Origin: Kutzneria kofuensis
GTDB lineage: Bacteria; Actinomycetota; Actinomycetes; Mycobacteriales; Pseudonocardiaceae
Reading direction: 5' to 3'
Assembly: GCF_014203355.1 (NCBI RefSeq)
Contig: NZ_JACHIR010000001.1
Coordinates: 992,001 to 1,056,000 of the forward strand
DNA: 64,000 nt
Shown: positions 1 through 64,000 of the stretch, one piece after another
Position numbering within the stretch: the stretch's first letter is position 1
How the letters are laid out: every line of letters begins with the position of its first letter
Notes under the pieces: generated by a model
Seen by the model: only the letters and a program-made list of their open reading frames with translations
Databases searched by the model: none
Told to the model about the DNA's origin: nothing
Translations under genes and position numbers: made by a program

Positions 1-1
1 C

Positions 2-622
2 GCCGGCGCGTCCCTGACGGGAGTGGTCGCGCCTGCGGCGCACGCCGCGCCGCAGGCCGACCCGACCGCCGGTCTCAAGCAGTACAGCGACACGTTCAAG
101 GTCCAGCATCCGTACGACCTGCCCCAGTCCGCACGCTTCTCCACGTCCGCGGGCCCGGTGTACAACGCCTGGATCATGAAGGGCGACAAGCCCTTCTCAC
201 AGGGGTCGGGCACCGGACCGCGGACCGAGATGCGCTGGGGCACCAACTGGTCGCGGACCGAGCACCAGTGGTCGGCCGACGTGCTGGTCGACTCCGGCAC
301 CGAGGGCGCCTGCATCATGCAGGTCAAGGGCGACACGGGTGGCGAGGCCGTCTACCTCAACGTGCACAACAACGGAAGTCTCTACAACAGCGTCAACAAG
401 ACGCCGATCGCCACCGGCCTGTGGGGCAAGTGGTTCCACCTGAACACCGACTTCAACCCGGCCGACGGGTCCTTCCGGGTGTGGATCGACGGCAGGCAGG
501 TGCTCTCCGGCCACTACTCCGCGCCGGCCAGCAAGGTCTGGTACTTCAAGAACGGCGTCTACAACACCAACGGGGCCAAGGCCGAGGCCCACTTCAAGAA
601 CATCACCTTCTGGCAGAAGTAG
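2..622 (+). CDS. Secreted polysaccharide lyase-like protein (PL7/alginate-lyase-2 type), 5' end outside window
   Basis: The frame is open from base 2, so the true start lies left of the window. The visible part begins inside a signal peptide (hydrophobic ASLTGVVAPAAHA, then an AHA-AP type cleavage site). The mature part of about 185 residues looks like a concanavalin-like jelly roll of the alginate lyase 2 group: RTEMR corresponds to the R(S/T)E(L/V)R signature and YFKNGVYN to the YFKAGxYNQ signature. The third family signature, QIH/QVH, is not intact: the matching stretch reads MQVKG, so the usual His is Lys. Substrate is therefore uncertain; glucuronan or another uronic-acid polymer is as possible as alginate. 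The stop codon touches the stop of the convergent enoyl-CoA hydratase with no gap. Confidence 0.6.
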   Translation, partial: AGASLTGVVAPAAHAAPQADPTAGLKQYSDTFKVQHPYDLPQSARFSTSAGPVYNAWIMKGDKPFSQGSGTGPRTEMRWGTNWSRTEHQWSADVLVDSGTEGACIMQVKGDTGGEAVYLNVHNNGSLYNSVNKTPIATGLWGKWFHLNTDFNPADGSFRVWIDGRQVLSGHYSAPASKVWYFKNGVYNTNGAKAEAHFKNITFWQK

Positions 623-1378
623 TCAGTGGTGGCGGCTGCGGGACAGGAACGCCGTCACGCCGCGCTGGAAGTCCTCATAGGACACCGCCGGCCCACTGGC
701 GAAGCTGTCGGCGGCGGCGCGGGTGGGTGACAGCCCGACGCTGACGGCCTGTTTCGCGGCGACCAACGCGGCCCGGGGCTGGGCGGCCACGGCGGCCACC
801 AGCTCCGCGGTCGCGCCGGACAACTCCGCCGACGGCACCCGCCGGTTGGCCAGCCCGGCGGCGACGGCCTCGGCGGCGTCCAGCAACCGCCCGGTGTACA
901 GCAACTCCCGCGCCAGGCCGTGCCCGGCGAGCAGCGCCAGCCGGGCGGCGAAGGCCGGGCTGACAAGGATCCCCAGCCGCGCGATGGGCATGCCGATGCG
1001 GGCGTCGTCGGCGAAGACCCGCAGGTCACAGGCCAGGGCCAGCTGGCAGCCGGCGCCGGCGGCGACGCCGCTGACCTGCGCGATCACCGGCGTCGGACAC
1101 TCCTCGATGGCGGTGCAGGCGGCCTCCATCGCGGCGAAGGCCCGGTCCACGTCGTCGGGGGCGGCGTGCACCCACTCGCGCAGGTCCGAGCCGGCGCTGA
1201 AGGTGCTGCCGCTGCCCCGGACGACGATCACGCGAATGTCCTCGTCCCGGGCGAACTGCCGGAACGCCGTCTCCAGCGCACGCCAATCGTCGTGCCCCAA
1301 CGCATTGGCGCTGCCGCCGGAACCGAGCACCACCTCCGCGCTGCGCCCCTGGCCGCGGACCAAGACGTTCGCCGACAC
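623..1378 (-). CDS. Enoyl-CoA hydratase/isomerase family protein
   Basis: 251 residues, the usual length for a crotonase. The oxyanion-hole segment FSAGSDLRE lies near residue 60 and the second conserved block, VSGVAAGAGCQLALACDL, near residue 105. The first catalytic Glu position of classical hydratases is not obvious, so hydratase versus isomerase cannot be decided. Starts at GTG with GGGGAGG about 4 nt upstream. That ribosome binding site sits on top of the broken 5' edge of the lactate permease remnant on the opposite strand. Predicted to be cytoplasmic and to act on acyl-CoA substrates. Confidence 0.85.
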   Translation of the reverse strand: MSANVLVRGQGRSAEVVLGSGGSANALGHDDWRALETAFRQFARDEDIRVIVVRGSGSTFSAGSDLREWVHAAPDDVDRAFAAMEAACTAIEECPTPVIAQVSGVAAGAGCQLALACDLRVFADDARIGMPIARLGILVSPAFAARLALLAGHGLARELLYTGRLLDAAEAVAAGLANRRVPSAELSGATAELVAAVAAQPRAALVAAKQAVSVGLSPTRAAADSFASGPAVSYEDFQRGVTAFLSRSRHH

Positions 1379-1383
1379 CGGAC

Positions 1384-2496
1384 CTCCCCGAAGTAGCCAC
1401 GGTCGCGCTGGTGGCGAACACCGCGCCGGTGGCGTTCGGCGCGCTCGCGGTGCCGATCACCACCCTGGCCACGGTGACCGGCCTGCCGCTGCACGACCTG
1501 GCGGCGATGGTCGGTCGGCAGACGCCGGTGCTGGCGCTGTTCGTGCCGATGGCACTGGTCGGCATCATCGGCGGCTGGCGCGGCGTCCGGGAGACACTGC
1601 CGGCGACGATCGCGTGCGGCGTCACGTTCGCGGTCGCTCAGTACGCGGTGGCCAACTTCTTCAGCGCTCCCCTGACGGACATCGTCGCCTCGCTGCTCAG
1701 CGCGCTGGCGGTGGTGGTCGCGGTGCGCCGCCGCAGCAAGGAGGAGAACACCGACAGCCGGGCCGAGGTGCTGCGCGCCTACGCCCCGTACGCGATCATC
1801 ATCGCCGTGTTCGCGCTGGCCCAGGTGCCGGCGATCAAGGACGCGCTGACCAGCGTCACCGTCACGTTCAACTGGCCCGGCCTGCACCTGGCCACCGTCG
1901 GCGGCAAGCCGTCCACGCTGCCGGTGTTCAAGTTCGACTGGCTGGACGCGGCCGGCAGCCTGCTGATCATCGCCGGCCTCGTCACCGTTCCGGTGATCAG
2001 GATCAGGCCCGGCGCCGCCCTGCGCACCTACGGCGGGACCTACCGTCAGCTGGCGACCGCCATCGTCACGGTGATGGCCGTGCTCGCGCTGGCGTACGTG
2101 ATGAACGCCAGCGGGCAGACCACGACGCTCGGCACCTGGATGGCCAATGCCGGCGGGCTGTTCGCGCTGCTGTCGCCGGTGCTCGGCTGGCTCGGCGTCG
2201 CCGTCACCGGATCCGACACGTCGTCGAACTCCCTGTTCGGCGCGCTGCAGGTGACGGCGGCCCAACATGCCGGGCTCAGTCCGACGCTGATGGCCGCCGC
2301 CAACTCGTCCGGCGGCGTGCTGGGCAAGATGATCAGTCCGCAGAACCTGGCGATCGCCGCCGGCGCCGTCGGCATGGCCGGCCGCGAAGGCGACCTGTTC
2401 CGGCGGGTCTTCCTGTGGAGCCTGATCCTGCTGGCCGTGATGTGCCTGCTCGTTTTCCTGCAGTCGACGCCGGTCTTGGCTTGGATGGTGGTGTGA
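1384..2496 (+). pseudogene. lldP: L-lactate permease, N-terminal third missing
   Basis: From about base 1390 the frame reads VANTAPVAFGALAVPITTL and continues colinearly to the C-terminus of the LctP/LldP family, including FKFDWLDAAGS, WLGVAVTGSDTSSNSLFGALQ, GGVLGKMISPQNLAIA and a C-terminus ending LAWMVV. E. coli LldP is 551 residues and its NTAPVAFG motif lies near residue 160, so about 155 residues, including the first membrane helices, are absent here. Homology stops abruptly at about 1384-1390, next to the start codon of the enoyl-CoA hydratase. The first usable start would be GTG 1411 (361 aa), which lies inside a conserved block and has no obvious ribosome binding site. I infer a deletion or rearrangement scar rather than a working transporter. 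The stop overlaps the next gene in GTGA. Confidence 0.8.
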
Positions 2497-3014
2497 CACC
2501 GACCCTCACGCCACCATTCCGCGAGTTCATGCCGACCTGGCTGGCAGGGCAGCCTTGGTACCGCGGCGACGGCACTCCGGAACTCAAGTCGGTCGGGTTC
2601 TTCCGATTCGAGGACCCGGCCGGCGAGGTCGGCATCGAGACGCACGTTGTCCAAGCCGGCGGCGTGACGTACCAGATTCCGATGACCTACCGCGGCGCGC
2701 CGCTCGTCGGCGGGGCGCTGATCGTGACCGCCGAGCACAGCGAACTCGGCCCGCGCTGGATCTACCAGGCCGAGACGGATCCGGTGTGGCGCAAGGAACT
2801 TCTCCGGCTGGTCCGCTCGAACGGGGTGGCGTCAGCGAGTCGGGGTACGGCATTCGAGGCGCGCGGCACACAGCTGGCGGAGTTCGCCGACGACGAGGTG
2901 GACATCGAGCTGGCCCGCGTCCCGGAACCGGCCGGACCCGACAGCCCCGACGTCGTCGGCACCGTTACCCTCGGTGACAGCCGCCTCGCCACCATCCACC
3001 GCCCAACGTTGTGA
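2493..3014 (+). CDS. Maltokinase N-terminal cap-like domain protein (CG0192 type)
   Basis: 173 residues. It has the block order of stand-alone Mak_N_cap (PF18085-like) proteins: PTWLAGQPWYRG near the N-terminus, then GFFRFEDPAGEVGIE, YQIPMTYRGAPL and ALIVTAEHSELGPRWIYQ. In maltokinases and trehalose synthase fusions this cap precedes the kinase lobes; here no kinase domain follows, so the role is unknown. The GTG start overlaps the stop of the permease remnant by 4 bases (GTGA), which suggests translational coupling with the formerly intact permease gene. The stop codon forms the base of the following hairpin. Confidence 0.75.
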   Translation: MTPTLTPPFREFMPTWLAGQPWYRGDGTPELKSVGFFRFEDPAGEVGIETHVVQAGGVTYQIPMTYRGAPLVGGALIVTAEHSELGPRWIYQAETDPVWRKELLRLVRSNGVASASRGTAFEARGTQLAEFADDEVDIELARVPEPAGPDSPDVVGTVTLGDSRLATIHRPTL

Positions 3015-3055
3015 AGGGACCATTCCTGACGTTGAACGTCAGGAATGGTCCCTTC
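3013..3055. terminator. Perfect 43-nt palindrome, bidirectional terminator
   Basis: Arms 3013-3033 and 3035-3055 are exact reverse complements around one central base. The core reads accattcctgacgtt, then g, then the mirrored arm. It lies between the convergent Mak_N_cap gene and pdxS. The inner 37 nt recur unchanged at 38251-38287. Confidence 0.85.
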
Positions 3056-3084
3056 CAAAGAACACTGGTGGACGCGGAGGGTGA

Positions 3085-3984
3085 TTACCAGCCGCGGGTG
3101 GCCAGCTTCTGGGACTCCGGGAGCTCGGAGACGTTGATGCCGACCATGGCCTCGCCGAGGCCGCGGGAGACCTTGGCGATGACGTCCGGGTCGTCGTGGA
3201 AGGTGGTGGCCTTGACGATGGCGGACGCGCGCTGCGCCGGGTCGCCGGACTTGAAGATGCCGGAGCCGACGAACACGCCCTCGGCGCCGAGCTGCATCAT
3301 CATCGCGGCGTCGGCCGGGGTGGCGATGCCGCCCGCGGTGAACAGCACGACCGGCAGCTTGCCGGTGGCGGCGATCTCCTTGACCAGCTCGTACGGGGCG
3401 CGCAGCTCCTTGGCGGCGGCGTACAGCTCGGCCTCGTCGAGCACGGTCAGCCGGCGGATGTCGGCCCGGATCTGGCGCATGTGCCGGGTGGCCTCGACGA
3501 CGTTGCCGGTGCCGGCCTCACCCTTGGAGCGGATCATGGCCGCGCCCTCGGCGATGCGGCGCAGCGCCTCGCCCAGGTTGGTCGCGCCGCACACGAACGG
3601 CACGGTGAACGGCCACTTGTCGATGTGGTTGGCCTCGTCGGCGGGGGTGAGCACCTCGGACTCGTCGATGTAGTCGACGCCGAGCGACTGCAGCACCTGG
3701 GCCTCGACGAAGTGGCCGATGCGGGCCTTGGCCATCACGGGGATGGACACCGCGTTGATGATGCCGTCGATCATGTCGGGGTCGCTCATCCGGGCGACGC
3801 CGCCCTGGACGCGGATGTCGGCCGGCACGCGCTCCAGCGCCATGACGGCGACGGCGCCGGCGTCCTCGGCGATCTTGGCCTGCTCGGGCGTGACCACGTC
3901 CATGATCACACCGCCCTTGAGCATCTCGGCCATGCCGCGCTTGACCCGCGCGGTGCCGGTGGCGGGAGTGGGCTCGATGTTCAA
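3085..3984 (-). CDS. pdxS: Pyridoxal 5'-phosphate synthase, lyase subunit PdxS
   Basis: 299 residues, normal for PdxS (SNZ family). PdxS builds PLP from ribose 5-phosphate, glyceraldehyde 3-phosphate and ammonia supplied by the glutaminase PdxT. Visible catalytic lysines: K86 in VMAKARIG and K154 in [10 protein letters not shown], matching K81 and K149 of Bacillus subtilis PdxS. The TTG start at 3984 is chosen because GAAAGG lies 8 nt upstream and the N-terminus then matches the family; longer in-frame starts reach into the promoter region. pdxT is usually downstream in actinobacteria but is not in this window: a terminator hairpin follows at once. Divergent from the EF-G-like gene across about 200 bp. 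Confidence 0.95.
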
Positions 3985-4181
3985 CGTGCCGACCTTTCGG
4001 GAGCGTGCGGTGGGGTACACCGCCAATGCTAGGTCGGACGTGGCCTGGTGTTTGAGGCCAATCTGACACAATTCCGGAAGGCCACTTCGCCGGCGGGCTT
4101 GTCCGACCAGCGGTTCGGGTGTGAGATCGAACACATCGAGGTGTACTCCAGGCCAATTCGGTTCGTTCGGGAGGTGACCCC

Positions 4182-6308
4182 ATGGGGTCCAAGAACACCG
4201 ACAACACCCATTCCGGCGGCGCGGTCGCTGTAGCCGACCCGGCCAAGGTCCGCAACGTCGTGCTGGTCGGCCCGTCGGGGGCCGGCAAGACCACCCTCAC
4301 CGAGGCGCTACTGGCCGCCTCCGGCGTGCTGACCAGGGCCGGGTCCGTCACAGAGGGCACGACCGTGTGCGACCACGACCCCGCGGCGCAGCGGCAGCAG
4401 CGCTCGGTCGGGCTGGCGGTGGCGCCACTGGTCCACCAGGACATCAAGATCAATCTCATCGACACGCCCGGATACGCCGACTTCGTCGGCGAGCTGCGGG
4501 CCGGCCTGCGCGCCGCCGACGCGGCGATCTTCGTGGTCAGCGCGGCCGAGGGCGTGGACGCGATGACCATGGCGCTGTGGGAGGAATGCGCGGCCGTCGG
4601 CATGCCGCGCGGCGTCGTGATCGCCCGGCTGGACCACCACCGCGCCGACTTCGACGCGGAGCTGGCGTCCTGCCAGGAGGCGTTCGGCGCCGGCGTGCTG
4701 CCGCTCTACCTGCCGGTGCCCGGCTCCGGCAACACCAAGCTCGTCGGCCTGATCACGCAGCGGGTCTTCGACTACTCCGGCGGCTACCCGCCGACCGTTC
4801 AGGACCCGGACGGCGACCTCGCCGACTTCATGGCCGATCACCGCAACGCGCTGATCGAGGGCGTCATCGCGGAGAGCGAGGACGAGACCCTGATGGACCG
4901 CTACCTCGGCGGCGAGGAGATCGACCAGGATGTGCTCATCGCCGACCTTTTGGCCGCCGTCACCCGGGGCTCGTTCCATCCGGTCGTGCCCGCGTGCGCG
5001 GCGACCGGACTCGGGCTGGCCGAGATCCTGGACGGCATCGTGCGCGCCTTCCCGTCGCCGCTGGAACATCCGCTGCCCTCGGTGACCGATCCCGTCGGCG
5101 GCACCGTGCTGGACCTGACCACCGACCCGGACGGCCCGCTCGCGGCCGAGGTCGTGCGCACCGCCGTCGACTCGTACGTCGGTCGGGTGTCGCTCGTCCG
5201 GGTGTTTTCCGGGACGCTGCGGCCGGAGCGGTCCGTGCACGTGTCCGGGCACGGCATGAGCGACCGCGGGCACGAGGACCACGACGAGGACGAGCGGGTC
5301 GCGCACATCTACTCGCCGCTCGGGTCGAACCTGCGTGAGGTGCCGTTCTGCGTGGCCGGCGACCTGTGCGCGCTGACCAAGCTCGGCTCGGCGGAGACCG
5401 GCGACACCGTGTCCAGCCCCGACCAGCCGCTGCTGATGTCGCCGTGGCTGATGCCGGAGCCGCTGCTGCCGGTCGCCATCGTGGCTCGTAAGCGGAGCGA
5501 CGAGGACACGCTGGCCCGCAACCTCGCGCGGCTGGTGGCCGGGGATCCGACCCTGCGGCTGGAGCGCAACACCGAGACGCACCAGATGGTGTTGTGGTGC
5601 ATGGGCGAGGCGCACGCCGACGTCGTGCTGGCGCGGCTGCGCGCCGGCGGGGCCGAGGTCGACACCGAGGACGTTCGGGTGCCGCTACGTGAGACCTTTG
5701 CCAAGCCCGCCAAGGGACACGGCCGGCACGTGAAGCAGTCCGGGGGGCACGGTCAGTACGCCGTGTGCGACCTGGAGGTCGAGCCGCTGCCGCGCGGGGC
5801 CGGCTTCGAGTTCGTCGACCGGGTCGTCGGCGGCGCGGTGCCCAACCAGTTCATTCCCAGCGTGGAGAAGGGTGTGCGGGCGCAGCTCGCGAAGGGTCTG
5901 CACGGCGACCACCCGTGCGTCGACGTGCGCGTGACCCTCGTGGACGGCAAGGCCCACAGCGTCGACTCCTCCGACGCCGCGTTCCAGACCGCCGGCGCCC
6001 TGGCGTTGAAGGAGGCCGCCGCCAACAGCCGGATCTCGCTGCTGGAGCCGATGGACGAGGTCACCATCCGGCTGCCCGACGACTATCTCGGCGCCGTGCT
6101 GGGGGATCTGTCCAGCAAGCGGGCCCGGGTGCTGGGCACCGAGGCCGACGTGACGCCCGGCCGGACCTTGATCCGCGCCGAGGTGCCCGCGACCGAGCTG
6201 ATCCGCTACGCCGTCGAGTTGCGGTCCCTCGCGTCGGGGACCGCGACGTTCACCCGGCACTTCGCGAGGTACGACCCGCTGCCGGACAATCTGGCCGCGA
6301 AGGCGTGA
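4182..6308 (+). CDS. fusA2: Elongation factor G-like protein (EF-G2)
   Basis: 708 residues with the full EF-G layout: G domain (GPSGAGKTT at residues 30-38; switch [10 protein letters not shown] near residue 92), domain II, then domains III-V, ending about 8 residues after [13 protein letters not shown]. The G4 motif NKxD that fixes guanine specificity reads ARLD (VVIARLDHH), as in the EF-G2 subfamily of actinobacteria rather than FusA1. M. smegmatis EF-G2 is reported to bind nucleotide but not to replace EF-G in translocation. A divergent role here is inferred. ATG start with GGGAGG 7 nt upstream. Transcribed alone, ending at a strong hairpin. Confidence 0.9.
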
Positions 6309-6318
6309 GGAGGGCGGT

Positions 6319-6347
6319 GCGGCCCGGCCCTTCGGGGCGCGGGCCGC
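6319..6347. terminator. GC-rich hairpin between convergent EF-G2 and Nudix genes
   Basis: gcggcccg then gccc, loop ttcg, gggc, then cgggccgc with one bulged G. A 12-bp stem with a stable tetraloop, placed 11 nt after the EF-G2 stop. Confidence 0.7.
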
Positions 6348-6372
6348 TCGGCCGCAGCGCACGGGCCACACC

Positions 6373-7332
6373 TCAGCGCACGGGCCGCACCGTGCCGTCC
6401 CATTGCGTGGCAAGGAGATCCTCCAACAACGGTCCGAGCAGCGCCGGGTAGACCAGCTCGTCCGAGTCGGCCAGTTCCTGCGTCGTCCACCAGCGATGGC
6501 CCGTGACGGTGTCGTTCTCCAGCTGGGTGAATCCGGACGTGTCGATGGCGTCCGTGTTGGTGCGCAACAGGAAGAACCACTCCTCGCCGAGGAACCACCG
6601 GCCGTCGAAGCAGAACGTCACCCGCCGCAGCCACACCGGCCCGGTCAGATCCTCCTCGGCGCAGCGGATCCCCGTCTCCTCGGCCAGCTCCCGGACGGCC
6701 GCTTCCCGCAGCGCTTCCCCCTTCTCGATGCCGCCGCCCGGCGTGAACCACCACTGCTCCGTGTCGTTCGGCGGCGGATTCCCCCCTCGGAACAACAGCA
6801 CCCGATCACGGTCGTCCACCAGCAGAATCCGCGCCGACGCCCGCGGCACCAACGCCTGCTCGCCGCTCTCCGGCGCCACCGGCTCCGCGATCTCGAAGTA
6901 ACTCGGCAACGGCGCCGTGCCGGCCAGCCGCAACCAGCGCACCGATCGCTTGCGTCGCAAGGCAAGCGTGTCCCTGACCGCGTCGTTGTGCACCCGTCGG
7001 GCCAGCACCAGCCGATGCTCGGCGTCAGCCAGCTCCGTCGCGATCTCCGCTGGCAACGTCGTCCGATCCAGCTCCCCCAGCAGCCGGCTGACCTCGTTCT
7101 CCGCCGCTTCCCGCTCGGACCGCGGCGCTCGCTCCGCCACCTCCGTGGCCCGCTGCAACTTCGGGCTCGCCAACCGGGCCAGCAACGCCCGCCGCGCCAG
7201 CGCCGCGTCCAGCGCCGCCCACGCCGCGTCGGTACGGATGTGCAGCCGATCCAGCCGACTCGTCAGCCGCATCGTCCGCGCCACCAGGGCCAGCAGCACC
7301 ACCAGGCCCGCCGCCACCCCCTCGATGATCAC
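6373..7332 (-). CDS. Membrane-anchored LemA-like/Nudix hydrolase
   Basis: 319 residues in two parts. Residues 4-20 form a single N-terminal membrane anchor, followed to about 125 by a charged helical region resembling LemA proteins. Residues 160-319 form a Nudix domain with a complete Nudix box at 200-222 (G200, E206, R214, E215, E218, E219, G221). Nudix enzymes hydrolyse nucleoside diphosphates linked to another moiety; the substrate cannot be read from sequence. It is the last gene of the thrS-HIT-pgsA-patA-pimA cluster, the place held by the Nudix gene Rv2609c in M. tuberculosis. Conserved linkage to mannolipid synthesis hints at a GDP-sugar or CDP-lipid related substrate, but this is inference. 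Confidence 0.85.
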   Translation of the reverse strand: MIIEGVAAGLVVLLALVARTMRLTSRLDRLHIRTDAAWAALDAALARRALLARLASPKLQRATEVAERAPRSEREAAENEVSRLLGELDRTTLPAEIATELADAEHRLVLARRVHNDAVRDTLALRRKRSVRWLRLAGTAPLPSYFEIAEPVAPESGEQALVPRASARILLVDDRDRVLLFRGGNPPPNDTEQWWFTPGGGIEKGEALREAAVRELAEETGIRCAEEDLTGPVWLRRVTFCFDGRWFLGEEWFFLLRTNTDAIDTSGFTQLENDTVTGHRWWTTQELADSDELVYPALLGPLLEDLLATQWDGTVRPVR

Positions 7333-7341
7333 CGCTCGACC

Positions 7342-7740
7342 CTACTCCGCACGGGGGAAGTAGCGGCCGGACGTGGTGGTGGTGGTGTTGACGGCGTCGA
7401 ACAGGGCCCAGCCGTCGAGCTCGGCGGAGGCATTGGCCAGCGGCTCCCAGCCGCCGGCCCTGGCGGCGTCGAGCAGGGCGCGAGCGACACCGGGCTGGTT
7501 GAGGTTCAGGTCGCGGCCGTCGGCGTGAAGGACCTGGCCGGAATGCATGGGGTAACCGTCGTAGACGTGATGGCCGTCGCGGGGCGCGAAGATGATGAAG
7601 AGACGCCCATGGGAGCGTTCGCGCCGGATCCACACGACCTCGCGGCAGGGGCTCGTCGCGCCCGGCTCATGACAATGGCCGACACCCCACAGATAGCGCT
7701 CAGCGCCGACGCCGAGCCAGCGGCCGGGCCTGCGACGCAT
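7342..7740 (-). CDS. Conserved hypothetical protein in the PIM cluster
   Basis: 132 residues, not recognised. There is no signal peptide or membrane segment. Trp and Tyr residues are frequent in the N-terminal half (RYLWGVGHCHE, EVVWIRRERSHGRLFIIF). The start is ATG 7740 because GAGGTGG lies 6 nt upstream and no other start exists before the conserved part. This overlaps the 3' end of pimA by 41 bp. The next gene, the Nudix hydrolase, begins 9 bp downstream, so the protein is probably co-translated with the mannolipid genes. Confidence 0.6.
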   Translation of the reverse strand: MRRRPGRWLGVGAERYLWGVGHCHEPGATSPCREVVWIRRERSHGRLFIIFAPRDGHHVYDGYPMHSGQVLHADGRDLNLNQPGVARALLDAARAGGWEPLANASAELDGWALFDAVNTTTTTSGRYFPRAE

Positions 7741-8803
7741 GGGAATCCACCTCGCGGGGATTGGCGGACGACGCGGCCTCGTAGACGCGCAGGACCTGGT
7801 CGGCGACCACGGACCAGTCGAAGGTAACGGCCCGGGTGGAGGCCGCGAAACCGAATTCCATGCGGCGGACGGGGTCGTCGAACATGGTGGCAAGGGCGGC
7901 GGCGAGGGCGGTGGGGTCGCCGGGAGAGGCGAAGAGGGCGGCGTCACCGAGGACGCGGCGGAAGGCGTCGAGGTCGCTGGCGACGATGGGGGCGCCGGCG
8001 CTCATGGCTTCGGCCAGCACGATGCCGAAGCTCTCGCCGCCGGTGTTGGGGGCGCACACGACGTCGACGGAGCGGAGCAAGGCCGCCTTGGTGGCGTCGG
8101 AAACCTCGCCGAGGATCTCGGCACGGGGGCAAGCGGCCTGAAGAGCGGCGGCGTTGCCGCGGCCGGCGACGAGGAGGCGGAGGTCGGGGTAGCGAGATCC
8201 GAGCAGGCGCACGGCCTCCACCAGCACGGACATGCCCTTGCGGGGCTCGTCGAAACGGCCGACGAAGCCGATGGTGGGGCCGCGTCGGGGAAAGCCGGGC
8301 AGCGGGGCGGCGTCGGCGAAGAAGCGCACGTCGACGCCGTTGGGGATCTCGACGGCGTCGCCGCCGAGGTGCTCGACCTGCACCCGCCGGGCCGGCTCGG
8401 ACACGGCGATCCGGGCGGTGACCTTCTCCAGCTGGGGCCGAAGCACTCCCTGGCACGCCAGGAGGATGAGCGAACGGTCGAACGAGGTGTGGAAGGTGGC
8501 GACGACGGGACCGCGGGCCAAGGTCAGGGCCAGGAAGGACAGACTGGGGGCGATGGGTTCGTGGACGTGCAGCACGTCGAAGGAACCGGCCCGCAGCCAG
8601 CGCCGGACCCGGACGTAGGCGCCGGGGCCGAAGGCCAGCCGGGCGACGGAACCGTTGAACGGGATGGGCATCGCCCGCCCCTCGGGGGCGAGCACGGACA
8701 CCTCGTGCCCCAACCCGCGCAGCGCGACGGCCAACCCGGTGACATGCGCCTGGACGCCGCCCGGCACCGCGAGCGAATACGGGCAGACCAGGCCGATCCT
8801 CAC
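7700..8803 (-). CDS. pimA: Phosphatidyl-myo-inositol alpha-mannosyltransferase PimA
   Basis: 367 residues, GT-B fold, glycosyltransferase family 4. The N-terminus VRIGLVCPYSLAVPGGVQAH carries the acceptor-side GGVQ loop. Later come a PNGVD motif, the domain linker GFVGRFDEPRKGM and the donor-binding ESFGIVLAEAMSAG with the EX7E-type glutamates. PimA moves mannose from GDP-mannose to phosphatidylinositol on the cytoplasmic face of the membrane, the first step to PIMs and lipoglycans. The GTG start at 8803 has GGAGGAG upstream and overlaps the patA stop as GTGA. The 3' end has diverged from the family: an Arg-rich tail, ARPLARRRR. Confidence 0.93.
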   Translation of the reverse strand: MRIGLVCPYSLAVPGGVQAHVTGLAVALRGLGHEVSVLAPEGRAMPIPFNGSVARLAFGPGAYVRVRRWLRAGSFDVLHVHEPIAPSLSFLALTLARGPVVATFHTSFDRSLILLACQGVLRPQLEKVTARIAVSEPARRVQVEHLGGDAVEIPNGVDVRFFADAAPLPGFPRRGPTIGFVGRFDEPRKGMSVLVEAVRLLGSRYPDLRLLVAGRGNAAALQAACPRAEILGEVSDATKAALLRSVDVVCAPNTGGESFGIVLAEAMSAGAPIVASDLDAFRRVLGDAALFASPGDPTALAAALATMFDDPVRRMEFGFAASTRAVTFDWSVVADQVLRVYEAASSANPREVDSHASQARPLARRRR

Positions 8804-9684
8804 TCCACCGGCTCCTCCGCCAGCCACAGCCGTTGCAGCATGTGCCAGTCCTCGGGGTGGGCGGCGATGTCGGCGGCGAACACGTCGGCCAGCGCCTGTG
8901 TGGCGGCCCCGATGCCCTCGACGCCGTTGACCTTGACCGGCGGATGCACCCGCAGCCCCCAACCGGTCTCGGTGAACCACGTGCCGACCGGCAGCAGTGT
9001 CGCGCCGGTGGTGGCGGCCAGGTACGCCGGCCCGGCGGGCATTCGGGTGGTGCCGTTGAAGAACGTCACGGGCACGCCGTTGGCGGTGAGATCCCGGTCG
9101 GCGAACAGGCAGACGACCCCGCCGGCGCGCAGCCGCCGCGCCAGCAGCTCGGTCGGCCGAACCTCGCCGCCGACGGACGGGACCACCTCGAAGCCGAGCC
9201 GTTCCCGGGCCCGCGCGAAACTCCGGTACAGCGACTCGGGCCGCAGCCGCTGCACGACAACGCTGACCTGCCGGGTGTGCCCCAGCAGCCACACGCCGGC
9301 CAGGTCCCAGCTGCCGCAGTGCGGCAGCGCGAGGATCACGCCGTTGCCGTCGGCGCACGCGGCGTGCAGGTTCTCCTGGCCGGTGGCGGTCCGCTCGACC
9401 GCCTGGTGCACGGTGTCGACGTCGCCGGGCCGCAGCCGGAACGTCTCGCACCAGTAGCGCGCGTACGACCGCATCGCCCGCGCGACGAGCTCGTCCAGCT
9501 CGGCGGCCCCGGCCCGGGGCACCACCCGCGCCAGGTTCCGGCGTAACTGCGCGACCCTGGGCCCGTTGCGCCGGGTCGCGACGTCCGCGCCCCACTGGAA
9601 CGCGCCGACGGCGACCTGTTCGGGCACGAGCCGCGCGAGGACCCAGCCGGCCCGGTAGGCGGCGGTGACCAGCAGTCCCTTCAC
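8800..9684 (-). CDS. patA: Phosphatidylinositol mannoside acyltransferase
   Basis: 294 residues of the LpxL/HtrB lysophospholipid acyltransferase superfamily. The active-site His and acidic residue are seen in LPHCGSWDLAG (HX4D) near residue 120, and an FADRD motif near residue 190. In actinobacteria the gene between pgsA and pimA acylates the mannose of PIM. It is a membrane-associated cytoplasmic enzyme. The GTG start has AAGGAG 8 nt upstream and a GTGA overlap with the pgsA stop, so pgsA-patA-pimA form one tightly coupled operon. Related to Rv2611c by position and family. Confidence 0.9.
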   Translation of the reverse strand: MKGLLVTAAYRAGWVLARLVPEQVAVGAFQWGADVATRRNGPRVAQLRRNLARVVPRAGAAELDELVARAMRSYARYWCETFRLRPGDVDTVHQAVERTATGQENLHAACADGNGVILALPHCGSWDLAGVWLLGHTRQVSVVVQRLRPESLYRSFARARERLGFEVVPSVGGEVRPTELLARRLRAGGVVCLFADRDLTANGVPVTFFNGTTRMPAGPAYLAATTGATLLPVGTWFTETGWGLRVHPPVKVNGVEGIGAATQALADVFAADIAAHPEDWHMLQRLWLAEEPVE

Positions 9685-10292
9685 CCGGCCTGCTCCTTGG
9701 CCGACCGGTGCACGGCGACGATCCGCTGCGCGACGGTGATCACCGCCAGCAGCGCCAGCACCCACAGCGCCACGTCCAGCGCGTACGGCACGCCGAGACC
9801 GGTCAGTCCGGTGCCGACCAGGGCCAGGATCATCCGCTCGGCCCGCTCGACCAGGCCGCCGTCGGCGGTGAGGCCGGTGGCCTCGGCGCGCGCCTTCACG
9901 TACGAGATGACCTGGGCCCCCACCAGCGCGACCAGCGCGGCGGCGCCGGCCGGGCGGTCGTCGGCGACGATCAGGCACCACCAGGCGATGGACGCGAACA
10001 GCGCCCCGTCGGCGATCCGGTCGCAGCTGGCGTCGAGCACCGCGCCGAACCGGGTGCCGGCGCCGCTGGCCCGCGCCACGGCCCCGTCGAGCAGGTCGAA
10101 CAGCACGAAGAAGGTGATCACGAGCGTGCCGGCGAACAGCTGGCCGCGCGGCAGGAACCAGAGCGCGCCGAGCACGGTGCCCGCGGTGCCGATGATCGTG
10201 ACGGCGTTCGGCGTGACACCGCGCCGCAGCAGCCACGTCCCGACCGGGTCGGTGACGCGTGAGACGGAGGCGCGAGCGAAGATGTTCAGCAT
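9681..10292 (-). CDS. pgsA: Phosphatidylinositol phosphate synthase (CDP-alcohol phosphatidyltransferase)
   Basis: 203 residues with about six membrane helices. The CDP-OH-P signature DX2DGX2ARX8GX3DX3D is complete from DLLDGAVAR to VLDASCD at about residues 67-92. The family joins CDP-diacylglycerol to an inositol phosphate. The sequence resembles Rv2612c (FVLFDLLDGA, GTRFGAVLDA, QVISYVKARAEA). It supplies the lipid that PimA and PatA modify, and its stop overlaps the patA start. Upstream of this gene M. tuberculosis has the HIT gene directly; here a MarR gene lies between, so pgsA may need its own promoter. Confidence 0.92.
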   Translation of the reverse strand: MLNIFARASVSRVTDPVGTWLLRRGVTPNAVTIIGTAGTVLGALWFLPRGQLFAGTLVITFFVLFDLLDGAVARASGAGTRFGAVLDASCDRIADGALFASIAWWCLIVADDRPAGAAALVALVGAQVISYVKARAEATGLTADGGLVERAERMILALVGTGLTGLGVPYALDVALWVLALLAVITVAQRIVAVHRSAKEQAG

Positions 10293-10384
10293 GGGGCGGC
10301 GGAGGCACCTACCTGCACTTCAGGATCGGATACGACCAGCCTAACCAGCCGACCCGAGCCGGATGCCAGCGACACCCCCGCGTC

Positions 10385-10867
10385 TCATTCGTCACACGGG
10401 TTGGTCGGGCAGCCCTTGCTCGCCTGTGTCGTGATCGCCTCGGAGATCAGGCCGAGCTGGTGCACCTGCTCCGGGGTCAGCCCCTCGAACAGCACGCTGC
10501 GCACCTCGTTGACGTGCCCGGGAGCGGCTGCCTTGACCGCAGCCATGCCGTCCTCGGTGAGCACGGCGAACGCGCCGCGCTTGTCGGTGGCGCAGGACCG
10601 CCTGGTCACCCAGCCGTTCTCCTCCAGCCGGGCGATGGCGTGCGACAGCCGGCTGCGGGAGGACTTGGTGAACTCGGCCAGCTCGCTCATCCGCAGCTCA
10701 CGATCGGGTGATTCGGAGAGTGCGACGAGGATCTCGTAGTACGTGGTGGGCATGCCGGAGTCGCGCTGCAGTTGGCGGTCCAGACGCTCGTTGACCAGCT
10801 TGGTCGCGGACGTGTAGGCCCGCCACGCCCACTGCTCGGAATCGGACAACCACCGCGGCTCGCTCAT
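10385..10867 (-). CDS. MarR-family transcriptional regulator
   Basis: 160 residues: N-terminal helix, a winged helix-turn-helix (LRMSELAEFTKSSRSRLSHA, residues about 60-80) and wing (EENGWVTRRSCATDKRGAF). The C-terminus carries two Cys residues in CPTNPCDE, which could be redox or metal sensitive, though this is only a suggestion. ATG 10867 is used; an alternative ATG lies 9 bp upstream. Divergent from the YceI gene, with two inverted operator-like sites between them. This pair interrupts the thrS-HIT-pgsA order conserved in mycobacteria. Confidence 0.88.
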   Translation of the reverse strand: MSEPRWLSDSEQWAWRAYTSATKLVNERLDRQLQRDSGMPTTYYEILVALSESPDRELRMSELAEFTKSSRSRLSHAIARLEENGWVTRRSCATDKRGAFAVLTEDGMAAVKAAAPGHVNEVRSVLFEGLTPEQVHQLGLISEAITTQASKGCPTNPCDE

Positions 10868-10886
10868 GTCACACATGATACCCGTT

Positions 10887-10931
10887 GTTGAACTCTCAAC
10901 ATTGGTGCTAAGGTTCAGTTGAGAGTTCAAC
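10887..10931. promoter_or_regulatory. Paired inverted operator-like sites between marR and yceI
   Basis: The 14-mer gttgaactctcaac at 10887-10900 recurs as its exact reverse complement gttgagagttcaac at 10918-10931, 31 bp centre to centre (three helical turns). Each copy has palindromic ends GTTGA/TCAAC. They occupy the only intergenic space of the divergent MarR and YceI genes, so binding by this MarR is the natural inference. Confidence 0.7.
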
Positions 10932-10951
10932 CAAGCATGGAGGACAGCACG

Positions 10952-11491
10952 ATGACTGCCGCAACCCAGATCCCCGGATACGTCGCCGGCACCTGGACCA
11001 TCGACCCGGTGCACTCGGAGGTCGCGTTCATCGTTCGCCACCTGGGCGTGTCCAAGGTTCGCGGTCGCTTCAACAACATCTCCGGCACGATCGTCACCGG
11101 CGAGGACCCGACCACGTCCTCGGTGACCGCCACCATCCAGGCGGACAGCATCGACACCAAGAACGAGCAGCGCGACGGCCACGTCCGCTCGGCCGACTTC
11201 CTGCACGTCGAGGAGCACGAGCACCTGACCTTCACGTCGACCGCGGTGCGCATCGACGGCGAGGACATCGAGATCGACGGCGAGCTCACCCTGCACGGCG
11301 TGACCAAGCCCGTCACCCTGACCGGCGAGCTGGGCGGCTTCGGCGAGGGCCCGAACGCCAAGGTCCTGGGCGTGTCCGCCACCACCGAGATCAAGCGCTC
11401 CGACTTCGGCGTCGGCGGCAGCATCCCGTCCGCCGTGGTCAGCGACAAGATCAAGGTCGAGCTGGACGTCGAGGCCCTGCTCCAGAGCTGA
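10952..11491 (+). CDS. YceI family protein
   Basis: 179 residues. Single YceI domain (lipocalin-like barrel that binds polyisoprenoid-type lipids in characterised members): begins GTWTIDPVHSEVAFIVRHLG and continues KVRGRFNNISG, FLHVEEHEHLTFTST, ELTLHGVTKPVTL. No signal peptide, so probably cytoplasmic, as is usual for actinobacterial members. ATG 10952 is chosen because GGAGG lies 8 nt upstream; a longer frame reaches back to 10919 but would cover the operator. Probably repressed by the divergent MarR. Confidence 0.9.
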   Translation: MTAATQIPGYVAGTWTIDPVHSEVAFIVRHLGVSKVRGRFNNISGTIVTGEDPTTSSVTATIQADSIDTKNEQRDGHVRSADFLHVEEHEHLTFTSTAVRIDGEDIEIDGELTLHGVTKPVTLTGELGGFGEGPNAKVLGVSATTEIKRSDFGVGGSIPSAVVSDKIKVELDVEALLQS

Positions 11492-11503
11492 GCCCCGACC
11501 CCC

Positions 11504-11611
11504 GCGAGTCACGCTCTGCGGCACACCGAATGTAGGTTTCGGGCAGAATTGAGCCTCGAGTCTCGGTTCTGTCGGAAACCTACATTCGCAGTGCCTGAGA
11601 GCGTGACTCGC
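11504..11611. repeat. 108-nt imperfect palindrome between convergent genes
   Basis: Arms of 37 nt (11504-11540 and 11575-11611) pair with 14 exact terminal bases gcgagtcacgctct, a mismatched centre, then 12 exact bases aatgtaggtttc. The inner cagaa/ttctg also pairs. The element fills the space between the convergent YceI and HIT genes. It could act as a terminator, but it is much longer than needed and may be a mobile or repetitive palindrome. Confidence 0.75.
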
Positions 11612-11614
11612 CGT

Positions 11615-12175
11615 TTATCGGGGCCAGGCCTTGGACAGCAGGTCCCAGGTCTCGCCGAGCAGCTCGGGGATGGTGCGGGTCTGGCCGATGACGGGCATGA
11701 AGTTGGCGTCGCCGCCCCAGCGGGGCACCACGTGCTGGTGCAGGTGGGCGGCGATGCCGGCGCCGGCGACCGCGCCCTGGTTCATGCCGATGTTGAAGCC
11801 GTGCGGGGCGGACACGCCGCGCACCACCCGCATCGCGGTCTGGGTGAACTCCCCCAGCTCCACGGTCTCCGCCGCGTTCAGGTCCGTGTAGTCGGCGACG
11901 TGCCGGTACGGCACCACCATCAGGTGGCCGGCGTTGTACGGGTAGAGGTTCAGCACCGCGTACACCAGCTGCCCGCGGGCCAGGATCAGCGCCTGCTCGT
12001 CGGGCAGGCTGACGATGGCGCAGAACGGGCAGCCCGCCGGCTCGTCGCCCTCGGGCTTGTTCTCGCCGCGGATGTAGGCCATCCGGTGCGGGGTCCACAG
12101 CCGCTGCAGCGCGTCCGGGACCCCGACACCGTGTTGCGGGACGTTGCCCTCGGTCGGGACCTGATCAGCCGTCAC
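11615..12175 (-). CDS. HIT domain protein (Rv2613c-type nucleotide phosphorylase/hydrolase)
   Basis: 186 residues. The histidine triad [10 protein letters not shown] lies near residue 145, and CPFCAIV lies near residue 50. The closest studied protein, Rv2613c of M. tuberculosis, is an Ap4A phosphorylase, also encoded beside thrS and pgsA. The GTG start overlaps the thrS stop as GTGA, which explains the weak ribosome binding site. Probably cytoplasmic. Confidence 0.88.
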
Positions 12176-14232
12176 GCGGTGGCCACCGAGAACGTCTCGG
12201 CGCTCGGCGAGGCGTTCTCGCGGCGGGCGATCCAGTCCACCACCGCCTCCACGGCCTGCTCGACCGGCACGCCGTTGACCTGGCTGCCGTCGCGGAACCG
12301 GAACGACACCGCGCCGGCCTCCACGTCCTTCTGGCCGGCGACCAGCATGAACGGCACCTTCTGCATGGTGTGGTTGCGGATCTTCTTCTGCATCCGGTCG
12401 TCGGAGGCGTCCACCTCGACCCGCACGCCGCGGGCCCGCAGCGCCTTGGTGACCTGCAGCAGGTGCTCCACGTGCTCGTCGGCGATGGGGATGCCGACCG
12501 CCTGCACCGGGGCCAGCCAGGCCGGGAACGCGCCGGCGTAGTGCTCGGTCAGCACGCCGAAGAACCGTTCGATGGAGCCGAACAGCGCGCGGTGGATCAT
12601 CACCGGCCGCTGCCGGCTGCCGTCGCTGGCGGTGTACTCCAGCTCGAACCGCTCCGGCAGGTTGAAGTCCAGCTGGATGGTCGACATCTGCCAGGTGCGG
12701 CCGAGCGCGTCCTTGGCCTGCACGGAGATCTTCGGGCCGTAGAAGGCGGCGCCGCCCGGGTCCGGCACCAGCTCCAGGCCGGAGTCCTCGGCGGCCTCGC
12801 GCAGCGCCTCCGTCGCCTTCTCCCACACCTCGTCGGAGCCGACGTACTTCTCGTCGTTGCGGGTGGACAGCTCCAGGTAGAAGTCGTCCAGGCCGTAGTC
12901 GCGCAGCAGCCCCAGCACGAAGCCGAGCAGCGACTTCAGCTCCTCCTGCACCTGCTCGGGGGTGCAGAAGATGTGCGCGTCGTCCTGCGTCATGCCGCGC
13001 ACCCGGGTCAGGCCGTGGATCACGCCGGACTTCTCGTACCGGTAGACGCTGCCGAACTCGAACATGCGCAGCGGCAGCTCGCGGTAGGACCGCCCGCGGG
13101 ACCGGAAGATCAGGTCGTGGAACGGGCAGTTCATCGGCTTGAGGTAGTAGTCCTGGCCGGGCTTGCGGACCTTGCCGTCCTCGTCGTACTCGGCGTCCAG
13201 GTGCATCGCCGGGTACATGCCGTCGCGGTACCAGTCGAGGTGGCCGGAGGTCTCGAACAGCGCGCCCTTGGTGATGTGCGGCGAGTAGACGAACTCGTAG
13301 CCCTCTTCCTCGTGCCGGCGGCGCGAGTAGTCCTCCATCGCCCGCCGCACGATGCCGCCGCGCGGGTGGAAGACCGCGAGACCGGAGCCGATCTCGTCGG
13401 GGAAGCTGAACAGGTCGAGCTCGCTGCCCAGCCGGCGGTGGTCGCGGCGCTCCGCCTCGGCCAGCAGTTCCAGGTGCTTGTCCAGCGCCTCCTGCGACTC
13501 CCACGCGGTGCCGTACACGCGCTGCAGCTGCGGGTTCTTCTCGCTGCCGCGCCAGTAGGCGGCGGCCGAGCGGGTCAGCTTGAACGCCGGGATGTGCTTG
13601 GTGGTCGGCACGTGCGGGCCGCGGCACAGGTCGCCCCACACCCGGTCCCCGCTGCGCGGGTCGAGGTTGTCGTAGATGGTCAGCTCGCCGGCGCCGACCT
13701 CCATCACCTCGGAGGTGTCGATATCGCTCTTGAGGTCGACGAGTTCCAGCTTGAACGGCTCGTCCTTGAGCTCGTCCTTGGCGGCGTCGACGGATTCGAC
13801 GACCCGGCGGGAGAACCGCTGCGAGCCCTTGATGATCTGCTTCATACGCTTCTCGAGGTCGGCCAGATCCTCGGGCGTGAACGGCTTGTCCACCTGGAAG
13901 TCGTAGTAGAAGCCGTCCTTGATCGGCGGACCGATGCCGAGCTTGGCCTCCGGGAACGCCTGCTGCACGGCCTGCGCCAGCACGTGCGCGGCGGAGTGCC
14001 GGATCACGCTGCGGCCGTCCTCGGTGTCGGCGGCGACGGCCTCCACCTCGACGTCGGCGTCCGGGGTCCAGGACAGGTCACGCAGCCGGCCGTCGGCGTC
14101 CCGCACCACGACGATCGCGTCGGAGCCCTTGCCCGGCAGGCCCGCCTCGCGGACCGCCGTGCCCGCAGTCGTCCCGGCCGGCACCGTCACACGGGGTGCT
14201 GCTCCTGGGCCTGAGGGACGCGGCTGCGACAC
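12172..14232 (-). CDS. thrS: Threonine-tRNA ligase
   Basis: 686 residues, full length. TGS domain at about 14-75 ([17 protein letters not shown]), second N-terminal editing-type domain with [11 protein letters not shown] near residue 85, catalytic class II core with motif 2 and zinc-site residues around [20 protein letters not shown], and anticodon-binding domain after about 575 ([17 protein letters not shown]). It charges tRNA-Thr. First gene of the HIT/PIM gene group. Confidence 0.97.
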
Positions 14233-14259
14233 AGTGACTCCTTCATCTGGGACACGTCT

Positions 14260-15018
14260 TCACACGGGATACGGCCTTGTCGGCTCCTCATCGTATCCAG
14301 CGGCCACCTGGGCGTTTGCCGTAGCCCTCGGCTGGGCGCACAGCGGCAGTGCGACGGCCGCCACGGTTCCGGCGGTGATCGCGCCGGTGGCGACGATCAC
14401 CAGGTCGGTGCTGCTGGTCAGGGCGACTACCACATATCCGGCGAGCACGGCGGCGGCCGGCGCGCAGGCCGCCGTGAGGGCCGCCCACCACGCCGGGCGG
14501 ACGTCCGAGAGCGCCGTCGCGAAGGCCCCGCACAGCGCCAATGCCCCGATCGTGTCACTGAGCCGGTGCCAGCCCAGTTCGGTGGTGGTGGCCGCGACAT
14601 AGGACGTGAGCACGGCGCCGAGCACCAGCGGCACCGGCCGCACGTCCACCGGCAGCACCAGCAGCAGCGCCAGCACGATCGCGGCGCACGCCGTGACGTG
14701 GCCGCCGGGGAAGCTGTTGGCGACGGGGCCCGGGCGGAACAGCAGCGACACCTTCAGCAGCTGCGCCAACGAGATCGTGCCGGCCAGCAGCACGGCCGCG
14801 GCGGCGGTCTGCCTCCAGCGGCGCTGCATCGCGCCGGTCGCCAGCACGACGACGATGCCCAGCGCGATCAACTGGGGGCTGTACGCGGCGATCGGGCCGC
14901 CGTTGCTCGGCGCCGGCAGCGTGGCGTCCTCCAGCCGGCGGCCCGTCGGGGACACCACGAACACCACGTAGGCGAGCACGAACCCGAACACGCACCCCGC
15001 GGCGGACAACAACCTCAT
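14260..15018 (-). CDS. PAP2-family membrane phosphatase
   Basis: 252 residues with about six hydrophobic helices. The three PAP2 motifs are present: KVSLLFRPG (KX6RP), FPGGH (PSGH variant) and GWHRLSDTIG (SRX5HX3D variant). The family removes phosphate from lipid phosphates such as undecaprenyl diphosphate or phosphatidate, outside the membrane. It lies 27 bp upstream of thrS on the same strand. Confidence 0.82.
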   Translation of the reverse strand: MRLLSAAGCVFGFVLAYVVFVVSPTGRRLEDATLPAPSNGGPIAAYSPQLIALGIVVVLATGAMQRRWRQTAAAAVLLAGTISLAQLLKVSLLFRPGPVANSFPGGHVTACAAIVLALLLVLPVDVRPVPLVLGAVLTSYVAATTTELGWHRLSDTIGALALCGAFATALSDVRPAWWAALTAACAPAAAVLAGYVVVALTSSTDLVIVATGAITAGTVAAVALPLCAQPRATANAQVAAGYDEEPTRPYPV

Positions 15019-15167
15019 GAGATCGACACTGCCCGTGTCCTGTGTGCGAACAGTGCGTGTTCCGTCATGGTTTCGCTACGACTTCGACAGGTTCCGCTCA
15101 GCGGGAACACAGACCGCTCGCACAGTCTGGTGTTCAGCAGGATCGCTTAGACCCAGGAGCAGGCCAG

Positions 15168-15761
15168 ATGTCCGAGCCGAACACCCCAGACGAGCAGCCG
15201 ACCGAGCAGCACCAGCGGCCCGTGGCCGGTCCCGGGGCACACCAGGAGCAGACCCCGCACCCGGCCGCCGCCGAGCCGCAAGGCCAGCAGCCGCAACCCG
15301 TTGCCGCCGACGCGCCGCAACAGCCGCAGCCCCAGCCGGCGGCTGCCGGTCAGCCGCAAGCCGTTGCCGCCGACGCATCCCAACAGCCGCAGCCGGCGGC
15401 CGCCGGTCAACCGCAGCCCGAGGCGCAGGCGTTCGCGGCCGACGCGCCACCCCAGCCGGGACAGGCTTCCTACGCTCCCCCGCCGCCCGGCGCGCCCCAA
15501 CCGCAGGTGATCTACGTCCAGCGGCCGCCCGGCAAGTTCGCCGCCTTCGCGCGCCACCGCGCCACGCAGGTCGTCGCCGCGCTGGTGGTCGGCCTCGTCG
15601 TGGGCGGCGGCATCGGCGGCATCATCGGCGCGCATCACGGCGGCCCCGGCATCCACCGCCCCTACTACCAGTACGGCGGCCCGAACGGCCCCCAGCGGGG
15701 CTTCGGCAACCGCGGCCCGGCCCCGCAGGGCGACACGCAGCAGGGTAGTTACACCCGTTAA
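15168..15761 (+). CDS. Pro/Gln/Ala-rich single-pass membrane protein
   Basis: 197 residues. The first 120 are a low-complexity cytoplasmic region with repeated units of the type VAADAPQQPQPQPAAAGQPQ. Then comes a basic segment (KFAAFARHRATQ), one membrane helix (VVAALVVGLVVGGGIGGIIG) and a short Gly/Pro/Tyr tail outside. No enzyme domain is visible. AGGAG stands 9 nt before ATG 15168, so earlier in-frame codons are not used. Codons 15290-15460 contain internal near-repeats that may vary in number between strains. Confidence 0.65.
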   Translation: MSEPNTPDEQPTEQHQRPVAGPGAHQEQTPHPAAAEPQGQQPQPVAADAPQQPQPQPAAAGQPQAVAADASQQPQPAAAGQPQPEAQAFAADAPPQPGQASYAPPPPGAPQPQVIYVQRPPGKFAAFARHRATQVVAALVVGLVVGGGIGGIIGAHHGGPGIHRPYYQYGGPNGPQRGFGNRGPAPQGDTQQGSYTR

Positions 15762-15785
15762 CCACTCATGCGGCATCATCGCCGC

Positions 15786-16772
15786 ATGAGCAGCACGAAG
15801 ATCGTCCGCATCGGGGTGCTCGGCGCGGCGCGCATCGCGCCGAGCGCCCTGATCGCGCCGGCCCGGGACAACACCGAGGCCGAGGTGGTCGCGGTGGCGG
15901 CGCGGGATCGCGGCCGGGCCGACGCGTACGCGCGCAAGCACGGCATCGCCAAGGTGCACGGCAGCTACGAGGAACTGCTCGCCGACCCGGAGATCGACGC
16001 CGTCTACAACCCGCTGCCCAACGCGCTGCACGCCCCGTGGACGTTCGCGGCGCTGGAGGCCGGCAAGCACGTGCTGTGCGAGAAGCCGTTCACCAGCAAC
16101 GCGACCGAGGCCGCGGCCGTCGCCGAGGCGGCGGACAAGAGCGGCCTGGTGGTGATGGAGGCGTTCCACTACCGCTACCACCCGCTGGCGCACCGCATCG
16201 CCGAGATCGTGGCCGGCGGCGAGATCGGGACGCTGCGCCACGTGCAGGCGGCGCTGTGCTTCCCGCTGCCGAAGTTCTCCGACATCCGGTACAACCGCGA
16301 TCTCGCCGGCGGGGCCATGATGGACGCCGGCTGCTACGCGTTGCACATGGTCCGGCTGCTCGGCGGCGGTGAACCGGAGGTCGTGTCCGCGCAGGCGAAG
16401 TTGCACAAGCCCGACGTGGACCGTGCGATGAAGGCGGCCTTGGTTTTCCCGGAAGGGCACACGGGTTCCCTCACGGCCTCGCTGTGGTCGGCGGACCTGC
16501 TCAAGATCACCGCCTCCGCGGTCGGCGACCGGGGCCGGCTGGACGTGTTCAACTTCGTCGCCCCGCAGGCGTACCACCGGCTGACCGTGCGCACCGCCGA
16601 CGGCAAGCGCGTCGAGCGGCTGCCCAAGCGACCGTCCTACAGCTACCAACTGGACGCCTTCTGCGGCGCGGTGCTGCGCGGCGAGCCGATCCTCACGCCA
16701 CCGTCCGATTCGGTCCGCAACATGACGGTGATCGACGAGATCTACCGCAAGGCCGGCCTGTCCCCCAGATAA
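15786..16772 (+). CDS. Gfo/Idh/MocA-family oxidoreductase
   Basis: 328 residues. N-terminal Rossmann domain (RIGVLGAARIAPSAL), the EKP motif in HVLCEKPFTSN near residue 97, and a C-terminal substrate domain with DAGCYALH near residue 180. The family oxidises or reduces sugars and related polyols with NAD(P). No operon partner fixes the substrate. ATG 15786 is chosen over an ATG 18 bp upstream because the latter adds only a basic, non-conserved leader. Confidence 0.85.
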   Translation: MSSTKIVRIGVLGAARIAPSALIAPARDNTEAEVVAVAARDRGRADAYARKHGIAKVHGSYEELLADPEIDAVYNPLPNALHAPWTFAALEAGKHVLCEKPFTSNATEAAAVAEAADKSGLVVMEAFHYRYHPLAHRIAEIVAGGEIGTLRHVQAALCFPLPKFSDIRYNRDLAGGAMMDAGCYALHMVRLLGGGEPEVVSAQAKLHKPDVDRAMKAALVFPEGHTGSLTASLWSADLLKITASAVGDRGRLDVFNFVAPQAYHRLTVRTADGKRVERLPKRPSYSYQLDAFCGAVLRGEPILTPPSDSVRNMTVIDEIYRKAGLSPR

Positions 16773-16844
16773 CGCCGCAGAACTCTTGGGATGCGCACGC
16801 CATCGCCTCAGGTTCCTCATATGTAGCGGCCGCACAGTTGAGCC

Positions 16845-17750
16845 ATGACCGAGACGCCCCGCACGCAAGAGTCCCCGGTGTTCACCGACGACACGCCGAC
16901 CCCGCCGACCGGCTTCCAGAACCCGCTGTTCGTGCCGCCACAACCACAACCGCCCCGCAGGGCCCGCAAGGGCACCGCCGCCCTGGTGGGCGCCGCGGTG
17001 CTGGCGGCGGTGGTCGGCGGCGGCACCGGCGCGTGGGTCACCAGCTCCGTCACCGCACCGTCCACTGTGTCCAGTTCGGTGTCCGGCACCGCCAGCGGAA
17101 CGCCCGCCGCCAACAACACCGCGTCGGGCAACGTCTCCTCGGTGGCCGCGGCCGGCCTGCCGGTGGTCGTGAAGATCTCCAACTCGCAGGGCCTGGGCTC
17201 CGGCGTGATCATCAGCTCCGACGGCCTGATCCTGACCAACAACCACGTCGTCGCCACCGGCGGCCCGTTCACCGTCACCTTCAACGACGGCAGCAAGGCC
17301 ACGGCCGCCGTGGTCGGCACCGACCCGTCGACCGACCTCGCGGTGATCAAGGCGCAGGGCGTCAGCGGGCTGAAGACGGCCGTGTTCGCGGACTCCTCCA
17401 CGGTGAAGGTCGGCGACCAGGTGGTGGCCATCGGCGCCCCCGAGGGCCTGCAGGGCACCGTCACCTCCGGCATCGTCAGCGCCCTCAACCGGACCGTCAC
17501 CGCCGGCAGCGACAACTCCGGCAACCCGTACGCGCCGTCGGGGAAGACGACGTACAAGGGCGCGATCCAGACCGACGCGTCCATCAACCCGGGCAACTCC
17601 GGCGGCCCGCTGTTCAACATGCAGGGCCAGGTCATCGGCATCAACTCGTCGATCTACTCCCCCACCGACGGCAGCATCGGGCTCGGCTTCGCCATCCCCA
17701 GCAACACGGCCAAGTCCGTTGCCCAGCAGCTGGTGGCGAACGGCAATTAG
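16845..17750 (+). CDS. HtrA/DegP-like trypsin-type serine protease without PDZ domain
   Basis: 301 residues. A Pro-rich cytoplasmic tail (1-42), one membrane anchor (about 43-67), a Thr/Ser-rich linker, then an S1C protease with triad H134 (TNNHVV), D164 (STDLAVI) and S252 (GNSGGPL). The protein stops about 25 residues after the last beta strand of the protease, where HtrA proteins normally continue into a PDZ domain. The active site would lie outside the membrane. Whether PDZ loss is native or due to a late nonsense change cannot be told from one sequence; the tail is clean and the next gene begins 24 bp on. Confidence 0.88.
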   Translation: MTETPRTQESPVFTDDTPTPPTGFQNPLFVPPQPQPPRRARKGTAALVGAAVLAAVVGGGTGAWVTSSVTAPSTVSSSVSGTASGTPAANNTASGNVSSVAAAGLPVVVKISNSQGLGSGVIISSDGLILTNNHVVATGGPFTVTFNDGSKATAAVVGTDPSTDLAVIKAQGVSGLKTAVFADSSTVKVGDQVVAIGAPEGLQGTVTSGIVSALNRTVTAGSDNSGNPYAPSGKTTYKGAIQTDASINPGNSGGPLFNMQGQVIGINSSIYSPTDGSIGLGFAIPSNTAKSVAQQLVANGN

Positions 17751-17774
17751 CGGTCATCCGGCCGCCGAGGACCT

Positions 17775-19412
17775 ATGCTCCCTCCGGTGAGCGACGTCGA
17801 TGCGCTGTCCGACCGGTACGTGGGCCACCTCGCCGCGGCCGATCCCTGCCTCGCGGCCATGATGGGGATCGCCGGTCACGACGGCGAGCTGACCGACTAC
17901 GGTCCCGACGGCTTCGCGGCCCGGCACGAGCTGGCCGAACGCACCCTCGCCGAGCTGGCCGCCACGCCCGTGAACTCGGATTCCGAGCGACGGGCCGCGG
18001 CGGTGCTGCGGGACCGGCTGGAGATCGACCTGGCCCGGTCCGTCGCGGGGTACGTGGACGCCGACCTGAACACCGTGGACGGCCCGCCGCAGCGGCTGCG
18101 ACAGGCGATCGAGGTCCTCGACCAGGGTGAACGGACCGTCGTGGCGGACATGCGATCGCGGCTGGCCGGCATCCCGGAGGCGTTGGCGGGGCTGCGGGAG
18201 TCGCTGGAACGGGGCCGGCAGCAGGGGCGCGTGTCGGCCGTCCGGCAGGTCGTGAACACCGCCCGGCAGAGCAAGGAGTTCGCCGACTACCTGGGCACGC
18301 TGCCGCCGGCGTACCGGGCGGAGACCGAACGGGCCGGGGACGCGCTGGTGGAGTTCGCGTCGTACCTGACCGACGTGCTGGCTCCCGCCGCGCCGGTGCG
18401 GGACGCGGTCGGGCGCGAGCGCTATGCCCTGGAGGCGCGCAACTTCCTCGGCAGCGAGATCGATCTTTTGGAGACGTACGAGTGGGGCTGGCAGGAGCTG
18501 GCCCGGCTCGAGGCGGAGATGCGGGAGGTCGGCGCGCAGATCCGGCCGGGCGAGCCGCTGCCCGCCGTGCTGGCCGCGCTGGACGCCGATCCCGCCCACC
18601 GGGTCGCCGGCGCCGAGCAGTTCCGGGCGTGGATCCAGGAACTCGCCGACAAGGCGATCGCCGACCTCGACGGCACGCACTTCGACATCCCGGAGCCGTT
18701 GCGGCGCTTGGACTGCCGAGTGCCCGGCTCCAACACCGGCATCTACTACCTGGCGCCGGCCGAGGACCTCAGCCGGCCCGGCACCGTGTGGTACTCCGTC
18801 ACCGAGGATGAGCCGTCGACGTGGGCCGTGCCGTCCGTGATGTTCCACGAGGGCGCGCCCGGCCACCACCTGCAGCTCGGTCTCAACGTCCTCAACACCC
18901 GTACCCTCAACCGGTTCCAGCGGTTGAGCGCCGAGCTGCACGTCGGCCACGGCGAGGGTTGGGGCATCTACGCCGAGCGGCTCATGGACGAGCTCGGCTA
19001 CTACGAGCTTCCCGCGCACCGCATGGGCATGCTCGCCGGCGGGCAGCAGCTGCGGGCCGTCCGGGTGATCGTCGACATCGGCCTGCACCTGGAGCTCCCC
19101 ATCCCCGCCGGCGCGGGCTTCCACGACGGCGCGGTGTGGACCCCCGACCTCGCCTTCGAGTTCGTCCGGGACCGCTCCGGCTCCATGGGCGGCGCCGAGT
19201 TCGCCCGGTTCCAGGTCGACCGCTACCTCGGGCTCCCCGGCCAGGCCATCGCGTACAAGGTCGGCGAACGCGTCTGGCTCGCCGCCCGCGCCGCCGCCCA
19301 GGCCCGCCAGGGCTCCCGCTTCGACCTCCGCACCTTCCACAGCACCGCCCTCGACCTCGGGCCGATGGGCCTCGACCTGCTCACCAGCGAGCTGGCCACG
19401 CTGCTCACGTGA
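17775..19412 (+). CDS. DUF885 family metallopeptidase-like protein
   Basis: 545 residues, typical for DUF885. The putative zinc site is HEGAPGHHLQL near residue 356, with a downstream Glu in GEGWGIYAERLMDELG near residue 397, a gluzincin-like arrangement. No signal peptide. ATG 17775 follows GAGGA by 5 nt; a GTG 12 bp later is also possible. The 3' end overlaps the convergent AraC gene by 8 bp. Confidence 0.82.
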   Translation: MLPPVSDVDALSDRYVGHLAAADPCLAAMMGIAGHDGELTDYGPDGFAARHELAERTLAELAATPVNSDSERRAAAVLRDRLEIDLARSVAGYVDADLNTVDGPPQRLRQAIEVLDQGERTVVADMRSRLAGIPEALAGLRESLERGRQQGRVSAVRQVVNTARQSKEFADYLGTLPPAYRAETERAGDALVEFASYLTDVLAPAAPVRDAVGRERYALEARNFLGSEIDLLETYEWGWQELARLEAEMREVGAQIRPGEPLPAVLAALDADPAHRVAGAEQFRAWIQELADKAIADLDGTHFDIPEPLRRLDCRVPGSNTGIYYLAPAEDLSRPGTVWYSVTEDEPSTWAVPSVMFHEGAPGHHLQLGLNVLNTRTLNRFQRLSAELHVGHGEGWGIYAERLMDELGYYELPAHRMGMLAGGQQLRAVRVIVDIGLHLELPIPAGAGFHDGAVWTPDLAFEFVRDRSGSMGGAEFARFQVDRYLGLPGQAIAYKVGERVWLAARAAAQARQGSRFDLRTFHSTALDLGPMGLDLLTSELATLLT

Positions 19413-20124
19413 AATACGTGCCGGGGGTGGTGCCGGTGACGCGGCGGAAGGCGGCGACGAAGGCGCTGGGGGTGGCGTAGCCGACGCGGCGGGCGACGGT
19501 GGCGACGGGCATGCCGGCGGCGAGCAGGGGCAGGGACGCCAGCAGGCGGACCTGGGTGCGCCAGGTGCCGAAGGTCATGCCGGTCTCGGCGACGAAGGAG
19601 CGGGCCAGGGTGCGGGCGGAGGCGCCGACGAGACGGCCCCACGCGGCGAGGTCGCGGTCGTCCGCGGGGTCGTCGGTGAGGGCCTCGGCGATGGGGGCCA
19701 GCCGGGAGGACACCGTCGGCACGTGGATGGTGGAGACCGGCACGGGCACGAGCAGGTCCCGCAGCACGGCCTCGGCGCGGCGACGGGGCGCGGTGGGCAG
19801 GGTGAGGTCGGCGAGGTAGCGGATCAGCTCGGCCAGCAGCGGCCCGACGGCGACCACGGTGGGCTCGCCCCACTGCCGCCCACCGAAGTACACGCTGTGC
19901 ATGGACGAGGTGCTCGCAGCGCCGGTGCGGTGCACGGTGCCGGCGGGGATCCACAGCGCCCGGCTCGGCGGCAGAACGTAGGTGGCGTCGCCGACCTGAA
20001 CGGTGAGCATGCCGTCGGCCGCCCACGCGAACTGGTTCTCGGGGTGCAGGTGCCAGTCGAACCACTCCCCCTTGGGCATGGTCACGCTGAGCACCAGCAG
20101 CGCATGTCCGTCTCGCGACATCAC
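19405..20124 (-). CDS. AraC-family transcriptional regulator with cupin sensor
   Basis: 239 residues: N-terminal cupin (WFDWHLHPENQFAWAADG, WIPAGTVHRTG) that could bind a small ligand, and C-terminal double helix-turn-helix (SARTLARSFVAETGMTFGTW; VGYATPSAFVAAFRRVTGTTPG). It is divergent from the methyltransferase at 20176 with about 50 bp between. A link to that gene is possible. Confidence 0.88.
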   Translation of the reverse strand: MMSRDGHALLVLSVTMPKGEWFDWHLHPENQFAWAADGMLTVQVGDATYVLPPSRALWIPAGTVHRTGAASTSSMHSVYFGGRQWGEPTVVAVGPLLAELIRYLADLTLPTAPRRRAEAVLRDLLVPVPVSTIHVPTVSSRLAPIAEALTDDPADDRDLAAWGRLVGASARTLARSFVAETGMTFGTWRTQVRLLASLPLLAAGMPVATVARRVGYATPSAFVAAFRRVTGTTPGTYFT

Positions 20125-20175
20125 CTGTCACTCTACTCGGTAGCGGACAGCGGCCACCGGTCCTACCGTCGAGAC

Positions 20176-20757
20176 ATGCCGATGAATCTGCTGCACCGGA
20201 GGATCTGCTCGTCGGAGGACTGGGCCCGACAGGTCCGCGAGCACAAGCTGCCGTGGTCGCTGCGAGGGGTCGAGCTCGGCGACGACCTGCTGGAGATCGG
20301 CCCCGGCTACGGCGCGACCACCCGGGTCCTGGTGGACATGGCGCCGAACGTGACTGCCGTCGAGGTGGACGAGAAGTCCGCGCTGGACCTGCAACGGGAA
20401 TTCACCGGCAAGGCGACGGTCCTGCACGGCGACGGCAGCCGGATGTCGTTGACGGACAACGAGTTCAGCTCGGTCGTCTGCTTCACGATGCTGCATCACG
20501 TGCCCACGCGGGAGATGCAGGACGGGATCTTCGCCGAGGCGTTCCGGGTGCTGAAGCCGGGCGGCGTGTTCGCCGGCAGCGACAGCCGGCTGAGTTTTCG
20601 GTTCCGGCTGCTGCACATCGGTGACACGATGAACATCGTCGACCCGGAGGAACTGCCGGAGCGGTTGCGCCGGGCCGGCTTCGAGGACGTGGAAGTCACG
20701 CTCGGCGAGGGGGCCTTCAAGTTCCGGGCCGGCAAACCGGTGGCGCCGCCGCGATAG
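20176..20757 (+). CDS. Class I SAM-dependent methyltransferase
   Basis: 193 residues. Motif I LLEIGPGYGATT near residue 38, acidic loop VEVDEKS near 63, motif IV SVVCFTMLHHVP near 96, LKPGGVFAGSD near 125. The substrate is unknown. The stop codon overlaps the palindrome in front of the MarR/ABC exporter operon. Confidence 0.85.
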   Translation: MPMNLLHRRICSSEDWARQVREHKLPWSLRGVELGDDLLEIGPGYGATTRVLVDMAPNVTAVEVDEKSALDLQREFTGKATVLHGDGSRMSLTDNEFSSVVCFTMLHHVPTREMQDGIFAEAFRVLKPGGVFAGSDSRLSFRFRLLHIGDTMNIVDPEELPERLRRAGFEDVEVTLGEGAFKFRAGKPVAPPR

Positions 20758-20773
20758 TACGCAGTAGCGTACT
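20756..20773. promoter_or_regulatory. Inverted repeat before MarR-ABC exporter operon
   Basis: agtacgc, 4-nt spacer, gcgtact: perfect 7-bp arms ending 3 nt before the GTG start of the MarR gene. Likely autoregulatory operator of that MarR protein. Confidence 0.6.
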
Positions 20774-20776
20774 AAT

Positions 20777-21199
20777 GTGCATCGTGACGAGAACGTCCGC
20801 CGGATCCGGTCCGGCGTGGTCCGGCTGTCCCGCCGGCTGCGCGCGGAGCGGCCGGCGGACGCCCTGGCGCCGACCAAGATCAGCGTGCTGGCCCAGCTCT
20901 GGCGCAACGGCCGGATGTCCGCGGGCGATCTCGCCGACCTGGAGCGGGTTCAGCCCCAGTCGCTGACCAGGACGCTGGCCGCGCTGGAGGCGGACGGCCT
21001 GATCGTGCGCCGACCGGACGAGCTGGACCGCAGGCAGGCGGTCATCGGCATCACCGAGGCGGGCCTGGCCGCGCTGTCCGAGGACATGCAGGCCCGGGAG
21101 CGCTGGCTGGCCAAGGCGATGGACATCCACCTCACGCCGGCCGAGCGCCAGTTGCTGGCGGACGCGGCCGAGCTGATGGATCGGCTGGCCGATGACTGA
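20777..21199 (+). CDS. MarR-family transcriptional regulator
   Basis: 140 residues with a winged helix (MSAGDLADLERVQPQSLTRT, wing LIVRRPDELDRRQAV). The GTG start is placed just after the palindrome. It overlaps the ABC exporter start by 8 bp, so it probably controls drug or lipid export through that operon. Confidence 0.87.
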   Translation: MHRDENVRRIRSGVVRLSRRLRAERPADALAPTKISVLAQLWRNGRMSAGDLADLERVQPQSLTRTLAALEADGLIVRRPDELDRRQAVIGITEAGLAALSEDMQARERWLAKAMDIHLTPAERQLLADAAELMDRLADD

Positions 21200-24100
21200 C
21201 AACTGGATCCGCCGCCTGCTGCCGTTCCTGAAGATCCAGCGCCGCAGCATGGTCCTGACGTTCGCGGCCGCGCTCGCCGGCGCCGGGCTGGCCGCGGTCA
21301 CGCCGCTGCTGGAGCGGCACATCGTCGACGACGTCATCCTGACGCACCGCTCCGCCCTGTTACCGTGGCTCGGCGCGCTGGTCGGCGTCGGCGTGCTGAC
21401 CTTCGTGGCGTCCCGGATTCGCCGCTATCGGGCGGCGAAGGTGGTGCTGGAGGTCCAGTACCAGATCCGCAATGCGGTGCACGAACAGTTGCAGCGACTG
21501 GACATCGGCAGCCACCAGGCGATGCCGACCGGCCAGCTGGTGTCCCGTATCTCGACGGACGCCGGCGTGATGGTCCGCGTGCTGTCGTACCTGCCGGCGC
21601 TGAGCAGCAACGTGTTGCTGATCGTGGTGTCGCTGGTGGTGATGATCGTGCTGTCGCCGCTGCTCGCGCTGATCAGCGCGCTCGTGGTGCCGGCGCTGGT
21701 GATCGTCGTCTACCGGATGCGCCGGCAGGTGCGACCGGCCACTTGGGACAGTCAGCAGCGCTCCGCCGAGGTTACGCAGACGGTCACCCAGACCGTGTCC
21801 GGCATCCGTGTGGTCAAGGCATTCGGCCAGGAGGACCACGAGCTGGACCGGTTCGTCGAGGCCAGCCAGAAGCTCTACGGCGCCCGCATCCGGTCGGTCC
21901 GGCTGATCGCCAGGTACCAGCCGCTGCTGCAGGCGATCCCGGCGATCGGGCAGGTGCTGCTGCTGGCGCTGGGCGGCTGGCTGGCGCTGCACGGCAACAT
22001 CACCGTCGGCACCTTCCTGGCGTTCGCCACGTACCTGGCGCAGGTGATCGGACCGGCGCAGATGTTCGCGGCGATGATCAGCGCGACGCAGCGGGCCGGC
22101 ATCTCCGCGCGGCGGATCTTCGACCTGCTGGACTCGGTGCCGGCGGTCACGGACAAGCCGGAGGCCGAGCCGCTGCCGCCGGTCCGCGGCGACATCGCCA
22201 TCACGGACGCCAAGTTCGGCTACCTGAGCTCGGAACCGGTGCTCGACGGCTTCACTCTGCGCGTGTCGCCGGGCGAAACCGTTGCCCTGGTGGGCACTTC
22301 CGGCTCCGGGAAGTCCACTGTGGCCATGCTGCTGGCGCGGTTCCACGACGTGCAGGCCGGCAGCATCAAGATCGACGGCCTCGACGTCCGCGACGTGACC
22401 GTGGATTCCTTACGCAGCCAGGTCGGCATGGTGTTCGAGGAGAGCTTCCTGTTCTCCGACACAGTTCGGGCGAACATCGGCTACGGCCGGCCGGACGCCA
22501 CCGACGAGGAGATCGAGGCGGCGGCGCGGGCCGCCGAGGCGCACGAGTTCATCTCGGCGTTGCCGCAGGGCTACCAGACGCAGGTCGGCGAGCGCGGGCT
22601 GACGTTGTCCGGCGGCCAGCGGCAGCGAATCGCACTGGCCCGGGCCTTGCTGACGGACCCGAGGATCTTGGTGCTGGACGACGCCACGAGCGCCGTGGAC
22701 GCCCGGATCGAGGAGGGCATTCACGCCACGCTGCGCCGCGTGATGGTCGACCGCACCACACTGCTCATCGCGCACCGCCGCTCCACCCTCCACCTGGCCA
22801 GCCGGATTGTCGTGGTGGACAAGGGACGTGTTGTCGCGCAGGGCAGCCACGAGGAGCTGATGGCAGCCAGTCCGCTGTATCGGGGGCTGCTCGCCGGCAC
22901 CGACGAGGACATCGACGTCGAGGTCACCGAAGGCGTCACCTCGGCGGCCTGGCAGGCCGAAAGCGGCAAGCGCAAGCAGCTGGCGATCATGGAGACGCCG
23001 TCCGAGATGGCCGCCGGCCTGGCTGCACTGCCGCCGGCCAAGGACCGCGCCGAGATCGACACCGCCGGCGACGACGAGCCGCGCTTCTCCTTCCGCCGCT
23101 TCGTCTGGCGGCACCGCACGGCGCTCGGACTGGGCCTGTTCCTGGTGTTGCTGGACGCCGTCGCGACGGCCGCCGGCCCGTACTTCTCCCGGGAGGGCAT
23201 CGACAACGGCGTGCTCAGCGGCTCGGGCGGCGCGCTGCTGCTGTCGGCCGGGATCTTCCTCGCGGTGGTGCTGGGCGATCTCGCGGTGTCGGTGGCGATG
23301 ACGCTGGTCAACGGCCGCACCGGCGAGCGGCTGCTGATGGCGTTGAAGGTCCGTGTCTTCAAGCGGCTGCTCCGGCTGCCGGTCTCGTTCTACGACCGGG
23401 AGATGGTCGGCCAGGTCATGACCCGCATGACCACCGACACCGACTCGTTCTCCTCGCTGCTGCAGAACGGTTTGCTGCAGGCCGCGGCCAACGTGCTCAC
23501 GTTCACCGGCGTGCTGGTGGCGATGGCCGTGATGAACATCGAGCTCACCGGGGTCGCGGCGCTGGTCCTGATTCCGTTCGTGCTGGCCACGACGCTGTTC
23601 CGGCGGTTGTCCAGGAGCAGCTACGTGCAGGCGCGGGAGAAGATCTCCGACGTCAACGCCGGCCTGCAGGAAACCCTGGCCGGGGTGCGGGAGTCGCAGG
23701 CGTTCGGCCAGCAGAACCGCCGGCACAGCGAGTTCAAGCGGCTCACCCGGGGCTACCTGGACGCCCGGATGAAGTCACAGCGGCTCATCTCGGCCTACTT
23801 CCCGTTCCTGGAGTTCCTGTCCGACCTCGGCGCGGCGCTGGTGCTGGGCGCGGGCTACTTCCTCATCGCCCGCAACGAACTGACGGCCGGCGAGCTGATC
23901 GCGTTCGTGCTCTACCTCGGCCTGTTCTTCTCCCCCATCCAGCAGCTGTCGGGCGTGTTCGACGACTGGCAGCAGGCGCGGGTGTCGATGACCCGGATCA
24001 ACGACCTGCTGGCCGAGCCGGATCTCACGCCGACCGCCGCGGAGCCGATCCACCCCGGCCGGCTGACCGGGCGGATCGTCCTGGCGGATCTGTGGTTCCG

Positions 24101-24815
24101 CTATCCGGGCATGGACACCGACGTGCTACGGGGCGTGGATCTCGTTGTGGAGCCGGGGGAAACGGTCGCGCTGATCGGCGAGACGGGCGCCGGCAAGTCC
24201 ACTGTGGTCAAGATGCTGGCCCGGTTCTACGACCCCGACCGCGGATCGTGCACGATCGACGGCGTTGACCTGCGGAAGCTGGATCCGCAGGAGTTCCGGC
24301 GGCAGCTGGGCTACGTGCCGCAGGAGGCGTTCCTGTTCCCCGGCACGATCCGGGACAACATCGCCTACGGCCGGCCGGACGCCACCGACGCGGAGGTCGA
24401 GGCGGCGGCGCGGGCGATCGGCGCGCACGAGTTCGTGGCCAAGCTGCCGGGCGGCTACCTGCACGAGATCGGCGAGCGGGGTGGTTCGCTGTCGGCCGGG
24501 CAGCGGCAGCTGCTGTGCCTGGCCCGCGCCCAGCTCGTCGACCCGGCGCTGCTGTTGCTGGACGAGGCTACCGCGAACCTCGACCTGGCCACGGAATCCG
24601 TGGTCTCCGCCGCGATGTCCACGCTGGCGCGGCGGCGCACCACGATCCTGGTCGCGCACCGCCTGCAGACCGCACGCAGCGCCGACCGGATCGTGGTGAT
24701 GGACGCCGGGCGCGTGGTCGCCGTCGGCACGCACGAGCAACTGCTCGCCGACAGCGACCACTACGCGCGGCTGTGGGAAGCCTTCGCGGTCACACCAGCG
24801 TCGCGTCCAGCGTGA
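21192..24815 (+). CDS. Fused double ABC exporter (TMD-NBD-TMD-NBD) with one degenerate ATP site
   Basis: 1207 residues: two complete half-exporters in one chain. Half 1: six helices to about residue 320, Walker A GTSGSGKST near 367, signature LSGGQRQR near 472, Walker B ending LVLDDATSAVD near 495. Half 2: helices about 640-940, Walker A GETGAGKST near 996, signature LSAGQRQL near 1100, Walker B LLLLDEATANLD near 1122. The catalytic Glu after Walker B is Asp in half 1, and the signature of half 2 is altered. Both changes fall in the same composite ATP site, the pattern of heterodimeric exporters with one non-hydrolytic site. Bacterial versions are usually two separate subunits; here they are fused. 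Substrate unknown. Confidence 0.92.
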   Translation: MTDNWIRRLLPFLKIQRRSMVLTFAAALAGAGLAAVTPLLERHIVDDVILTHRSALLPWLGALVGVGVLTFVASRIRRYRAAKVVLEVQYQIRNAVHEQLQRLDIGSHQAMPTGQLVSRISTDAGVMVRVLSYLPALSSNVLLIVVSLVVMIVLSPLLALISALVVPALVIVVYRMRRQVRPATWDSQQRSAEVTQTVTQTVSGIRVVKAFGQEDHELDRFVEASQKLYGARIRSVRLIARYQPLLQAIPAIGQVLLLALGGWLALHGNITVGTFLAFATYLAQVIGPAQMFAAMISATQRAGISARRIFDLLDSVPAVTDKPEAEPLPPVRGDIAITDAKFGYLSSEPVLDGFTLRVSPGETVALVGTSGSGKSTVAMLLARFHDVQAGSIKIDGLDVRDVTVDSLRSQVGMVFEESFLFSDTVRANIGYGRPDATDEEIEAAARAAEAHEFISALPQGYQTQVGERGLTLSGGQRQRIALARALLTDPRILVLDDATSAVDARIEEGIHATLRRVMVDRTTLLIAHRRSTLHLASRIVVVDKGRVVAQGSHEELMAASPLYRGLLAGTDEDIDVEVTEGVTSAAWQAESGKRKQLAIMETPSEMAAGLAALPPAKDRAEIDTAGDDEPRFSFRRFVWRHRTALGLGLFLVLLDAVATAAGPYFSREGIDNGVLSGSGGALLLSAGIFLAVVLGDLAVSVAMTLVNGRTGERLLMALKVRVFKRLLRLPVSFYDREMVGQVMTRMTTDTDSFSSLLQNGLLQAAANVLTFTGVLVAMAVMNIELTGVAALVLIPFVLATTLFRRLSRSSYVQAREKISDVNAGLQETLAGVRESQAFGQQNRRHSEFKRLTRGYLDARMKSQRLISAYFPFLEFLSDLGAALVLGAGYFLIARNELTAGELIAFVLYLGLFFSPIQQLSGVFDDWQQARVSMTRINDLLAEPDLTPTAAEPIHPGRLTGRIVLADLWFRYPGMDTDVLRGVDLVVEPGETVALIGETGAGKSTVVKMLARFYDPDRGSCTIDGVDLRKLDPQEFRRQLGYVPQEAFLFPGTIRDNIAYGRPDATDAEVEAAARAIGAHEFVAKLPGGYLHEIGERGGSLSAGQRQLLCLARAQLVDPALLLLDEATANLDLATESVVSAAMSTLARRRTTILVAHRLQTARSADRIVVMDAGRVVAVGTHEQLLADSDHYARLWEAFAVTPASRPA

Positions 24816-25224
24816 TCGTGGTGCCGGTCAGCGCCTTGCTGACCGGGCAGGTGTCCTTGGCGGTCTGGGCCAGCTCGGCGAACTTGGCCGCGTCCAGGCC
24901 GGGCACCTTGGCGTTGACCGTGATCGCGATTCCGGTCAGCGCGAAGCCGCCGGCCGGGTCCGGACCCAGCGTCACCTCGGCGCTGACGTCGATCGAGTCC
25001 GCGGTGACGCCGGCCGCGCCGAGCACGCCGGACAGGTTCATGGCCAGGCAGGAGCTGTGCGCCGCGGCGATCAGCTCCTCCGGCGAGGTCTGGCCGTCCG
25101 GGTTGCCGGTGCGCGTCGGGAACGACACGTCGAACTGACCGGCGTTCGAGGAGTCGAACGTGACGGTCCCCTTGCCGTTCTGCAGTCCGCCTTCCCAGTG
25201 GGTGGTGGCGTCGCGACTGGGCAT
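24790..25224 (-). CDS. OsmC-family peroxiredoxin
   Basis: 144 residues. The two redox Cys of the OsmC/Ohr fold are in AAHSSCLAM near residue 60 and KDTCPVSKAL near residue 125. It has the general OsmC layout (TSPEELIAAAHSSC) and acts on organic hydroperoxides through a thiol reductant. Cytoplasmic. Its 3' end overlaps the convergent ABC exporter gene by 26 bp. Confidence 0.88.
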   Translation of the reverse strand: MPSRDATTHWEGGLQNGKGTVTFDSSNAGQFDVSFPTRTGNPDGQTSPEELIAAAHSSCLAMNLSGVLGAAGVTADSIDVSAEVTLGPDPAGGFALTGIAITVNAKVPGLDAAKFAELAQTAKDTCPVSKALTGTTITLDATLV

Positions 25225-25322
25225 TGTGGTGCCTCCCTCAGTGGTGGTTGCACCGAGAGCCTAGCGCACACTTAAATTGTCCGCAATGCATCGGGGGAAG
25301 TTCCGGCCGTGGTGGGGCCGCG

Positions 25323-26012
25323 TCAGAAGACCAGCACCTCGAAGCCGACGTGCATGATCGGGAACAGGTCGTCGATGGACGGGTTGGTCATGCGCACGCA
25401 GCCGTTGCTGGACGGCACCGGCTCCACCGGCTCGCCGCCGTGCACCGCGATGCCGTCGTAGTTGATGTAGCTGGGGCGGTAGAGCCTGCCCAGCGGCGCG
25501 TACTCCCAGAAGTCGATCTGGTTCACCACGTGCATGTCGCCGAGCGGGGTGATCCGGTTGCCGGTGCCGTCGCCGGTGGACACGTCGTAGATCTTGCCCA
25601 CCTTGCCGTCGGTGACCAGGTAGCCGACCTGGTGGGCGATGTCGACCTCGAGGTGCGTCCCGGGAGTGTCGTGCTGCGGCGTGATCGTCCTGGGCGAGCG
25701 CAGCGCGGCGGCGGTCGCGTCGTCGACCACGCCGGTGCGAGGGAGCCCCTGCACCTTCTGGAACGCCACGATGGCGTGCTTCGTCTCGTCGTCGAGCTCG
25801 CCGTTGGCCTGCCGCGCCTGGTAGCCGAGCGTGTTCAGCATCTGCTGCGCCTCGGCCGTGGTCGGCGGGGCGGGCTTCGGCGTCGTGGTGGTCGTCGCTG
25901 TGGTCGACGTCACAGCGTGCGCCGCCGGCACGGGCGCGGACCGCGCCTGGCCGCAGGCCGCGGCCAACAGCACGACAGAGCCTGCGACCAGCACTTTCGC
26001 GGTTTTCGACAT
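25323..26012 (-). CDS. L,D-transpeptidase lipoprotein with peptidoglycan-binding domain
   Basis: 229 residues from ATG 26012 (AAGGGG about 9 nt upstream). Lipobox VLLAAAC with acceptor C20, a Thr-rich linker at 36-52, a peptidoglycan-binding helix region at 53-105 (LNTLGYQARQANGELDDETK) and a YkuD domain at 115-229 with H191 (VHGGEP) and catalytic C205. The usual SHGC is SNGC: the His two residues before the catalytic Cys is Asn203. It makes 3-3 crosslinks in peptidoglycan from outside the membrane. Divergent from the ECF sigma gene with about 46 bp between. Confidence 0.88.
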   Translation of the reverse strand: MSKTAKVLVAGSVVLLAAACGQARSAPVPAAHAVTSTTATTTTTPKPAPPTTAEAQQMLNTLGYQARQANGELDDETKHAIVAFQKVQGLPRTGVVDDATAAALRSPRTITPQHDTPGTHLEVDIAHQVGYLVTDGKVGKIYDVSTGDGTGNRITPLGDMHVVNQIDFWEYAPLGRLYRPSYINYDGIAVHGGEPVEPVPSSNGCVRMTNPSIDDLFPIMHVGFEVLVF

Positions 26013-26058
26013 GAACACGGACCCCTTGGGCGAACGGACGGCGTCACTGGGGATTGGC

Positions 26059-26628
26059 ATGAGTCTCCCGCCGCGCAACTTCTTCCGCCACTCGCTCGTC
26101 GAGAACGGAGTGGAGGACATGGAATCGCTGTACCGGGAGCACGTGCACGCGCTGCTCGGGTACGCCGCACGCCGGCTCGGCGATCCCAACGAGGCCGCCG
26201 ACGTGGTGGCGGCGGTGTTCCTCGCCGTGCTGGAGCGGCCCGGCGGCTACGACCGATCCCGCGGCACGCCCCGGGCCTGGCTGTTCGGCATCACCGCCAA
26301 CCTGATCGCCTCCCGTGGCCGGCGACGCGGCGCGGAGTACCGGGCGTTGCAACGCGTCTACGGTCATCGCACACTGGCCGCCGACGACTTCGCCGAACTG
26401 GAGGCACGCGTGGACGCCGCCAACGCCGCGACCGCCGTGCTGGCCGGCCTCGACGACCTACCGCCCGCCGAGCGGGAGCTGTTCCTGCTGGTCAGCCTGG
26501 ACGAGCTGACGCCGGCCGAGGCGGCGGAGGTGCTCGGCATCACCGCGTCGGCGGCGCGAATGCGGCTGGCCCGGGCGCGGCGCAAGCTGGTGCCCCTCGT
26601 CGAGGAGGGGTCGTCATGCCCGACCTGA
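26059..26628 (+). CDS. ECF-type RNA polymerase sigma factor
   Basis: 189 residues from ATG 26059 or 169 from ATG 26119; the latter has GGAG 8 nt upstream and starts at the conserved MESLYREHVHALLGYA. Region 2: LLGYAARRLGDPNEAADVVAAVF; region 4: LPPAERELFLLVSLDELTPAEAAEVLGI with recognition helix TASAARMRLARARRKL. The stop overlaps the next gene by 13 bp, the usual coupling to a regulatory partner. Confidence 0.88.
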   Translation: MSLPPRNFFRHSLVENGVEDMESLYREHVHALLGYAARRLGDPNEAADVVAAVFLAVLERPGGYDRSRGTPRAWLFGITANLIASRGRRRGAEYRALQRVYGHRTLAADDFAELEARVDAANAATAVLAGLDDLPPAERELFLLVSLDELTPAEAAEVLGITASAARMRLARARRKLVPLVEEGSSCPT

Positions 26629-27362
26629 CCCCGTTCGAGCAGCGGTTGCTGGAAGGTCTGCGCCAGGTCGAGCCCGTGAAGCGTCGACGCCGGTGGCTGC
26701 CCGCGGCGGGGACGGGCGCCGTGGCGGCGACCCTGCTCGTGCTGACAGTCGTCCGACCGCCGGCGCCGACGGACGGCCCCCTGGCGACGCACGTGCAGGC
26801 GGCCAGCGCGCCGTCGGCGATTCGGCATCTGCGCTGGATCGGCCCGCACATCGGCACGACCGCGGCGTGGACCGACGAGGTGTGGATCGACGACGTCCAC
26901 CACACCGTGCGGCTGAAGTCGCCGGCGTTCGACCAGACGTACACCGACATGCAGCCGCCGATCGCGCTGGACAAGCCCGGCATGCCCAAGGAGTTCGCCC
27001 TGATGTCGCCGGACGTGCTCGTCGCCGACCAGCGCACCCTCGTGGCGACCCTGCCGCACACCCCGGAGGGGCTGACCCTGGTCGCCAACCAGGTCGCCGA
27101 CGGCGCCGGGCAGCGGCCCGAGCAAGTGCTGGCCGACCTGCTCACCAAGCCGGGACTGAGCGACGACATGCGGGCCGTGGCCGTGAAGGCGCTGCTGCAC
27201 CTGCCGGACGTCGGCCTGCTCGATCCGCAGAGCCAGGACTACACCGGGCGGCCGGGGGCGTTGTTCGTCGCCAACAGCGGGCCGATGTCGTTGCAACTCG
27301 TCATCGACTCGCACACCAACACGTTGCTGGCCATGAACAAGACGACGATCATCACCCAGTAG
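26616..27362 (+). CDS. CU044_5270-like single-pass membrane protein, partner of the ECF sigma factor
   Basis: 248 residues: a short cytoplasmic N-terminus (MPDLTPFEQRLLEGLRQVEP), a basic stretch RRRRW, one membrane helix at about 31-45, and an outside domain of about 200 residues (YTDMQPPIALDKPGMPKEF; LTLVANQVADGAGQRPEQVL). This is the layout of CU044_5270 family proteins that follow ECF genes in actinobacteria. A role as anti-sigma or sensor is inferred from position. The 3' end overlaps the convergent GH30 gene by 11 bp. Confidence 0.7.
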   Translation: MPDLTPFEQRLLEGLRQVEPVKRRRRWLPAAGTGAVAATLLVLTVVRPPAPTDGPLATHVQAASAPSAIRHLRWIGPHIGTTAAWTDEVWIDDVHHTVRLKSPAFDQTYTDMQPPIALDKPGMPKEFALMSPDVLVADQRTLVATLPHTPEGLTLVANQVADGAGQRPEQVLADLLTKPGLSDDMRAVAVKALLHLPDVGLLDPQSQDYTGRPGALFVANSGPMSLQLVIDSHTNTLLAMNKTTIITQ

Positions 27363-29175
27363 CGTCGAGCGTCCACTGCTGGCCGGAGCCGACCGTCAGC
27401 TGCACACCGTCCGCTGTGGACGTTGCCGACAATCCCCTGTTCTGGTTGGAGATCGTGCCGTTGGCGATGGTCCACTGCTGGGCGGCGGAGCCGTTGCAGC
27501 CGCGTTGCACCATGGCGGTTGTCGTGGCATCCAGGCACTTTCCGCTCTGGACGGAGGTGATCGTGCCGTTGGCCTGCACGGTCCAGCGCTGGTTGGGGTC
27601 GCCGGTGGTGTGGTACTGGATCACGGCGGCGCCGTCCGAAGTGGACGCCCCGGCGACGTCGGCGGCGGAGCCCGAGTTGGCCGCCTGGATCACGTAGTTG
27701 TGGCCCGGGACAACGGTTGTCGGCTGGCTGAAGGTGAACGTCGTGATGCTGCGGGCCGGTAGCGTCGCGGTGGCCGTGCTGCCACTGACCGTGGGAAGAC
27801 CCACGCTAGCGAGGTCCTCGGTGGCACTCGTCCGGTAGGCGCCGGTGGCCGTGAGCTGGCCGTTCGTCGCGCCGAAGTGCAGCGGGAACGTGGTGGCGGC
27901 GGTGTTGTCGTTGATCGCCACGACCGTCCACGTGCCGCCGGACTCGAACGCCACCGGCCACACGCCCGACGGCATGCCCGTGATCGGGAACCTCACGGCG
28001 TTGGGGCGGACGAACCGGCTGAAGTTGGCCAGCGCCCAGAACCGTTTGGTGACATAGAGGTTCTGGTTGCCGTTGCTGGCGTAGTTCGGGTCGTAGTAGA
28101 TCAGGCCGTCGTTCCAGCCCTGGCCGTTCCTGGTGGTCGGGCAGCTCGGCGCGGCGACCGGGTCGCAGCCAAGCACCGGCGACAGCGCCGTCCACCAGTC
28201 GAACTGGGCGTCGTTGGCCTCGGTCAGGTCCTGGTGGATCAGGTCGGCCATGCGCAGGCCGCCGTCGATCGTCGGGTCGTAGCCCTGGCCGTAGCCGCCG
28301 CCGTTGGAGCAGCAGATCTCCGTGGCCCACAACGGTTTGCCGTAGTTCTTGGCGCTGGAGCGCAGCGTGTTCAGGGTGGCGTTGGTCGGGAAGTCGTACG
28401 TGTGGTGCGCCAGCGCGACCAGGTAGCGCTGGGTGTTCGCGTCGCCGGCCCAGGCCGGCAGCTCGAAGATGTCCTGCAGCGCCCAGCTCGTCTCGTCGGC
28501 CAGGACCTGGGCCGGCGAGCCCGCGTTGGCCAGCGCCGCCCCGACCGCCCGCACGATCGCGCCGCGCTGGCCCGTGCCGACCGACATGCCCTCCTGGCCG
28601 CAGTCGCCGAAGCTGTTGTCCGGCTCGTTCATGGGGCTGACCTGCGAGAACGTCACGCCCTGCTGGTGGAAGTGGGTGACGACGTCGGCGAGGAACTGGC
28701 CGTACGCCGCCTCGCTGCCACTCTTCAGGGAGCCGCCGCAGCTCTTGCCGTTGGTCGTCCACACGGCAGGGGCGCTGTTCACGAACGCCTGCAGGTCCGG
28801 CACCCCGTGCTGCGCCGCCTGCTGCACGAACGCCGTGCCGCCCGGATCCTTCGACCAGTCGTAGACCCCTGGGCTGACCAACGGCGTCTGCGGCGCCCGC
28901 GGCGGGTTCGTCACGCCGACCCCGCCGCCGCCCACGTTGTAGCGGTAGACACTGAGGTCCAGTCCCTCCGGCCCGAACAGCAGGTCACCCACCCGCTGCC
29001 TGACCGCCGGGGCGAAGTTGGCCAGGTCGTTCACCCACCAGGCCCCCGAGGCGCCGAAGCCCTGCACCGACTGCGTCGGTGTCCCCGACACCTCCGCCGC
29101 CGCCTGCGGCGCCGCCACCGCCGGCGCCCCCGCAACCGTCATGACCAGCGCCGTCGCCAGGATCACCCCTCGCAT
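27352..29175 (-). CDS. Secreted GH30-family glycosidase with C-terminal ricin-type lectin, endo-beta-1,6-galactanase-like
   Basis: 607 residues. Signal peptide 1-22 (AVAAP cleavage). GH30 barrel with start QGFGASGAWWVND, acid/base E184 in SPMNEPDNSF and nucleophile E286 in LWATEICCS. A beta domain follows at about 400-470, then a ricin B-lectin/CBM13 domain at about 475-605 (GKCLDATTTAMVQRGCNGSAAQQW). The sequence style fits GH30 subfamily 5 endo-beta-1,6-galactanases that attack arabinogalactan side chains; the subfamily is a judgement from motifs. It is secreted for plant-polymer degradation. Confidence 0.85.
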   Translation of the reverse strand: MRGVILATALVMTVAGAPAVAAPQAAAEVSGTPTQSVQGFGASGAWWVNDLANFAPAVRQRVGDLLFGPEGLDLSVYRYNVGGGGVGVTNPPRAPQTPLVSPGVYDWSKDPGGTAFVQQAAQHGVPDLQAFVNSAPAVWTTNGKSCGGSLKSGSEAAYGQFLADVVTHFHQQGVTFSQVSPMNEPDNSFGDCGQEGMSVGTGQRGAIVRAVGAALANAGSPAQVLADETSWALQDIFELPAWAGDANTQRYLVALAHHTYDFPTNATLNTLRSSAKNYGKPLWATEICCSNGGGYGQGYDPTIDGGLRMADLIHQDLTEANDAQFDWWTALSPVLGCDPVAAPSCPTTRNGQGWNDGLIYYDPNYASNGNQNLYVTKRFWALANFSRFVRPNAVRFPITGMPSGVWPVAFESGGTWTVVAINDNTAATTFPLHFGATNGQLTATGAYRTSATEDLASVGLPTVSGSTATATLPARSITTFTFSQPTTVVPGHNYVIQAANSGSAADVAGASTSDGAAVIQYHTTGDPNQRWTVQANGTITSVQSGKCLDATTTAMVQRGCNGSAAQQWTIANGTISNQNRGLSATSTADGVQLTVGSGQQWTLDATG

Positions 29176-29272
29176 GCCGTTGACGTTAGGGACTGATCAC
29201 GGGCCGCCGGAAGGGTCGGCCGTTGCCAGTTGACGCTGCGCTGCCGCAACCGCCCACCCCGGCGAGCGGGGG

Positions 29273-30478
29273 TTATGCGGCGGCGGGTTGGGGTTCGGGC
29301 TTGGCCGGGGCGGGCTTGGTGAAGGGGATCCGGGCCCGGCCGATGAGGACCTTGGCCAGCGGTGTCCGGATCACGATCTCCACGAACACCAGGGACGTGA
29401 CCACGGCGAAGACGTAGGCCGAGAGGGTGAGGGGCAGGCCCTGGGGGAGGTGGTTGGGGAACCACATGTCGAACTCGTTGAGGAACACCCACAGCATCGC
29501 CGGGTGCACGAGGAACACGCCGAACGAGCGCTGGGAGGCGGCGGCGATGATGCGCTGCCAGCGGGAGCCGGTCTGCTGCCGGGCGGCCCAGCGGGAGCCG
29601 ATCAGGTACAGGGCCAGCACGACGAAGCCGTACCAGGGCAGCATCTCGGGCTGGAGCACGCCGGTGGCGTCGCCGGGGGTGTGGCCGTACGCGAGGTTGA
29701 CGCCGTACCAGGTGAGGGCGAAGGCGGCGGACAGGCCGAGGCCCCACCAGATGAACCTGCTGTGCGCGGTGATCCACGCCTGGAACGACTCGTAGTGGAA
29801 CGCGGCGACGCAGCCGGCCAGCAGGAAGAACTGGTAGCTGAAGACGATGGTGCCGTCGTTGGCCCACAGCTGGCCGAGCACCGAGTCGGGGTCGGACGGC
29901 GCGGGCAGGTAGGTCTCCGCGAGGGCGATGCCGACCTGCAGCACGAGGGACCCGATGAGGATCTTCTTGTGGTGCCGGACGGTGGCCTTGAGCACGGCGA
30001 GCACGGCCGGGAACAGGATGTAGAACTGCAGGGACACCAGCAGGAAGTACAGGTGGTACCAGCCGATTCCCTTGTAGATGCAGCCCCACAGGTCGTCCAG
30101 GAACTCCGACAGCGGCAGCGGGGTCATGCCGACCTGCTGGATGACGCCGAAGTAGAACGCGGTCCAGAGCACGTACGGGATGCCGACGAGCGACATCCGG
30201 CGCCGCCAGAAGGTGCCGCTGGCCAGCGGGCGCTTCCGGTACGTGTAGACCAGGACGAACCCGGTGAGGAAGAAGAACACGGACCGGGTGAAGTGCAGCA
30301 GGGTCAGCGCCCCGTAGGCGGTGACGCTGGCGCCGTCGTTGGTGTACGTGATGACGTGCACGGCGATCACGCTGGCGAAGGTCAGCACTCGGACCAGGTC
30401 CACCTGGTTGAGGTGTCCCTTGCCCGCCGCTGCCGTGGCCTTGGCCGGCGGCGCGGCGGGGAGCATCTGAACGCTCAT
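29273..30478 (-). CDS. Acyltransferase 3 family membrane protein
   Basis: 401 residues with about ten hydrophobic helices. Family motifs: an early VDLVRVLTFASVIAVHVI with the conserved His in helix 1, a FFLTGFVL segment, a R-R-R loop (FWRRRMSLVGIPYVLW) and a long C-terminal Pro/Ala tail. The family O-acylates sugars or lipids on the membrane. ATG 30478 gives the family N-terminus with AGGA upstream. The acceptor is unknown. Confidence 0.87.
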   Translation of the reverse strand: MSVQMLPAAPPAKATAAAGKGHLNQVDLVRVLTFASVIAVHVITYTNDGASVTAYGALTLLHFTRSVFFFLTGFVLVYTYRKRPLASGTFWRRRMSLVGIPYVLWTAFYFGVIQQVGMTPLPLSEFLDDLWGCIYKGIGWYHLYFLLVSLQFYILFPAVLAVLKATVRHHKKILIGSLVLQVGIALAETYLPAPSDPDSVLGQLWANDGTIVFSYQFFLLAGCVAAFHYESFQAWITAHSRFIWWGLGLSAAFALTWYGVNLAYGHTPGDATGVLQPEMLPWYGFVVLALYLIGSRWAARQQTGSRWQRIIAAASQRSFGVFLVHPAMLWVFLNEFDMWFPNHLPQGLPLTLSAYVFAVVTSLVFVEIVIRTPLAKVLIGRARIPFTKPAPAKPEPQPAAA

Positions 30479-30740
30479 CGGGCGTGTCCTCCCTCGTCCC
30501 ACTCGTGATCGGTGACTAGCTTGCAACCTCGACCTGAGAGTGGGTTAAGGATGGGTGTCCCGTTGGCTGTCGATAACCTTTCGACGGCCCGACCAGCTCG
30601 CCCATGATCCGCGCGCATCCCTTCCGACCAGGGGATTCACCGCCGCCCCTCGGGACCGGGCCGGACAGGTGACCTTCAGCATCTCGACAGCTGACGCCCA
30701 GGTTTCCCGGTGGGGACCACGCCGCGCGCCGCGTGTCGGT

Positions 30741-31814
30741 TCACCGTAGCGAACGGGATCCCCGACACGAGCGGGTGACCAGGGCGGCCGCGTAGGCGAG
30801 CAGCCCGAGGCCCTGACCCCATGGCTGAACGCGGTCGTCACGGATGACGGAGTACCCGAACGGAATCAGTTGTAACACGGTTCCCGCGCTGGTCCTGGTG
30901 ACCGAGCCGTCCTCCGTCACGTACGGGTGCAGCCCGCCGAGGGCCCGCCACCCGGCCGACCGCAGACGATCGGGGGAAATGCCCAGGGCGGCGGCCCGGA
31001 ACAGGGCGGCGGCGATGCCGGCTGTGGCGGAGGTCTCGACGATTCCGCGCGTTTCCGGATGCCCGTCGACCAGAACGTCCCACACGCCGTGCGCGGGTTG
31101 GGTGGCGGCGAGCGCGGTCAACTGGACGGCCAGGCGTTCACGGACGTGATCGAGGCTCGGGTCGGCTTCGAGTATTTCGACGCCGGCGAGCGCGAGCCAG
31201 GCATTGGCCCGTCCCCAGAAGCACCAGATCGTCTCGCCACGGTGCGAGCCGTGCGCGAACAGGCCGCTCGCCGGGTCGCCGAGCACGTCGGCGTGCAGCA
31301 GCCACTGTCGGGCGGCCTCGGCGACGAGTTCGGGCCGATCCAGCGCGCGTGCGCAGTGGACGAGAAACACGCCGGCCATGAACGCGGTGTCCGCCCACAC
31401 ACCGCCGGGCCAGTGCTCCAACGGCCCCGGGCCGGTCCGCTCGGCCAGCCAGTCGAGCAGCTGCCGGCACGTGTCGGCGTAGCGGCGATCGCCCGTCTCC
31501 CGGTACAGCCACGCGCAGGCCGCACCGGGAATGATGGAGTTGACGTGGTCGGGCTCGATGCCCCGAGCAACGTGCTCGTCGACGAAATCGATCACGAAGG
31601 GCGGCAGGGGATCACCGGCGGCCTCGGCCATGCGCACCATGCCGAGCAGCACGACGCCTTCGCCCCAGAACCACCGGCGCAGGCCCATGTCCACGGCGCG
31701 GACCGAAATCCGCCGCCCGGTGTCGGCGAGTACGTCAACTGTCAACACCGAAGGGTCCACCGGCGGCAGCAGCGGTGCGCCGTGCTCGGCGGAGCTCGGG
31801 TCGAGTCCGGTCAC
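30741..31814 (-). CDS. Glycoside hydrolase family 88/105-like protein
   Basis: 357 residues of alpha/alpha barrel type. RRWFWGEGVVLLGM near residue 45, VFLVHCARALD and GRANAWLALAG (GRGNGW-like) near 205, and TSATAGIAAALFRA near 270 match the plan of unsaturated glucuronyl or rhamnogalacturonyl hydrolases, which cleave the delta-4,5 uronic residue left by polysaccharide lyases. No signal peptide, so it would work on imported oligosaccharides. The GTG start overlaps the stop of the upstream 790-aa gene (GTGA), so the two are made together. Confidence 0.75.
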   Translation of the reverse strand: MTGLDPSSAEHGAPLLPPVDPSVLTVDVLADTGRRISVRAVDMGLRRWFWGEGVVLLGMVRMAEAAGDPLPPFVIDFVDEHVARGIEPDHVNSIIPGAACAWLYRETGDRRYADTCRQLLDWLAERTGPGPLEHWPGGVWADTAFMAGVFLVHCARALDRPELVAEAARQWLLHADVLGDPASGLFAHGSHRGETIWCFWGRANAWLALAGVEILEADPSLDHVRERLAVQLTALAATQPAHGVWDVLVDGHPETRGIVETSATAGIAAALFRAAALGISPDRLRSAGWRALGGLHPYVTEDGSVTRTSAGTVLQLIPFGYSVIRDDRVQPWGQGLGLLAYAAALVTRSCRGSRSLR

Positions 31815-34183
31815 GGCCCCTCCCAGTCCAGCGAGTGCTCCCGGTACGTCACGCCACCCGCCCAGAATTCCGGCTCGGCCGGGTACTCGTCGCCGACCAC
31901 GCACACCCACGCGGCGCCGAGGCCGTTGGGCCGCAACTCTTGGTAGGCGTCCGGGCCCACGGTCACGATCCTGGCCCCGTCCTCGCAGGCCAGGGCCACG
32001 ATCCCGCCGCCCTTGCGGCCGATCGTCCACACCCCGCGCTGCTCCCACGAATCCAGGGTGGACAACGGGAACCAGGCGTGGGTGTAGCCCATGGGGTCGT
32101 CCGGCGGGATCCGGTACAGCGCCAGCACGACGTCCCGGAACTGCCTGGCCCGGGGCAGGATCCGGTTGCCGGCCCAGGCGTTGGGCCGGGCCGACGAGCT
32201 GGTCGACGAGTTCGGCGCGTGCGTGACGTAGACCTGCGTCTCCGGCCCGAGCGTCGCACCCCAGACGTGTTCCTGCAATCCGGGCAGGCCGGACCGGTAA
32301 TCCTCCACAGTGGACAGCATCACGTCCGGCGTCTTGTACACCACGACGTCCGAGTGGTACGGCCGCGACAGCAGGTCGTGCTCGAACCGGTACTCCCCCG
32401 ACGAGCTCAGTCGCACCAACTCCGCCGTGGCCGGCGCCGGCGGAATCCGGTACTTCGAGGCGGTGGCCAGCGCCGTCGCGGGCAGCACGGCCGCGTTCAG
32501 CGCGCCCATGCCGTAGCAGAGCCACAGGATCGGCGCGGTCTCCTCGAACCGGGACGACCGCACCGTGTTCACGTACGACCGGCCGTGCGCGGCCCCGTTG
32601 ATGCCCCGCCATGACGTCCGAACCAGCCCGGTCAGGATCCGGTCCAGCAGCTCCCGGGCGTCCGCCACCAGCGAGGAGTCCGTGGCGAACTCCACAAGGG
32701 ACACCAGCGCCAGCGCGTCGATCGCCAGGTACGCGTTGGAGTTGAACTCGCTGAACCCGCCGGCCAGCCGCCGCCTGATCCACTCCGCCGCCAGCTCACC
32801 ACCGTGCGCCGCGTGTTCAGAGCCTTGCCACCCGGTGTTGCCGAACTCCGAGTCCGGGAACAGTTCCCCGGCCAGCAGCTCCGCGGTGTGCCAGACCAAC
32901 TGGTGGTTCTCGGTGAAGTAGCACATCGCGTCCAGGCCGGGCTGGTCGATCCAGTACTTGAAACCCAGCAGCGCCGTCCGCACCTCGTCCCGCAGCCCCG
33001 GGTCCCAGTGCTCCGGAGCAACCCGATGCAGCAACGTCAGCAGTCCGACCGCCTCGAAGTCGGCGCAGTCGGCCCGGTTCCGGATCATCCACAACGACCG
33101 CTCCATGGCGACACCGCGCACCCGCCCGTCGGCGAGGGCGGTCGCCGCACTCGGCGTCGTCGACCGCACGTGGTCGAGCAGCTCCGACCGCCACTGTTCC
33201 GCCGTCCCAACGGGTTCCGCCCGATACGACGACGGCAGCACCGCGACCGGGAACTCCCGGAACACCGGCGAACCGTCCACCGACACCCGCAGCACGACCT
33301 CGCCGCTGGCCAGCATGGACGCCGACCCGACGGCCCCCTCGGCGTCCTCACCCAGCCGCACGGTCGCGCGGCCGCCGACCAACGTCACGACCTCACTGCC
33401 GACACGAAGCCGGGCCCCCGGAGGACCGGTCAGCTCCACTTCACCGTTGACAGTTCCCCACGTGGGCGTGCCGACGGCGGACAGGATCCGCTCCGCCCGA
33501 GCCGAAGCCCGCTCGTCCGCGCCGGGGCTGGGTATGACCACCCGCACCGGCAGCCCGCCGACCCGCAGCCGCACCACCTGGCGGCACTCGCGAAAGCCGA
33601 CCTGCCAGGACGTCACCACGACCTGCGAGATCCCGGACGGCAGCCAGACCCGCACCTCGTGCTCGGCCGGCTCCATATAGGTGACGGTGTCGGCGTGCAG
33701 CAGTAGTTCACCGTTGACGTGCAACAACACGGGACCCGTGCTGGCGACGCGCAGGGTCCGCCACTCGGCCTGGTCGACCTCGAAGGCGGTGCCGGCGACG
33801 GCCGTGCGGTAGGTCGGCGTGAAGCAGAATTCACTCCAATCGACCAAACCATCCACTCCGGTGTGAATGCGACGAAACTCCGGACCTTCGACGACGTCCG
33901 GCGGCGGCTGGTCGACCGGCAGCGGTCGGGAGAGATAGAGGCGGCGCTTGAGCGGGGTGACGTCCGGACCGTTCGTGAGGACCCATCGACCTTCCGGTCC
34001 CCAGGGCGATCCCGTGGCGGCCAGACCGAGATCCGAATCGGGCACGGGGGCGGTCACGACCGGCCGCACCACCCAGTCCAGTACCGAACCCGTTACTGAC
34101 AGTCGATGTGTGGTGCGTCCATCCGAGGGCACAATGAGGAATTCTGTCCGACTAGGACGAACACTGAGTGACGAGCGGGCCAA
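31811..34183 (-). CDS. Unrecognised 790-aa protein translationally coupled to GH88/105-like gene
   Basis: Not recognised by motif. Residues 1-about 300 are beta-rich with sandwich-like segments. From about 345 on there is an all-helical region with WMIRNRADCADFEAVGLL, MCYFTENHQLVWHTAELLAG and RTSWRGINGAAHGRSYVN, suggestive of an alpha/alpha toroid as in heparinase II/III-type lyases or large glycosidases. NENHQ-like and HGR stretches rich in His, Tyr, Glu and Arg are candidates for an active site. No signal peptide. The start is uncertain: TTG 34183 without a clear ribosome binding site, or GTG 34132. Coupling to a putative unsaturated uronyl hydrolase suggests a lyase or glycosidase acting just before it; that is inference. 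Confidence 0.6.
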   Translation of the reverse strand: MARSSLSVRPSRTEFLIVPSDGRTTHRLSVTGSVLDWVVRPVVTAPVPDSDLGLAATGSPWGPEGRWVLTNGPDVTPLKRRLYLSRPLPVDQPPPDVVEGPEFRRIHTGVDGLVDWSEFCFTPTYRTAVAGTAFEVDQAEWRTLRVASTGPVLLHVNGELLLHADTVTYMEPAEHEVRVWLPSGISQVVVTSWQVGFRECRQVVRLRVGGLPVRVVIPSPGADERASARAERILSAVGTPTWGTVNGEVELTGPPGARLRVGSEVVTLVGGRATVRLGEDAEGAVGSASMLASGEVVLRVSVDGSPVFREFPVAVLPSSYRAEPVGTAEQWRSELLDHVRSTTPSAATALADGRVRGVAMERSLWMIRNRADCADFEAVGLLTLLHRVAPEHWDPGLRDEVRTALLGFKYWIDQPGLDAMCYFTENHQLVWHTAELLAGELFPDSEFGNTGWQGSEHAAHGGELAAEWIRRRLAGGFSEFNSNAYLAIDALALVSLVEFATDSSLVADARELLDRILTGLVRTSWRGINGAAHGRSYVNTVRSSRFEETAPILWLCYGMGALNAAVLPATALATASKYRIPPAPATAELVRLSSSGEYRFEHDLLSRPYHSDVVVYKTPDVMLSTVEDYRSGLPGLQEHVWGATLGPETQVYVTHAPNSSTSSSARPNAWAGNRILPRARQFRDVVLALYRIPPDDPMGYTHAWFPLSTLDSWEQRGVWTIGRKGGGIVALACEDGARIVTVGPDAYQELRPNGLGAAWVCVVGDEYPAEPEFWAGGVTYREHSLDWEGP

Positions 34184-34257
34184 CAGTGCTGGACTCGTGT
34201 GTCAGCGCGCCTAGGATTCCCAACGATAGGAACCGCCGATCACCAGGAGCGACCCCC

Positions 34258-35385
34258 GTGCGCACTCCCCGTCCCCTGCCGACGGCGATCGCGTTGGTCG
34301 GTGTGGGAGCGGTCGTGGCGGTGGCGGTGTGGCGGCCCTGGGAGGGCTCCCCGGCCGACGCGGCCAGCGGCCCGCCGCAGATCACCGTGTCCCGCAGCCA
34401 GTGCGGCCAGGGCTGGGCCGACCCGAAGACCGGCCGGCAGACGTTCACCCTGCACAACACCGGCGACGCGGCGGCCGAGGTCGACCTGGTCGAGCTGGGC
34501 AGCAACAAGGTGTACGGCGAGGTGGAGGGTCTGGGCCCGAACACGAGCGCGCCGATGGACGTGCAGCTGGGGGCCGGCCAGTACGCGTTCCGTTGCCTGA
34601 TCGAGGACACCGACGCCATCACCGGCCCGGCGGTGCAGCTGCGGGGCGACACGAAGGGCGGCCCGGCGGCCGTTCCCGTCACCAAGAACGACATGCTGCC
34701 GCTGGTGAAGCAGTACGAGGCCGCGGTCGCCGGCGGCGTCGCCGACCTCGCCGCCAAGACGGACAAGCTGCGTGGCGACGTGGACGCCGGCAACCTGGAC
34801 GCCGCCCGCGCCGACTGGCTGCCCGCGCACCTGGCGTACAACTCGCTCGGCGCGGCCTACGGCGCGTTCGGCGACTTCGCGGACAAGATCGACGGCTCCG
34901 ACGCGGGCTTCCACCCGCTGGAGAAGGGCCTGTGGCACAACGCTTCCGCCGCCGACCTGAAGCCGATCGCCGACCAGCTCGCCGACGACGTGCACGGGCT
35001 GCAGGCCGACCTGCCGAACGAACAGGTGGATCCGAACGATCTCGGGCTGCGAGCGCACGAGATCATGGAGAACGCCCTGCAGTTCGAGCTGACCGGCGAG
35101 AACGACCAGGGCAGCGGCACGTCGCTGAACACCGCGCTGGCCAACCTGGACGGCACCGCCAAGGTGCTGGCCATCCTGGACCCGGTGCTCAAGCCCCGCT
35201 ACCCGGACCTGCCGGCCGTGCGGAAGTGGTCGGACCGGACGCGCACGCTGCTGACGGCGCACCAGAACACCCCGGTCGGCCAGCTGGACCGGACCACTCG
35301 GGAACAGATCAACGGCGCCGTCGGCGAACTGCTGGAGAAGCTCGCCCCGATCGCCGTCATCTGCGAAGTACGGAGGGGCTCATGA
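34258..35385 (+). CDS. efeO: Iron uptake system component EfeO
   Basis: 375 residues. An N-terminal membrane anchor or signal (residues 7-22), a cupredoxin-like domain to about 140, then an M75/imelysin-like helical domain with [20 protein letters not shown] and the [14 protein letters not shown] stretch that contains the HxxE metal site. EfeO binds iron outside the membrane and hands it on. The GTG start has AGGAG 8 nt upstream. It overlaps efeB in ATGA. The permease EfeU, the third member of the system, is not in this window. Confidence 0.88.
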
Positions 35386-36590
35386 CCGGCGTCGGCCGCC
35401 GTTCCTTCCTTCGCGGCGCGCTCGTCGGCGCGGGCGCGGCGGCGGTGACCGGCCTGTCGGTGTCCGCCGACGCGGCCACCTCCGCAGCGTCGACTCCCTC
35501 CGGCGTCGCCTTCCACGGCGTGCACCAGGCCGGCATCGACACCCCGCCGCAGAAGCAGGCGATCTTCGCGTCCTTCGACGTGATCGCCGCCGACAAGGGC
35601 GAGCTCACCGAGCTGTTGAGGACGCTGACCGACCGGGCCCGGCTGCTCACCGCGGGCGGGGCGCTGCCCCCGCTGGGCATCACCGCGCCGCCGGCCGACT
35701 CCGGCGTGCTCGGCCCGGACATGCCCGGCGACGACCTCACCGTCACGGTCGGCGTCGGCGCCTCGCTGTTCGACGACCGGTACGGCATCTCCGACCGCAA
35801 GCCGGCGAAGCTGACGGCGATGAAGGAGTTCCCCAACGACAGCCTCGATCCCGCGCTGTGCCACGGGGATCTGAGCCTGCAGCTGTGCGCGAGCGAGACC
35901 GACACGGTGCTGCACGCGCTGCGCGACATCGCCCGGCACACCCGCGGCGCGATGCAGCTGCGCTGGCGCGTCGACGGTTTCCAGAACCCGCCGCGGCCGT
36001 CCGGGACGCAGCGCAACCTGATGGGCTTCAAGGACGGCATCGTCAAGCCGGCGCCGGCCGACTTCGACAAGCTGGTGTGGGTCGGCCCGGGCAACGGCGA
36101 GCCGGCGTGGACTGTTGGCGGCAGCTATCAGGTGCTGCGCCAGATCCGGATGCTGGTCGAGTTCTGGGACCGGGTCGACATCACCGAGCAGGAGAACATG
36201 TTCGGCCGCCGGCGGGACTCGGGCGCGCCGCTGGACGGCACCGACGAGACCGACGTGCCGGACTACGCGTCCGACCCGACCGGCACGGCGATCCCGCTGA
36301 CCAGCCACATCCGCAAGGCCAACCCGCGCACCCCCGACACCGCGTCCAGCCAGTTCCTGCGGCGCGCGTACAACTACGACAAGGGCACCGACTCCGTCGG
36401 CGACCTGGACATGGGGCTGCTGTTCTGCGGATACCAGCAGGACATCGCCCGGCAGTTCGAGGCCGTGCAGACCCGGCTGGTCGACGAGCCCCTCGTCGAC
36501 TACATCCGGCCGGTCGGCGGCGGTTACTTCTTCGCGCTTCCCGGAGTACGGGACAGCGGCGACCACTTCGGACGGTCGCTGCTCGCATGA
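35382..36590 (+). CDS. efeB: Deferrochelatase/DyP-type peroxidase EfeB
   Basis: 402 residues. Twin-arginine signal at the N-terminus ([12 protein letters not shown]), so it is exported folded. The DyP motif GXXDG is in [11 protein letters not shown] near residue 212, and the heme-ligand region HIRKANPR is near residue 308. EfeB oxidises or removes iron from heme at the surface for the EfeUOB system. Translationally coupled to efeO and followed 20 bp later by the phospholipase gene. Confidence 0.9.
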
Positions 36591-36610
36591 GTCATTCAGG
36601 AGGGAAAGGC

Positions 36611-38215
36611 ATGCGTAGACGCCGTGTCCTGGCCACGGCAGCCGTGGCTGCGACGGGGCTGTTGCTGGCCGCGTGCAGCGGCGGCGACGCCAATCAGGTG
36701 GCCAACGCCGCCGAGTCGTACCAGCTGGTCCACCCGACCACGCCGATCCAGCACGTGGTGGTGATCTTCGGCGAGAACATCTCGTTCGACCATTACTTCG
36801 GCACCTACCCGAACGCCACCAACGCGGACGGCACGCCGTTCCAGGCGGCCCCGGGCACCCCGCACGTCAACGGCCTGTCCCACCAGCTGCTGACCAACAA
36901 CCCGAACGCGTACAACCCGAAGCGGCTGGCCCCGTCGCAGGCGCTGACCTGCGACCAGAACCACAGCTACGGGCCGGAGCAGAAGGCCGTCAACGGCGGC
37001 AAGATGGACAAGTTCGTCGAGAACACCGAGACGGACAAGTGCACCGGCCAGCCCGTGCTGTTCGGCGAGCCCGGCCTGGTGATGGACTACTTCGACGGCA
37101 ACACCGTCACCGCGATGTGGAACTACGCCCAGCACTACGCGCTGAGCGACAACTCCTTCGACACGGTGTACGGCCCGTCCACGCCGGGCGCGATCAACCT
37201 GATCTCCGGCAACACGCACGGCGTGCAGGCGTACGACCCGAAGACGGGCCAGCCCACCACCGACGCGTACACGGTGCAGTCCCCGGACAAGAACGGGATC
37301 GGCACCATGACCAACGACCCCGACCCGTTCTACGACGACTGCTCCAACAACAACGGCAAGTCGAGCAACGCCCTGGCCGTCATGCACGGCAAGAACATCG
37401 GCGACCTGCTCAACGCCAAGCACGTCACGTGGGGCTGGTTCCAGGGCGGCTTCAAGCCGACCGGCACCGCCAACGGCAAGGCGGTCTGCGGCCAGCAGCA
37501 CGCCAACGTCGGCGGCAACTCGTCGAACGACTACAGCCCGCACCACGAGCCGTTCATGTACTACCAGTCCACGGCCAACCCGAAGCACCTGCCGCCGTCG
37601 TCGGTCGGCGCCATCGGGCACACCGACCAGGCCAACCACCAGTACGACACGTCCGACTTCGACGCGGCGCTGGCGGCGGGCAACCTGCCGTCGGTCAGCT
37701 TCCTGAAGGCCGGCGAGTACCAGGACGGCCACGCCGGCTACTCGGACCCGCTGGACGAGCAGCAGTTCATCGTGCGTGAGATCAACCAGCTGCAGAAGTC
37801 CAAGGAGTGGTCGTCGACCGCGGTCATCCTGGCCTACGACGACTCCGACGGCTGGTACGACCACGTCAAGCCGCCGGTGGTGAACGGCTCCAAGGACGCG
37901 GCGCTCGACCAGTCCGTGCTGTGCGGCCACACCCCGGTGTCCGGTGGTTACGCCGACCGCTGCGGCTACGGCCCGCGCCTGCCGCTGCTGGTGGTGTCGC
38001 CGTACGCCAAGACCAACCACGTCGACCACACGCTGACCGACCAGACCTCGGTGCTGCGGTTCATCGAGGAGAACTGGCGGACCGGCCAGATCGGCGACCA
38101 CTCGTTCGACCAGCGCGCCGGCAGCCTGGTGAACATGTTCAACTTCTGGCAGCACCCGAACGACAAGAAGCTGATCCTCGACCCGAAGACCGGAGCCGTC
38201 GTCAGCAACCACTGA
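36611..38215 (+). CDS. Phospholipase C/acid phosphatase-like lipoprotein (phosphoesterase family)
   Basis: 534 residues. A signal with lipobox (GLLLAACSGG), then the phosphoesterase domain (PF04185-like): HVVVIFGENISFDHYFGTYPN, MDYFDGNTVTAMWNYAQHYALSDNSF, and late metal-site segments LAYDDSDGWYDHV and RLPLLVVSPYAKTNHVDH. Bacterial relatives include PlcC-type phospholipases and AcpA. A surface enzyme releasing phosphate from lipids or other esters. A strong ribosome binding site (AGGAGGG) precedes ATG 36611, 20 bp after efeB, so it is probably in the same transcript. It ends before the 38248 hairpin. Confidence 0.88.
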   Translation: MRRRRVLATAAVAATGLLLAACSGGDANQVANAAESYQLVHPTTPIQHVVVIFGENISFDHYFGTYPNATNADGTPFQAAPGTPHVNGLSHQLLTNNPNAYNPKRLAPSQALTCDQNHSYGPEQKAVNGGKMDKFVENTETDKCTGQPVLFGEPGLVMDYFDGNTVTAMWNYAQHYALSDNSFDTVYGPSTPGAINLISGNTHGVQAYDPKTGQPTTDAYTVQSPDKNGIGTMTNDPDPFYDDCSNNNGKSSNALAVMHGKNIGDLLNAKHVTWGWFQGGFKPTGTANGKAVCGQQHANVGGNSSNDYSPHHEPFMYYQSTANPKHLPPSSVGAIGHTDQANHQYDTSDFDAALAAGNLPSVSFLKAGEYQDGHAGYSDPLDEQQFIVREINQLQKSKEWSSTAVILAYDDSDGWYDHVKPPVVNGSKDAALDQSVLCGHTPVSGGYADRCGYGPRLPLLVVSPYAKTNHVDHTLTDQTSVLRFIEENWRTGQIGDHSFDQRAGSLVNMFNFWQHPNDKKLILDPKTGAVVSNH

Positions 38216-38247
38216 CCGTGACCGCCTGACGGCTGGCCAGACCTTTG

Positions 38248-38290
38248 GAAAGGACCATTCCTGACGTTGAACGTCAGGAATGGTCCTTTC
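38248..38290. terminator. Second copy of the 43-nt palindrome
   Basis: Arms 38248-38268 and 38270-38290 are exact reverse complements. The inner 37 nt are identical to those of the hairpin at 3013-3055; only one base pair near the outer end differs (aaagg instead of aaggg). It lies between the convergent phospholipase and kinase genes. Confidence 0.85.
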
Positions 38291-38305
38291 ACAACATCAG
38301 GGCGG

Positions 38306-39190
38306 TTACAGAAGGTAAGCTAGTTTGGCGGCGCCGCGGGCGCCGTCCTCGGCGGGGCGGGCGGTGAGGCCGAACCGCTCCCGCAGCCCGTCGGTGACCA
38401 GGGCCCGCAGCGGGCCCTTGGCCAGGAGCAGGCCGCCGGCCAGCACGGCCTGGCGGTATCCGGCGGCGAGCGGGTCGAGGGCGGCGACCGAGGCCAGCAG
38501 CAGGTCGGCGGCCTCGGTGACGATCTCGGCGGCGACCTGGTCCTGCGCGTACAAGGCCGTGACCAGCGGCGCGAGGGTGGACAGCCGCAGCGGCGGCTCG
38601 CTGTAGACGGCGGCCTCCAGCGCGGTCACGTCGAGCGGGACGGCCAGCGCGTAGCAGACGACGTCGGCGAGCTTGGTCGGCCGGCCGCGGCCGTCGATCA
38701 TCCGCAGCACCGCCCGCACCGCCTGCCGGCCGAGCCAGAAGCCGGAGCCGTCGTCGCCGACCAGCCAGCCGTTGCCGTCGACGTGGCGTACGATCCGCCA
38801 GTCCCGCAACTCGGCGGCGGCCGCGCCGGTGCCGGACAGCACCAGCACGCCGTCGGGGACGTCGCTGCCGCCGGCGAAGGACACCTCGACGTCGCTGACC
38901 AGCCGGGGCGTGACGATGCCCAGCTCGGCGGCCACCCGGGCGACCTCGTCGAGCAGGGGCTGGCCGGCGGTGGGCCCACCGGCGAGCCCGATCACCGCGG
39001 CGGTGACCCCGGCGGCAGAATGGTGGCCGAGAGCCTGCCGGAGCGCGGACTCCAGCTGCCGGCCGGCGTTCTCCACGCCGTGCACGACGGGATTGGAGCC
39101 GGCGGCCTTGCCGGCGCCGAGCACGACGCCGTCCGCGTCGACCAGCACCGCCCTGGTGTTCGTACCGCCCGCGTCGACGCCGAGATACAT
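38306..39190 (-). CDS. BadF/BadG-type ATPase, N-acetylglucosamine kinase-like
   Basis: 294 residues. ASKHA fold: phosphate 1 motif YLGVDAGGTNTRAVLVD at the N-terminus, connecting LAGGP motif near 70, phosphate 2 motif VLVLSGTGAAA near 118, GDDGSGFWLGR near 145, and the adenosine motif VLAGGLLL near 250. The close match to eukaryote-type N-acetylglucosamine kinases suggests phosphorylation of GlcNAc released in cell-wall turnover; the exact sugar is unproven. Divergent from the ABC exporter gene. Confidence 0.83.
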   Translation of the reverse strand: MYLGVDAGGTNTRAVLVDADGVVLGAGKAAGSNPVVHGVENAGRQLESALRQALGHHSAAGVTAAVIGLAGGPTAGQPLLDEVARVAAELGIVTPRLVSDVEVSFAGGSDVPDGVLVLSGTGAAAAELRDWRIVRHVDGNGWLVGDDGSGFWLGRQAVRAVLRMIDGRGRPTKLADVVCYALAVPLDVTALEAAVYSEPPLRLSTLAPLVTALYAQDQVAAEIVTEAADLLLASVAALDPLAAGYRQAVLAGGLLLAKGPLRALVTDGLRERFGLTARPAEDGARGAAKLAYLL

Positions 39191-39250
39191 GGAATAGAAG
39201 AGTAGACGGCCCGGTTCCCCGGTCGTCGGACACACGAGGTCGGGGGGATC

Positions 39251-41113
39251 ATGGATTCCTGGATGTTCATGCGCGGCGCGATGGCTCGGGCGGACGCCCC
39301 GAGCCAGGTGCGCCGCGGCACCCTGCGGCGGGTGCTGGAGTTCGCCCGTCCGCACTGGGGCAAGTTGGCGGTGTTCCTCGGGCTGACGGTGGTGGACGCC
39401 TTCCTCGCGGTCAGCACGCCGGTGCTGGCCGGCCGGGTGGTGGACTCGATCATCAACCGGGCCGCGCTGGGCGTGGTGGTCGGGCTGGCGGTGCTGATCG
39501 CGCTGGTCGCGGTGGTCAGCGCCGGCACCAGCCTGGTGGAGCGCTGGCAGTCGTCGCGGATCGGCGAGGGCCTGATCTACGACCTGCGCCGCGCGGTGTT
39601 CGAGCACGTGCAGCGGATGCCGGTCGCGTTCTTCACCCGCACGAGGACCGGCGCCCTGGTCAGCCGGCTCAACAACGACGTGATCGGCGCGCAGCGGGCG
39701 TTCACGTCCTCGCTGTCGGGCCTGGTCACGAACGTGATCCAGCTGGCGCTCTCGCTCGGCGTGATGCTGTCGCTGTCGTGGCAGGTCACGCTGCTGGCGC
39801 TGGTGCTGCTGCCGGCGTTCCTGCTGCCGGCGCGGCGGATGGGCACCCGGATGGCCGGGCTGGAGCGGGAGGCCGCGGGGCTGAACGCGGCGATGACCAA
39901 CCAGATGACCGAGCGCTTCTCCGCGCCCGGGGCGACGCTGGTCAAGCTGTTCGGGCGGCCGGCGGCGGAGGCGGCGGAGTTCGGCGACAAGGCGGAGCGG
40001 GTGCGGGACATCGGCATCCGGACCGCGATGGCGGCGCGGTGGTTCCTCACCGGCATGTCGCTGCTGCCGACGATGGCGCAGGCCCTGGTGTACGGCGTCG
40101 GCGGCTACCTGGCGCTGAGCGGTCAGCTCGCCGCCGGCACGGTCGTGTCGCTGGCGCTGCTGCTGACCCGGCTCTACACGCCGCTGACCGCGCTGGCCAA
40201 CGCGCGCGTCGACATCATGACCGCCCTGGTGTCGTTCGAGCGGGTCTTCGAGGTGCTGGACGTGCGGCCGATGATCGTGGAGTCGTCGCGCCCGACGCCG
40301 CTGCCGGAGGGGCCGGTCTCGGTCGAGTTCGACGACGTCAGGTTCGCCTACCCGTCGGCGGACCAGGTGTCGCTGGCGTCGCTGGAGTCGGTGGCCAACC
40401 TGGACACCCGCGGCGGGCAGGAAGTGCTGCACGGCATCAGCTTCCGCGCCGAGGCCGGCCAGCTGGTGGCGCTCGTGGGCTCCTCCGGCGCCGGCAAGTC
40501 GACCATGGCGTCGCTGGTCCCGCGGCTCTACGACGTGACCTCCGGCGCGGTGCGGCTGTCCGATGTGGACGTTCGGGAGCTGTCGTTCGACGACGTGCGC
40601 GGCGCGGTCGGCGTCGTGACGCAGGACGGGCACCTGTTCCACGACACCATCGAGGCCAACCTGCGGTACGCGCGGCCGGACGCCAGCAGCGAGGAGCTGT
40701 GGGACGCCATCGAGCGGGCCCGGCTCGGCGACCTGATCCGGAGCCTGCCCGACGGCCTGGAGACCGTGGTCGGCGAGCGCGGCTATCGCCTCTCCGGCGG
40801 CGAGCGGCAGCGGCTGACCATCGCCCGGCTGCTGCTGGCCCGGCCCCGCGTGGTGATCCTCGACGAGGCGACCGCGCACCTGGACTCCGAGTCGGAGGTC
40901 GCGGTGCAGGCCGCCCTGACCGAGGCGCTGCAGGGCCGGACCGCGCTGGTGATCGCGCACCGGCTGTCCACCATCCGCGCCGCCGACCAGATCCTCGTCA
41001 TCGAGGACGGCCAGGTGGTGGAGCGGGGCACGCACGCCGAGCTGATGGCCGCCGACGGCCGTTACGCGGAGTTGCACAACACGCAGTTCCGCGAGCAGCC
41101 CTCGGTCGCCTAG
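39251..41113 (+). CDS. ABC exporter half-transporter (TMD-NBD)
   Basis: 620 residues: an N-terminal tail, about six helices to residue 330, then an NBD with Walker A GSSGAGKST near residue 412, Q-loop VTQDGHLF, signature LSGGERQR near 515, Walker B VVILDEATAHLD with intact Glu near 540, and H-loop IAHRLST. All sites are canonical, so a homodimer is likely. The start ATG 39251 follows a G-rich ribosome binding site. Immediately downstream lies the remnant of a TetR regulator that might once have controlled it. Confidence 0.92.
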   Translation: MDSWMFMRGAMARADAPSQVRRGTLRRVLEFARPHWGKLAVFLGLTVVDAFLAVSTPVLAGRVVDSIINRAALGVVVGLAVLIALVAVVSAGTSLVERWQSSRIGEGLIYDLRRAVFEHVQRMPVAFFTRTRTGALVSRLNNDVIGAQRAFTSSLSGLVTNVIQLALSLGVMLSLSWQVTLLALVLLPAFLLPARRMGTRMAGLEREAAGLNAAMTNQMTERFSAPGATLVKLFGRPAAEAAEFGDKAERVRDIGIRTAMAARWFLTGMSLLPTMAQALVYGVGGYLALSGQLAAGTVVSLALLLTRLYTPLTALANARVDIMTALVSFERVFEVLDVRPMIVESSRPTPLPEGPVSVEFDDVRFAYPSADQVSLASLESVANLDTRGGQEVLHGISFRAEAGQLVALVGSSGAGKSTMASLVPRLYDVTSGAVRLSDVDVRELSFDDVRGAVGVVTQDGHLFHDTIEANLRYARPDASSEELWDAIERARLGDLIRSLPDGLETVVGERGYRLSGGERQRLTIARLLLARPRVVILDEATAHLDSESEVAVQAALTEALQGRTALVIAHRLSTIRAADQILVIEDGQVVERGTHAELMAADGRYAELHNTQFREQPSVA

Positions 41114-41223
41114 GAGCGGGCGCGGTTGTTGGCGTTCGCCAGTAGCCACAGCGCCGCGAAGTTCCCGACCGGCACGGACCCGGCCACGATCAGCGCGGCC
41201 GGGTCCGGCCGGTAGAGCGGCAT
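41110..41223 (-). pseudogene. 3' remnant of a membrane protein gene
   Basis: The minus strand reads PLYRPDPAALIVAGSVPVG, then NFAALWLLANANNRARS and a stop at 41110-41112. It has consistent G/C at third codon positions and one membrane helix. No start or N-terminal part exists upstream; coding sequence passes directly into the oppositely oriented TetR remnant. The family is not recognised. It overlaps the ABC exporter stop by 4 bases. Confidence 0.5.
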
Positions 41224-41480
41224 CCGGGCCACGCTGGCGGAGCTGGTGCCCATCGACGAGCACGGGCGCATGGTGTCGCTGGTTGTTCATCGTGTTCTTC
41301 GTGCGGGCGTTGAACGACCCGGCGTTGAGCGAGGCGTTCCGCGGCGACGACACCGACGAGCTCGCCGCCTTCTTCACAGGGTTGGACCGGCAGTCCCAGG
41401 CCGACGGGACGTCGCCGCCGTGGCCGCATCCCGAGCGGGAGGTGGCGACCCTGATGGCCGTATCAGCAGCCACGAATGTG
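41224..41480 (+). pseudogene. TetR/AcrR regulator C-terminal remnant with frameshift
   Basis: The frame begins IRATLAELVPIDEHGRMVS, the usual TetR C-domain opening, then shifts by one base near 41279 and continues WLFIVFFVRALNDPALSEAF and GLDRQSQADG. Removing one C at 41279 restores a single frame. The whole DNA-binding domain is missing. The 3' part decays after about 41480. The stretch 41481-41703 holds no gene; it contains the AT-richer upstream region of the repeat protein. Confidence 0.6.
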
Positions 41481-41703
41481 CGGTTCGGGCGTACTCCATC
41501 GGGATTCACCCGATTGCTTTCCATTCGAACCACTCGATTGCATCACTCCGGACGGCCGGATTGGCATTTATAGTGATAGCGGTCGAATATCGGTGAGACC
41601 GCAGATTTCGATATGTGGCGCAACGGACGCCCAGCGGCTGCCATAGCCGGGTTGTGGTCGACGCCCGGCATGTCTCGACCAAAAACCAGAAGGAGGACCA
41701 AGC

Positions 41704-42438
41704 GTGCGCGCTACAAGGGCCCTGAAGTCGTGGAGATCCGCCATCGTGACAGTGCTGAGTCTCAGTGCGCTCGCACTGACGACAGCACCTGCCATGGCAT
41801 CGGGAGACCGGTATGTGAATCTGCACCAGTGCGTGTACAGCAGTGGCACCTACCTCTACACCAACGTGCTGTCCACCACACCCAACACGCCCTTCAACAC
41901 CGGGACGAACGTCTCGGACACGCGTGACACCGCGGCACAGTGCGGTTCCGCGTCCTCCGGCTGGTCGCTCAACACGGCGAACGTAGCCGTGCAATCCCTG
42001 GACCGGGTACGTGGCCGATATCTGAATCTGCACCAGTGCGTGTACAGCAGTGGCACCTACCTCTACACCAACGTGCTGTCCACCACACCCAACACGCCCT
42101 TCAACACGGGGACGAACATCTCTCACACACCCGACTCCGCGGTGAAATGCGGTGCCGCGTCCGCTGGTTGGACGCTTAATTCGGCGAACACGGCCGTCCA
42201 ATCCCTGGATCTGGCCGCCGGGCGGTACCTGAATCTGCATCAGTGCGTGTACAGCAGTGGTAGCTACCTCTACACGAACGTGCTGTCCACCACACCCAAC
42301 ACGCCCTTCAACACCGGGACGAACGTCTCGGACACGCGTGACCCGGTGGCACGGTGCGGTCCCGGGTCCGCCGGCTGGACCCTTAATTCGGCGAATGTGG
42401 CCGTGCAATCCCTGGATCTAGCCCCAGGCGCGCCCTGA
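41704..42438 (+). CDS. Secreted protein built of three 69-residue repeats
   Basis: 244 residues. Signal peptide 1-33 (basic start, hydrophobic core AIVTVLSLSALALTTAPA, cleavage after AMA). Mature protein: three tandem 69-residue units starting at R36, R105 and R174, then two extra residues. Each unit runs RYLNLHQCVYSSGTYLYTNV, STTPNTPFNTGTNVSDT, then a Cys-Gly, and SGW-LN-AN-AVQSLD. Each unit has exactly two Cys, so one disulfide per unit is likely. It is rich in Asn, Thr, Ser and Tyr. I do not recognise the family; a repeat adhesin, lectin-like or inhibitor-like extracellular role is possible. GTG 41704 follows a strong AAGGAGG. A terminator lies 70 bp downstream. Confidence 0.75.
   Translation: MRATRALKSWRSAIVTVLSLSALALTTAPAMASGDRYVNLHQCVYSSGTYLYTNVLSTTPNTPFNTGTNVSDTRDTAAQCGSASSGWSLNTANVAVQSLDRVRGRYLNLHQCVYSSGTYLYTNVLSTTPNTPFNTGTNISHTPDSAVKCGAASAGWTLNSANTAVQSLDLAAGRYLNLHQCVYSSGSYLYTNVLSTTPNTPFNTGTNVSDTRDPVARCGPGSAGWTLNSANVAVQSLDLAPGAP
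41809..42429 (+). repeat. Three tandem 207-bp coding repeats
   Basis: Units 41809-42015, 42016-42222 and 42223-42429. DNA identity is highest over the first 120 bp of each unit, which are nearly unchanged among all three, and lower over the last 60 bp. The length is an exact multiple of three, so the reading frame is kept. The pattern suggests recent duplication or gene conversion. Confidence 0.9.
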
Positions 42439-42510
42439 CGAACGAGAGCACACTCCGAAGGGCCGTCGACGGCGTTTGTCGGCAACCCCTTTGTCATCCC
42501 CCGCGTCACC

Positions 42511-42543
42511 GAACGGGCCGCACCTGCCGGGCGCGGCCCGTTC
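42511..42543. terminator. 11-bp perfect hairpin after the repeat protein
   Basis: gaacgggccgc, 11-nt loop, gcggcccgttc. It lies between the repeat-protein gene and the VOC gene on the same strand and separates their transcripts. Confidence 0.7.
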
Positions 42544-42583
42544 CGGCGCTTCGGCACGGCTACGGTGTGGCAGGGTGGGCGGC

Positions 42584-42994
42584 GTGGAGCTGAAGCTGGA
42601 GCTGGTGTTGCTGCCGGTCACCGACGTGGACCGGGCGAAGGCGTTCTATGCCGACAAGTGCGGCTTCCACGTGCACGTGGACCACCGGGCGGGCGAGAAC
42701 TTCCGGGTGGTGCAGATGGATCCGCCCGGCTCGGCCTGCTCGATCGCGTTCGGTGTCGGCATCACCGACGCGGCGCCGGGGTCGATCAAGGGTCTGCACC
42801 TGGTCGTGACCGACATCGTGGCGGTCCGGGACGAGCTGGCGGCCAAGGGGCTGGAGGTCAGCGAAGTCCGGCACATGAAGGACGGGTGGCAGCCGGGCGT
42901 GGACCCCGACCACACCGACTACAACTCCTTCGCGGACTTCGCCGACCCCGACGGCAACACCTGGGTGCTGCAGGAGAAGGGCTACCAGGCGTAG
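42584..42994 (+). CDS. VOC/glyoxalase superfamily protein
   Basis: 136 residues in a single VOC unit: LELVLLPVTDVDRAKAFYADKCGF at the start, FRVVQMDPPGSACSIAFG, and DPDGNTWVLQEKGY at the end with the conserved terminal metal-site Glu. Such proteins act as glyoxalases, dioxygenases or antibiotic-binding proteins; nothing here decides which. GTG 42584 is the most likely start (GTG 42575 is possible). The stop abuts the convergent serine hydrolase gene. Confidence 0.8.
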   Translation: MELKLELVLLPVTDVDRAKAFYADKCGFHVHVDHRAGENFRVVQMDPPGSACSIAFGVGITDAAPGSIKGLHLVVTDIVAVRDELAAKGLEVSEVRHMKDGWQPGVDPDHTDYNSFADFADPDGNTWVLQEKGYQA

Positions 42995-44158
42995 CTACTC
43001 GTCCAGCGCCGCGTAGACCCCGTTCCAGAAGTCCAGGTACAGCGGCGAGCTCAGCGGGAACGCCGCCCGCTGCGTCATGAGCACGGCCGTCAGCTCCTCG
43101 GCCGGGTCGTTGTGCCACGAGGTGCCGAGCCCGCCGTCCCAGCCGTACCGGCCGGGCGTGGCCCACAGCTGGTCCCGCTTGGTCACGACCTGCACGCCGA
43201 AGCCCCAACCACGGTGCTCGCCGAAGAAGCCGGGCCAGAAGCCGTCGTTGGCGTGCTGCTCGGGCGTCAGCTGGTCGGTGGTCATCAGCCGCACGGACGG
43301 CCGCGACAGGATCCGCTCCCGGCCGTGCTTTCCGTCGCCCAGCAACATGGTGGCGAAGGCCAGGTAGTCGTCGGCGGTGGAGACCAGCCCGCCGCCGCCC
43401 GCCTCGAACGCGGGCGGCTTGCTCCACTGGCCGTCCACGGCGTCGAAGACCTGGCCGTCCGAATAGCTGACGGTGAGCCGGCCGAGGTTCTCGGCCGGCA
43501 CGTGGAAGCCGGTGTCGATCATGCCGAGCGGCTCGAACAGGTGCTCCCGCATGGCCTCGCCGAGCGTCTTGCCGGTGGCCCGGGCCAGCAGCACGCCCAG
43601 GATCTCCGCGCCGACGTGGTACATCCACCGCTCGCCCGGCTGGCTGAGCAGCGGCAGCGTGCCGAACCGGCGCATCCACTCGTCCGGCTCGGGCGGGCCG
43701 GCCGGCTGCGGCGGGCCGTCGCCGAGCCCGAGCTGCAACTCCGCCGCCGCGACCTGCACGGGATAGGTGCCGGGCGGCGCGTAGATACCGCCCCAGCCCA
43801 GCCGGAACGTCAGCAGGTCCCGCAGGGTGATGGCCCGGTTGGCCGGCACGGTGTCGTCGATCGGGGCGTCGATCGACGTGAGCACGCGGCGGTCGGCCAG
43901 CTCCGGCAGCAGCTCGTCGACGGGCTCGTCCAGCCGCAGCCGGCCCTGCTCGACCAGCACCATGGCCAGCGCGGCGGTGATCGGCTTGGTCATGGAGCTG
44001 ATCCGGAAGATGGTGTCCCGCCGCACGTCCCCGATCACGTCGACGTGTGTCTCGCCGCGCCGGTGGATCACGCTGACCAGGCCGGGGCAGGCGCCGTCCT
44101 CGACGTGCCGGCGCAGTGTGTCGTGCAGGCGGGTCAAGCCCGTGCTGGACAGGCTCAT
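42995..44158 (-). CDS. Serine hydrolase of the beta-lactamase (class C)/esterase family
   Basis: 387 residues, no signal peptide. SxxK motif S55-M-T-K58 in FRISSMTKPI and a Tyr-containing ERWMYHVGAEI as the YxN-like region. These are features of EstB-type esterases and D-aminopeptidases rather than exported beta-lactamases. Cytoplasmic hydrolysis of esters or peptides is likely. The start overlaps the stop of the hydrolase-methyltransferase fusion as ATGA, so the two are coupled. Confidence 0.85.
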   Translation of the reverse strand: MSLSSTGLTRLHDTLRRHVEDGACPGLVSVIHRRGETHVDVIGDVRRDTIFRISSMTKPITAALAMVLVEQGRLRLDEPVDELLPELADRRVLTSIDAPIDDTVPANRAITLRDLLTFRLGWGGIYAPPGTYPVQVAAAELQLGLGDGPPQPAGPPEPDEWMRRFGTLPLLSQPGERWMYHVGAEILGVLLARATGKTLGEAMREHLFEPLGMIDTGFHVPAENLGRLTVSYSDGQVFDAVDGQWSKPPAFEAGGGGLVSTADDYLAFATMLLGDGKHGRERILSRPSVRLMTTDQLTPEQHANDGFWPGFFGEHRGWGFGVQVVTKRDQLWATPGRYGWDGGLGTSWHNDPAEELTAVLMTQRAAFPLSSPLYLDFWNGVYAALDE

Positions 44159-45582
44159 CGGGTGAACTCGCCGATCCAGCGTCCGTCCCGCTCCTCGACG
44201 GAGACGGCGGAGACGCCGTCGACCGCGAAGCCGTCCATCTGGCTTCGGGTCAGCAGCCATGGCGGCCCGTCCGCGATCGTGCCCTCCTCGCGTGACATCT
44301 GGACCACGAACAGCGTGCCGCCGGGCGCGAGCAGGCTGCCGACGGCGGCGCCGGCCTCGGCCCGGACCGACTCGGGCAGAGCCTGCACGGTGAAGATCTC
44401 GACGATGAAGTCGAAGGCCCGCAACCATTCCTTCGGCAGGTCGAACAGGTCGGCCACGCGGAAGTCGATGCCGGCGTGCCGCTCGCGGGCCACCTCGATG
44501 GCCGTCTCGGAGACGTCGAAACCGGTGGTGGCGAAGCCCTTGCCGGCCAGGAACGCGGCGTCCGCGCCGAGACCGCAGCCGACGACCAGGCCGCGCCTGC
44601 CCTCGCCGGAGCGGCCCTCCAGGTACTCGACGAGCATCGGGTGCGGATGCTGCCGGTTCCACGGCATCTCGATCTCGCCGCGCGTGCCCTCGCCGTAGAG
44701 ACGATCGAACCAGGAGGTGGGCTGACCGTTGGCAATTGCTTGCGCGGCAAGGCGATCGGCGCGGAGGTCCCAGTCCGTCGTGGCCATCTCGGCGATGGCC
44801 GCGATCACCTCGTCCCAGGCCCGGGGCGGCATCTCGTGCCCGACCTGCGACAGCGTCCGGAGTTCCGCGCCGGGGATCGCGTCGGCGAGCGCTTTGCCGT
44901 GCTCGATCGGGAACAGCGGGTCCTCGTCGCCGTGCAGGACGAGCGTCGGCGCGGTGATCTCACCCAGCCGGTCGGCCCACCGGTCGATGCGCTTGGTCGC
45001 GTGGGCGTTGGTGGCGGCCTCGATGTTCTTGGCACGGGCGTGTTCCCGGGCGATGAGCTCGCGCGTGCCGGCTTCGTCGAACGGCACGGACCGCGCGGCG
45101 TAGGCCCGCCACGCCGCCACCGCTCGCTCGATCGGATCGGCCGGCTGCTCCGCCGCGAAGTGCGCCCGCAGGGCCTCCGTCGGGCCCGGCAGGTCGTCCG
45201 TGCCGGGGCTCGTGGCCAGCAGCGTCAACGAGGCGACCCGGTCGGCGTGGGTGATGCCGATCAGCTGGGCGATCGCGCCGCCCATCGAGATGCCGACCAG
45301 GTGCGCCCGCCGCACCCCGAAGTGATCCAGCAGCGCGACGGCGTCGTCGGCCAGGTCGAGCAGCGTGTAGTCCGGCTCACCCACCGGGTAGGTCGTCGAC
45401 TGGCCGGTGTCCCGCATGTCGTAGCGGATGACGAAGCCAGCGGCCTCGGCCAGCCGCTCGCAGAACTCCGGCTGCCAGAAGTCCTTCGAGCTGCCGGAAC
45501 CGGACAACAGCAGCACCGCCGGCCGGCCCGGCTCGCCAAAGGTGTCGGCGTCGATCTCGACGCCGTTGACGTTCACGATCAT
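44155..45582 (-). CDS. Alpha/beta hydrolase fused to a class I SAM methyltransferase
   Basis: 475 residues in one uninterrupted frame. Residues 1-265 are an alpha/beta hydrolase: nucleophile S99 in GISMGG, acid near D221 (LVLHGDEDPLF), His249 (SQVGHEMP). Residues 266-475 are a methyltransferase with its own natural start-like sequence (MATTDWDLRADRLAAQA), a substrate segment WFDRLYGEGTRGEIEMPWNR and motif I VVGCGLGAD at 333-341. Stand-alone versions of the second half occur widely in actinobacteria. The ATG start 45582 has a GGGGG ribosome binding site. Coupled to the serine hydrolase. Substrates are unknown. A genuine fusion is favoured over a sequencing error because both halves stay in frame over the junction. 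Confidence 0.82.
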   Translation of the reverse strand: MIVNVNGVEIDADTFGEPGRPAVLLLSGSGSSKDFWQPEFCERLAEAAGFVIRYDMRDTGQSTTYPVGEPDYTLLDLADDAVALLDHFGVRRAHLVGISMGGAIAQLIGITHADRVASLTLLATSPGTDDLPGPTEALRAHFAAEQPADPIERAVAAWRAYAARSVPFDEAGTRELIAREHARAKNIEAATNAHATKRIDRWADRLGEITAPTLVLHGDEDPLFPIEHGKALADAIPGAELRTLSQVGHEMPPRAWDEVIAAIAEMATTDWDLRADRLAAQAIANGQPTSWFDRLYGEGTRGEIEMPWNRQHPHPMLVEYLEGRSGEGRRGLVVGCGLGADAAFLAGKGFATTGFDVSETAIEVARERHAGIDFRVADLFDLPKEWLRAFDFIVEIFTVQALPESVRAEAGAAVGSLLAPGGTLFVVQMSREEGTIADGPPWLLTRSQMDGFAVDGVSAVSVEERDGRWIGEFTR

Positions 45583-45668
45583 GGTGATCCCCCTTCGTGG
45601 CGACCCTATCGCGTGACCCGCGCCACCACATGTCGAACACGTGTTCGAGTTGGTGCTACACTGACGTC

Positions 45669-45709
45669 GAGGCGGTGATCTGTGAGGGGAAGTCACAGGT
45701 CACCGCCTC
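45669..45709. promoter_or_regulatory. 16-bp hairpin in divergent intergenic region, followed by a second hairpin
   Basis: Arms 45669-45684 and 45694-45709 (gaggcggtgatctgtg and its complement with one G-U pair) close a 9-nt loop. A second perfect 7-bp hairpin, tctgggg/ccccaga, lies at 45740-45759. Both precede the MazG-like gene. Attenuator or leftover terminator; function not shown. Confidence 0.5.
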
Positions 45710-45803
45710 CCTCATGGGCGAGTCGCGCTCGGAGTGTCTTCTGGGGCCCGGCCCCCAGACCCCCACGCCGCGCCTCCGCCCCGGACTCCGCCAGAATGCG
45801 CCG

Positions 45804-46133
45804 GTGGACATCACTACCGGCAACCTGCGCGACCTGGCCCGCGTGATCGTGGAACACCTGCACACCAACGGTTTCCCGGCCGAGGGCGGTGCGAACCGGC
45901 AGGTGCTGGCGCTGGCCGAGGAGTGCGGCGAGTTCGTCGGCGCCTACCGCCGCTGGTCCGGCCAGGCCCGCCGCGGCGGCACCGCCGAGGAGATGCACGC
46001 CGAACTGGCCGACGTGGTGATCACGGCCTTCGCCACGGCCGAGGAACTCGGCATCGACCTGGACAAGGTCATCACCGAGAAGGCCAACGTGGTCCTCACC
46101 CGCGGCTGGCGCGAGCAGGCGTCGCCTCGGTGA
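45804..46133 (+). CDS. MazG-like nucleotide pyrophosphohydrolase
   Basis: 109 residues, one MazG domain. Metal-binding helix with LALAEECGEFVGAYRR (EExxE-like) near residue 34 and second helix ELADVVITAFATAEELGID near residue 70. Small MazG proteins hydrolyse (d)NTPs to monophosphates for housecleaning. GTG 45804 is chosen because the family N-terminus begins there; earlier codons cross the hairpins. Confidence 0.75.
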   Translation: MDITTGNLRDLARVIVEHLHTNGFPAEGGANRQVLALAEECGEFVGAYRRWSGQARRGGTAEEMHAELADVVITAFATAEELGIDLDKVITEKANVVLTRGWREQASPR

Positions 46134-46657
46134 CGCCCCACGGCGTGTCGGGGCACCCCCGTCCAGCTCGACGCCGACATGTTCGGCACGGCCCCGCGGG
46201 CTATCCGGAACTGAATTTCGACATTTTCGTCACAGCGGGGGCGCACGAAAAAGTTGAATACGCGACGATCAGAAGAGGGAGGGTGACTCACCCCCAGCGG
46301 GTCACCCTCCCCCGGCTCGTTTCACCGCAGGGAAACGCTTTTCTGCGATTCGCGAGCCAGTGTAGCCCAGCGCCGAGTCACCGACCACCATCATTCGTCG
46401 CACCACTCGCTTCCTGGGACGATGCCAGACCCCGCACCCGACCGGCGCGGCACGACGATTCCACGGCCGCCTTTTGTCGTCACCGGCAATTCGGCAGCTC
46501 GAAGCCCATTTCCCGACCGGGTCATCGGGCGCGCCGCAACCATGCGCGACGCGGCACAACACAGGCGTTTTCGTCACACTGGTAAAAAAGGAACGAAGCG
46601 TGTCTTACCGCGGCCACCCGGTTCGCGGCGTCGATGAGGGAACCTCCGGAGATCCGG
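46134..46657. other. Intergenic region without a supported gene
   Basis: 524 bp between the MazG-like gene and the convergent CGNR gene. It contains a hairpin at 46277-46311 and a slightly AT-richer stretch around 46480-46610. Short open frames in it show no family motif, ribosome binding site or codon bias. Confidence 0.6.
46277..46311. terminator. 11-bp hairpin in the 46.3-kb intergenic region
   Basis: gggagggtgac, 13-nt loop, gtcaccctccc, perfect. About 145 bp beyond the MazG-like stop, between convergent genes. Confidence 0.55.
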
Positions 46658-47218
46658 TCACGCGAGCTTGGCGCGTGCCCGGTGGGCCCGCAGGTTCTCC
46701 ACGTTGCCGCAGACCTTGGTGGCGTGCCAGACGCCGCTGTTGTTCCGGGACCGGTCGAAGAACGCGACCTGGCAGCGGGGATTGCGGCACACCTTGAGCC
46801 GCCGCCAGGTGTCGGCCTGCTGCGCGGTCAGCATCTCGATCAGCACCACCGACGACACCAGCCGCGCGCCGGTCCCCCGCGGCTCGACGACCACCCGGCC
46901 GTCCTCGTCCAGCCGCAGTGTCGCCGACGACAACTCGCGCGCCGGCTCCGCGCCGGTCACCACGCCCCTGATCTCGTCGCGCAGTGCCCTGACCTGGTCG
47001 AGGTCGCGTTCCGTCAGCGTCACCTCGGGCCGCTGCCGGCCCGTCTCCGCCGCCCACGCCGCCAGGGCCCCGTCCAGCCACCCCTGCGCGTCGCCCAGCT
47101 CCGCCAGCAGATCCGCCTCGCGCGGCTTGCCCGCCGGAATCGTGTTCAGCAGATCGTGCACGAACCCGAGACCTGCCGGGGCGACGTCCATCTCGTAGCG
47201 CCCGTTCGCCGGCCACAT
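46658..47218 (-). CDS. CGNR zinc-finger regulator (ABATE domain)
   Basis: 186 residues. N-terminal ABATE domain (GLGFVHDLLNTIPAGKP) and C-terminal CGNR finger: RLKVCRNPRCQVAFFDRSRN then WHATKVCGNVENLRAHR, with three Cys and the CGN motif. Putative stress-related transcription regulator. ATG 47218 is selected because GGGAGG lies 9 nt upstream; GTG 47227 has it too close. Confidence 0.85.
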   Translation of the reverse strand: MWPANGRYEMDVAPAGLGFVHDLLNTIPAGKPREADLLAELGDAQGWLDGALAAWAAETGRQRPEVTLTERDLDQVRALRDEIRGVVTGAEPARELSSATLRLDEDGRVVVEPRGTGARLVSSVVLIEMLTAQQADTWRRLKVCRNPRCQVAFFDRSRNNSGVWHATKVCGNVENLRAHRARAKLA

Positions 47219-47318
47219 GACGACCACCCTCCCACGACGAAATACCCGTCAAGCATACAGTTATTTCGCCGGGCGTTTCGGCGCCACGACGCGGCATCGG
47301 TGAGGCCGGGAACGACAC

Positions 47319-47351
47319 GACCGCGCGGGAGAGGACCTCTCCCGCGCGGTC
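47319..47351. terminator. Perfect 16-bp hairpin after the beta-helix gene
   Basis: gaccgcgcgggagagg, one central A, then the exact complement. It lies 24 bp beyond the stop of the secreted beta-helix gene and 100 bp before the CGNR start, and ends that transcript. Confidence 0.8.
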
Positions 47352-47374
47352 GGCTTTCTCGCGTCAGTGTCGGT

Positions 47375-49216
47375 TCACGGGTAGTCGGTCACGAAGACCG
47401 GCTGGCCGACCTTGGTGGTGTCGGCGGGGCCGCCGACGCCGTTGACGACGTGGTCGATGGTGCCGGCGCTGAGGTTGACGGTCATGATGTGGTGCAGCTT
47501 CACCCCCGGCTGGTTCGGGACCTCGAAGCCGTTGGCGGTGTGGATGGTCGGGTTGTTCTGGTTGAACACGTAGACACCGCCGCCGTAGAGGTGGTGGGTC
47601 TTCACGTTGTCGCCAACCCTGTAGCCGCCGTAGCCCGGCACGCTGCCGTGCATCCAGTCGGCCTGCGTGGGCGGGTCGTACGGGAGCTCGTTCTGGTACA
47701 TGATCGTCGTGCCGTCGTTGCCGTTCCAGACGGTGTTGTACGTCTGGAAGTGCTCGACGAACATGCCGGTGGCCGTGACGTGGTCACCGTTGATCACGGC
47801 CCCGAGCCGGCCGATGTTGGTGTTCCACCGCTCGGTGTCGGTCAGGTTCTCCACGCCGTGGTCGGCCCGCCACACCCAGGTGTTGTCGATGATCACGTTG
47901 TCGCTGTTGACCTGCAGCGCGGTGTCGGCGCTGCCGACGTGCGGACCGCCGACCCGGAAGTACACATCGGACAGTGTCGTGGGGTCGTCGGCGGAGCTGA
48001 AGCCGAAGCCGTGCTGCAGGCCGACCCGCAGCAGCACCGGGGACTTCTGGGCGCCGGCGTCGAAGGTCACGCCGGCGACGATCACGCCGGGCACGCCGGC
48101 GATGTCCAGCGGAATCGCGCCGCGGTCGGCGGTGAGCGTGGCGTGGCCGAGCCCGAGCACGACGGTGTCGGGCCGGAACACGTGGATGCTCTGGGCGACG
48201 TCGTACACGCCGGGCGTGAGCAGAAGGTTCTTGCCCAGCGCCAGTTCCGCGTTGATCAGCCACACCGGGTCGGAGGGCTTGGCGACGAAGAAGTCGGACA
48301 GCGGGACGGTCCGCCCGGGCGTCAGACCGTTGGCCCAGGTGACGCCCTTGCTGTTGTGCTGCACGGACGGCACCCGCACGTTGTACTTGCCGTGCGAGTC
48401 GACGAAGAGGTACGACTTCTCCCGGCTGGCCGGGGTGGTGTCGAGCGTGGTGTACGGCGGGTTGGGGAATCCGGTCTCGGCCGGCGCGCCGACCACACCG
48501 GAGAAGACCTGGTTCCACACGCCGTTGGACCAGCCGGCGATCTCGCTGTTGCGGATCAGCCACTGCTGCTGCGAGCCGTTGGTCACCGACGGCAGCTTGG
48601 AGTCGGCGATGAAGCCGCCGCTGGCGTACTGCGGGCCGGCGGTGCAGTAGTCCATCAGCGACAGCCCGCCGCCGGTGACGTCGACCCGCCGCACGGACGC
48701 CGCCTGCGACACCGCCCAGAAGTTGGCGGTGGCGCGGCAGCCGTCCTGGCCGGTGGCGTTGATGTTGAGCGAAAGATTGGCCACGGTGCGCCAGAAGTTC
48801 ACCAGCGCCAGGCAGTTGCTGGTGCCGCCGCCCTCGAGGCACCGGTTGTACGTCTCGATCTTGCCGTTGATCACGACGTCGGTCGGGGACGCGCCGAGGC
48901 CGGCGATCTCGGTGTAGTAGCCGACCTTGATCTGCAGCGGTTGGGTAGCGGTGCCGTAGGTCCCCGGCTTGAACAGGAAGGCGTAGCGCTGCGTGCCCAT
49001 CTCGTTGTCGACCTGCGTGGCGTTGGCCGCGTCCAGCGCCGCCTGGATCTGGCTCACCGGCATCGAGGGATCGAACACGGTCACGTTCGGCCCCAGGTCC
49101 GGCGCGCCGCCGGGGTGGAACTGCGGCGCGGGGGCCGCCGTCGCGACGGCGGGCAGGGCCGCCACCAGCGCGATGCCGAGCACGAGCGCCCGGCCGAGTC
49201 TTCGGGCCATGGTCAT
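47375..49216 (-). CDS. Secreted right-handed beta-helix protein, probable polysaccharide-degrading enzyme
   Basis: 613 residues from ATG 49216 (AGGA 7 nt upstream). Signal peptide 1-27 (VAALPAVATAAPAP). The mature protein shows parallel beta-helix features: many turns rich in Asn, Gly and Asp, with FLFKPGTYG, GYYTEIAGLGASPTDVVING, DVYFRVGGPHVG and DNTWVWRADHGVEN. Relatives in Streptomyces are often misnamed adenylyl cyclase or coagulation factor 5/8 protein; the fold resembles GH55 and pectate-lyase-like enzymes. The substrate is not known. The upstream region has a hairpin and a LacI-type palindrome, which supports carbohydrate control. Confidence 0.72.
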   Translation of the reverse strand: MTMARRLGRALVLGIALVAALPAVATAAPAPQFHPGGAPDLGPNVTVFDPSMPVSQIQAALDAANATQVDNEMGTQRYAFLFKPGTYGTATQPLQIKVGYYTEIAGLGASPTDVVINGKIETYNRCLEGGGTSNCLALVNFWRTVANLSLNINATGQDGCRATANFWAVSQAASVRRVDVTGGGLSLMDYCTAGPQYASGGFIADSKLPSVTNGSQQQWLIRNSEIAGWSNGVWNQVFSGVVGAPAETGFPNPPYTTLDTTPASREKSYLFVDSHGKYNVRVPSVQHNSKGVTWANGLTPGRTVPLSDFFVAKPSDPVWLINAELALGKNLLLTPGVYDVAQSIHVFRPDTVVLGLGHATLTADRGAIPLDIAGVPGVIVAGVTFDAGAQKSPVLLRVGLQHGFGFSSADDPTTLSDVYFRVGGPHVGSADTALQVNSDNVIIDNTWVWRADHGVENLTDTERWNTNIGRLGAVINGDHVTATGMFVEHFQTYNTVWNGNDGTTIMYQNELPYDPPTQADWMHGSVPGYGGYRVGDNVKTHHLYGGGVYVFNQNNPTIHTANGFEVPNQPGVKLHHIMTVNLSAGTIDHVVNGVGGPADTTKVGQPVFVTDYP

Positions 49217-49250
49217 GGATGCGTCCTGTCGTCTCGGGGTCCGACTGAGG

Positions 49251-49301
49251 TTGGGAACGGGCCGTTCCTCCACTCCGAGTAGAGGAATGGTCCGTTCCCA
49301 A
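49251..49301. repeat. 20-bp hairpin upstream of the beta-helix gene
   Basis: Arms 49251-49270 and 49282-49301 pair over 20 bp with two G-U pairs. The 3' arm contains aggaatggtcc, the same core as the palindromes at 3013 and 38248. It lies 35 bp upstream of the gene start in a divergent region, where a terminator is not expected. Confidence 0.65.
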
Positions 49302-49317
49302 ACTCGAACGGGTCGAT

Positions 49318-49329
49318 GAGAGCGCTCTC
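49318..49329. promoter_or_regulatory. LacI-family operator-like palindrome
   Basis: gagagcgctctc, perfect 12-bp palindrome. It has the AGCGCT core typical of operators bound by LacI-family sugar repressors such as CebR in actinobacteria. It lies about 100 bp upstream of the secreted beta-helix gene. Confidence 0.55.
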
Positions 49330-49499
49330 TTGCGACCCGGACGGGTCCGGCTTTTGGTGTTGTGATGGGAGGTTGGCTAGTTCTACCCCGTCGATCGGCC
49401 CGGCGCTACGGTCGCCGCGGTTTCCGGTCCGGAACGCCCCTCTGCGGCGTTCGAGTGACTACGCACCGCGACGGCGTGATCACGGCTAGGCTTGACCGG

Positions 49500-50210
49500 G
49501 TGCTCGTTGTCGACCTGCCGACCGTGCGAGTCGGGGACGTGACCATCGCCTACCGCGAGACCGGAACCCCGGACGGGCCCCCGGTGGTGCTGCTGCACGC
49601 GATGGCCAGCAGCGGCGGAACCTGGCGCCGCCTGGCGGCATGCCTACCGGACCGTCGGGTCATCCTGCCGGATCTGCGCGGCCACGGCCGGAGTTCCCGC
49701 GCGGCCGACTACACGCTGGCGGGATTTCGGGACGACATGGTCGGCCTGCTCGACGAACTGGGCCTGGATCGGGTCGACCTGGTCGGCCACTCGCTCGGCG
49801 GCCGCATCGCGTCGATGATCGCGCTGGACAGCCCGGCCCGGGTGCGGCGGCTGGTCCTGGAGGACACTCCCCCGCCACCCCACGAGCCCGGCCCGCCGCC
49901 GACCAGGTCGCTGGCCGAACTGGTCACGTGGCGCGCCTTCGACCGGTCGATGGTCCGGCCGGTGATCACGCAGTTGCGCACGCCCGACCCGTACTGGTGG
50001 TCGCGGCTGCCGGCGGTCGCGGCGCCGACACTGCTCGTCCACGGCGGCCCCACCAGCCACGTCCGACTGGACCACCTCACCGAGATGACGCGCCGGCTGC
50101 CGAACGGCCGGTTGGTCGCCATCGCGGCCGGGCATCGCGTGCACAGCAGATGCCCGGCCCAGTTCCGCGACCTCGTCGTGCCGTTCCTTCAGAGCCGCGA
50201 CACCTGGTAG
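49500..50210 (+). CDS. Alpha/beta hydrolase
   Basis: 236 residues from GTG 49500. Oxyanion LLHAMASSGGTW, nucleophile in LVGHSLGGRIAS near residue 100, acid region LLVHGGP and His in AIAAGHRVH near residue 217. Hydrolyses an ester, amide or lactone of unknown type. An upstream in-frame ATG (49362) adds only an Arg-rich leader. Overlaps the convergent NTF2-like gene by 22 bp. Confidence 0.8.
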   Translation: MLVVDLPTVRVGDVTIAYRETGTPDGPPVVLLHAMASSGGTWRRLAACLPDRRVILPDLRGHGRSSRAADYTLAGFRDDMVGLLDELGLDRVDLVGHSLGGRIASMIALDSPARVRRLVLEDTPPPPHEPGPPPTRSLAELVTWRAFDRSMVRPVITQLRTPDPYWWSRLPAVAAPTLLVHGGPTSHVRLDHLTEMTRRLPNGRLVAIAAGHRVHSRCPAQFRDLVVPFLQSRDTW

Positions 50211-50536
50211 TGCCGAATCTTCTCCCCCTCGACCACGACACCGAGCTGCACACTCAAGGTCGGTCGATCGGTGAAGGCGAAGTCGACGCGCAGGTATCCG
50301 AGTACCAGGTTCTCGCCGAGCCGGCGCGTCTGGAGGATTTCGTACTCGGCGGTCATGCCGAGCGGTTGGGAACCGTAGTACTCGGCGACTCCCTTGGGCC
50401 CGACCGTGTACGGGTGCAGGCCCTGGAAAATGGCGTCCTCGGTGAAGTTCTCGGCCACGCGCTCCGGTTCGTGCGCGTCCACCGCGTTCTTCCACCGGCC
50501 CAGGACCGTCGTCAAAACCTTCTCTTCGGCATTCAT
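50189..50536 (-). CDS. SgcJ/EcaC-type NTF2-like protein
   Basis: 115 residues of the SnoaL/NTF2 fold: WKNAVDAHEPERVAENFTEDAIFQGLHPYTVG at the start and EGEKIRHYQVSRL at the end. The SgcJ/EcaC group has mostly unknown roles, some beside oxidoreductases. One bp downstream of the SDR gene on the same strand, so probably one operon. Confidence 0.75.
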   Translation of the reverse strand: MNAEEKVLTTVLGRWKNAVDAHEPERVAENFTEDAIFQGLHPYTVGPKGVAEYYGSQPLGMTAEYEILQTRRLGENLVLGYLRVDFAFTDRPTLSVQLGVVVEGEKIRHYQVSRL

Positions 50537-50537
50537 C

Positions 50538-51248
50538 TCAGTGCCCCGCGCTCTGGCCGCCGTCGACGTGCAGGATCTCGCCGGTGACGAACCGGTTGTT
50601 CTCCAGGTACAGAATGGCGTCGACCACCTCGTCGATCTCGCCCAGCCTACCGATCGGGTGCAGACCGGCGAGGAACTCGTGCGTTTCCGGCGCGTGCATC
50701 GGCGTGCGGATGATGCCCAGCGAGACGGCGTTGACCCGGATGTCGCGCGCCGCGTACTCGATGGCCAGGGCCTTCGTCACGGCGTTCAGGCCGCCCTTGG
50801 TCAGCGACGCCAGCGCCGAGGGAACCTGCGCGAGGGCATGGTCGACCAGCGTGGTCGACACCGTCACCACGTGTCCGCCGCCCTGCTCCACCATCGCCGC
50901 CACCGCCCCGCGGGAAACGTCGAAGAATCCGCGCAGGTTGATGCCGGTGACCGCGTCGTAGTCCTCGTCGGTGTACTCGGTGAACGGCTTGGCCACGAAT
51001 ATGCCGGCGTTGTTCACCAGCGTGTCGATCCGACCGAACCGGGCCAGCGCCTGCTCGACGACCTCGCCGCCAGAACCCGGCCGGGAGAGGTCGGCCTGGA
51101 TCGCGAACACCTCGGGGTCGTCGGATTCCCCGATGCTCCGGGAAACGGCGACGACCCGGTAGCCGAGCTTCCGATAGGCCGTGACCAGAGCAGCTCCGAT
51201 ACCCTGGGACGCGCCGGTGACAATCGCGACCTTCTGTGCTGTGGTCAT
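50538..51248 (-). CDS. Short-chain dehydrogenase-like protein lacking the catalytic Tyr
   Basis: 236 residues. NAD(P)-binding TGASQGIG at 11-18 and NNAGIF near 80. The catalytic Ser is in VTVSTT, but the YxxxK motif reads ASLTK (PSALASLTKGGL): the Lys remains and the Tyr position is Ala. It ends with LHVDGGQSAGH as in classical SDRs. Either a shifted mechanism or a non-enzymatic role is possible. An IS701-type element lies about 100 bp upstream of its start and may affect transcription. Confidence 0.82.
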   Translation of the reverse strand: MTTAQKVAIVTGASQGIGAALVTAYRKLGYRVVAVSRSIGESDDPEVFAIQADLSRPGSGGEVVEQALARFGRIDTLVNNAGIFVAKPFTEYTDEDYDAVTGINLRGFFDVSRGAVAAMVEQGGGHVVTVSTTLVDHALAQVPSALASLTKGGLNAVTKALAIEYAARDIRVNAVSLGIIRTPMHAPETHEFLAGLHPIGRLGEIDEVVDAILYLENNRFVTGEILHVDGGQSAGH

Positions 51249-51346
51249 TGTTCTGCTCGCTCTCCCTGTCGTTCCACCACCTGACGAGTTCGATGTTGCT
51301 CCAACAAGAGAGCGGTTACCACGACCGCTTTTCTAGGCTGTGCTAG

Positions 51347-52772
51347 TACTACAGCCGCACGGTGTGATACTTGTCGGCGTGTCGTGTTCACGGAGACCGC
51401 CGATGCGTGATCGACTTGGGTGTGCCGGACATGGAGCAGGACCTCACGGCCCTACCGGAGACGAACGCGGACGATCGCCTGGCGCGGTGGCGGGCAGGGT
51501 TCGAGGACATGTTCGCGCTGGTCGCAGGCCGGTTCGCACAGGCAGACTCACGCCACCGGGCCAGGATGTACCTGCTGGGCTTGCTGTCGGGCGCCGAGCG
51601 CAAGAACTCCTGGACGATCGCCGAGCAGGCCGGTGACCTGGCCCCTGACGGCATGCAGCGCCTGCTGAACTTCTACCGCTGGGACGCCGACGCGGTCCGA
51701 GACGACCTGCGGGACTACGTGCTGGACCAGATCACTGATCCCACCGGGGTCGTGGTCGCCGACGAGACCGGATTCCTCAAGAAAGGCACCAAATCCGCCG
51801 GTGTCCAACGGCAGTACTCCGGCACCGCCGGTCGGATCGAGAACTGCCAACTCGGCGTGTTCTTGACCTACGTGTCGGCCCGGGGGCGGGCGTTGATCGA
51901 CCGCGAGCTCTACCTGCCCGCGTCCTGGACCGACGACCGCGAGCGCTGCGCGGAGGCCGGGATCGACGAGGATGTGGAGTTCGCGACCAAGCCCGTGCTG
52001 GCCCAACACATGCTGGCTCGCCTGCTGGAGGCGGGAAGGGACATCGACTGGTTCACCGCGGACGAGGCATACGGCGACAATCCCGGCCTGCGAACCTGGC
52101 TAGAAGACAACGACATCGACTACGTCATGGCCGTTTCCTGCGATCAGCGCTTCACCACCCCGAAAGGCGCTGTGCGGGCGGATGCGTTGGCTCGCAGCGC
52201 ACCGCGCAAGGGCTGGCAACGCCTGTCGGCCGGTGAGGGCAGCAAGGGGCGCCGGCTGTATGACTGGCTGCTGCTGGACCCGGGCGCGGACGAGCACCTT
52301 CTCGTGGTGCGCCGGTCGATCAGCAAGCCGGACGAGTTGGCGTACTACATCTGCCACACCCGCCGTCCCGTGCCGTTGGCAGAACTTGTCCGGGTCGCCG
52401 GCAGTCGTTGGGGTGTCGAGGAAACCTTCCAGTTCGCCAAGAACGAGACCGGCTTGGACCACTACCAGGTCCGCAAGTATCAGGCGTGGTACCGACATGT
52501 CACGCTGTCGATGCTGGCCGCCGCGTTCCTGGCCGTGACCGCGTCCGCTGAACGCGACCGCGACGCAAAGGGGGCGTCACAGCCGGCCACGAGTGTTTGA
52601 TCCCGTTGTCGTGCAACGAGATCAGACGTTTGTGGGCCATCCTGACGCGACCGACGCACCCCCGAGCGCACACTGATCGATGGTCGGACTGGCGGCGACT
52701 TCATCAGACCCACGCCCGGCGATGCCACTACCAGCGGCAACACCGCAAACATCACAGCCTGCGGCTGTAGTA
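51347..52772 (+). mobile_element. IS701-family insertion sequence, complete
   Basis: 1426 bp. Terminal inverted repeats of 22 bp match at 20 positions and begin tactacagccgca at both ends (51347-51368 and the complement of 52751-52772). Direct repeats CTAG at 51343-51346 and 52773-52776 are the target duplication, the length and sequence expected for the family. It carries one transposase gene with all catalytic residues. The exact repeats suggest a recent insertion. It separates the SDR gene from the SnoaL-DinB operon. Confidence 0.9.
51431..52600 (+). CDS. IS701-family transposase
   Basis: 389 residues from ATG 51431; in-frame GTG codons back to 51371 could extend it to 409. RNase-H-like DDE core: first Asp in VVVADETGFLKKG, second in WFTADEAYGDNPGL, Glu in RWGVEETFQFAKNETGLDHYQ. 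The frame is intact to the stop, followed by 172 bp of non-coding IS sequence. It should be active unless transcription is lacking. Confidence 0.92.
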   Translation: MEQDLTALPETNADDRLARWRAGFEDMFALVAGRFAQADSRHRARMYLLGLLSGAERKNSWTIAEQAGDLAPDGMQRLLNFYRWDADAVRDDLRDYVLDQITDPTGVVVADETGFLKKGTKSAGVQRQYSGTAGRIENCQLGVFLTYVSARGRALIDRELYLPASWTDDRERCAEAGIDEDVEFATKPVLAQHMLARLLEAGRDIDWFTADEAYGDNPGLRTWLEDNDIDYVMAVSCDQRFTTPKGAVRADALARSAPRKGWQRLSAGEGSKGRRLYDWLLLDPGADEHLLVVRRSISKPDELAYYICHTRRPVPLAELVRVAGSRWGVEETFQFAKNETGLDHYQVRKYQAWYRHVTLSMLAAAFLAVTASAERDRDAKGASQPATSV

Positions 52773-52859
52773 CTAGGCAGAGCCTCCCAACCCACTCACA
52801 TCCCGCCAACTTCGCGCTCCGGGAAGCCGGGAATGCCCGGTCGCGACGATGATGGACAC

Positions 52860-53336
52860 ATGTCCGACGATCACGTGGCGATCCAGAACCTGGTCGCCCG
52901 GTACGCGCTCCTCGTCGACACCGGCGACTTCGCCGGCGTCGGTGACCTGCTCGCCGACGCCACCTTCATCGGCGCCAACGGCGACTTCACCGGCCGTGCG
53001 GAGATCGCGGCGATGCTCGACGACACCGTCATCCGCTACGAGGACGGCACGCCGCGCACCCAGCACGCCACCAGCAACCTGGCCGTCGAGGTCGGCGGCG
53101 ACACGGCCATAGCCCGCTCGTACGTGACGATTTTCCAGGCGCTGCCGGACTTCCCGCTGCAGTGCATCGCCGCCGGCCGCTACCGGGACACCTTCGCCCG
53201 CCGGAACGGCGACTGGCGGTTCGTCGAGCGACGGGTGACCATCCACCTGGTCGGCGACGTCAGCCGGCACCTGAAGACCGCCCTGGCGGGTTCCGGAAGC
53301 GGATCGTCCGGAACTGGTCCTACCGTGTCGCCATGA
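52860..53336 (+). CDS. SnoaL-like NTF2-fold protein
   Basis: 158 residues (SnoaL_4 type): IQNLVARYALLVDTGDFAGV at the start, FIGANGDFTGRAEI, and WRFVERRVTIHLVGD at the end. A small alpha-beta cone that may bind a hydrophobic substrate. The stop overlaps the DinB gene in ATGA. The start ATG 52860 was chosen because the domain begins there; the sequence before it is close to the IS end. Confidence 0.8.
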   Translation: MSDDHVAIQNLVARYALLVDTGDFAGVGDLLADATFIGANGDFTGRAEIAAMLDDTVIRYEDGTPRTQHATSNLAVEVGGDTAIARSYVTIFQALPDFPLQCIAAGRYRDTFARRNGDWRFVERRVTIHLVGDVSRHLKTALAGSGSGSSGTGPTVSP

Positions 53337-53851
53337 CCGAGGAAGTCCTCACCGAGCCGCCGGTCGCCGGCGACGAGCTCACCACGCTGCTCGGCACCCT
53401 GGAACGCAACCGCAAGGTGCTGGCGTGGAAGTGTGCCGACCTGGACGCCGCCGCGATGGCGACGACGATCGGCAGGTCGGCGATCACTCTCGGCGGGCTG
53501 CTGCGCCACCTGACCCGCTGCGAGGCGTCGTCCTTCGTGTGGAAGCTCAACGGCGGCCCCGGTTTCACGCGGGCGGAGTGGGACTCCGACTGGGAGTGGT
53601 CCGCCGACAGCGACGTCGAGCAGACGTGGCGGGACTGGCGCGCGGCCGTCGAGCGATCACGGCGGCTGGTCGCCGAGGCGATGGCCGACGGCGGCCTCGA
53701 CCGGGCCAAGGGGCACGAGTCCCCCGGCTGGGGCACGCCCAGCCTGCGCCGGATCCTGACCGACATGATCGAGGAGTACGCCCGGCACACCGGGCACGCC
53801 GACCTGATCCGCGAGGCGATCGACGGCCGCGTCGGGGAGGACGCCCCGTGA
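53333..53851 (+). CDS. DinB/DUF664 family protein, putative mycothiol-dependent transferase
   Basis: 172 residues, four-helix bundle. ATTIGRSAITLGGLLRHLTRCE provides the first conserved His, with further helices EQTWRDWRAAVERSR and MIEEYARHTGHADLIREAID carrying the other two metal His. Members use mycothiol for detoxification in actinobacteria. Coupled on both sides (ATGA before, TGATG after). Confidence 0.85.
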   Translation: MTEEVLTEPPVAGDELTTLLGTLERNRKVLAWKCADLDAAAMATTIGRSAITLGGLLRHLTRCEASSFVWKLNGGPGFTRAEWDSDWEWSADSDVEQTWRDWRAAVERSRRLVAEAMADGGLDRAKGHESPGWGTPSLRRILTDMIEEYARHTGHADLIREAIDGRVGEDAP

Positions 53852-54147
53852 TGGAGTTCAGCTTCAGCGGCGAGATCTGGTACTGGCGCGGGCCGTCGCC
53901 GTTCTACTTCGTCACCATGCCCGAGGACCAGTGCCGCGAGCTGCACGAGGTGTCCGCGGCGGTCAGCTACGGCTGGGGCTGCGTGCCGGTGACCGTCACC
54001 CTCGGCGACACCACGTGGCGGACGTCCATGTTCCCCAAGGACGGCCGCTACATCGTGCCGCTGAAGGCGAAGGTGCGCCGGGCCGAGGACGTCGACGAGG
54101 GCATGGTCGTCGATCTCCAGCTGGAGGTCGACGCCGTGCCGGCCTAG
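53851..54147 (+). CDS. DUF1905 protein
   Basis: 98 residues: FSFSGEIWYWRGPSPFYFVTMP at the start, GWGCVPVTVTLGDTTWRTSMFPKDGRYIVPLK in the middle. The DUF1905 domain is a small beta barrel of unknown function. It is the last gene of the SnoaL-DinB-DUF1905 operon, and its 3' end overlaps the convergent NmrA gene by 4 bases. Confidence 0.85.
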   Translation: MEFSFSGEIWYWRGPSPFYFVTMPEDQCRELHEVSAAVSYGWGCVPVTVTLGDTTWRTSMFPKDGRYIVPLKAKVRRAEDVDEGMVVDLQLEVDAVPA

Positions 54148-55031
54148 CGCGCGTCCACCGCCGGCTTGAGCACCTCGGCGCACCACTGCCGGAAACTGGT
54201 GGGGCTGCTGGATTCGGGGGTGCGCGGCTCGGCGTTGTCCAGGCCCTGGCTCTTGGCCATCGTCATGTCGTAGAAGGCCTGGACCATCGCCTCGGACGCG
54301 CCGGAGGCCCGCAGGCCGGCCAGGAAGGCGTCCGGCGGGGTGTGCTCGAAGCGGACGGGCCGGCCGAGCACCTCGGACATGATCGCCACCTTGTCGTTGC
54401 CGGACAGGTCTTCCGGGCCGAGCACGGCGACACTGCCCCGGCCCGTCCAGGTGTCGTCGAGCAGCAGCCGGGACGCCGCGGCGGCGATGTCCGCGGTGGC
54501 GCAGGTCGGTTCCTTGTGGTCGGCGGCGAGCGGCTCGCGGTACACACCGTCGTCGGCGATGCTGTCGACCTGGCGGAGGACGTTGTCCATGAACGACGGC
54601 AGCGCCAGCGACCGGAGATGCACGCCGGTGCTGGCGATGAGGTCGTCCATCGCCAGCGACGCCGTGACGAGGCCGGCCTTGTCGGCATAGGGCGTGCCGC
54701 GGCCGAGGGCCGACACGTCGACCACGCGCCGAACGCCTTGGCTGACGATCGCTTCGCAGGCGGGACGGGTGAAGTCGAGGTAGGCGGCGTCGAGGTTCTC
54801 CATGCGCCAGTTCGGCGGCGCGAGCCAGAACACCGCGTCGGCGCCGGCGAAGGCCGTGGTGACGACGTCGAGGTCGCCGTGCGTGCCGGGCACGACTTCG
54901 ACGCGTTCGCGCACGTCGTCGGCGAGTCGGGCGGGGTCGCGCACGATCACGCGGACCTTGGCGTCGCGGTCGAGGAGGTTCCGGACGAGCTTGCTGCCGA
55001 TGGAACCGGTCGGTGTGGTCACAACGATCAT
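54144..55031 (-). CDS. NmrA-like/atypical SDR NAD(P)-binding protein
   Basis: 295 residues. N-terminal Rossmann motif TTPTGSIGSKLVRNLL, then VRVIVRDPARL, WLAPPNWRMENLDAAYLDF and RVVDVSALGRG. Atypical SDRs of this group sense or reduce with NADPH; several are quinone reductase-like. Divergent from the LysR gene with 70 bp between, so LysR control is likely. Confidence 0.85.
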   Translation of the reverse strand: MIVVTTPTGSIGSKLVRNLLDRDAKVRVIVRDPARLADDVRERVEVVPGTHGDLDVVTTAFAGADAVFWLAPPNWRMENLDAAYLDFTRPACEAIVSQGVRRVVDVSALGRGTPYADKAGLVTASLAMDDLIASTGVHLRSLALPSFMDNVLRQVDSIADDGVYREPLAADHKEPTCATADIAAAASRLLLDDTWTGRGSVAVLGPEDLSGNDKVAIMSEVLGRPVRFEHTPPDAFLAGLRASGASEAMVQAFYDMTMAKSQGLDNAEPRTPESSSPTSFRQWCAEVLKPAVDAR

Positions 55032-55062
55032 GTCGGCAAGTCAACTGCGCTTGCCGGTTAAA

Positions 55063-55084
55063 CGGAATGACCAATCCGGTTCCG
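55063..55084. promoter_or_regulatory. Inverted repeat between NmrA-like and LysR genes
   Basis: cggaa, 12-nt spacer, ttccg in the divergent intergenic region. It fits a LysR-type site in spacing and position; no binding evidence. Confidence 0.45.
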
Positions 55085-55101
55085 ATTGATACCGTGGTGG
55101 T

Positions 55102-55941
55102 ATGAGTGATCTGGAGGTGCGGCAGCTCCGGTACTTCGTCGCCGTCGCCGAGGAGCTGCACTTCGGGCGGGCGGCCGAGCGGCTCGGCATGGCGCAGCCG
55201 CCGCTGTCCCGCGCCATCCGCGAGCTGGAGCGGCAGCTGGGCGTGCAGCTGCTGGTGCGGACCACCCGACAGGTCGCGCTCACCCCGGCCGGCGAGGTGC
55301 TGCTGCGCGACGGCCGCGCCGCGCTCGACGCCGTCGCCGCGGCCGGGCGGCGGGCCCAGCACGCCGGCACCCCGGAGCCGGGGCTGCGGCTGACGCTCAA
55401 GGCCGACTACGACGCCGGGCTGCTGCCGCAGATCTTGGCTCTGTACGAGCAGGATCCGGCCGCGATCCCGGTGTCGGTGCACCTCGGCGGCCGTAACGAC
55501 CAAGCGCCCGCGTTGCGGCAGGGCCGGGCCGACGTCGCCCTGTTCCCGGCCCCGTTCGACGACCGGGACCTCGACTTCGAGCCGCTGCGGACCGAGCCGT
55601 GTGTCGTCGCCCTGGCGGCGACGGATCCGTTGGCGGCACGGGAAACGCTGTGCCTCGCCGACCTGGCCGGGCGCCCCGGGCCGGGCGACGTCGACGCCCG
55701 CCGGCAGCTGGATCTCGCGCAGATCTTCAGCCTGGTCGAGCTGGGCAAGATCGTCTGGTTCCCGCCGCTGTCGGTCTCGCGGCGGCATGCCCGGCCCGGC
55801 ATCGTCTACCGGCCGGTCCGCGACCTCGACCCGGTCACGATCACCGTGGCCTGGCCGCGCGAAGCCCGCTCGCCGGCCGTCGCCGCGTTCGTGCGCGCCG
55901 CAACGACCGTGGCAAGTCTTGAGGTGGCACACGCGGGCTAG
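55102..55941 (+). CDS. LysR-family transcriptional regulator
   Basis: 279 residues. N-terminal winged helix VRQLRYFVAVAEELHFGRAA with AQPPLSRAIRELERQLG (residues 5-63) and a periplasmic-binding-like sensor with VDARRQLDLAQIFSLVELGK. Likely regulates the divergent NmrA-like gene in response to a metabolite. Confidence 0.9.
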   Translation: MSDLEVRQLRYFVAVAEELHFGRAAERLGMAQPPLSRAIRELERQLGVQLLVRTTRQVALTPAGEVLLRDGRAALDAVAAAGRRAQHAGTPEPGLRLTLKADYDAGLLPQILALYEQDPAAIPVSVHLGGRNDQAPALRQGRADVALFPAPFDDRDLDFEPLRTEPCVVALAATDPLAARETLCLADLAGRPGPGDVDARRQLDLAQIFSLVELGKIVWFPPLSVSRRHARPGIVYRPVRDLDPVTITVAWPREARSPAVAAFVRAATTVASLEVAHAG

Positions 55942-55987
55942 GCACCCGCGCCTGGGAGGAACTGGCCGTCGCCGCGCCGTGAGCTGC

Positions 55988-56012
55988 GGGCCGGCCGGCG
56001 ACCGGCCGGCCC
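55988..56012. terminator. 11-bp perfect hairpin between LysR and YciI genes
   Basis: gggccggccgg, loop cga, ccggccggccc. Between convergent genes, 46 nt after the LysR stop. Confidence 0.75.
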
Positions 56013-56020
56013 ACTGACGG

Positions 56021-56386
56021 TCAGCCCTGCTGGAAGTCCTCGAACTCGACGACCTGCCGCACCTCGACCTCGATCTCGGTGAACAGCGCCGCGTACTCCT
56101 GCGCGTAGGCCACGGCCTGCTCGCGGTTGTCGGCGTTGATCAGCGCGAAACCGCCGATGACCTCCTTGGCCTCGGTGAACGGGCCGTCGGTCGCCGTGGT
56201 GTCGCCGCTGCGGCTCTTGCGGACCAGCGCGCCCTTCTCGGACGGGTGCACACCCTCGGCGGTGATGAGGATGCCTCGCTCCGTCCAGTCCTGGATCTTC
56301 GCGCCCATCTGCTCGATGAACTCCGGGCTGGGGTTCCATGCCTCGGGCAGGCTCTCGTCCATCCGGTGCATCATGAGGAACCGCAT
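56021..56386 (-). CDS. YciI family (DGPF) protein
   Basis: 121 residues. MRFLMMHRMDES at the start, the DGPFTEAKEVIGGFALI block in the middle and VEVRQVVEFEDF at the end. Often near ECF sigma factors, though none is adjacent here. A possible small hydrolase or dimeric sensor of unknown role. Divergent from the NTF2-like gene across about 220 bp. Confidence 0.88.
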   Translation of the reverse strand: MRFLMMHRMDESLPEAWNPSPEFIEQMGAKIQDWTERGILITAEGVHPSEKGALVRKSRSGDTTATDGPFTEAKEVIGGFALINADNREQAVAYAQEYAALFTEIEVEVRQVVEFEDFQQG

Positions 56387-56608
56387 GTCGTGCTCCCTGT
56401 CGTCAGGTGGCCGGTCGTTCCCGGCCGCTCACATCCGCGTCGAACGGCCCCGCGCCCGATCGACACGTTTCCGCCAAGCACATTCGGACGGGTCCGCCCA
56501 CCCCCGAGATCCCAGCAGACGACGCCCCGAAAGCCCACATTTCGGACCGCCGCGAGCCCGCGTCAACACGAAGCGGTACCATTCGGCTACCGAGCGTCAG
56601 GGGAGATC

Positions 56609-57022
56609 GTGACTACGACTGATCATGACCGGATCGCCCGCCGGTTCTACGAGCTGCTCGCGGCCAAGGACATCGACGCGTGGATCGAGCTCTGGCACGA
56701 CGAGGGGCGGATCATCGTGCCCTACCCGCCGGAGGGCTTCGACTCCAGCATCGACGGCCGGGAGCAGATCCTGGCCGCGTTCAAGGGCCTGTTCGCCAAC
56801 TACGAGTCGTTCCGGTCGACACTGACCGCCGTCTACCCGGCGGCGGACTCCGACGCGGTGTGCGTGGAGTACACCAACCACGCGGTGGTGGCCGGCGGGG
56901 TCGAGTACACCAACACCAACATCGCGGTGTTCCGGTTCCGTGACGGCCTGATCATCGCCTACCACGACTACTTCGACCCGCGCCGGTTCCAGGTGGTCAT
57001 CGACGCGCTGCCGACCGGCTGA
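56609..57022 (+). CDS. SnoaL-like NTF2-fold protein
   Basis: 137 residues: IARRFYELLAAKDIDAWIEL with WHDEGRIIVPYPPEGFDSSI, FKGLFANYESF and ending YHDYFDPRRFQVVIDAL. The DYFDPRRF ending is typical of ketosteroid isomerase-like NTF2 proteins. GTG 56609 follows AGGGGAG closely. The 3' end overlaps the convergent hydrolase gene by 26 bp. Confidence 0.82.
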   Translation: MTTTDHDRIARRFYELLAAKDIDAWIELWHDEGRIIVPYPPEGFDSSIDGREQILAAFKGLFANYESFRSTLTAVYPAADSDAVCVEYTNHAVVAGGVEYTNTNIAVFRFRDGLIIAYHDYFDPRRFQVVIDALPTG

Positions 57023-57692
57023 CCTCGTCGAGCAGCCGGGCGAGCTCCCGGGGCCGGGTGACCATGGGCCAGTGCCCGGAGTCGATGTCCACGTACTCCA
57101 GGTGCTCGGCCGCGGCCAGCTCGGCGACCTCGCCGCCGTCGATCCACTTCCTGGCGTCGTCGGGGCTGAACTCCGGGCACACGAGCGTCACCGGCACGTC
57201 GAAGCGGCGGTCGTCGCCGTAGCGGACCACGCCGGTGGCCACGCCCTCCGGGACGGGGATCGCGGCGGCGGCCATGCGCTGCCTGGTCTCCTCGTCGAGG
57301 TCGACGACGTCCGGCCCCTCGAACGGACCCCAGCCGGGGAAGGGCATCGCGCCGTCGCGGATCTCGAAGAAGCTGGCGTACGGCTGCCCGGCGGAGCTCG
57401 GGAAACCGCCGATGAGCACGACCCGGTTCAGCCGCTCCGGCCGCGCGTCGGCGGCGAGCCAGGCCAGCGTGCAGGCGGCGGAATGCCCCACCAGCACGGG
57501 ATTCTCGGCATCGTCCACAGCGGACAGCACGGCCGCGAGCTGGTCGTCGAGGGTGGCGGCGGTGTTGCCGTCGCCCTGGCCGGGCAGGGGGATGGGCACG
57601 GCTCGGTGGCCGAGCGGCTCCAGCGCGGACACGACGTCGTCCCAGACGGTCGACCCGTCCAGCCACAGGCCGGCGGCGAGCAGAATTTCCAT
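56997..57692 (-). CDS. Alpha/beta hydrolase
   Basis: 231 residues. GLWLDGSTVW near the N-terminus, nucleophile in LVGHSAACTLAW near residue 70, late Asp region LVCPEFSPDD and His in DIDSGHWPMV near residue 212. A member of the esterase/dienelactone-like group. Adjacent to the divergent WYL gene (about 60 bp), which may regulate it. Confidence 0.82.
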   Translation of the reverse strand: MEILLAAGLWLDGSTVWDDVVSALEPLGHRAVPIPLPGQGDGNTAATLDDQLAAVLSAVDDAENPVLVGHSAACTLAWLAADARPERLNRVVLIGGFPSSAGQPYASFFEIRDGAMPFPGWGPFEGPDVVDLDEETRQRMAAAAIPVPEGVATGVVRYGDDRRFDVPVTLVCPEFSPDDARKWIDGGEVAELAAAEHLEYVDIDSGHWPMVTRPRELARLLDEVSRSAARR

Positions 57693-57751
57693 GCGCCGCA
57701 CCCTAGGAGCAATTCCGGACGTTCCGCTTCCGGTTCACCTAGCCTGCTGAC

Positions 57752-58696
57752 GTGACGACCGAACTCAGCCCCACCGCGCGGGCGCTGCGGACCCTGGAGA
57801 TCCTGCAGAACCGGCCCGGCACCACCGCCGACGAACTCGCCGCGCGGCTCGGCGTGACCGAACGCGCCGCCCGTCGCTACGTCGGCATCCTGCGCGAGGC
57901 CGGCATCCCCGTCGAGTCGGTCCGCGGCCCGCACGGCGGCTACCGCCTCGGGCGCGGGATGAAGCTGCCGCCGATCGTCTTCACCCAGGCGGAGGCGTTG
58001 GTGCTGGTCATGGCCGTGCTCGACGGACAGCCGCCCGGCGACGACCTCCTCGGCGGGGCGCTGGGCAAGGTCATCCGGGCGTTGCCCGACAGCGTCGGCC
58101 GGCAGGCCGCCGCGCTGCGTGACCATGCCTCCGCCGCGCCGGACCGGGGCCGCGCTCGGCCGGATCCCGCCACCACCAGCGCGCTCGTCGCCGCCGTCGC
58201 GGCGAGCCGGCGGGTGGTGATCACGTACCGCAGCGAGGTCGGCAACGAGTGGTGCACCGAGGTGGACCCGTGGGCGGTGGTCGTCCGGCACGGGCGCTGG
58301 TACCTGCTGTGCCATTCCCATCGGGCCGACGCCGTGCGCACGTATCGGATCGACCGCGTCCTGGCCCTGGAGCAGACCCCGCACGCGTTCGAGCCGCCCG
58401 AGGGCCTCGATCCCGTCGCCTCGTTGGAGGAGAACCTCGGCGCCGGCTGGCAGTTCCCGACTCGCGTCGTCTTCGACCTGCCGCCGGAGAAGGTCGCGCC
58501 GTGGATCGGCGGGCCGATGGGACGGCTGGAGCCGCTGGGCGACGGCTGCGTGCTCATCGGCAGCACCAACAACCCGACCATGTACGCCCAGGAGTGGCTG
58601 GCGAACGTGTCCATCCCGTTCCGCGTCGAGGGCGGGCCGGAGCTGCGCGCCGCCATGGCGACGCTCGTCGCACGGTTGGCCACCTCTCTCCGATGA
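57752..58696 (+). CDS. WYL-domain transcriptional regulator
   Basis: 314 residues: N-terminal HTH_11 (LEILQNRPGTTADELAARLG, recognition helix ERAARRYVGIL) and a WYL sensor with VDPWAVVVRHGRWYLLCHSHRADAVRTYRIDRV near 170-205, plus a C-terminal WCX domain. WYL proteins bind nucleic acid fragments or other ligands. Divergent from the alpha/beta hydrolase and 108 bp before the LLM oxidoreductase. Confidence 0.9.
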   Translation: MTTELSPTARALRTLEILQNRPGTTADELAARLGVTERAARRYVGILREAGIPVESVRGPHGGYRLGRGMKLPPIVFTQAEALVLVMAVLDGQPPGDDLLGGALGKVIRALPDSVGRQAAALRDHASAAPDRGRARPDPATTSALVAAVAASRRVVITYRSEVGNEWCTEVDPWAVVVRHGRWYLLCHSHRADAVRTYRIDRVLALEQTPHAFEPPEGLDPVASLEENLGAGWQFPTRVVFDLPPEKVAPWIGGPMGRLEPLGDGCVLIGSTNNPTMYAQEWLANVSIPFRVEGGPELRAAMATLVARLATSLR

Positions 58697-58733
58697 CGTC
58701 CGCACAGGCCGCGGAAGGCGGCGATCCCGAGTA

Positions 58734-58781
58734 CTGTTACCCTGTCAAAACAGTCACTAATATTTACCATTGAGCTCTCAA
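58734..58781 (+). promoter_or_regulatory. Operator-like repeats and AT-rich promoter region of the LLM oxidoreductase
   Basis: An AT-rich island in GC-rich DNA: ctgtt-N10-aacag at 58734-58753, taatat at 58758-58763 in a -10-like position, and a near-palindrome ttgagctctcaa at 58770-58781 with the TTGA/TCAA ends also seen in the MarR/YceI sites. AGGAG precedes the ATG at 58805. Confidence 0.5.
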
Positions 58782-58804
58782 CTTTTGCTGAGGAGCATGG
58801 CGCG

Positions 58805-59656
58805 ATGAAGATCGGCATCGGACTCCCGAACCAGGTGCGCGACGTCGACCCGACGGTGATTCCGACCTGGGCGGCGCGCGCGGAGCGGGCGGGCTTCTCG
58901 TCGGTGGGCACGATCGGCAGGATCGCCTACCCGGGCGTGATCGACACCGTGGCGCTGGCCGCGGCGGCCGGCGCGACCAGCACGATCGGCCTGATCAGCA
59001 ACATCATGGTGGCCACGGTGTGGCCCGGGACGCTGCTGGCCAAGGAGCTCGCCGGCATCGACGGAGTTTCGGGCGGCCGGCTCACGGTCGGCATCGGCGT
59101 CGGCGGCCGACCGGACGACTTCGTCGTCGACGGCCTCGGCCCGAAGGGCCTCGGCAAGCGCATCGACAAGGACCTGGAGGCCTACCGCGCGCTGTGGACG
59201 GGACAGCCGGTCGGCGGCGGGGACAACCCCGGCGTGCCGGCCGGCACCCGCGAAGTGCCCATGCTGCTCGGCGGCACGGCGCCGGTCTCGTTCACCCGGA
59301 TGGCCAAGTGGGGCCGGGGTTACATCGCCGGCGGGGTGCCGGCCGCGTATGCCGCCGGCTTGTTCGACCAGGCCCGCGCCGCGTGGCGGGAAGCCGGCCG
59401 GGAGGGTGACCCGCGCCTGGTCGCGATCGGCTACTTCGCGCTCGGCGATCCCGACAGGGGCCGCACGAACCTGCGCGACTACTACGCCTTCGCGGACGAC
59501 TACGCCGAGCAGGTCGCGACCGGCATGAGCGACAGCGCCGAGGCGCTGCGGGCGGTCGTCGCCTCGTTCTCCGACCTCGGCACCGACGAGTTCATCTTCA
59601 ACCCGGGCACCGACGACCTCGACGAGATCGAGCGCCTCGCGGAAATCGTGCTGTGA
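58805..59656 (+). CDS. LLM-class F420-dependent oxidoreductase
   Basis: 283 residues. N-terminus MKIGIGLPNQVRDVDPTVIP, the central GRLTVGIGVGGRPDDF and VPMLLGGTAP match the luciferase-like F420 family. It uses reduced F420 (or FMN) for hydride transfer to an unknown substrate. It has its own AT-rich promoter region. Confidence 0.87.
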   Translation: MKIGIGLPNQVRDVDPTVIPTWAARAERAGFSSVGTIGRIAYPGVIDTVALAAAAGATSTIGLISNIMVATVWPGTLLAKELAGIDGVSGGRLTVGIGVGGRPDDFVVDGLGPKGLGKRIDKDLEAYRALWTGQPVGGGDNPGVPAGTREVPMLLGGTAPVSFTRMAKWGRGYIAGGVPAAYAAGLFDQARAAWREAGREGDPRLVAIGYFALGDPDRGRTNLRDYYAFADDYAEQVATGMSDSAEALRAVVASFSDLGTDEFIFNPGTDDLDEIERLAEIVL

Positions 59657-59660
59657 CAAC

Positions 59661-59691
59661 GAAGGCCGGGGGCACTACGCCTCCGGCCTTC
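59661..59691. terminator. Hairpin between LLM oxidoreductase and methyltransferase genes
   Basis: gaaggccgggggc, loop of 5 nt, gcctccggccttc; 13-bp stem with one mismatch. It overlaps the last codons of the convergent methyltransferase gene. Confidence 0.7.
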
Positions 59692-60370
59692 TCCGGAACA
59701 GCGCCGTCCACAGGAACGGCGCGCCGAAGTGCGGGGAGTCGGCGGGCTGTTCCCGCATCAGCCGGAGCTCGACCTCGTCGAGATCGGCGAAGATCCAGCG
59801 CAGCGACTCGGGTGTGTAGCCGATGCCGCCGTCCAACACCGGGGTTCGGTAGAAGTCGTCGTCGGGACGGCTGGAGCCCTCGTCGGTGGTGAAGCACGTG
59901 AGGGCGAAATGGCCACCGGGGGCCAGCGCGCGGTCGAGCAGCGCCAGGTAGCTGATCCGCCGGTGCGGCGGCAGGTGGTGGAAACAGCCGGAGTCGTAGA
60001 TCAGGTCGTACGGGCCGTTCGCGGCAAACGCGTCACCGCAACGGAAATCCACCGCCACCCCGGCCTCGCGCGCCCGGTCCCTCGCCCAGGCGATGGCCGT
60101 GGACGACAGGTCGACGGCGTCCACGTCGAAGCCTTTCGCGGCGAGGTGGACGGCGTTGCGGCCCGGCCCGCAGCCGACGTCCAGGGCCCTACCGGGACTG
60201 ATGAGCCCGCGGTCCAGGTACGACACCAGGTTTTCGTCGGGCTTGGCGGCGAAGAACGGCACCGGCCGCGACCGGTCCGCGTAGAAGCGGTCCCACCAGG
60301 CGGCGTCGGTGCTGAACATGCCGTCCAGCAGGCGCAGAACGTCCTCGACGGCACGAATGTGGCGATCCAC
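59675..60370 (-). CDS. Class I SAM-dependent methyltransferase
   Basis: 231 residues. WWDRFYADRSRPVPFFAAKP near the N-terminus, motif I ALDVGCGPGRNAVHLA near 65, acidic DAVDLSSTAI, YDLIYDSGCFHHLPPHRR near 120. Similar to thiopurine or tellurite-type methyltransferases, which share the WDRFY start. The GTG start 60370 has GGGAGG 9 nt upstream. Confidence 0.86.
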   Translation of the reverse strand: MDRHIRAVEDVLRLLDGMFSTDAAWWDRFYADRSRPVPFFAAKPDENLVSYLDRGLISPGRALDVGCGPGRNAVHLAAKGFDVDAVDLSSTAIAWARDRAREAGVAVDFRCGDAFAANGPYDLIYDSGCFHHLPPHRRISYLALLDRALAPGGHFALTCFTTDEGSSRPDDDFYRTPVLDGGIGYTPESLRWIFADLDEVELRLMREQPADSPHFGAPFLWTALFRRRPEA

Positions 60371-60427
60371 GAAAAGCTCCCTCCCCCGGGCCTTGATCCT
60401 ACCGTTTCCGCTGGTTGGATGGGGTCC

Positions 60428-61471
60428 GTGAGTGGATTCGCGATTGTGGGGACCGGCTGGCGGGCGGAGTTCTTCTGGCGGCTGGCGGCGGAGCTGGACG
60501 ACCTGGACTGCGTCGGCGTGGTGTCCCGGAGCAAGAAGGACCTGCCGGTGCCGGTGTTCGGTTCGCTGGACGAGTGCCTGGCCCGGCGGCCCGACTTCGT
60601 GGTGACGGCGACGCCGTGGGCGGTGACGCCGTCGCTGGTCACGGAGCTGGCCGAGCGCGGGGTGCCGGTGCTGGCCGAGACACCGCCGGCGCCGGACCTG
60701 GCCGGGCTCCGGGCGTTGTGGGCTGCGGTCGGGGCCACCGGCAAGGTGCAGGTGGCGGAGCAGTACACCAGGATGCCCGCCCACGCGGCGCGGGTTGCGT
60801 TGGTGCGTAAGGGCGTGCTGGGCGAGCCGACTCGGGTGGACGTGTCCTCGACGCACCAGTACCACGCCGTGTCGTTGATCAGGACGTTGCTGGGCGTCGG
60901 CCGTGGTCGGGCCGATGTGCGGGCCGTGCGGACCATCGCCCGCCTGACCGATCCGCTGACGCGCGACGGCTGGGCCGACCCCGCCGAGGTCAAGGACGCC
61001 GCGACCGTGATCGCCACCGTCGAGTTCGACGGCGGCGGCCTCGGGCTGTACGACTTCACCGACAACCAGTGGCACAACCAGTTGCTGATGCGCCGGATTC
61101 TCGTCCGCGGCACCCTCGGCGAGTTGCGGGACAACGACGTTGTCCGGTTGGCCGCCCCGAAGACCATTGTGCGCACCGAGATCGTGCGCCGTCAGACCGG
61201 CTACGACCTCGACCTCGACGGCTTCGACACCGATCACATCACCTTCGGCGACGAGGTCCTGTACCGCAACCCGTACCAGGGAAAGCGGTGGAACGACGAG
61301 GAGATCGCCATCGCGACCCTGCTGCGGGACATGGGGAAATGGGTCCGAGGCGAAGGACCGGAGCCGTATCCGCTGGCCGACGGCATCCAGGACCACCGGA
61401 TCGCCCTGGCCATCGAGGAGGCGGCGAACAGCGGGCTCACCGTCCGCGTGGACGACGAGCCCTGGCACTAA
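60428..61471 (+). CDS. Gfo/Idh/MocA-family oxidoreductase
   Basis: 347 residues. N-terminal FAIVGTGWRAEFFWRLA nucleotide site. The usual EKP motif is replaced by LAETPPAPDLAG near residue 85, so the Lys is absent. C-terminal domain with VDVSSTHQYHAVSLIRTLL. A catabolic dehydrogenase or a non-catalytic relative is possible. Divergent from the methyltransferase gene with about 57 bp. Confidence 0.83.
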   Translation: MSGFAIVGTGWRAEFFWRLAAELDDLDCVGVVSRSKKDLPVPVFGSLDECLARRPDFVVTATPWAVTPSLVTELAERGVPVLAETPPAPDLAGLRALWAAVGATGKVQVAEQYTRMPAHAARVALVRKGVLGEPTRVDVSSTHQYHAVSLIRTLLGVGRGRADVRAVRTIARLTDPLTRDGWADPAEVKDAATVIATVEFDGGGLGLYDFTDNQWHNQLLMRRILVRGTLGELRDNDVVRLAAPKTIVRTEIVRRQTGYDLDLDGFDTDHITFGDEVLYRNPYQGKRWNDEEIAIATLLRDMGKWVRGEGPEPYPLADGIQDHRIALAIEEAANSGLTVRVDDEPWH

Positions 61472-61517
61472 AGGCGTTTGAGATCGGGCACCGACGCTGT
61501 GATGCCGTGGTCAGAAG

Positions 61518-61931
61518 TCAGCGCCAGTTGACGCCGGCGGCGATGAGGATCTTGCGGAGTTGGCCCGCGCTGAGGCGGATGCCTTCGGCGCGGACCGCTT
61601 CCGCCAGCGCCTGCAGTGTCCAGCGGCCCGTGCTGGCGACGGCGACGATCCGGTCCCGGTCGCTCTCGGTGATCCGGGAGCGGCGGCCGGAACCCGGCTG
61701 CGCCATCAGGCCGGGCACGCCTTGCTCGTCGAAGGTGGCCAGCCAGCGCTTGACCGTGTGCGGGGTGAGGCCGGCGTCGGTGGCGATCGAGGTGACGGAG
61801 TCGCCGCGCCAGGCCGCCAGCACCAGCTGGGCCCGGCGGGCCCAGGCGTTCGCGCCCGCGCCGTCGGCGAGCGAGCGGATGGCGTGCTCCTCCCAGGCCC
61901 CGGCGGGCGGCCGGACCGCGGACAGTGGCAT
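61518..61931 (-). CDS. Stand-alone IS630-type helix-turn-helix protein
   Basis: 137 residues. A tandem HTH like the N-terminus of IS630 transposases: RRAQLVLAAWRGDSVTSIAT with LTPHTVKRWLATFDEQGVPGL, then ITESDRDRIVAVASTGRWTL and LSAGQLRKILIAAGVNWR. The catalytic DDE part is absent and the stop follows cleanly, without transposon ends nearby. Either a truncated transposase or a domesticated regulator. Divergent from a MarR gene with paired operator sites between. The start could also be GTG 61943. Confidence 0.65.
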   Translation of the reverse strand: MPLSAVRPPAGAWEEHAIRSLADGAGANAWARRAQLVLAAWRGDSVTSIATDAGLTPHTVKRWLATFDEQGVPGLMAQPGSGRRSRITESDRDRIVAVASTGRWTLQALAEAVRAEGIRLSAGQLRKILIAAGVNWR

Positions 61932-61948
61932 GTCATCACCCACGAGTT

Positions 61949-61996
61949 ACTTGAAATTTCACGTGAACGTAGCAACGAACACGTGAACATTCAAGT
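61949..61996. promoter_or_regulatory. Two inverted operator-like sites between HTH and MarR genes
   Basis: acttgaaatttcacgtg at 61949-61965 and cacgtgaacattcaagt at 61980-61996, inverted copies differing at the two central bases. Each contains TGAA-N2-TTCA, and both share CACGTG. They lie in the divergent HTH/MarR intergenic region. Confidence 0.65.
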
Positions 61997-62015
61997 GATC
62001 GGATAGGGTCTGCCC

Positions 62016-62471
62016 GTGACTCCCACGCGCGGCTGGCTGAACGAACAGCAGCTGGCCACCTGGATCGCGTTCAACCGCGTGCTGTCCCGGCTGCCCGCCG
62101 CGCTGGAGTCGCAGCTGCAGCAGGACGCGCGGGTCAGCTACATGGAGTACCACGTGCTGGCGCGGCTGTCCGACCAGCCGTCGCGGACGTGCCGGATGAG
62201 CGCCCTGGCCGATCTCGCCAACTCCGAGCTGTCCCGGCTCTCGCACCTGGTGCGGCGGCTGGAGAAGCGGGGGCTCGTGCGACGGGAGCCCGATCCGAGC
62301 GATGGCCGCTACACCAACGCGATCCTCACCGACGCCGGCCAGCAGTTGCTCGTCGAGATCGCGCCCGCGCACGTGGACCGGGTCCGCGACCTGGTGATCG
62401 ACTCCGTCGAGGATTTCGCCGCGCTGGAACGGGTCTGCCTGCGAATCCTGGACCGGATCACAGCGCGCTGA
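62016..62471 (+). CDS. MarR-family transcriptional regulator
   Basis: 151 residues with winged helix (MSALADLANSELSRLSHLVRRLEKRG, wing VRREPDPSDGRYT). GTG start with AGGG upstream. It most likely binds the inverted sites in front of it and controls itself and the divergent HTH gene. Related in type to the regulators at 10385 and 20777. Confidence 0.88.
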   Translation: MTPTRGWLNEQQLATWIAFNRVLSRLPAALESQLQQDARVSYMEYHVLARLSDQPSRTCRMSALADLANSELSRLSHLVRRLEKRGLVRREPDPSDGRYTNAILTDAGQQLLVEIAPAHVDRVRDLVIDSVEDFAALERVCLRILDRITAR

Positions 62472-62511
62472 TCTCGTCGACCATCCGGGACCACTGAAAT
62501 TGAACCGTCTG

Positions 62512-62640
62512 GGGCCTGTCGGTCTCCAAGACCCACAAACCCAGGGCAGGCCCGTCTCAAACCGCTACACACCCGCTGGCGGCAACCGGGTTTGTAGCGG
62601 TCCAAGACCCGCGCGGACGGGGTTTGCAGGTCTTGGAGAC
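62512..62640. repeat. Structured intergenic sequence with mutually exclusive stems
   Basis: Several complementary segments: gggcctg/caggccc (62512-62518 with 62547-62553), gtctccaagacc/ggtcttggagac (62522-62533 with 62629-62640), accgctaca/tgtagcggt (62561-62569 with 62593-62601), and a second tccaagacc at 62601-62609 that competes for the same ggtcttgga. It lies in the non-coding stretch 62472-63169 between the MarR and MpaB genes. RNA structure or repetitive DNA; unproven. Confidence 0.6.
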
Positions 62641-62661
62641 ACCCAAACCCTGACGGCCTTG

Positions 62662-62967
62662 GTCTAGAGGTCGATGACAACCGCGAGGCGGTGTGCCCGG
62701 CGGGCACACCCGTCGCAGGAACGGTTCGCGACCGGCGCGCGGCGATCCCTGGAGGAGGCGGCGACTCCCGAGGCCGAGCCGTGGTTTCGGGCCGTGTACA
62801 CCGGTGGACGCGCCGGTGGGGTTCGTGATGCTCAGCTGGAACGTTCCGCCGGGGCGGCCGGGCATCCTCGGACCGTGTTACCTGTGGCGGCTGCTGGTGG
62901 ACGGCCGGCACCAGGGCCGTGGTCACGGCACGGCGAGCCGGTGCTGCGACTGGAGCTCACGGTCTGA
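62662..62967 (+). pseudogene. GNAT N-acetyltransferase with several frameshifts
   Basis: Fragments of one acetyltransferase appear in different frames: EVDDNREAVC, then SQERFATGARRSLEEAATPE with PWFRAVYT, then VGFVMLSWNVPPGRPGI with LWRLLVDGRHQGRGHGT (the acetyl-CoA site RHQGRGHG), then PVLRLELTV and a stop. At least three frame changes are needed to join them. No start codon with a ribosome binding site leads in. The region 62968-63169 after it is non-coding. Confidence 0.7.
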
Positions 62968-63169
62968 CAACTCCAAGGATCGCGTCGATGGGCTCGGTGG
63001 AGCTGGGGTGTTGCCCATCGCGTCTTCGATGCCATGGCCGGCATAGGCCGTTCGGTTGGTGTTGGACGTCCGTTCGGGCGGTCGGCGTGCGGAGGTCTGG
63101 CGGAGTTCTCGGGCGGTGGCACTGTGGACGAGACGGACAGGTCGCGCGGCGAGCGAGGACGGGACCGAC

Positions 63170-64000
63170 ATGATCGACATGGCTTCCGTGGAAGCGTTGA
63201 TGTTCCAGGGCGATCCGCTGGCCGACGCGGTGATCGCCGACCTCGTCGCGACCGGTCGGGTCGATGCCGTGAACGAGGTTCTGAGCCAGTTCCGCGACAA
63301 CGACCAGCCCATTCCGGAGAATCTGCCCGAATCGGTGCGTGCCTATCTCATCGCCACAGACGATCCTCCGCCGTGGGCCGATCTCGACCGAGTGGCGCAA
63401 GCGTACGAGTTCTTCATCGATGACGGAGTGCACGTCGCCTCCGTGCTGTCGTTCGGCGCGATGGTCAACTGCTACGCCCAGCCCCGCCCGTCGCGAGTGC
63501 TGACACTGACGCATCGGCTCAACCAACCACATCGGCGCCTGTCGGAGACATCGCAGTTCGTGCTCAACATGATGGGCCGGCAGCCGTTCGGCGCCGAAGG
63601 TTCGTTCGTGCCCACGATCCAGAAAACGCGGCTCATCCACGCCGCCGTGCGGTACTTCGTCACGCGTTCGGGCCGCTGGGACATCGAGGCGGACGGGGTC
63701 CCGCTGTGCCAGCAGGACATGCTCGGCGCTCTGCTGATCTTCTCGGTGCAGGTGATCGACGGCATGCGCCGCATAGGGATCTCGGTGACCGAGAAGGAAG
63801 CGGCGAGTTACTACTACGTCTGGCGGGTGACTGGCGCGATGCTCGGCATTCCCGCCGAAGCCATGCCCGAGTCCCTCGACGAGGCGCGGGAGCTCAACGC
63901 CGTCATCGTCGATGCCACCTACGGGCCGTCGCCCGAAGGCGTAACCCTCACCCGCGACCTCATACAGTTGTACGAGGACATGGTGCCCGGCAGGGCGTTC
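63170..64000 (+). CDS. MpaB/Lcp-family oxygenase (DUF2236), 3' end outside window
   Basis: 277 residues visible without a stop. Blocks GAMVNCYAQPRPSRVLTLTH, LNQPHRRLSETSQFVLNMMG with RQPFGAEGSFVPTIQKTRLI, HAAVRYFVTRSGRW and SYYYVWRVTGAMLGIPAEAM are those of the rubber-oxygenase/MpaB (DUF2236) family, some of which bind heme. No signal peptide is seen in the first 30 residues. Start ATG 63170 (AGGA about 10 nt upstream) or ATG 63179. It begins after the GNAT pseudogene. Confidence 0.8.
   Translation, partial: MIDMASVEALMFQGDPLADAVIADLVATGRVDAVNEVLSQFRDNDQPIPENLPESVRAYLIATDDPPPWADLDRVAQAYEFFIDDGVHVASVLSFGAMVNCYAQPRPSRVLTLTHRLNQPHRRLSETSQFVLNMMGRQPFGAEGSFVPTIQKTRLIHAAVRYFVTRSGRWDIEADGVPLCQQDMLGALLIFSVQVIDGMRRIGISVTEKEAASYYYVWRVTGAMLGIPAEAMPESLDEARELNAVIVDATYGPSPEGVTLTRDLIQLYEDMVPGRAF

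Follow-up and report, generated by a model that had tools for sequence, protein, structure and literature searches.

Gene and Unit Layout

The window, a 64,000-nucleotide stretch of DNA from the soil actinomycete Kutzneria kofuensis, contains at 41704-42438 a GTG-initiated gene for a product of 244 amino acids plus stop; this gene and the window features given coordinates below lie on the + strand. The coding sequence was defined by ORF call, translation, and comparison with relatives. A Shine-Dalgarno-like AGGAGGA, read from the sequence at 41691-41697, precedes the start codon with a six-base spacing. Residues 1-32 (41704-41799) resemble by eye a Sec signal peptide with cleavage after AMA, in line with the secretion signal proposed in the initial annotation. 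After it, three residues lead into the three 69-codon units, which two further codons separate from the stop, and the mature protein is thus, as first described, almost nothing but units.

The units lie at 41809-42015, 42016-42222, and 42223-42429, as found by repeat search, cysteine count, and an AlphaFold2 model. In the DNA they are 207-nt copies without indels, starting at 41808, 42015, and 42222 in the repeat search (the codon register is one base later). Identity to copy 1 is 84% for copy 2 and 86% for copy 3. All three units have exactly two cysteines, so both the tandem arrangement of 69-residue units and the single Cys pair in each hold. The product is the single match in a search of its own 10.4-Mb genome. 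A GC-rich hairpin at 42511-42543 was found as an inverted repeat (arms 42511-42524 and 42530-42543, 93% complementary over 14 nt), and by blastn it ends the segment shared with locus L081. Of the terminator that had been placed in the right flank, the hairpin is present and the terminator role is possible.

Probable Insertion Site

The left flank contains, at 41221-41461, the remnant of a TetR gene that is cut at both ends and frame-broken. At the corresponding site of the same-genus genome G142, the TetR gene is full-length and has the Pfam domains TetR_N and TetR_C_6, which supports the deletion scar suspected in this flank. TetR stretches are also retained at the corresponding site in G126 and G057. 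The 41704 gene is flanked by an ABC transporter gene and by one of the glyoxalase superfamily. These two lie near each other in G142, G057, G126, and G109 with no gene of the 41704 type between them, and about 30 bp separate the flanks in G109. Since TetR is full-length or partial, or the flanks nearly meet, in genomes of one genus, the site changes often. The differing site content in blastn also agrees with the fluid region that had been proposed. In G057 (L078, about 380-1606), the stretches homologous to TetR and glyoxalase are separated by approximately 1.2 kb that has no match in the window, so acquisition of DNA at this site may be frequent.

Family Members and Distribution

A pattern scan covered 84,980 species with one genome apiece; peptide words such as YLNLHQCV were among the patterns. 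The scan gives 31 loci in Saccharopolyspora, Actinokineospora, Kutzneria, Kitasatospora, Streptomyces, Nonomuraea, and Actinomadura. Among them, 25 are judged complete and comprise 22 three-unit genes, two two-unit genes (L024 and L026), and a single one-unit gene (L031). The unit number therefore varies between species, the initial annotation having suggested that it may do so between strains, and none of the 25 complete loci has more than three units. The six incomplete loci end at a contig border (L021, L029), contain an N gap (L028), or have broken or partial frames (L025, L030, L032). On one Streptomyces contig (L044, L031/L054), about 10 kb separates a gene with three units from one with a single unit.

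Genome searches with a profile of 23 rows (A1) find the gene in 6 of the 297 genomes searched from the window's taxonomic family, in 2 of 396 of its phylum, one being the window's own, and in 13 of 392 of a genus taken as Streptomyces; these counts are lower bounds, with 7-10 first-pass candidates scored per genome. A three-unit member occurs in one of 72,556 plasmid records, on an 853-kb Kitasatospora replicon, where it is annotated as 'hypothetical protein'. The 50,697 phage records contain no match, and no relative was found by pattern scan in the IMG/VR viral contigs. The gene is patchy and has probably spread horizontally. No recurrent partner gene is seen beside it: by a crude ORF caller, the largest cluster of neighbours covers 5 of 32 loci, and no common theme emerges from 18 neighbours scanned at 16 loci.

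A Probably Mobile Segment and Its Upstream Element

G126 and G109 contain the gene at places other than the ABC transporter/glyoxalase site. The surroundings of these two copies have only the gene segment in common over about 9 kb, and the same is true by blastn when either place is compared with window positions 40900-43200. With G109 the shared segment spans 41476-42543; with G126 it spans 41476-42488 and also includes the hairpin. A Saccharopolyspora copy (L002) has only 41615-42428 in common and lacks the upstream element.

This element (41476-41585) is promoter-like, with two direct repeats of the type CACYCGATTGC recognised by eye, and was delimited by alignment and by blastn to L080, L081, and L082. 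It accompanies the gene in three same-genus genomes. Its 21-base core (41505-41525) is found in three of six same-genus genomes searched: one copy in the window genome, two in G109, and one in G126, together with a three-mismatch match in the last. The core pattern has no match in G142, G057, or G019. The three-mismatch match may be due to chance, because a reversed control pattern also matched once, in G126. The second G109 copy of the element (L082, about 2316-2428) precedes an O-methyltransferase gene, so the element may be a regulon promoter.

The GC3 of the 41704 gene is 0.78, versus 0.91-0.985 in three neighbouring genes. In the gene tree, L002 and the three copies from the same genus form a four-way fork without resolution (99/98), and a clade of the same-genus copies alone is weakly rejected (p-AU 0.035); the tree may be distorted by conversion between units. 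For the left flank of the window, mainly the ABC transporter, the best match is 88-90% in each of four genomes of the same genus, 82% and 80% in a further two, 79-80% in two genomes of other genera, and 72% in the Saccharopolyspora genome. Horizontal spread or repeated relocation of the gene segment is the best reading of these comparisons. No transposase or target-site duplication was noticed when these sites were compared.

Selection and Homogenisation of the Units

For six relatives, compared in 15 pairs, dN/dS ranges from 0.14 to 0.40 (NG86, on 66 codons per unit). The protein is therefore kept by selection, and on such sequence evidence the coding sequence is not a product of chance. Over the 15 pairs, dN is 0.13-0.30 in unit codons 41-66 versus 0.06-0.18 in codons 1-40.

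Between the units of the window, 6-13 of the first 120 bases differ, versus 21-25 of the last 87. Likewise, dS ranges from 0.15 to 0.39 in the first 40 codons versus 0.57 to 0.77 in the last 29. Between the window gene and L004 of Kutzneria sp. CA-103260, dS is even, with 0.36 in codons 1-40 and 0.41 in codons 41-66. The near-identity noted earlier for the first 120 bp is thus right in kind, and this part of the units has been homogenised, for which gene conversion is the simplest explanation. A tree of 15 units clusters the units of G109 (85/93) and those of G276 (100/99) by species, but unit 2 of the window gene by position with unit 2 of L004 and of L002 (98/98); many remaining branches are weakly supported. 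The three units in G776 (L051/L052) are almost identical at the DNA level, differing at 0-4 positions of the first 120 nt and at 0-2 of the rest, which suggests very recent copying or conversion of units there.

Unit Anatomy and Predicted Fold

Unit conservation was counted over 103 units from 37 proteins, of which 32, including the window protein, have three units, two have two, and three have one; the one-unit set includes the broken or partial frames L030 and L032. Duplicates, fragments, and broken copies (19 of 55 loci) were left out beforehand. The most constant positions are C45 (103 units), T33, S36, and Y10 (98 each), and G32 (95). Q7 and C8 occur in 103 of 103 units and N4 in 101, a constancy that is partly built in because these residues belong to the unit-finding motif and similar words found the loci. 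Exactly two cysteines are present in 102 of the units, and the remaining unit has one extra. The unit alignment (A2) contains no invariant or nearly invariant Asp, Glu, or His, and hence no obvious catalytic set.

AlphaFold2 gives a confident model for the three-unit window protein. The prediction for a single 69-residue unit proposed in the initial annotation likewise yields a confident model of one natural unit, and in prediction a unit folds autonomously. Each unit is probably closed by one disulfide, predicted between Cys 8 and Cys 45. The predicted fold is very confident and has no significant structural match in the PDB in the searches done. Solved beta-trefoils are not among the structural matches listed; the unit may still have that fold.

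Likeness to Known Systems

The initial annotation did not recognise the family, and the libraries searched do not recognise it either. The best Pfam-A match of the window protein is PF04490, at 20.3 bits versus a curated cut-off of 25, and the best NCBIfam match has 12.2 bits versus a cut-off of 500. PHROGs and the PDB sequences give no convincing match. Among the 23 A1 members, a PASTA domain (E 2e-5) is found in one, L027 of Nonomuraea (4113-4946), in which it is located C-terminal to the three units, as read from the sequence. The other 22, including the window protein, differ from PASTA proteins in having no such domain at E 0.01. Besides PASTA, three Pfam families match one member each (E 0.0004-0.003).

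The repeats resemble by eye the GRYL-type strand start of the AbfB carbohydrate-binding domain (PF05270), a beta-trefoil, but no profile match supports this: the family is absent from the Pfam results, and hhalign against 12 AbfB domains gives probabilities of 0.1% and 0.2%. Structure comparison lists an OB-fold segment of MCM helicase N-terminal domains, with 8% identity and a Z score in the tool's uninformative range. Any likeness is structural only, and the window unit differs in having a Cys pair and in belonging to a protein with a signal peptide. Actinohivin-type lectins of actinomycetes are secreted and have three tandem repeats of about 38 residues. By description, the window protein shares three tandem repeats in a putatively secreted actinomycete protein and possibly the way of working, but its repeat is 69 residues long.

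Possible Function

A stand-alone, multivalent, lectin-like extracellular binder is the reading given most weight, with not quite an even chance. It is suggested by the lack of invariant acidic residues or His, the absence of a recurrent partner, the signal peptide, the paired cysteines, and the presence of one to three units. The protein would be exported, and removal of the Sec-type signal peptide would leave a fixed array of three beta domains of about 69 residues. Each unit may bind at a single site, and a row of three would give avidity for a repeated extracellular ligand such as a polysaccharide, cell wall, or surface glycan, from the cell itself or from a competitor. With one site per unit and avidity from the row, the protein could work alone. 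The C-terminal PASTA domain in one of 23 members fits a cell-wall role, thin as this support is. The missing invariant Asp, Glu, or His is weak evidence against catalysis, because active sites may vary across so diverse a set. Known binding modules give no sequence match and no clear structural match in the searches done.

The anatomy described would equally be expected of an inhibitor or of a structural protein. Tandem multi-headed enzyme inhibitors are known, and a secreted inhibitor of proteases or glycosidases, in which each disulfide-bonded unit blocks one enzyme, would suit small stand-alone two-Cys units in one to three copies. The faster change in codons 41-66 is also what a reactive-site region might show. 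However, no hypervariable loop is seen beyond this gradient, no inhibitor family of Pfam or NCBIfam matches the window protein, and none in Pfam matches the 23 members. This explanation is rather unlikely. A structural or surface-coat protein of spore, aerial hypha, or biofilm matrix, built from the repeats, is less probable still. Its units are partly homogenised at the DNA level and it has, by eye, an export signal, but its very patchy occurrence (the 13 of 392 and 6 of 297 genomes above) is unlike that of a core developmental protein, and no complete relative exceeds three units. The patchy, mobile-looking, stand-alone secreted gene would also suit a competition protein that harms other microbes. 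This is the most improbable of the readings, as no recurrent neighbour offers an immunity candidate and the window protein matches no toxin family known to Pfam or NCBIfam.

To return to the binder, the unit may, at clearly less than even chance, represent both a novel beta fold, small and disulfide-bonded, and a novel module with which actinomycetes bind extracellular targets; it would occur in one to three copies and spread as a minimal promoter-gene-terminator segment without its own transposase. The family adds to the searched libraries a secreted domain that they lack, with a very confident predicted fold for which the PDB searches gave no significant match. Kutzneria, Streptomyces, and Saccharopolyspora are known sources of bioactive products. 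The natural one-unit version of 69 residues should be easy to express and solve, and the series of one, two, and three units permits a direct test of avidity.
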